Below are positions 1-12,052 of a stretch of DNA of 12,052 nt, piece by piece. The stretch comes from Enterobacteriaceae bacterium. GTDB lineage: Bacteria; Pseudomonadota; Gammaproteobacteria; Enterobacterales; Enterobacteriaceae. The notes beneath the pieces were generated by a model. The model had not been told where the DNA came from and did no database searches. It saw only the letters and a program-made list of their open reading frames with translations. Made by a program: the position numbers and the translations under genes. Each line of letters starts with the position of its first letter. Positions within the stretch are counted from its first letter, which is position 1. The stretch spans positions 1 through 12,052 of the forward strand of contig JALAGK010000167.1 in NCBI GenBank assembly GCA_022712475.1. Reading direction: 5' to 3'.

Positions 1-1
1 G

Positions 2-1162
2 AGCATCATTATTGAGCCACTGTTCCCTGTGCTGGCCCGACATCAGCAGAGAACCGCTTACATTGCGCTGTGTCTTGCCCGAGAACTACAACAGCCGCAG
101 GAAAGCGTGCGCTGTGTTTACATGGCGGCAAATATTCATGATATTGGCGTGTTGGGTAAAAAGTACGCTGGCCTGACTGAAGCAAGCCTGGAGAGTGAAG
201 CGGTTTTGCATCGCCATGAAGCGCTGGGCGTATCAATGTCTTCCGGTATCCGTTTTCTCAAGCCCATTATCGGGATATTAAAGTGCCATCATATTTGTTG
301 GGACAGCGCTGAACCCAATAAACACCCGATTGAAAACCATCTTGTAGCGTTCGCCGATCGCTTTGAATTGTATCTGCGCAAATGCTCGCCAAACTACATT
401 GTCAGTGCACAGGATATTGTCAGCGGGTTCATTAAACACCAACCAGCACTGTGTCCAATAATCTACACGGCGCTGCAACGCCTGGCGCTGAAAGACGAAT
501 TCTGGTTTCGTCTGGAATCTGACAGGCTGTGTAACGTATTGAAACTGCTCAGCCCAGTAAATGATGTCATTATTGACAGCGAAGATTTTCTTGAAGTGTG
601 CCTGCTGATTTCACGCATGGTGGATAAATACAGTAGCTTTACCGTGACGCACAGCGCCAGTGTGGCCAACGTTGCCAGCGCGTTGGGGCGGGTCATGGGA
701 TTTTCGTCGGCAGAGCAAAAAGAGTTGGCTATAGCCGGTTACCTGCACGATATCGGTAAAATCCATATCCCCCTGCATATTCTGGAAAAGAAAGGCAGCC
801 TGACCGACAAAGAATATGCCTTAATCCGCAAGCACAGCTATAAAACCTGGGAAATTCTGACCATGATTAAGCCGCTGCACAAGCTGGGTAAGTGGGCGTC
901 GAGCCACCATGAACGCCTGGACGGTAGCGGTTATCCATTTGGTCTTGTGGCCACTGATTTATGTCTGCCGAGCCGGATTCTGGGTGTTGCCGATGTATTC
1001 AGTGCGCTGACGGAAAACCGTCCTTACCGCCAGGGAATGAGCGCGCATAAAGCGCTACACATTCTCGATAGCGACGTGCGCAACCACAAGCTAGATAAAC
1101 AGGTTGTAAACGCCGTCAGGAACCATATCGACGAGATTTATGCCTGCGTACTTAAAACGTAG
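2..1162 (+). CDS. Tandem HD-domain / HD-GYP phosphodiesterase, 5' partial
   Basis: The frame is open back to the first bases of the window. A GTG at 29 is available, but there is no visible ribosome binding site and the first HD domain begins right there, so I treat the gene as truncated by the window edge. Numbering from that GTG, domain 1 keeps H5, H37-D38, H87-H88 and D110 but has no GYP motif. Domain 2 has the full signature: H208, HDIGK at 240-244, H269, HHE at 293-295, DGSGYP at 298-303 and D322. HD-GYP proteins are metal-dependent phosphodiesterases that hydrolyse cyclic dinucleotides, usually c-di-GMP and sometimes 3',3'-cGAMP. Domain 2 should be active; domain 1 is probably structural or sensory. 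No membrane segment or receiver domain is visible in the part present. It converges on the deoR-type gene and is not obviously linked to it. HD-GYP proteins are uncommon in core enterobacteria. The family call is firm; the substrate is not known. Confidence 0.9.
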   Translation, partial: SIIIEPLFPVLARHQQRTAYIALCLARELQQPQESVRCVYMAANIHDIGVLGKKYAGLTEASLESEAVLHRHEALGVSMSSGIRFLKPIIGILKCHHICWDSAEPNKHPIENHLVAFADRFELYLRKCSPNYIVSAQDIVSGFIKHQPALCPIIYTALQRLALKDEFWFRLESDRLCNVLKLLSPVNDVIIDSEDFLEVCLLISRMVDKYSSFTVTHSASVANVASALGRVMGFSSAEQKELAIAGYLHDIGKIHIPLHILEKKGSLTDKEYALIRKHSYKTWEILTMIKPLHKLGKWASSHHERLDGSGYPFGLVATDLCLPSRILGVADVFSALTENRPYRQGMSAHKALHILDSDVRNHKLDKQVVNAVRNHIDEIYACVLKT

Positions 1163-1229
1163 TGCTGGCCGGAGTAATACGATTACGACGTTACGCTACT
1201 CTGAAGAGGTGTTATTTCCCTTTTTGTTC

Positions 1230-1246
1230 CCCGAGCATTTTTCGGG
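1230..1246. terminator. Weak hairpin between convergent genes
   Basis: CCCGA (1230-1234) pairs with TCGGG (1242-1246) around a 7-base loop, in the 119-bp gap between the convergent HD-GYP and deoR-type stop codons. Neither strand has a proper T-run after the stem, so this is at best a weak bidirectional stop. I see nothing else in the gap. Confidence 0.25.
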
Positions 1247-1281
1247 CGCTATTGTAGCTTGCCGCACGTGCTATCAACCCA

Positions 1282-2034
1282 TTACGTTACGATGTCTGTC
1301 TTTATCACCTCTATGCCTGCATCAAGCAGCGCCTTTTCATATACGCCGGCTAACTGGCTGTCGCTGATAACCCGATTGATTTGCGCGTTTATACCCAGTG
1401 GGTGAGGGTGAATCTGACCGAACTTGGCGCTGTCGGTCATCACGATGTTCTCTGCGCCTTTTTTCAGCACGCGGTTGATGATATCGGCGCGCATCATATC
1501 GCGGCCGGTAAAACCGGTTTGCCCAGTAAAACCATCCACGCCAATAAACGCCTTGCTGAAGTTCACCTGTTCCAGAGCCATGCGAGTGAGTGGGCCAACC
1601 ATGCTCTCCGTACCTTTTTGCAAGGTGCCGCCGAGTACCACGACATCACACTGCCCATCGCGCAGTAACCTTGCGATGTACGCGCTGACCGTCATGATGG
1701 TAATACTGGCCCTGGAGGCCAGCAGGCGTGCCAGAAAGGCATTGGTGCTACCGCTTTCAATGAACACCGTTTCGCCGTCCTGCACCAGCGAGGCGGCATA
1801 CGCGGCCAGGCTTTGCTTGTGGGCAAAATGGTTGAGCATGCGTGCATCGGTATCATCGCTGTCGGTGAGAATGGCGAAACCATGCTCACGGCGTAGCCAG
1901 GCGTTTTTTTCCAACTGACTGAGGTCATGGCGGACAGTAACAAGAGAAACGCCAGTGACGTGGGCGAGTTCGGCAACGCTGACTTTTTGGCGATCGCCGA
2001 CAATTTGCATAATACGCTGCTGGCGTGAATTCAT
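1282..2034 (-). CDS. DeoR-family transcriptional repressor, YciT-like
   Basis: This 250-residue protein has the DeoR plan: an N-terminal winged helix-turn-helix (about residues 6-55, recognition helix near VSLVTVRHDL, ending in RREHGFA) and a C-terminal sugar-phosphate sensor domain. The sensor landmarks are ESGSTNAF (93-100), LGGT (134-137), MVGP (145-148), KAFIGVDG (161-168) and DSAKFG (201-206). The start MNSRQQ and the stretches TESMVGPLTR and TGFTGRDMM resemble what I remember of E. coli YciT, so it belongs to that branch rather than GlpR or AgaR. It is the last gene of the pflE-pflF unit, 63 bp after pflF, with an AGG eight bases before the ATG. DeoR proteins generally bind phosphorylated sugars and repress neighbouring genes, so the likely role is control of pflEF and perhaps fsaA. 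The inducer (possibly an anhydro-sugar phosphate) and operator are inferred. No defect is seen in the reading frame. Confidence 0.9.
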   Translation of the reverse strand: MNSRQQRIMQIVGDRQKVSVAELAHVTGVSLVTVRHDLSQLEKNAWLRREHGFAILTDSDDTDARMLNHFAHKQSLAAYAASLVQDGETVFIESGSTNAFLARLLASRASITIMTVSAYIARLLRDGQCDVVVLGGTLQKGTESMVGPLTRMALEQVNFSKAFIGVDGFTGQTGFTGRDMMRADIINRVLKKGAENIVMTDSAKFGQIHPHPLGINAQINRVISDSQLAGVYEKALLDAGIEVIKTDIVT

Positions 2035-2059
2035 AGAAATAACCTGAGGATAACGAAAA

Positions 2060-2086
2060 CGGCGCGCCCGTTTACAGGACGCGCCG
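2060..2086 (-). terminator. GC-rich hairpin between pflF and the regulator gene
   Basis: A 7-bp perfect stem, CGGCGCG (2060-2066) with CGCGCCG (2080-2086), lies between the pflF stop and the deoR-type ATG. Read on the minus strand it is followed by TTTTCGTT, a short imperfect U-tract. It may be a partial terminator that lowers regulator expression relative to pflEF, or an mRNA-stabilising stem at the pflF 3' end. Confidence 0.45.
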
Positions 2087-2097
2087 GGATGTGAAGG

Positions 2098-4530
2098 TTA
2101 CAACGTGTGTTCGGTGCGGGCGATGATATCGTCCTGGGCATCTGGCGATAGTGCGGTAAAGAATGCCGAATAGCCGGCGCCGCGCACCCCCAGCTCGCGG
2201 TAGCTGTCCGGGTGCTTCTTCGCTTCAATCAGCGTTTCACGCGAGACAATGTTGTATTGAATGTGCCAGCCCAGATGTACTTCAAAGAAGGTGCGCAGCA
2301 GCATCATCAGCTTTTGTTTGTCGCTGTCGTTTTCAAGCGTTGCCGGATTGAGCTTCTGGTTGAGCAGCACGCCGCCAAGTATTGAGCCGGTAGGTAGCTT
2401 GCCAACGGACCCAATCACCGCTGTTGGGCCGAGGTGGTCAGTGCCGGAGGATGGGCTGGCACCCTCTGCCAATGGCGTGGCGGCCTTGCGCCCGTCCGGC
2501 GTGGCCATGGTTGCTGCGCCAAACGGCACGTTAGCCGAGATGGAAGAGGTGCCTGCGTAATAATTACCGCCAATCGGGCCGCGGCCATAACGCGGGTTAT
2601 GATAGTTTTTCAACTCCTCAATATAGGTTTCATAGGCGCGAATCAGTAGTGCGTCGACGCTGTCGTCGTCGTTGCCGTACTTGGGGGCACCGTTAATCAG
2701 GCGCTGGCGCAACTGCTCGTTGGTCAGGCCTTCAAAATCTTCTTCCAGCGCTTTTGCGAGCTGCTGTTGCCCGATGGCACCTTGCTCGAACACCAGTTTT
2801 TTCACTGCGGCCAGGCTATTGCCGAGGTTGGCGATGCCCACCTGCAGACCGGAAACCCAGTCGTATTTTGCGCCACCTTGTTTAATGCTTTTCGCGCGCT
2901 CGATACAGTCGTCCACCAGCGCCGAGCACAGAATATCGTGCACGTTTTCCTCAAGCATGGTGTCCACCACGTACTCTATTTCAATAGACTTGCGGGTGTA
3001 GTAGCGAATCTGGTTATCCCAGGCGGCCAGCACCTCGTCAAAATTAGTAAAATTACCCTTCGAGAGTGCCTGGGTCTGTGGCAGGAATACCTCGCCGCTG
3101 GTGGCATCGCGCCCACCTTCCATTGCGGCCAGCATCACACGCGCGAAGTTAATAAAGCTCATGCCGGTACAGCGATAGCCCCATTTTCCGCCGACGGCCG
3201 TTTCAATACAGCCGATGGCCGCGTACTGGTAAGCGTCTTCACGCTCAACGCCCAGCTTGATGAATTCCGGGATAACGATTTCGTCGTTGTTAAAGGCGGG
3301 CATACCAAACCCACAGCGGATCACTTGTACGCAGGCGTCAAGGAAGTCGTCGCTCATACCTGCGTGATAGCGCACGCTAAGGTTCGGCTGGGTGGAGCGC
3401 AGGCGACCGCAGGATTCAAGAATGGCGTAAGAAAGTGGGTTAACCGCATCAACCGGCTCGCCTTTCACCAGGTTCTGGCCGCCAATGGTGACGTTCTGGT
3501 ACAGCGGACTTCCGGCTGAGGCCTTGGAGTGCGAGCCGGAGCGGATTTTATTCACTTCCAGCAACTTAAGCCAGCAGCTGTGCAGCATCTCAATGGCCTG
3601 TTCGCGGCCAATGTTCTGCTCGAGCTCAACGTCGCGGCGATACCACGGATATAAATACTGGTCCATGCGTCCAAAGGAAACTGAGTGGCCGTTGGATTCA
3701 ATTTGCAGAATCAGTTGGATGAAGTAGCACAGCTGGAGCGCCTGCCAGAAGGTCTGCGGCGGTTGATGGGCGATAACGTCACAGTTCTCAGCAATGGTCA
3801 TCAGTTCGGCGCGACGTTCTGCGCGAGTTTCGCTCTGCGCCATTTCGCGCGCTAATGCGCCAAAGCGGGTGATGTGCGAGCTTACTGCTTCCAGCACAAT
3901 ATCAATGGCCTTGAGAAACTGCTCGCCGTGCAGATCGTCCAGTACGGTCAGGTTGATACGCGAACGACGCTCACGCACTTTTTCACGCAGGCCATCCATG
4001 CCTTTTTCTAACAGTAACGGGAAGTTCACCGCCAGATGGGCGTCGCCCGAGGTCATATTACCTTCAGCTTTAATAATGCCGGTTGCAAGCAATGCTTTCT
4101 GCTCATCAGTAAACATGCCGTAACAGCGGTCCTGCACCGTCTGGCCGCGCCACCACGGGCAAATGTCATGCAGCACGCGCTTGTTGTCTTCGCTTACGGC
4201 AAAGCCTGCGCCGGGACGGTCGGCCAGGTCATCGATTTCCTTTTCAATCCAGCTTACCGTGTATTCCGGGAAGATTGGTGCGGCGCGTACCTCGCTTGCC
4301 TGGTTGCCGACGATAAGCTCATCGTGCTTAATCCAGATAGTGCGGTGCGCCAGGTGATAAGCGAGCGCCAGCGCACGGCGGACCGGGATGGGCTTATCCA
4401 TATTCTGCTGATAAACGGTAGTGTAATGCTGCGCGCGTTCAGTACAGACCGGCGGCTTAACAATGTGGACCAGCGCATTTTTGTGTGCCTGGATGCGTTG
4501 AGTCAGCTGGTCTAGTTTCAGAATGGTCAT
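2098..4530 (-). CDS. pflF: Glycyl radical enzyme PflF/YbiW (probable AG6P lyase type)
   Basis: This 810-residue glycyl radical enzyme matches E. coli YbiW (PflF) in length and over long stretches I recognise. The active-site loop reads G440-C441-I-E443: one catalytic cysteine followed by a glutamate two residues on, the C-O lyase/dehydratase pattern, not the Cys-Cys of pyruvate formate-lyase. The radical glycine is G786 in the C-terminal loop (RGAGYSAFF). The usual motif is R-V-x-G-Y; here the valine is glycine. Older annotation is 'putative formate acetyltransferase'. Recent biochemistry, as I recall it, assigned YbiW to ring-opening of 1,5-anhydroglucitol-6-phosphate to 1-deoxyfructose-6-phosphate, a substrate of FsaA; adjacent fsaA fits. 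The enzyme would be cytosolic, anaerobic and oxygen-sensitive. It starts 3 bases after the pflE stop, with its Shine-Dalgarno (GAGGAT) across the end of pflE, so the two should be translationally coupled. Family is certain; substrate is inferred by orthology. Confidence 0.95.
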   Translation of the reverse strand: MTILKLDQLTQRIQAHKNALVHIVKPPVCTERAQHYTTVYQQNMDKPIPVRRALALAYHLAHRTIWIKHDELIVGNQASEVRAAPIFPEYTVSWIEKEIDDLADRPGAGFAVSEDNKRVLHDICPWWRGQTVQDRCYGMFTDEQKALLATGIIKAEGNMTSGDAHLAVNFPLLLEKGMDGLREKVRERRSRINLTVLDDLHGEQFLKAIDIVLEAVSSHITRFGALAREMAQSETRAERRAELMTIAENCDVIAHQPPQTFWQALQLCYFIQLILQIESNGHSVSFGRMDQYLYPWYRRDVELEQNIGREQAIEMLHSCWLKLLEVNKIRSGSHSKASAGSPLYQNVTIGGQNLVKGEPVDAVNPLSYAILESCGRLRSTQPNLSVRYHAGMSDDFLDACVQVIRCGFGMPAFNNDEIVIPEFIKLGVEREDAYQYAAIGCIETAVGGKWGYRCTGMSFINFARVMLAAMEGGRDATSGEVFLPQTQALSKGNFTNFDEVLAAWDNQIRYYTRKSIEIEYVVDTMLEENVHDILCSALVDDCIERAKSIKQGGAKYDWVSGLQVGIANLGNSLAAVKKLVFEQGAIGQQQLAKALEEDFEGLTNEQLRQRLINGAPKYGNDDDSVDALLIRAYETYIEELKNYHNPRYGRGPIGGNYYAGTSSISANVPFGAATMATPDGRKAATPLAEGASPSSGTDHLGPTAVIGSVGKLPTGSILGGVLLNQKLNPATLENDSDKQKLMMLLRTFFEVHLGWHIQYNIVSRETLIEAKKHPDSYRELGVRGAGYSAFFTALSPDAQDDIIARTEHTL

Positions 4531-4533
4531 AGA

Positions 4534-5433
4534 TTATCCTCGTAAAGTGGCCGCCAGACCTTTTTGCTGCGCGTAATCCTGTGCAAAGCTGAGCAGTGCG
4601 GGGCTGTCCAGCGGTTTATCCGGCGCGTGGTAGGGCTGGTCCAACAGAACGTATTTGTTCATACCCAGCGTGTGGTACGGTAAAAAGTGAATATCGTGAA
4701 TGTTGAGCTCGTCAGCAGCGAAGTCGGTAATGGCGCGAATGCTGTCCTCATCGGCGTTAAACCCGGGGATAAGCGGGACGCGAATGGTCATTTTCTTACC
4801 CGCAGCGGCAATGCGCTTAAGGTTGTCGAGCACGCGCTTTGCCGAACCGTCGGTCCACTGTTTAAAAACCGCACCATCTACGTGCTTGAGGTCGGCCAGA
4901 AACAGGTCGATGTGGGCGAGTGAAGGTTCGATATAGCGCCACGGCACATGCAGGCAGGTTTCCACGGCGGTGTGAATGCCAGCCTCATGGCTGCGCTGAA
5001 GCAGCGTTTGCGTAAGCTGCGGGTTCATAAACGGTTCACCACCGGACAGCGTGATGCCGCCGCCGCTGCGTTCATAGAATGGGCGGTCACGCATGACGGT
5101 TGCGAGAATATCGTCTGCGGTTTTGTCTTCGCCGCATACCGTTAACGCCTGGGTTGGGCAACAATGTTCCAGCACTGCAAAGCGATCGGGCTGTAACTTT
5201 TCACGATGAATCACCAGTTTGTCAGCCACGCGTTGTACGATATCCGGTGCTGCCTGCTGGCATAGCTCACAACCGTCGAGGCACAGGCGCGCATCAAACA
5301 GTAGATCCTGGGTGCGCGCGCGACTTTCTGGGTTCTGGCACCAGCGGCAGCCCAGCGAGCAACCTTTCAGGAATACGACGGTGCGAATTCCGGGGCCATC
5401 ATGTGTGGAGTAGCGCTGGATATTGAAGATCAT
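4534..5433 (-). CDS. pflE: Glycyl radical enzyme activase PflE/YbiY (radical SAM)
   Basis: This 299-residue radical-SAM enzyme uses a [4Fe-4S] cluster and S-adenosylmethionine to abstract a hydrogen from the radical glycine of its partner, here PflF G786. The cluster motif CX3CX2C is at C25, C29 and C32, preceded by the activase hallmark [16 protein letters not shown] (residues 10-25). The SAM-contacting GGEP is at 131-134. A ferredoxin-like insert typical of activases of non-PFL glycyl radical enzymes has cysteines C51, C55, C58, C91 and C92, with C100 close by. The start is fixed by MIFNIQRYS, which matches E. coli YbiY apart from two extra N-terminal residues there, and by GAGAGG seven bases upstream. 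It is the first gene of the pflE-pflF-regulator unit and diverges from fsaA across the shared control region. No defects are seen. Confidence 0.95.
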
Positions 5434-5459
5434 CGCGTAGCCTCTCTTGTTTCGTATGA

Positions 5460-5465
5460 ATAGTA
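5460..5465 (-). promoter_or_regulatory. Candidate -10 of the pflE promoter
   Basis: TACTAT on the minus strand (4 of 6 to consensus) would start transcription near 5453, about 20 bases before the pflE ATG. There is no recognisable -35 box (ATCACT at 17-bp spacing). The FNR box would be centred near -43.5, close to but not exactly the class II position. Nearby alternatives (TAATTT at 5470-5465) cannot be excluded. Confidence 0.35.
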
Positions 5466-5469
5466 AATT

Positions 5470-5485
5470 ACTTTCGAAAGAAAGT
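5470..5485. promoter_or_regulatory. Candidate DeoR-type operator
   Basis: ACTTTCGAAAGAAAGT contains a perfect 10-bp palindrome, CTTTCGAAAG (5471-5480), overlapping an ACTTTC/GAAAGT inverted pair. TTTCG / CGAAA cores and GAAA direct repeats are typical of DeoR-family operators. A second TTTCG lies at 5450-5454, 22 bp away, about two helical turns, over the expected pflE start point. The site falls within the pflE promoter, so binding there should repress it. That the YciT-like protein encoded downstream binds here is inference from motif and linkage. Confidence 0.5.
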
Positions 5486-5489
5486 GATA

Positions 5490-5503
5490 TTGACTACGAT
5501 CAA
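5490..5503. promoter_or_regulatory. FNR box between pflE and fsaA
   Basis: TTGAC-TACG-ATCAA differs from the FNR consensus TTGAT-N4-ATCAA at one base. It sits in the 140-bp divergent region. For fsaA its centre (5496.5) is at about -40.5 relative to the start predicted from the -10 box, essentially the class II activation position of -41.5. An anaerobic activator is what an oxygen-labile glycyl radical enzyme operon should have. Confidence 0.75.
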
Positions 5504-5524
5504 CGATCGTCGCGAAGTGAAGGC

Positions 5525-5530
5525 TATACT
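5525..5530 (+). promoter_or_regulatory. fsaA promoter -10 box (FNR class II type)
   Basis: TATACT (5 of 6 to TATAAT) predicts a start near 5537 and a leader of about 37 bases. The -35 position (AACGAT, 5502-5507) has no consensus match and touches the FNR box, as is usual when FNR replaces the -35 contact. Confidence 0.6.
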
Positions 5531-5573
5531 GAATGAAATTTTGCTAACTATCACAATTCCGGGGAGTGCCTGA

Positions 5574-6236
5574 ATGGAGCTTTATCTCGATACTTCTGAC
5601 GTTACTGCGGTAAAGCGCCTGGCGCGCATTTTTCCGCTGGCAGGCGTGACAACTAACCCAAGCATTGTTGCCAGTGGTAAGAAGCCAATAGATGTACTGC
5701 TGCCGGAGTTGTATGAGGCGCTCGGGGGTAAAGGGCGGCTTTTTGCCCAGGTAATGGCGCCGCGTGCTGAAGAGATGGTGCAGGAAGCAAAGAAACTGCG
5801 GGCCATCGTCTCCGGTTTGGTGGTGAAAGTGCCGGTGACGGCAGAAGGACTGGCGGCAATTAAGCTGCTGGCAGCTGAAGGCATTCCTACGCTGGGCACG
5901 GCCGTTTACGGCGCCGGGCAGGGGCTATTATCGGCGCTGGCCGGTGCGCACTATGTCGCGCCTTATGTTAATCGCCTGGATGCGCAGGGGGGCGACGGTA
6001 TTGCTACGGTGAGGGATTTGCAGCAACTGCTTTCGTTGCATGCACCGGGTGCGAAGGTGCTGGCGGCGAGCTTCAAAACGCCACGCCAGGCGCTTGAGTG
6101 TCTGCTGGCGGGCTGTGAATCCATTACGCTGCCTCTGGACGTGGCGGAACAATTTATTTCAACCCCAGCAGTTGATGCCGCCGTTGCAAAATTTGAGCAG
6201 GACTGGTTACGCGCATTTGGGACAGCAGGTCTGTAA
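5574..6236 (+). CDS. fsaA: Fructose-6-phosphate aldolase FsaA
   Basis: This 220-residue protein is the full length of E. coli FsaA and very similar to it; it is closer to FsaA than FsaB in the stretches I can compare (for example LFAQVM and [15 protein letters not shown]). It is a transaldolase-fold class I aldolase that cleaves fructose-6-phosphate reversibly to dihydroxyacetone and glyceraldehyde-3-phosphate and accepts other donor ketones such as hydroxyacetone. The known active-site residues are present: Schiff-base K85, with D6, Q59, T109, A129 and Y131. The start follows GGGGAG (5561-5566) by seven bases. It diverges from pflE across a shared FNR-controlled region. In the YbiW pathway as I recall it, FsaA splits 1-deoxyfructose-6-phosphate into hydroxyacetone and glyceraldehyde-3-phosphate, which explains the linkage. 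It ends at a strong terminator and is monocistronic. Confidence 0.97.
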
Positions 6237-6255
6237 ATCATTGCTTCATCGCCAG

Positions 6256-6295
6256 AAAGAACCGGTTGGGGTGAGGCCTCTGCCGGTTCTTTTTT
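6256..6295 (+). terminator. fsaA intrinsic terminator
   Basis: A perfect 10-bp stem, AAAGAACCGG (6256-6265) with CCGGTTCTTT (6283-6292), is capped by a 17-base loop containing GAGGCCTC. It runs into a T-tract (6290-6295), starting 19 bases after the fsaA stop codon. Confidence 0.92.
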
Positions 6296-6323
6296 ATCCG
6301 GTGTTCCAGACAATCCTCATCAT

Positions 6324-6362
6324 GATAACGCCACCGCGGAAGGTCCTTGCGGTGGCGTTATC
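6324..6362 (+). terminator. Second long hairpin after fsaA
   Basis: A perfect 14-bp stem, GATAACGCCACCGC with GCGGTGGCGTTATC, encloses an 11-base loop and on the plus strand is followed by TTTATTCT. It could be a backup terminator for fsaA. On the minus strand it lies 35 bases beyond the small basic gene's stop but has no T-run there, so it would act as a 3' stabilising stem for that transcript. Confidence 0.6.
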
Positions 6363-6396
6363 TTTATTCTCAATTTGTCAGCAGCACAGGCAGTGG

Positions 6397-6570
6397 TTAA
6401 TCCCGCGAGCTGCCTTTCCTGATGGTGGGCACGGTGTGCCGCCATTGCATTACACCATCCAGCATGTCGTCACGCTGAGCGGCGGTAAAGTAGCGCATCA
6501 GCCCGCGGCCGGTGTTACGAGTGGCGCAGAAATAGTCTTTAAAGAATTGACGTGCGTTGAGTGTTTTCAT
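6397..6570 (-). CDS. Small basic protein of unknown function (57 aa)
   Basis: The ATG at 6570 is preceded at nine bases by AGGAGG (6585-6580), the strongest Shine-Dalgarno in the window, so I choose this start over an in-frame one at 6759 that lacks such a signal. The product begins MKTLNARQFF and ends RKGSSRD. It has eight arginines, three lysines and five aspartates (net about +6), one cysteine (C15), and no signal peptide or membrane segment. I do not recognise the family. It stands alone between the fsaA terminators and the coiled-coil operon. A possible promoter (TTTATC, 17 bp, CATACT, just upstream) is weak. A cytosolic nucleic-acid-binding or regulatory microprotein would fit the charge, but that is speculation. 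The ribosome binding site argues that it is translated. Confidence 0.6.
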   Translation of the reverse strand: MKTLNARQFFKDYFCATRNTGRGLMRYFTAAQRDDMLDGVMQWRHTVPTIRKGSSRD

Positions 6571-6783
6571 TTGCAGGCTCCTCCTGGGTGGGGTTGAAGC
6601 CAGTATGGCTGTTAATGCGGAACAGATAAATTGATGGCTTTTGCGTGTTTCATCCTCTTTTATAAGAGGGATAGCGCAAGTAAAGGCCGTTATTGCGGCG
6701 TTTTCTGATGCCTGAGCAAAAACATAGCGCAGAGACCAAAGAATTAAGGGGATGGGCAAAGCGGGGAAAGGGCGTTATTAACG

Positions 6784-6834
6784 CTGTGGACCGCCAGGAT
6801 AGATCCTCTTTTGAGGTATCATGGCGGTCCACAG
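6784..6834. repeat. 51-bp interrupted palindrome downstream of the coiled-coil gene
   Basis: CTGTGGACCGCCA (6784-6796) is perfectly complementary to TGGCGGTCCACAG (6822-6834). Inside, GATA/TATC and CCTC/GAGG can extend the pairing around a TTTT loop. A smaller palindrome, GCGTTATTAACGC (6772-6784), abuts it. It lies 11 bases past the coiled-coil stop codon. It has no T-run on either side, so it is more likely a 3' mRNA-protecting stem or a dispersed repeat copy than a classical terminator. The rest of 6571-6783 holds only a small hairpin (6654-6669). Confidence 0.7.
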
Positions 6835-6845
6835 TCAGGTAAAAA

Positions 6846-9800
6846 TTACTTCGTTACCAGTGTGACTTTCATTGGCGTGAGTGGGAAGACGCCGTCTGGC
6901 ATGGCGCCGGATGCGTAGATATCTCCGGCAAGGCCGTAGACTTCCATCGAACCGCCTTTTTTCGCCAGTCTGAAGGACTCATAGAAAACATAAGGCAGTT
7001 TATCCGTGAAGGTCAGCGTGCCGTTGTTCTCCTTGCTGAGCACTTTGCCGTCAAGCATGGCTTCCGTCAGCTCAAAGTTGATGCTGTCGCCTTCATTGTA
7101 CGCGCTGCTGCCGGCTTTCCCCTGCACGAAGAACAAGTTGTTGTTCTGCTTGAGAACCTTTTTCTTCGACGTGGCGGTACGCAATTGCGAGAACGCTTTG
7201 TCGAATTTCTGCTTCTCAAGCTTGCTCAGTGAATCCATCAGATTGCGATGGTTCTTCATCAGCGAGCCTTCGTCGAGGCGGGATTTATCAGACACGCCGT
7301 CTGCAATACCTGCCAGGACTGCTGCGACATCCACCTTCACGCCCAGGTATTCCTGCTCGCTGATGTTTTTCTTCAGCATGCGTGAGAACACTACGCCGTT
7401 AGTATAGGAGCGTTTTGAGTCTTCGCTCTTAAGCGCGGCTGTACTGGCGGCGGCAGGCAGGTTCTGCGCCTGTGTTTCTTTCGCTTTAGTCAGCTCGGCA
7501 TTGGATTTTGTCAGTTCTTCGATTTTTGCGTTGAGCTGGGAGATCTGACCATCACGCTCGCGCAGGGCATCGCTGGTTTTGCTCAGTTCAGTGCTGGATT
7601 TGGTCAAATCGGTGTTGAGCTTAGTCAGCTCGGCCACCTTCGCGTTAAGCTGGGCTATCTGGCCGTCGCGCTCGCGCAGGGCATCACTGGTTTTACTCAG
7701 TTCAGTACTGGACTTGGTTAGATCAGCGTTCAGTTTTGTCAGTTCAGCAACTTTGGCACTGAGCTGGACTATCTCACCGTCACGTTCAGCCGCATTTTTC
7801 TCTTTCTCATTGAGTTTCGCAGTAATTTGCTTGATGTCTTCTGCTGCTTTATTACGTGATTCCGCCAGCGCTTTTTCCAGCTGCGCGACTTTGTCACCCG
7901 AGCTTTGCGCCAGTTTTTTCTGCTCTTCAAGCTGTGCAGTCAACTGCTTCACGTTTTCAGCCGTTTTTGCTGTCTCAGCCAGAGACTTCTCAAGCTCTGC
8001 CACTTTACTATTCGCACTCAGACCCTGCTGCTTCTGTGCTTCAAGCTGCGCCGTTAACGCTTTGAGATCGTCTGCTGCTTTATTGCGTGAGTCAGCCAAA
8101 GCTTTTTCAAGCTCAGCTGCTTTATCGGCAGATGTGCGCGCGGCTTTTCTTTGCTCATCCAGCTGCTTGTTCAGCAGCTCAATAGCGTCGGCGTTTTTAC
8201 CGCCTGTCTGCGCCAGCGTTTTCTCCAGCGCAGTGGCTTTTTCAGCCGCGTTTTGTGCGAGCTTCTTCTGCTCTTCAAGCTGAGCAGTAAGCTGCTTGAC
8301 GGTTTCTGCTGTTTTAGAGGTATCCGTCAGCGACTGTTCGAGCAGTGCTACGCGGTTACCGGCTGTCTGCCCCAGCTGTTTTTGCTCATTAAGTTGTGCA
8401 GTGAGCTTTTTAACTTCATCCGCTGCTTTGGACTGAGAATCAGCCAGGGCTTTTTCCAGCTTAGTAACTTTGTCGGTAGCGGACAGCGTCTGCTTCTTCT
8501 GCTCGTCTAACTGCGCGGTCAGTTCTTTAACGTTCTGTGCATTTTTAGACGACTCAGCGAGCGACTTCGTGAGCTCGGCAATTTTGCCATCTGCGCCTTG
8601 GTTGAGTTTTCTCTCTTTTTCCAACTCGGTAGACAGCAAATTGATTTTCTCAAGCGCCTTGTCGCCTGATTCGGCCAGCGTTTTCTCAAGCACCTTGACG
8701 CGGTTTTCAGCGTTCTGGCTAATCTGTTTCTGCTCTTCCAGGCTGTTAGCCAGCAGATTGATTTTCTCAAGCGCTTTGTTGCCCGCATCGGCCAGAGATT
8801 TCTCCATCGCGGCAATGCGTTCGTCAGCACTCTGGCTGGCTTTTTGCTGTGCTTCGAGCTGTGCCGTGAGTTTCTTTTGTTCCTCGGCGGCTTTCGTTCG
8901 TGAGTCCGCCAGCGCTTTTTCAAGCTGTGCCGATTTATCGGCTGCGGTTTGTGCCGCTTTTTTCTGCTCTTCAAGCTGGCTGGTCAGGCTCTTGATGATG
9001 TCAGCATTTTTACCGCCGGATTCAGACAGCGTTTTTTCCAGCAGGGCGACTTTGCTGCCAGAGTCCTGGCCAAGTTGCTTCTGTTGTTCAAGCTGTGCGG
9101 TGAGCGCTTTAATTTGTTCAGCGGCTTTTTTATTCGACTCGGCAAGCGCTTTTTCCATCTCGCTGGCTTTATCGCCCGCGCTGGCGTTAAGCGTTTTTTG
9201 TTCAGCAAGCTGGGAAACCAGCTTCTGGATTTCATCTTGCGATTTGGTACGCGACTCAGCGAGTGACTTCACCAGTTTGGCAATCTCAGCTTTAGCAACC
9301 TCGTTGAGCTTCTTCTGTTCCTCAAGCTGTTCAGTCAGCTGTTTTGCACTTTCCGCTGTTTTACCCGTTTCAGTGAGCGATTTTTCCAGTAGTGCAACTT
9401 TGCCGCCAGCGCTTTGACTCAGTGCTTTTTGCTCATCAAGCTGCGCTGTGAGTGCTTTAAGATCATTAGCCGCTTTTGTGCGTGATTCCGTCAGGTTTTG
9501 TTCAAGCTGGCTAGCACGATCATTAGCCGCAAGTGTGAGCTTCTTCTGCTCTTCAAGCTCAGCCGTCAGACGCTTAACGTCATCAGCCGCTTTATGAGAG
9601 GCGGCGAGTGATTTTTCTAACTCAGCCAATTTGCCGCCAGAGGCCTGCATAAGGTTCTTCTGGTCGTTGAGCTGTGCGGTAAGTGTTTTCACTTCTTCAG
9701 CAGACTTATTGCGTGAATCAGCCAGCTCTTTTTCAAGCGTAATGACTTTATCGCTCGCGGCCTTGGTCTGTTTTTGCTGCTCAACCAGCTGAAGGCTCAG

Positions 9801-11135
9801 CGCTTTAACAGTATCTTCAGCCTTCAGAGAGGCGCTCAGAGACTGTTGCAGCTGAGCCACTTTGTCGCCAGAGGACAGGCTGAGATTTTTTTGTTCGGTG
9901 AGCTGGGCGGTAAGTGCTTTGATCTCGTCGTCAGATTTCTGACGCGACTCTGCCAGCATTTTTTCCAGCTTGCTGACCTGCTCATTCGCCGTCTGTGTCA
10001 GCTTTTGCTGTTCGGCGAGTTGGGCGTTAAGTTGCTTAACGTCTTCAGCGGCTTTATGGGATGCGGTGAGCGCTTTCTCCAGCTCGGCCACTTTGCCGCC
10101 AGAAGCCTGCATAGCGGCTTTTTGCTCATTAAGCTGCGCAGTCAGCACCTTAATATCATCAGCAGACTGGCGACGGGATTCGGCCAGTTCTTTTTCGAGC
10201 CCCTCGGCTTTCTGCGCTGAGGCCTGAGCCAGCTTCTGTTGCTCTTCAAGCTGAGCGGTCAGACGCTTAACCTCTTCTTCGGCTTTGCGTGAGTCTGCGA
10301 GTGATTTCTCAAGCAGGGCGACTTTGTCGCCAGAGTCCTGGCTAAGCGTTTTTTGGGTATCAAGCTGGGAAGCCAGCTGATTAATCTGGTCGCTGGATTT
10401 ATTGCGTGATTCTGCCAGCGCTTTTTCCATTTGTGCGACTTTATCAGCGGCAATCTGGGCCTGCTTTTTCTGCTCATCAAGCTGGGCCGTGAGTGTTTTC
10501 ACCTCACCTGCTGATTTTTGCGCAGCCGCAAGAGATTGTGTCAGCAGCGCAATTTTCTCTTCCGACTTTTTATTTAACTGCTGCTGCTCATGAAGCTGAG
10601 CGCTTAATGCTTTGATGGATTCATCGCCTTCACTTTCGTAGGCAGAATATTCCTGAAGGAGCTGTGATTTATCCGCAGACAGTTTATTAAACGCAGCCTT
10701 CAGCGCCGCATTCTCTTTTTCGAGTACGGTATATTGCTGGCGTTGTTCATTATTAACCGCTTGAGGTGTCGCCGCAGCCTGGTTTAGCTGCTTTCTAACA
10801 TTCTCCAACTCCTGAGCCAGCTTTTTATTTTTTTGCTGCAAGGCTTCATTTGAGGAGGCGAGCGTTTTTAATTGGGTGTTTTGTGAATGACGTTGTGGCG
10901 TTTGTGATGTTTGTAACCGCGGTTTAGGCTGCGTGTTAGGTTCATTGATTATATTTGTACGCGGCCTTGGCGTATAAGATCTGCTGTCAGGAGATGTCAG
11001 GGAGTTCAGCTCGGCATCGACAATTGCCTCAATGGCTGAAAAAAAATCCTTGCCTTTGGTCGATGCGTTGGCCCAGGGAAAAGATAGGCTCTGAAAGACC
11101 ATCAGTCCTATCACTGTCCTTGTGAATTTTTTCAT
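6846..11135 (-). CDS. Giant exported coiled-coil repeat protein with FkpA/Mip-like C-terminus
   Basis: This 1429-residue protein starts with a Sec signal peptide (MKKFTRTVIG..., cleavage likely after ANA at 22-24), followed by a Pro/Gln/Asn-rich linker (about 47-95). Helical sequence from 95 leads into 24 tandem 38/39-residue coiled-coil units (177-1103), then 38-residue copies of a second type (1118-1221). At the C-terminus, residues 1241-1325 resemble the FkpA dimerisation domain (EQE-LG-K-D, ADGVSDKSRL) and 1340-1427 resemble an FKBP fold. The usual FKBP pocket residues look replaced: the Phe-Asp pair after DGK is Leu-Ser and the core Trp is Phe. Prolyl isomerase activity is therefore doubtful and a chaperone or peptide-binding role is more likely. 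The array contains no Cys, Trp, Pro, Phe or Tyr that I can see. The product should be periplasmic and probably multimeric. It is co-transcribed with the lipoprotein gene 28 bp upstream; only a weak TAGG precedes its ATG. Function is unknown: a scaffold, spacer or fibre are all possible. Confidence 0.9.
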   Translation of the reverse strand: MKKFTRTVIGLMVFQSLSFPWANASTKGKDFFSAIEAIVDAELNSLTSPDSRSYTPRPRTNIINEPNTQPKPRLQTSQTPQRHSQNTQLKTLASSNEALQQKNKKLAQELENVRKQLNQAAATPQAVNNEQRQQYTVLEKENAALKAAFNKLSADKSQLLQEYSAYESEGDESIKALSAQLHEQQQLNKKSEEKIALLTQSLAAAQKSAGEVKTLTAQLDEQKKQAQIAADKVAQMEKALAESRNKSSDQINQLASQLDTQKTLSQDSGDKVALLEKSLADSRKAEEEVKRLTAQLEEQQKLAQASAQKAEGLEKELAESRRQSADDIKVLTAQLNEQKAAMQASGGKVAELEKALTASHKAAEDVKQLNAQLAEQQKLTQTANEQVSKLEKMLAESRQKSDDEIKALTAQLTEQKNLSLSSGDKVAQLQQSLSASLKAEDTVKALSLQLVEQQKQTKAASDKVITLEKELADSRNKSAEEVKTLTAQLNDQKNLMQASGGKLAELEKSLAASHKAADDVKRLTAELEEQKKLTLAANDRASQLEQNLTESRTKAANDLKALTAQLDEQKALSQSAGGKVALLEKSLTETGKTAESAKQLTEQLEEQKKLNEVAKAEIAKLVKSLAESRTKSQDEIQKLVSQLAEQKTLNASAGDKASEMEKALAESNKKAAEQIKALTAQLEQQKQLGQDSGSKVALLEKTLSESGGKNADIIKSLTSQLEEQKKAAQTAADKSAQLEKALADSRTKAAEEQKKLTAQLEAQQKASQSADERIAAMEKSLADAGNKALEKINLLANSLEEQKQISQNAENRVKVLEKTLAESGDKALEKINLLSTELEKERKLNQGADGKIAELTKSLAESSKNAQNVKELTAQLDEQKKQTLSATDKVTKLEKALADSQSKAADEVKKLTAQLNEQKQLGQTAGNRVALLEQSLTDTSKTAETVKQLTAQLEEQKKLAQNAAEKATALEKTLAQTGGKNADAIELLNKQLDEQRKAARTSADKAAELEKALADSRNKAADDLKALTAQLEAQKQQGLSANSKVAELEKSLAETAKTAENVKQLTAQLEEQKKLAQSSGDKVAQLEKALAESRNKAAEDIKQITAKLNEKEKNAAERDGEIVQLSAKVAELTKLNADLTKSSTELSKTSDALRERDGQIAQLNAKVAELTKLNTDLTKSSTELSKTSDALRERDGQISQLNAKIEELTKSNAELTKAKETQAQNLPAAASTAALKSEDSKRSYTNGVVFSRMLKKNISEQEYLGVKVDVAAVLAGIADGVSDKSRLDEGSLMKNHRNLMDSLSKLEKQKFDKAFSQLRTATSKKKVLKQNNNLFFVQGKAGSSAYNEGDSINFELTEAMLDGKVLSKENNGTLTFTDKLPYVFYESFRLAKKGGSMEVYGLAGDIYASGAMPDGVFPLTPMKVTLVTK
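7557..7784 (-). repeat. Two tandem 114-bp repeats (38-residue type 2 units)
   Basis: Within the giant gene, residues 1118-1155 and 1156-1193 are nearly identical 38-residue units running from RDG to DALRE, with AELTKLN and LTKSSTELSKTSD in the middle. A partial third copy (RDGQISQLNAKIEELTKSN...) follows to about 1221. The DNA copies differ at many third positions while the protein is almost unchanged. Confidence 0.9.
7827..10607 (-). repeat. 24-unit coiled-coil repeat array (38/39 residues per unit)
   Basis: Residues 177-1103 divide without remainder into 24 units, each opening with a variant of LTAQLxEQK and containing KVAxLEKxLAES near residues 18-30. Their lengths in order are 38,39 repeated six times (units 1-12), then 39,39,39,39,39,38,39,38,39,39,38,39, totalling 927. 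A 38 plus a 39 is 77 residues (231 bp), exactly 11 heptads, which puts the leading leucine alternately at an a and a d position with no break in register. Many units, mostly every second one, carry Gly or Gly-Gly at about residues 16-17 (SGD, SGG, AGG). Copies are diverged, not identical. Confidence 0.93.
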
Positions 11136-11163
11136 TATTTAAAAGACCTACCGAGGTTGTCTG

Positions 11164-11652
11164 TTACTTTAACAAATCACCCTTCTTCAGCTCTGCGAGC
11201 AATGACTGGGAGATGGTGTTACAGGTATCGTTAATTTTGTACTGATACAGCGGCGTGATGGTGTCCTGGGTGTTGCCAGACAGTTGACCCGCGATGCCAG
11301 CGTAGTATTTGGTTGCCGCAATGCTGCGTCTGAGTGAATCAACCAGATTATTGTAAGTCCCGTTGCCGATGCTGGACAGTTGGCGCGCTTCTGCAAGGCA
11401 CGTCTGCAGACGCTGGCTGGTGATGCTTCTTTCTGAATCCATAACCTCGACGGTCTGGGTTGCGCCGTTTTCAGACACACCGCTCCAGCTGGACTGGGAG
11501 GACGGAGAAGCGTAGGACGTGCTGGCCTGTGATGAGGCGGCAGCATTATTGTCTGCTTTATAATTGCTGGTAGTCGTTTTATCTAACGTACAGCCGCTGA
11601 TTGTGCCAGCCAGCAGCAGAACCCCAAAAAGAGCACGCTTATTTTTAACCAT
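11164..11652 (-). CDS. Small outer-membrane lipoprotein, family unknown
   Basis: From the ATG at 11652 the product has 162 residues and begins with a lipoprotein signal, MVKNKRALFGVLLLAGTISG, followed by the lipidated C21 (lipobox I-S-G-C). Residue +2 is Thr, not Asp, so the Lol rules predict the outer membrane. A Ser/Ala/Asn-rich linker (about 25-62) tethers a helical C-terminal part with two cysteines, C85 and C144, that could form a disulfide. The frame stays open upstream to an ATG at 11787, but that would put the start upstream of the promoter and bury the signal sequence. GGAG lies close before the chosen ATG. It is the first gene of a two-gene unit with the giant coiled-coil protein, suggesting it anchors or partners that protein at the outer membrane; this is inference. 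I do not recognise the family. Confidence 0.85.
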   Translation of the reverse strand: MVKNKRALFGVLLLAGTISGCTLDKTTTSNYKADNNAAASSQASTSYASPSSQSSWSGVSENGATQTVEVMDSERSITSQRLQTCLAEARQLSSIGNGTYNNLVDSLRRSIAATKYYAGIAGQLSGNTQDTITPLYQYKINDTCNTISQSLLAELKKGDLLK

Positions 11653-11697
11653 TATCTCCGTTCCCAGATACCCTGAAACTATCACAAAATTCAAAAA

Positions 11698-11727
11698 ATT
11701 ATATAAGTAGGCAACAGGAAGTGTCAA
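11698..11727 (-). promoter_or_regulatory. Perfect-hexamer sigma70 promoter of the lipoprotein/coiled-coil operon
   Basis: On the minus strand, TTGACA (11727-11722) and TATAAT (11703-11698) both match the consensus exactly, 18 bp apart. The predicted start is near 11691, giving a leader of about 39 bases. It fixes the lipoprotein start at 11652. Such a strong core promoter implies high expression unless something represses it. Confidence 0.85.
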
Positions 11728-12052
11728 CTGCCTCGTTTTCTTAAGCCAGCTGTGGAAAGTGAACAATAAGTATGATGCATCTCTCAAAATTAAAACAGAA
11801 CAGAGGCTTATTTTCAGAATGTTTTAATATCGAACGCGAGAGTAGCGCACAGTATGATCTTTTTGATTCTTTTAATAACAACTTCGCAACGGTACGGACA
11901 CCGCTTAGGTGAGGTTAAATCAGGTCACGCTATTCTTTTCGCAAAAAATGTTTAGCGCTGAGAATATTCGCTTTCACATGAGAAAGTCATACATTTTGTT
12001 ATACCGCCTGGCCTATTTACTACACCGCTAGCTCTTTCCCCGAACGTTGGCA
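11728..12052. other. Non-coding upstream region, no gene seen
   Basis: These 325 bases upstream of the lipoprotein promoter hold no convincing coding frame. The stretch nearest the promoter is rich in A and T, with runs such as TTTTTGATTCTTTTAATAA (11859-11877). Two small elements are visible: GAATATTC (11962-11969) and a short inverted pair CTTTC/GAAAG (11971-11975, 11982-11986). They may be regulatory, but nothing assigns them to a known regulator. Confidence 0.4.

Follow-up and report, generated by a model that had tools for sequence, protein, structure and literature searches.

An alternating 38/39-residue coiled-coil array joined to an FkpA-like tail, and its lipoprotein partner gene, in Enterobacterales

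What keeps a very long coiled coil in register when its repeat units come in two lengths, neither of them a whole number of heptads, and what would such a coil do in front of a tail resembling a periplasmic chaperone? The question is posed by an Enterobacteriaceae contig analysed over its whole length of 12 kb (12,052 nucleotides; here the window), part of a 3.15-Mb, 73%-complete assembly. Its minus strand, on which all features given coordinates below also lie, carries a CDS for a 1429-aa secreted coiled-coil protein (6846..11135, including the stop codon) with orthologues in all three other genomes of the genus examined (G163, G017 and G198). The protein consists, in order, of a signal peptide, a short motif, about 1,100 coil residues, among which residue 124 is the only proline, then a second array of 38-residue units and finally a 202-residue tail. 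The signal peptide (residues 1-24, 11064..11135), judged by eye, ends at a signal peptidase I site, ANA↓S, and is followed at residues 30-38 (11022..11048) by DFFSAIEAI, a motif of which relatives have their own versions, such as DFLSSIQQI, in an alignment of family N-termini likewise made by eye. Taken region by region, its dN/dS runs from 0.02 to 0.21. Its matches to SMC (42.2 bits, cut-off 567.35), SpiroCoCo (62, cut-off 125) and DUF1664 are all under the curated cut-offs and were set aside as coiled-coil cross-hits. The records examined mostly label members of the family ‘hypothetical protein’ or ‘FKBP-type isomerase N-terminal domain-containing protein’, and among the titles and abstract openings of the open-licence PMC literature no paper describing the gene pair or the 38/39 array was recognised.

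Two unit types and the register of the coil

The main array occupies residues 177-1103 (7827..10607) and, by segmentation, unit profile and phase, comprises 24 units of 38 or 39 residues with 11 core steps each. A first-pass annotation made from the sequence alone had counted nine units of 38 and 15 of 39, 927 residues in all, with strict alternation through the first twelve; segmentation reproduces both the count, exactly, and the alternation. The order of lengths is 38 and 39 alternating for units 1-12 (9222..10607; six 77-residue, 11-heptad pairs), then five of 39, then 38, 39, 38, 39, 39, 38, 39, so that units 12-17 (8637..9338) are six successive 39-residue units, across which the heptad phase slips. 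A profile made from the 24 units recovers identical starts in the window protein, keeping in mind that for this protein the recovery is not independent, as the profile was built from those very units. An alternating run as long as the observed 12 was reached in 500 of 200,000 random reorderings of these unit lengths. Within units 1-12, over residues 1-29, which exclude the indel, pairs of equal length are 55% identical and pairs of different length 46%, a gap matched by 10 of 5,000 label permutations; identity by length class thus traces the alternation to the existence of two unit types. Self-identity of the array has its peak, of 0.34, at a lag of 77. Tandem Repeats Finder, at a score of at least 50, reports nothing in the main array, so its unit copies have diverged at the DNA level, and reports the second array alone (7528..7784; 38-residue units, 2.3 copies at the DNA level).

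All 24 units have Leu at positions 1, 5 and 26 and Leu or Met at 22, while position 36 of the shorter units, corresponding to 37 of the longer, is Ile, Val or Leu in 22 units, Ala in one and Gln in one. Three core spacings are common to both types (1 to 5, four residues; 22 to 26, four; 36/37 to the next position 1, three), and the additional residue of the 39-residue units falls between Leu26 and position 36/37, a stretch of 10 or 11 residues. Since the extra residue is confined to that stretch, the 38-residue unit is five heptads plus three, a stammer, and the 39-residue unit five heptads plus four, a stutter, the terms being used as in the excerpt of PMC4786415. Stammer and stutter cancel within a 38/39 pair, which is why 77 residues make 11 heptads. 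The leading leucine had been proposed to swap between a and d positions of one unbroken coil. The Leu1-Leu5 spacing of four in every unit speaks against this, as does the finding that the best single unbroken heptad frame puts 80 of the 180 Leu, Ile, Val, Met and Phe residues in a or d (60 of 94 in units 1-12), compared with 138 (71 of 94) for unit-locked core positions, which count as fitted because they were read off the same units.

The 77-residue super-repeat of the first-pass annotation holds for part of the array. At period 3.5 the hydrophobic phase stays between -34 and +39 degrees across units 1-12, within about 40 degrees either way; it is not kept in units 13-24, slipping by some 30-70 degrees per unit in units 13-18 and drifting later between 16 and 141 degrees. 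The excess of the array over 12 x 77, three residues net, had been likened to the skip residues of myosin rods, which are single-residue insertions that shift heptad phase. The surplus is there, and as in the myosin rod the accumulated extra residues shift the phase; discrete one-residue skips are not found. Unlike in myosin, the three residues add up from half-residue slips at the six junctions where one 39-residue unit follows another, five of them within units 12-17 and the sixth between units 21 and 22, and the analogy is a loose one. With 39/11 = 3.545 residues per core step, these junctions would give mild local underwinding. As a long coiled-coil stalk with non-heptad periodicities the window protein is reminiscent of the trimeric autotransporter stalks described in the excerpt of PMC4786415, from which it differs in that no translocation barrel is seen here, and in that its FkpA-type domain and FKBP-like tail point to a dimer.

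Comparison with the congeners tells how such an array changes. By the unit profile, the window protein and G163 have 24 units each, G017 has 23 and G198 has 20. Random unit lengths in orthologues had been named beforehand as what would tell against an ordered array; the congeners instead share the length series of the window protein as far as each runs. The main array of G163 is without indels relative to that of the window protein. That of G017 is without one 38-residue stretch, its second array having 114 (3 x 38) additional residues, and that of G198 is without two blocks of exactly 77 residues, its second array lacking 7. Indels within the main array are thus of 38, 77 and 77 residues only, one-residue indels being confined to regions outside it (aligned near residues 51, 1219-1220 and 1232), and the G198 difference marks the 77-residue super-repeat as an evolutionary unit as well. 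That the main array changes between congeners by whole units is strongly supported by these alignments. Its identity to the congeners is 74.5-92.8%, with dN/dS of 0.066, 0.069 and 0.091 against the three (dS with G198, at 1.9, is near saturation), and to judge from these ratios the coil is under strong purifying selection.

The lipoprotein partner and the FkpA-like tail

On the same strand, 28 bases upstream of the coil CDS, lies a gene for a 162-aa lipoprotein (11164..11652, including the stop codon) with the lipobox ISGC, Thr at +2, a linker and two conserved cysteines. Across 43 aligned lipoprotein rows these two cysteines, additional to that of the lipobox, are invariant, and the residue at +2 is Q, T, E, S or A in 42 and never D, the remaining row being without the lipobox Cys. 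Under the Lol rule the residue at +2 after the lipobox Cys predicts the membrane in which a lipoprotein resides, and with these residues the small protein of the pair is predicted to be an outer-membrane lipoprotein. A protein search with it, in which 7,999 candidates were scored, found 60 relatives. The precomputed Pfam entry PF27278 is on 39 of the 60, and was unreported by a separate Pfam scan of three of those 39; the lipoprotein profile has nothing under E 0.21 in the PDB. At E ≤ 0.001 there is a lipoprotein match in 100 of 392 genomes of the family, the weakest of them perhaps due to chance. Upstream of the gene is a perfect sigma-70 consensus, TTGACA-18-TATAAT (11698..11727; 12/12), which counts as a motif match only, because shuffles give 3.8 such promoter-like sites and the region has 2.

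Pairing was followed through 79 loci: the window, 14 found by tail or whole-protein match (most of them picked for long open frames), four from plasmids and 60 fetched by the lipoprotein. A locus was taken as paired when the lipoprotein gene is within 600 bp of an FKBP-tailed ORF. The 14 loci found by tail or whole-protein match have the lipoprotein gene in 13 cases and adjacent in 10; over all 79 it is present in 78 and paired in 57. Among the 21 lipoprotein-bearing loci with no adjacent FKBP coil detected, some have an ORF interrupted by a masked run or by the end of the contig, some a broken tail and some an unrelated neighbour. The gene for the lipoprotein is elsewhere or on the opposite strand in L062 and L050, and absent from L054. 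The pair of lipoprotein and FKBP coil recurs in Enterobacterales. A signal peptide was accepted in 42 of 57 family members by a script that required an upstream ATG, and many of the 15 not accepted had no in-frame ATG start. To the 10 adjacent cases among the 14 loci L051 may be added, its coil ORF behind the lipoprotein being interrupted by a masked stretch.

Rz/Rz1 spanins also consist of a small outer-membrane lipoprotein and a coiled-coil partner with an inner-membrane anchor, encoded side by side. The adjacency of a small lipoprotein gene and a coil gene is shared with the window; the window coil, unlike the spanin partner, has a cleavable-type signal peptide (by eye) and no inner-membrane anchor, and spanin identity was rejected on account of that signal peptide. 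A LysC match of one relative scored 23.9, under the cut-off of 27.

The tail (residues 1228-1429, 6849..7454) consists, by Pfam, PDB matches and motif search, of an FKBP_N-type domain and an FKBP-like domain. Taken in isolation, and only then, it reaches 22.7 bits with Pfam FKBP_N (PF01346; cut-off 22), and it matches PDB FkpA 1q6h at E 1.2e-11 by sequence and 1.3e-17 by profile; a protein search with the window tail region gave no match at E ≤ 0.001. Both domains, the signal peptide and the detectable homology are features in common with the periplasmic FKBPs FkpA and Mip, which differ from the window protein in having neither hundreds of coiled-coil repeat residues in front nor a lipoprotein partner gene, and from its family in keeping the pocket motifs and in lacking the variation in repeat number. 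Two pocket motifs were searched for, DGxxF[DNE] and [VI][IL]PG[WFL], which we take to correspond to F36-D37 and VIPGW of the FKBP fold. In the last 110, 150 or 210 residues of the paired family members each is found in 0 of 57, and both are present in 11 of 11 FkpA control ORFs (those recognised by LAYG and YALG, from 20 loci). Trp occurs anywhere in the W59 region of 3 of the 57. In a tree of 14 tails a single branch with 100/100 support, the other 10 inner branches being weaker, separates clade I (the window protein, Tenebrionibacter, Cronobacter, Siccibacter, Edwardsiella and G065) from set II, which includes FkpA and G145. Descent of the window protein from the periplasmic chaperone FkpA is strongly supported by these comparisons, and so is the loss of the FkpA pocket motifs from its FKBP domain.

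Could the protein nevertheless be an ordinary FkpA-type foldase or chaperone to which an inert coiled-coil extension has been added? Its sequence relationship to FkpA and Mip would fit, as would the LAYG-type motif kept in 39 of the 57 paired members and the retention of DGxxF[DNE], without the second motif, by the unpaired coil protein of G145 (L050). Set against these are the absence of both pocket motifs from every paired member, a score of 41.7 bits where the NCBIfam FkpA equivalog demands 215, the separate FkpA-sized ORF of 287-288 aa kept by all three congeners, and the purifying selection acting on the supposedly inert coil, and we consider such a foldase very improbable.

A different view of the coil starts from its length. 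A single helix of about 138 nm had been estimated for the array, and 927 x 0.1485 nm gives 137.7 nm, an upper bound because the array contains 26 glycines, several of them at unit positions 16-17 of the 38-residue units. As this far exceeds the depth of the periplasm, dimers might be oriented parallel to the cell wall and form a lipoprotein-tethered fibrous layer giving mechanical support, with the head serving as a dimerisation cap only. Strong purifying selection on the coil would suit such a scaffold, and the consensus promoter match would fit an abundant structural protein. Conservation is highest, however, in the FKBP-like head and not in the coil (83.6% identity against 74.5% between the window protein and G198), and patchy distribution, plasmid carriage and location in fimbrial clusters better fit an accessory function; we regard an in-plane scaffold as quite unlikely.

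Fimbrial neighbours and a proposed tethered fibre

An usher homologue is present in 28 of the 79 loci and in none of 20 control windows drawn from the genomes of these loci. The corresponding figures are 30 and 0 for a chaperone, 25 and 1 for LuxR-type regulators and 10 and 0 for a Wzy-domain protein, the locus counts including those that supplied the queries (two for usher, three for each of the others). Without its two query loci usher is in 26 of 77, with a Fisher p of 8e-4 (5e-4 with them) that is descriptive, since loci of related genomes are not independent. The nearest usher is on the same strand for 24 of the 28 lipoprotein genes (27 loci) that have one in the stretch. Fimbrial genes also adjoin the FKBP coil in seven of nine annotated plasmid loci examined, taken from about 60 records with a match: those of K. 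oxytoca, Salmonella, Pantoea HJS002, Enterobacter, Serratia entomophila, S. nevei and E. albertii. The two without them are from a Klebsiella sp., which has cellulose bcs genes there, and Pantoea SOD02. An invasin-like protein was noticed by eye among the family neighbours. The Salmonella plasmid stretch has no near-identity match in E. coli genomes.

The window itself stands apart in this respect. Usher was found in 0 of 14 clade I loci (the window, L043-L049, L061, L064 and L095-L098, where genus or tail motif, and not the tree, placed the last six) and in 28 of the 65 others, and of six usher matches in the window's genome none is on its contig. The fimbrial link is therefore a property of the family that reaches the window only by homology, though the K. 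oxytoca plasmid locus L061, of clade I, is annotated beside a fimbrial cluster with no usher detected. The frequency with which its relatives lie among pilus genes suggests a little-noticed accessory of surface assembly.

The reading to which we incline, with somewhat less than even confidence, is that the pair makes a coiled-coil fibre tethered to the outer membrane, with non-catalytic FKBP heads, as an accessory to envelope or fimbrial assembly. Strongly supported among its elements, from sequence comparison, are the export signal, FkpA descent, loss of the pocket motifs, operon-like pairing, whole-unit change and purifying selection. The array would be the stalk ahead of the FkpA-type dimerisation domain and the FKBP domain that lacks pocket motifs, and the former domain would make a parallel dimer. 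The lipoprotein would hold the coil at the outer membrane, perhaps via the N-terminal motif, and the fibre, up to about 170 nm long if fully helical, would run along the envelope or protrude from it, and would not stand upright across the periplasm. The paired non-catalytic heads would hold envelope clients, which in the fimbria-linked relatives may be pilus subunits or the usher, and variation in stalk length would be tolerated or selected, the length itself not serving as a ruler. A more specific version, possible and held more tentatively still, takes lipoprotein and dimeric FkpA-derived coil to be an unrecognised envelope module of Enterobacterales, a tether or holdase of variable length for chaperone-usher pilus assembly, with non-catalytic binding heads and a length tuned by whole-unit recombination, alternating stammers and stutters keeping the register in the window's genus. 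If so, the proteins of the family would be stalks with a repurposed FKBP head and not isomerases, their genes sharing an operon with that of a lipoprotein and frequently surrounded by fimbrial ones, and an accessory part would be added to a well-studied assembly pathway.

Variation in length across the family bears on where the fibre goes. Family coil proteins, short and broken ORFs left out, range from about 400 to 1530 aa. Among 76 Cronobacter-type matches 40 begin with the same twelve residues, the species being C. dublinensis wherever one is named, and 39 of these 40 are of 715, 775, 835 or 895 aa, steps of a 60-residue unit, for which assembly collapse is possible as copy number from short reads can be misassembled. 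In Periscope Proteins, according to the excerpts of PMC8201768 and PMC9704523, variation in repeat number is a surface-tuning device. Repeat number changing by whole units between strains, a long stalk and a terminal domain are common to the two families; the stalk here is a coiled coil of periodicity near 3.5, probably dimeric and with a putative surface location, and not a tandem of folded domains. By analogy, the fibre could cross the outer membrane by export, or be flipped together with its lipoprotein, and project from the surface, repeat number setting the reach of the head. The Cronobacter ladder and the range of family lengths would fit such a device, and the neighbours build surface structures (fimbriae, the bcs cellulose, the invasin-like protein). 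A translocation element for the outer membrane was not seen, however, and FkpA ancestry points to the periplasm; the Periscope definition, as worded in the PMC9704523 excerpt, takes in monomeric stalks built of folded domains and leaves out multimeric coiled coils, and the ladder carries the misassembly caveat given above. A surface-projected stalk seems to us somewhat unlikely.

Taking the strongest self-match lag as the unit, other arrays of the family have units of 32, 35, 42, 43, 46, 53, 56, 60, 63, 66, 67, 70, 71, 84, 89 and 102 residues. Of 26 arrays, listed by hand and in part related, 22 have a unit length that differs from a multiple of 3.5 by no more than half a residue, where 3 in 7 would be expected. 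Where the core-step count of a unit is odd (32, 46, 53 and 60 residues), relatives often keep the unit fixed, with a half-residue slip each time, and alternation of 38 and 39 is thus not required family-wide. Unit-by-unit parsing covered the window's genus and G133, a relative from a different clade with mixed 38- and 39-residue units (mean 38.53). Independent alternation was considered for G133 and rejected: its longest alternating run, 6, is ordinary, being reached in 47,103 of 200,000 shuffles, and its unit scores 73 against the window unit (shuffled 48.5, sd 6.7), and because of both the ordinary run and this above-shuffled similarity convergence is not claimed. If the preferred reading is right, the family would offer a natural coiled-coil series, with units from 32 to 102 residues, for testing whether a half-heptad unit is accommodated by alternation, as in the 38/39 array, or by keeping its length and slipping once per repeat. 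The arrays of L111 and L108, which have lags of 35 together with 31 or 32, may likewise contain two unit types.

A second array and the strand opposite

A second tandem array of 38-residue units, encoded on the minus strand (7528-7784), adjoins the main array of the coiled-coil gene. Where 38-residue units follow one another the core period is 3.45, and its sense is the reverse of that in the run of 39-residue units in the main array (units 12-17). The congener G017 has three more units in its second array and a period peak at 3.458. On the plus strand opposite the coil are long antisense ORFs (7579-9417) of up to 315 aa, and these are probably a by-product of the biased codons of the coil gene.

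Flanking genes

Between fsaA and the coil gene is a strong stem-loop of 16 pairs (6324-6362) that is terminator-like on the plus strand. The neighboring genes (1282-6236) are ordinary, encoding a DeoR-type regulator, a glycyl radical enzyme, an activase and fructose-6-phosphate aldolase; all but the regulator gene correspond, at 77% DNA identity, to the E. coli genes ybiW, ybiY and fsa.

Relatives: neighbors and coil genes

Ten loci (L048, L056, L063, L106, L109, L114, L121, L122, L127 and L136), three of which supplied the queries, encode a Wzy-domain (PglL/O-antigen ligase-like) protein, which none of the control windows does; this hints that pilins or the coil may be glycosylated. In two congeners an SrfA family protein (NF040486) is encoded close to the pair of coil gene and small lipoprotein gene, at L043:131-1426 (391 bits) and, identified by eye, at L045:11587-12867.

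At L050 in the relative G145 the coiled-coil gene adjoins a Sel1-repeat ORF, and the paired-type lipoprotein gene is on the opposite strand to it; the tail of the coiled-coil protein clusters with FkpA and retains the FkpA-type motifs LAYG and DGxxF[DNE]. An Escherichia albertii plasmid has, within a fimbrial cluster, a gene for a coil with an FKBP-like tail that is annotated as two overlapping ORFs (L178:7380-8716). Two further E. albertii plasmids, among the matches listed, are similar in appearance.
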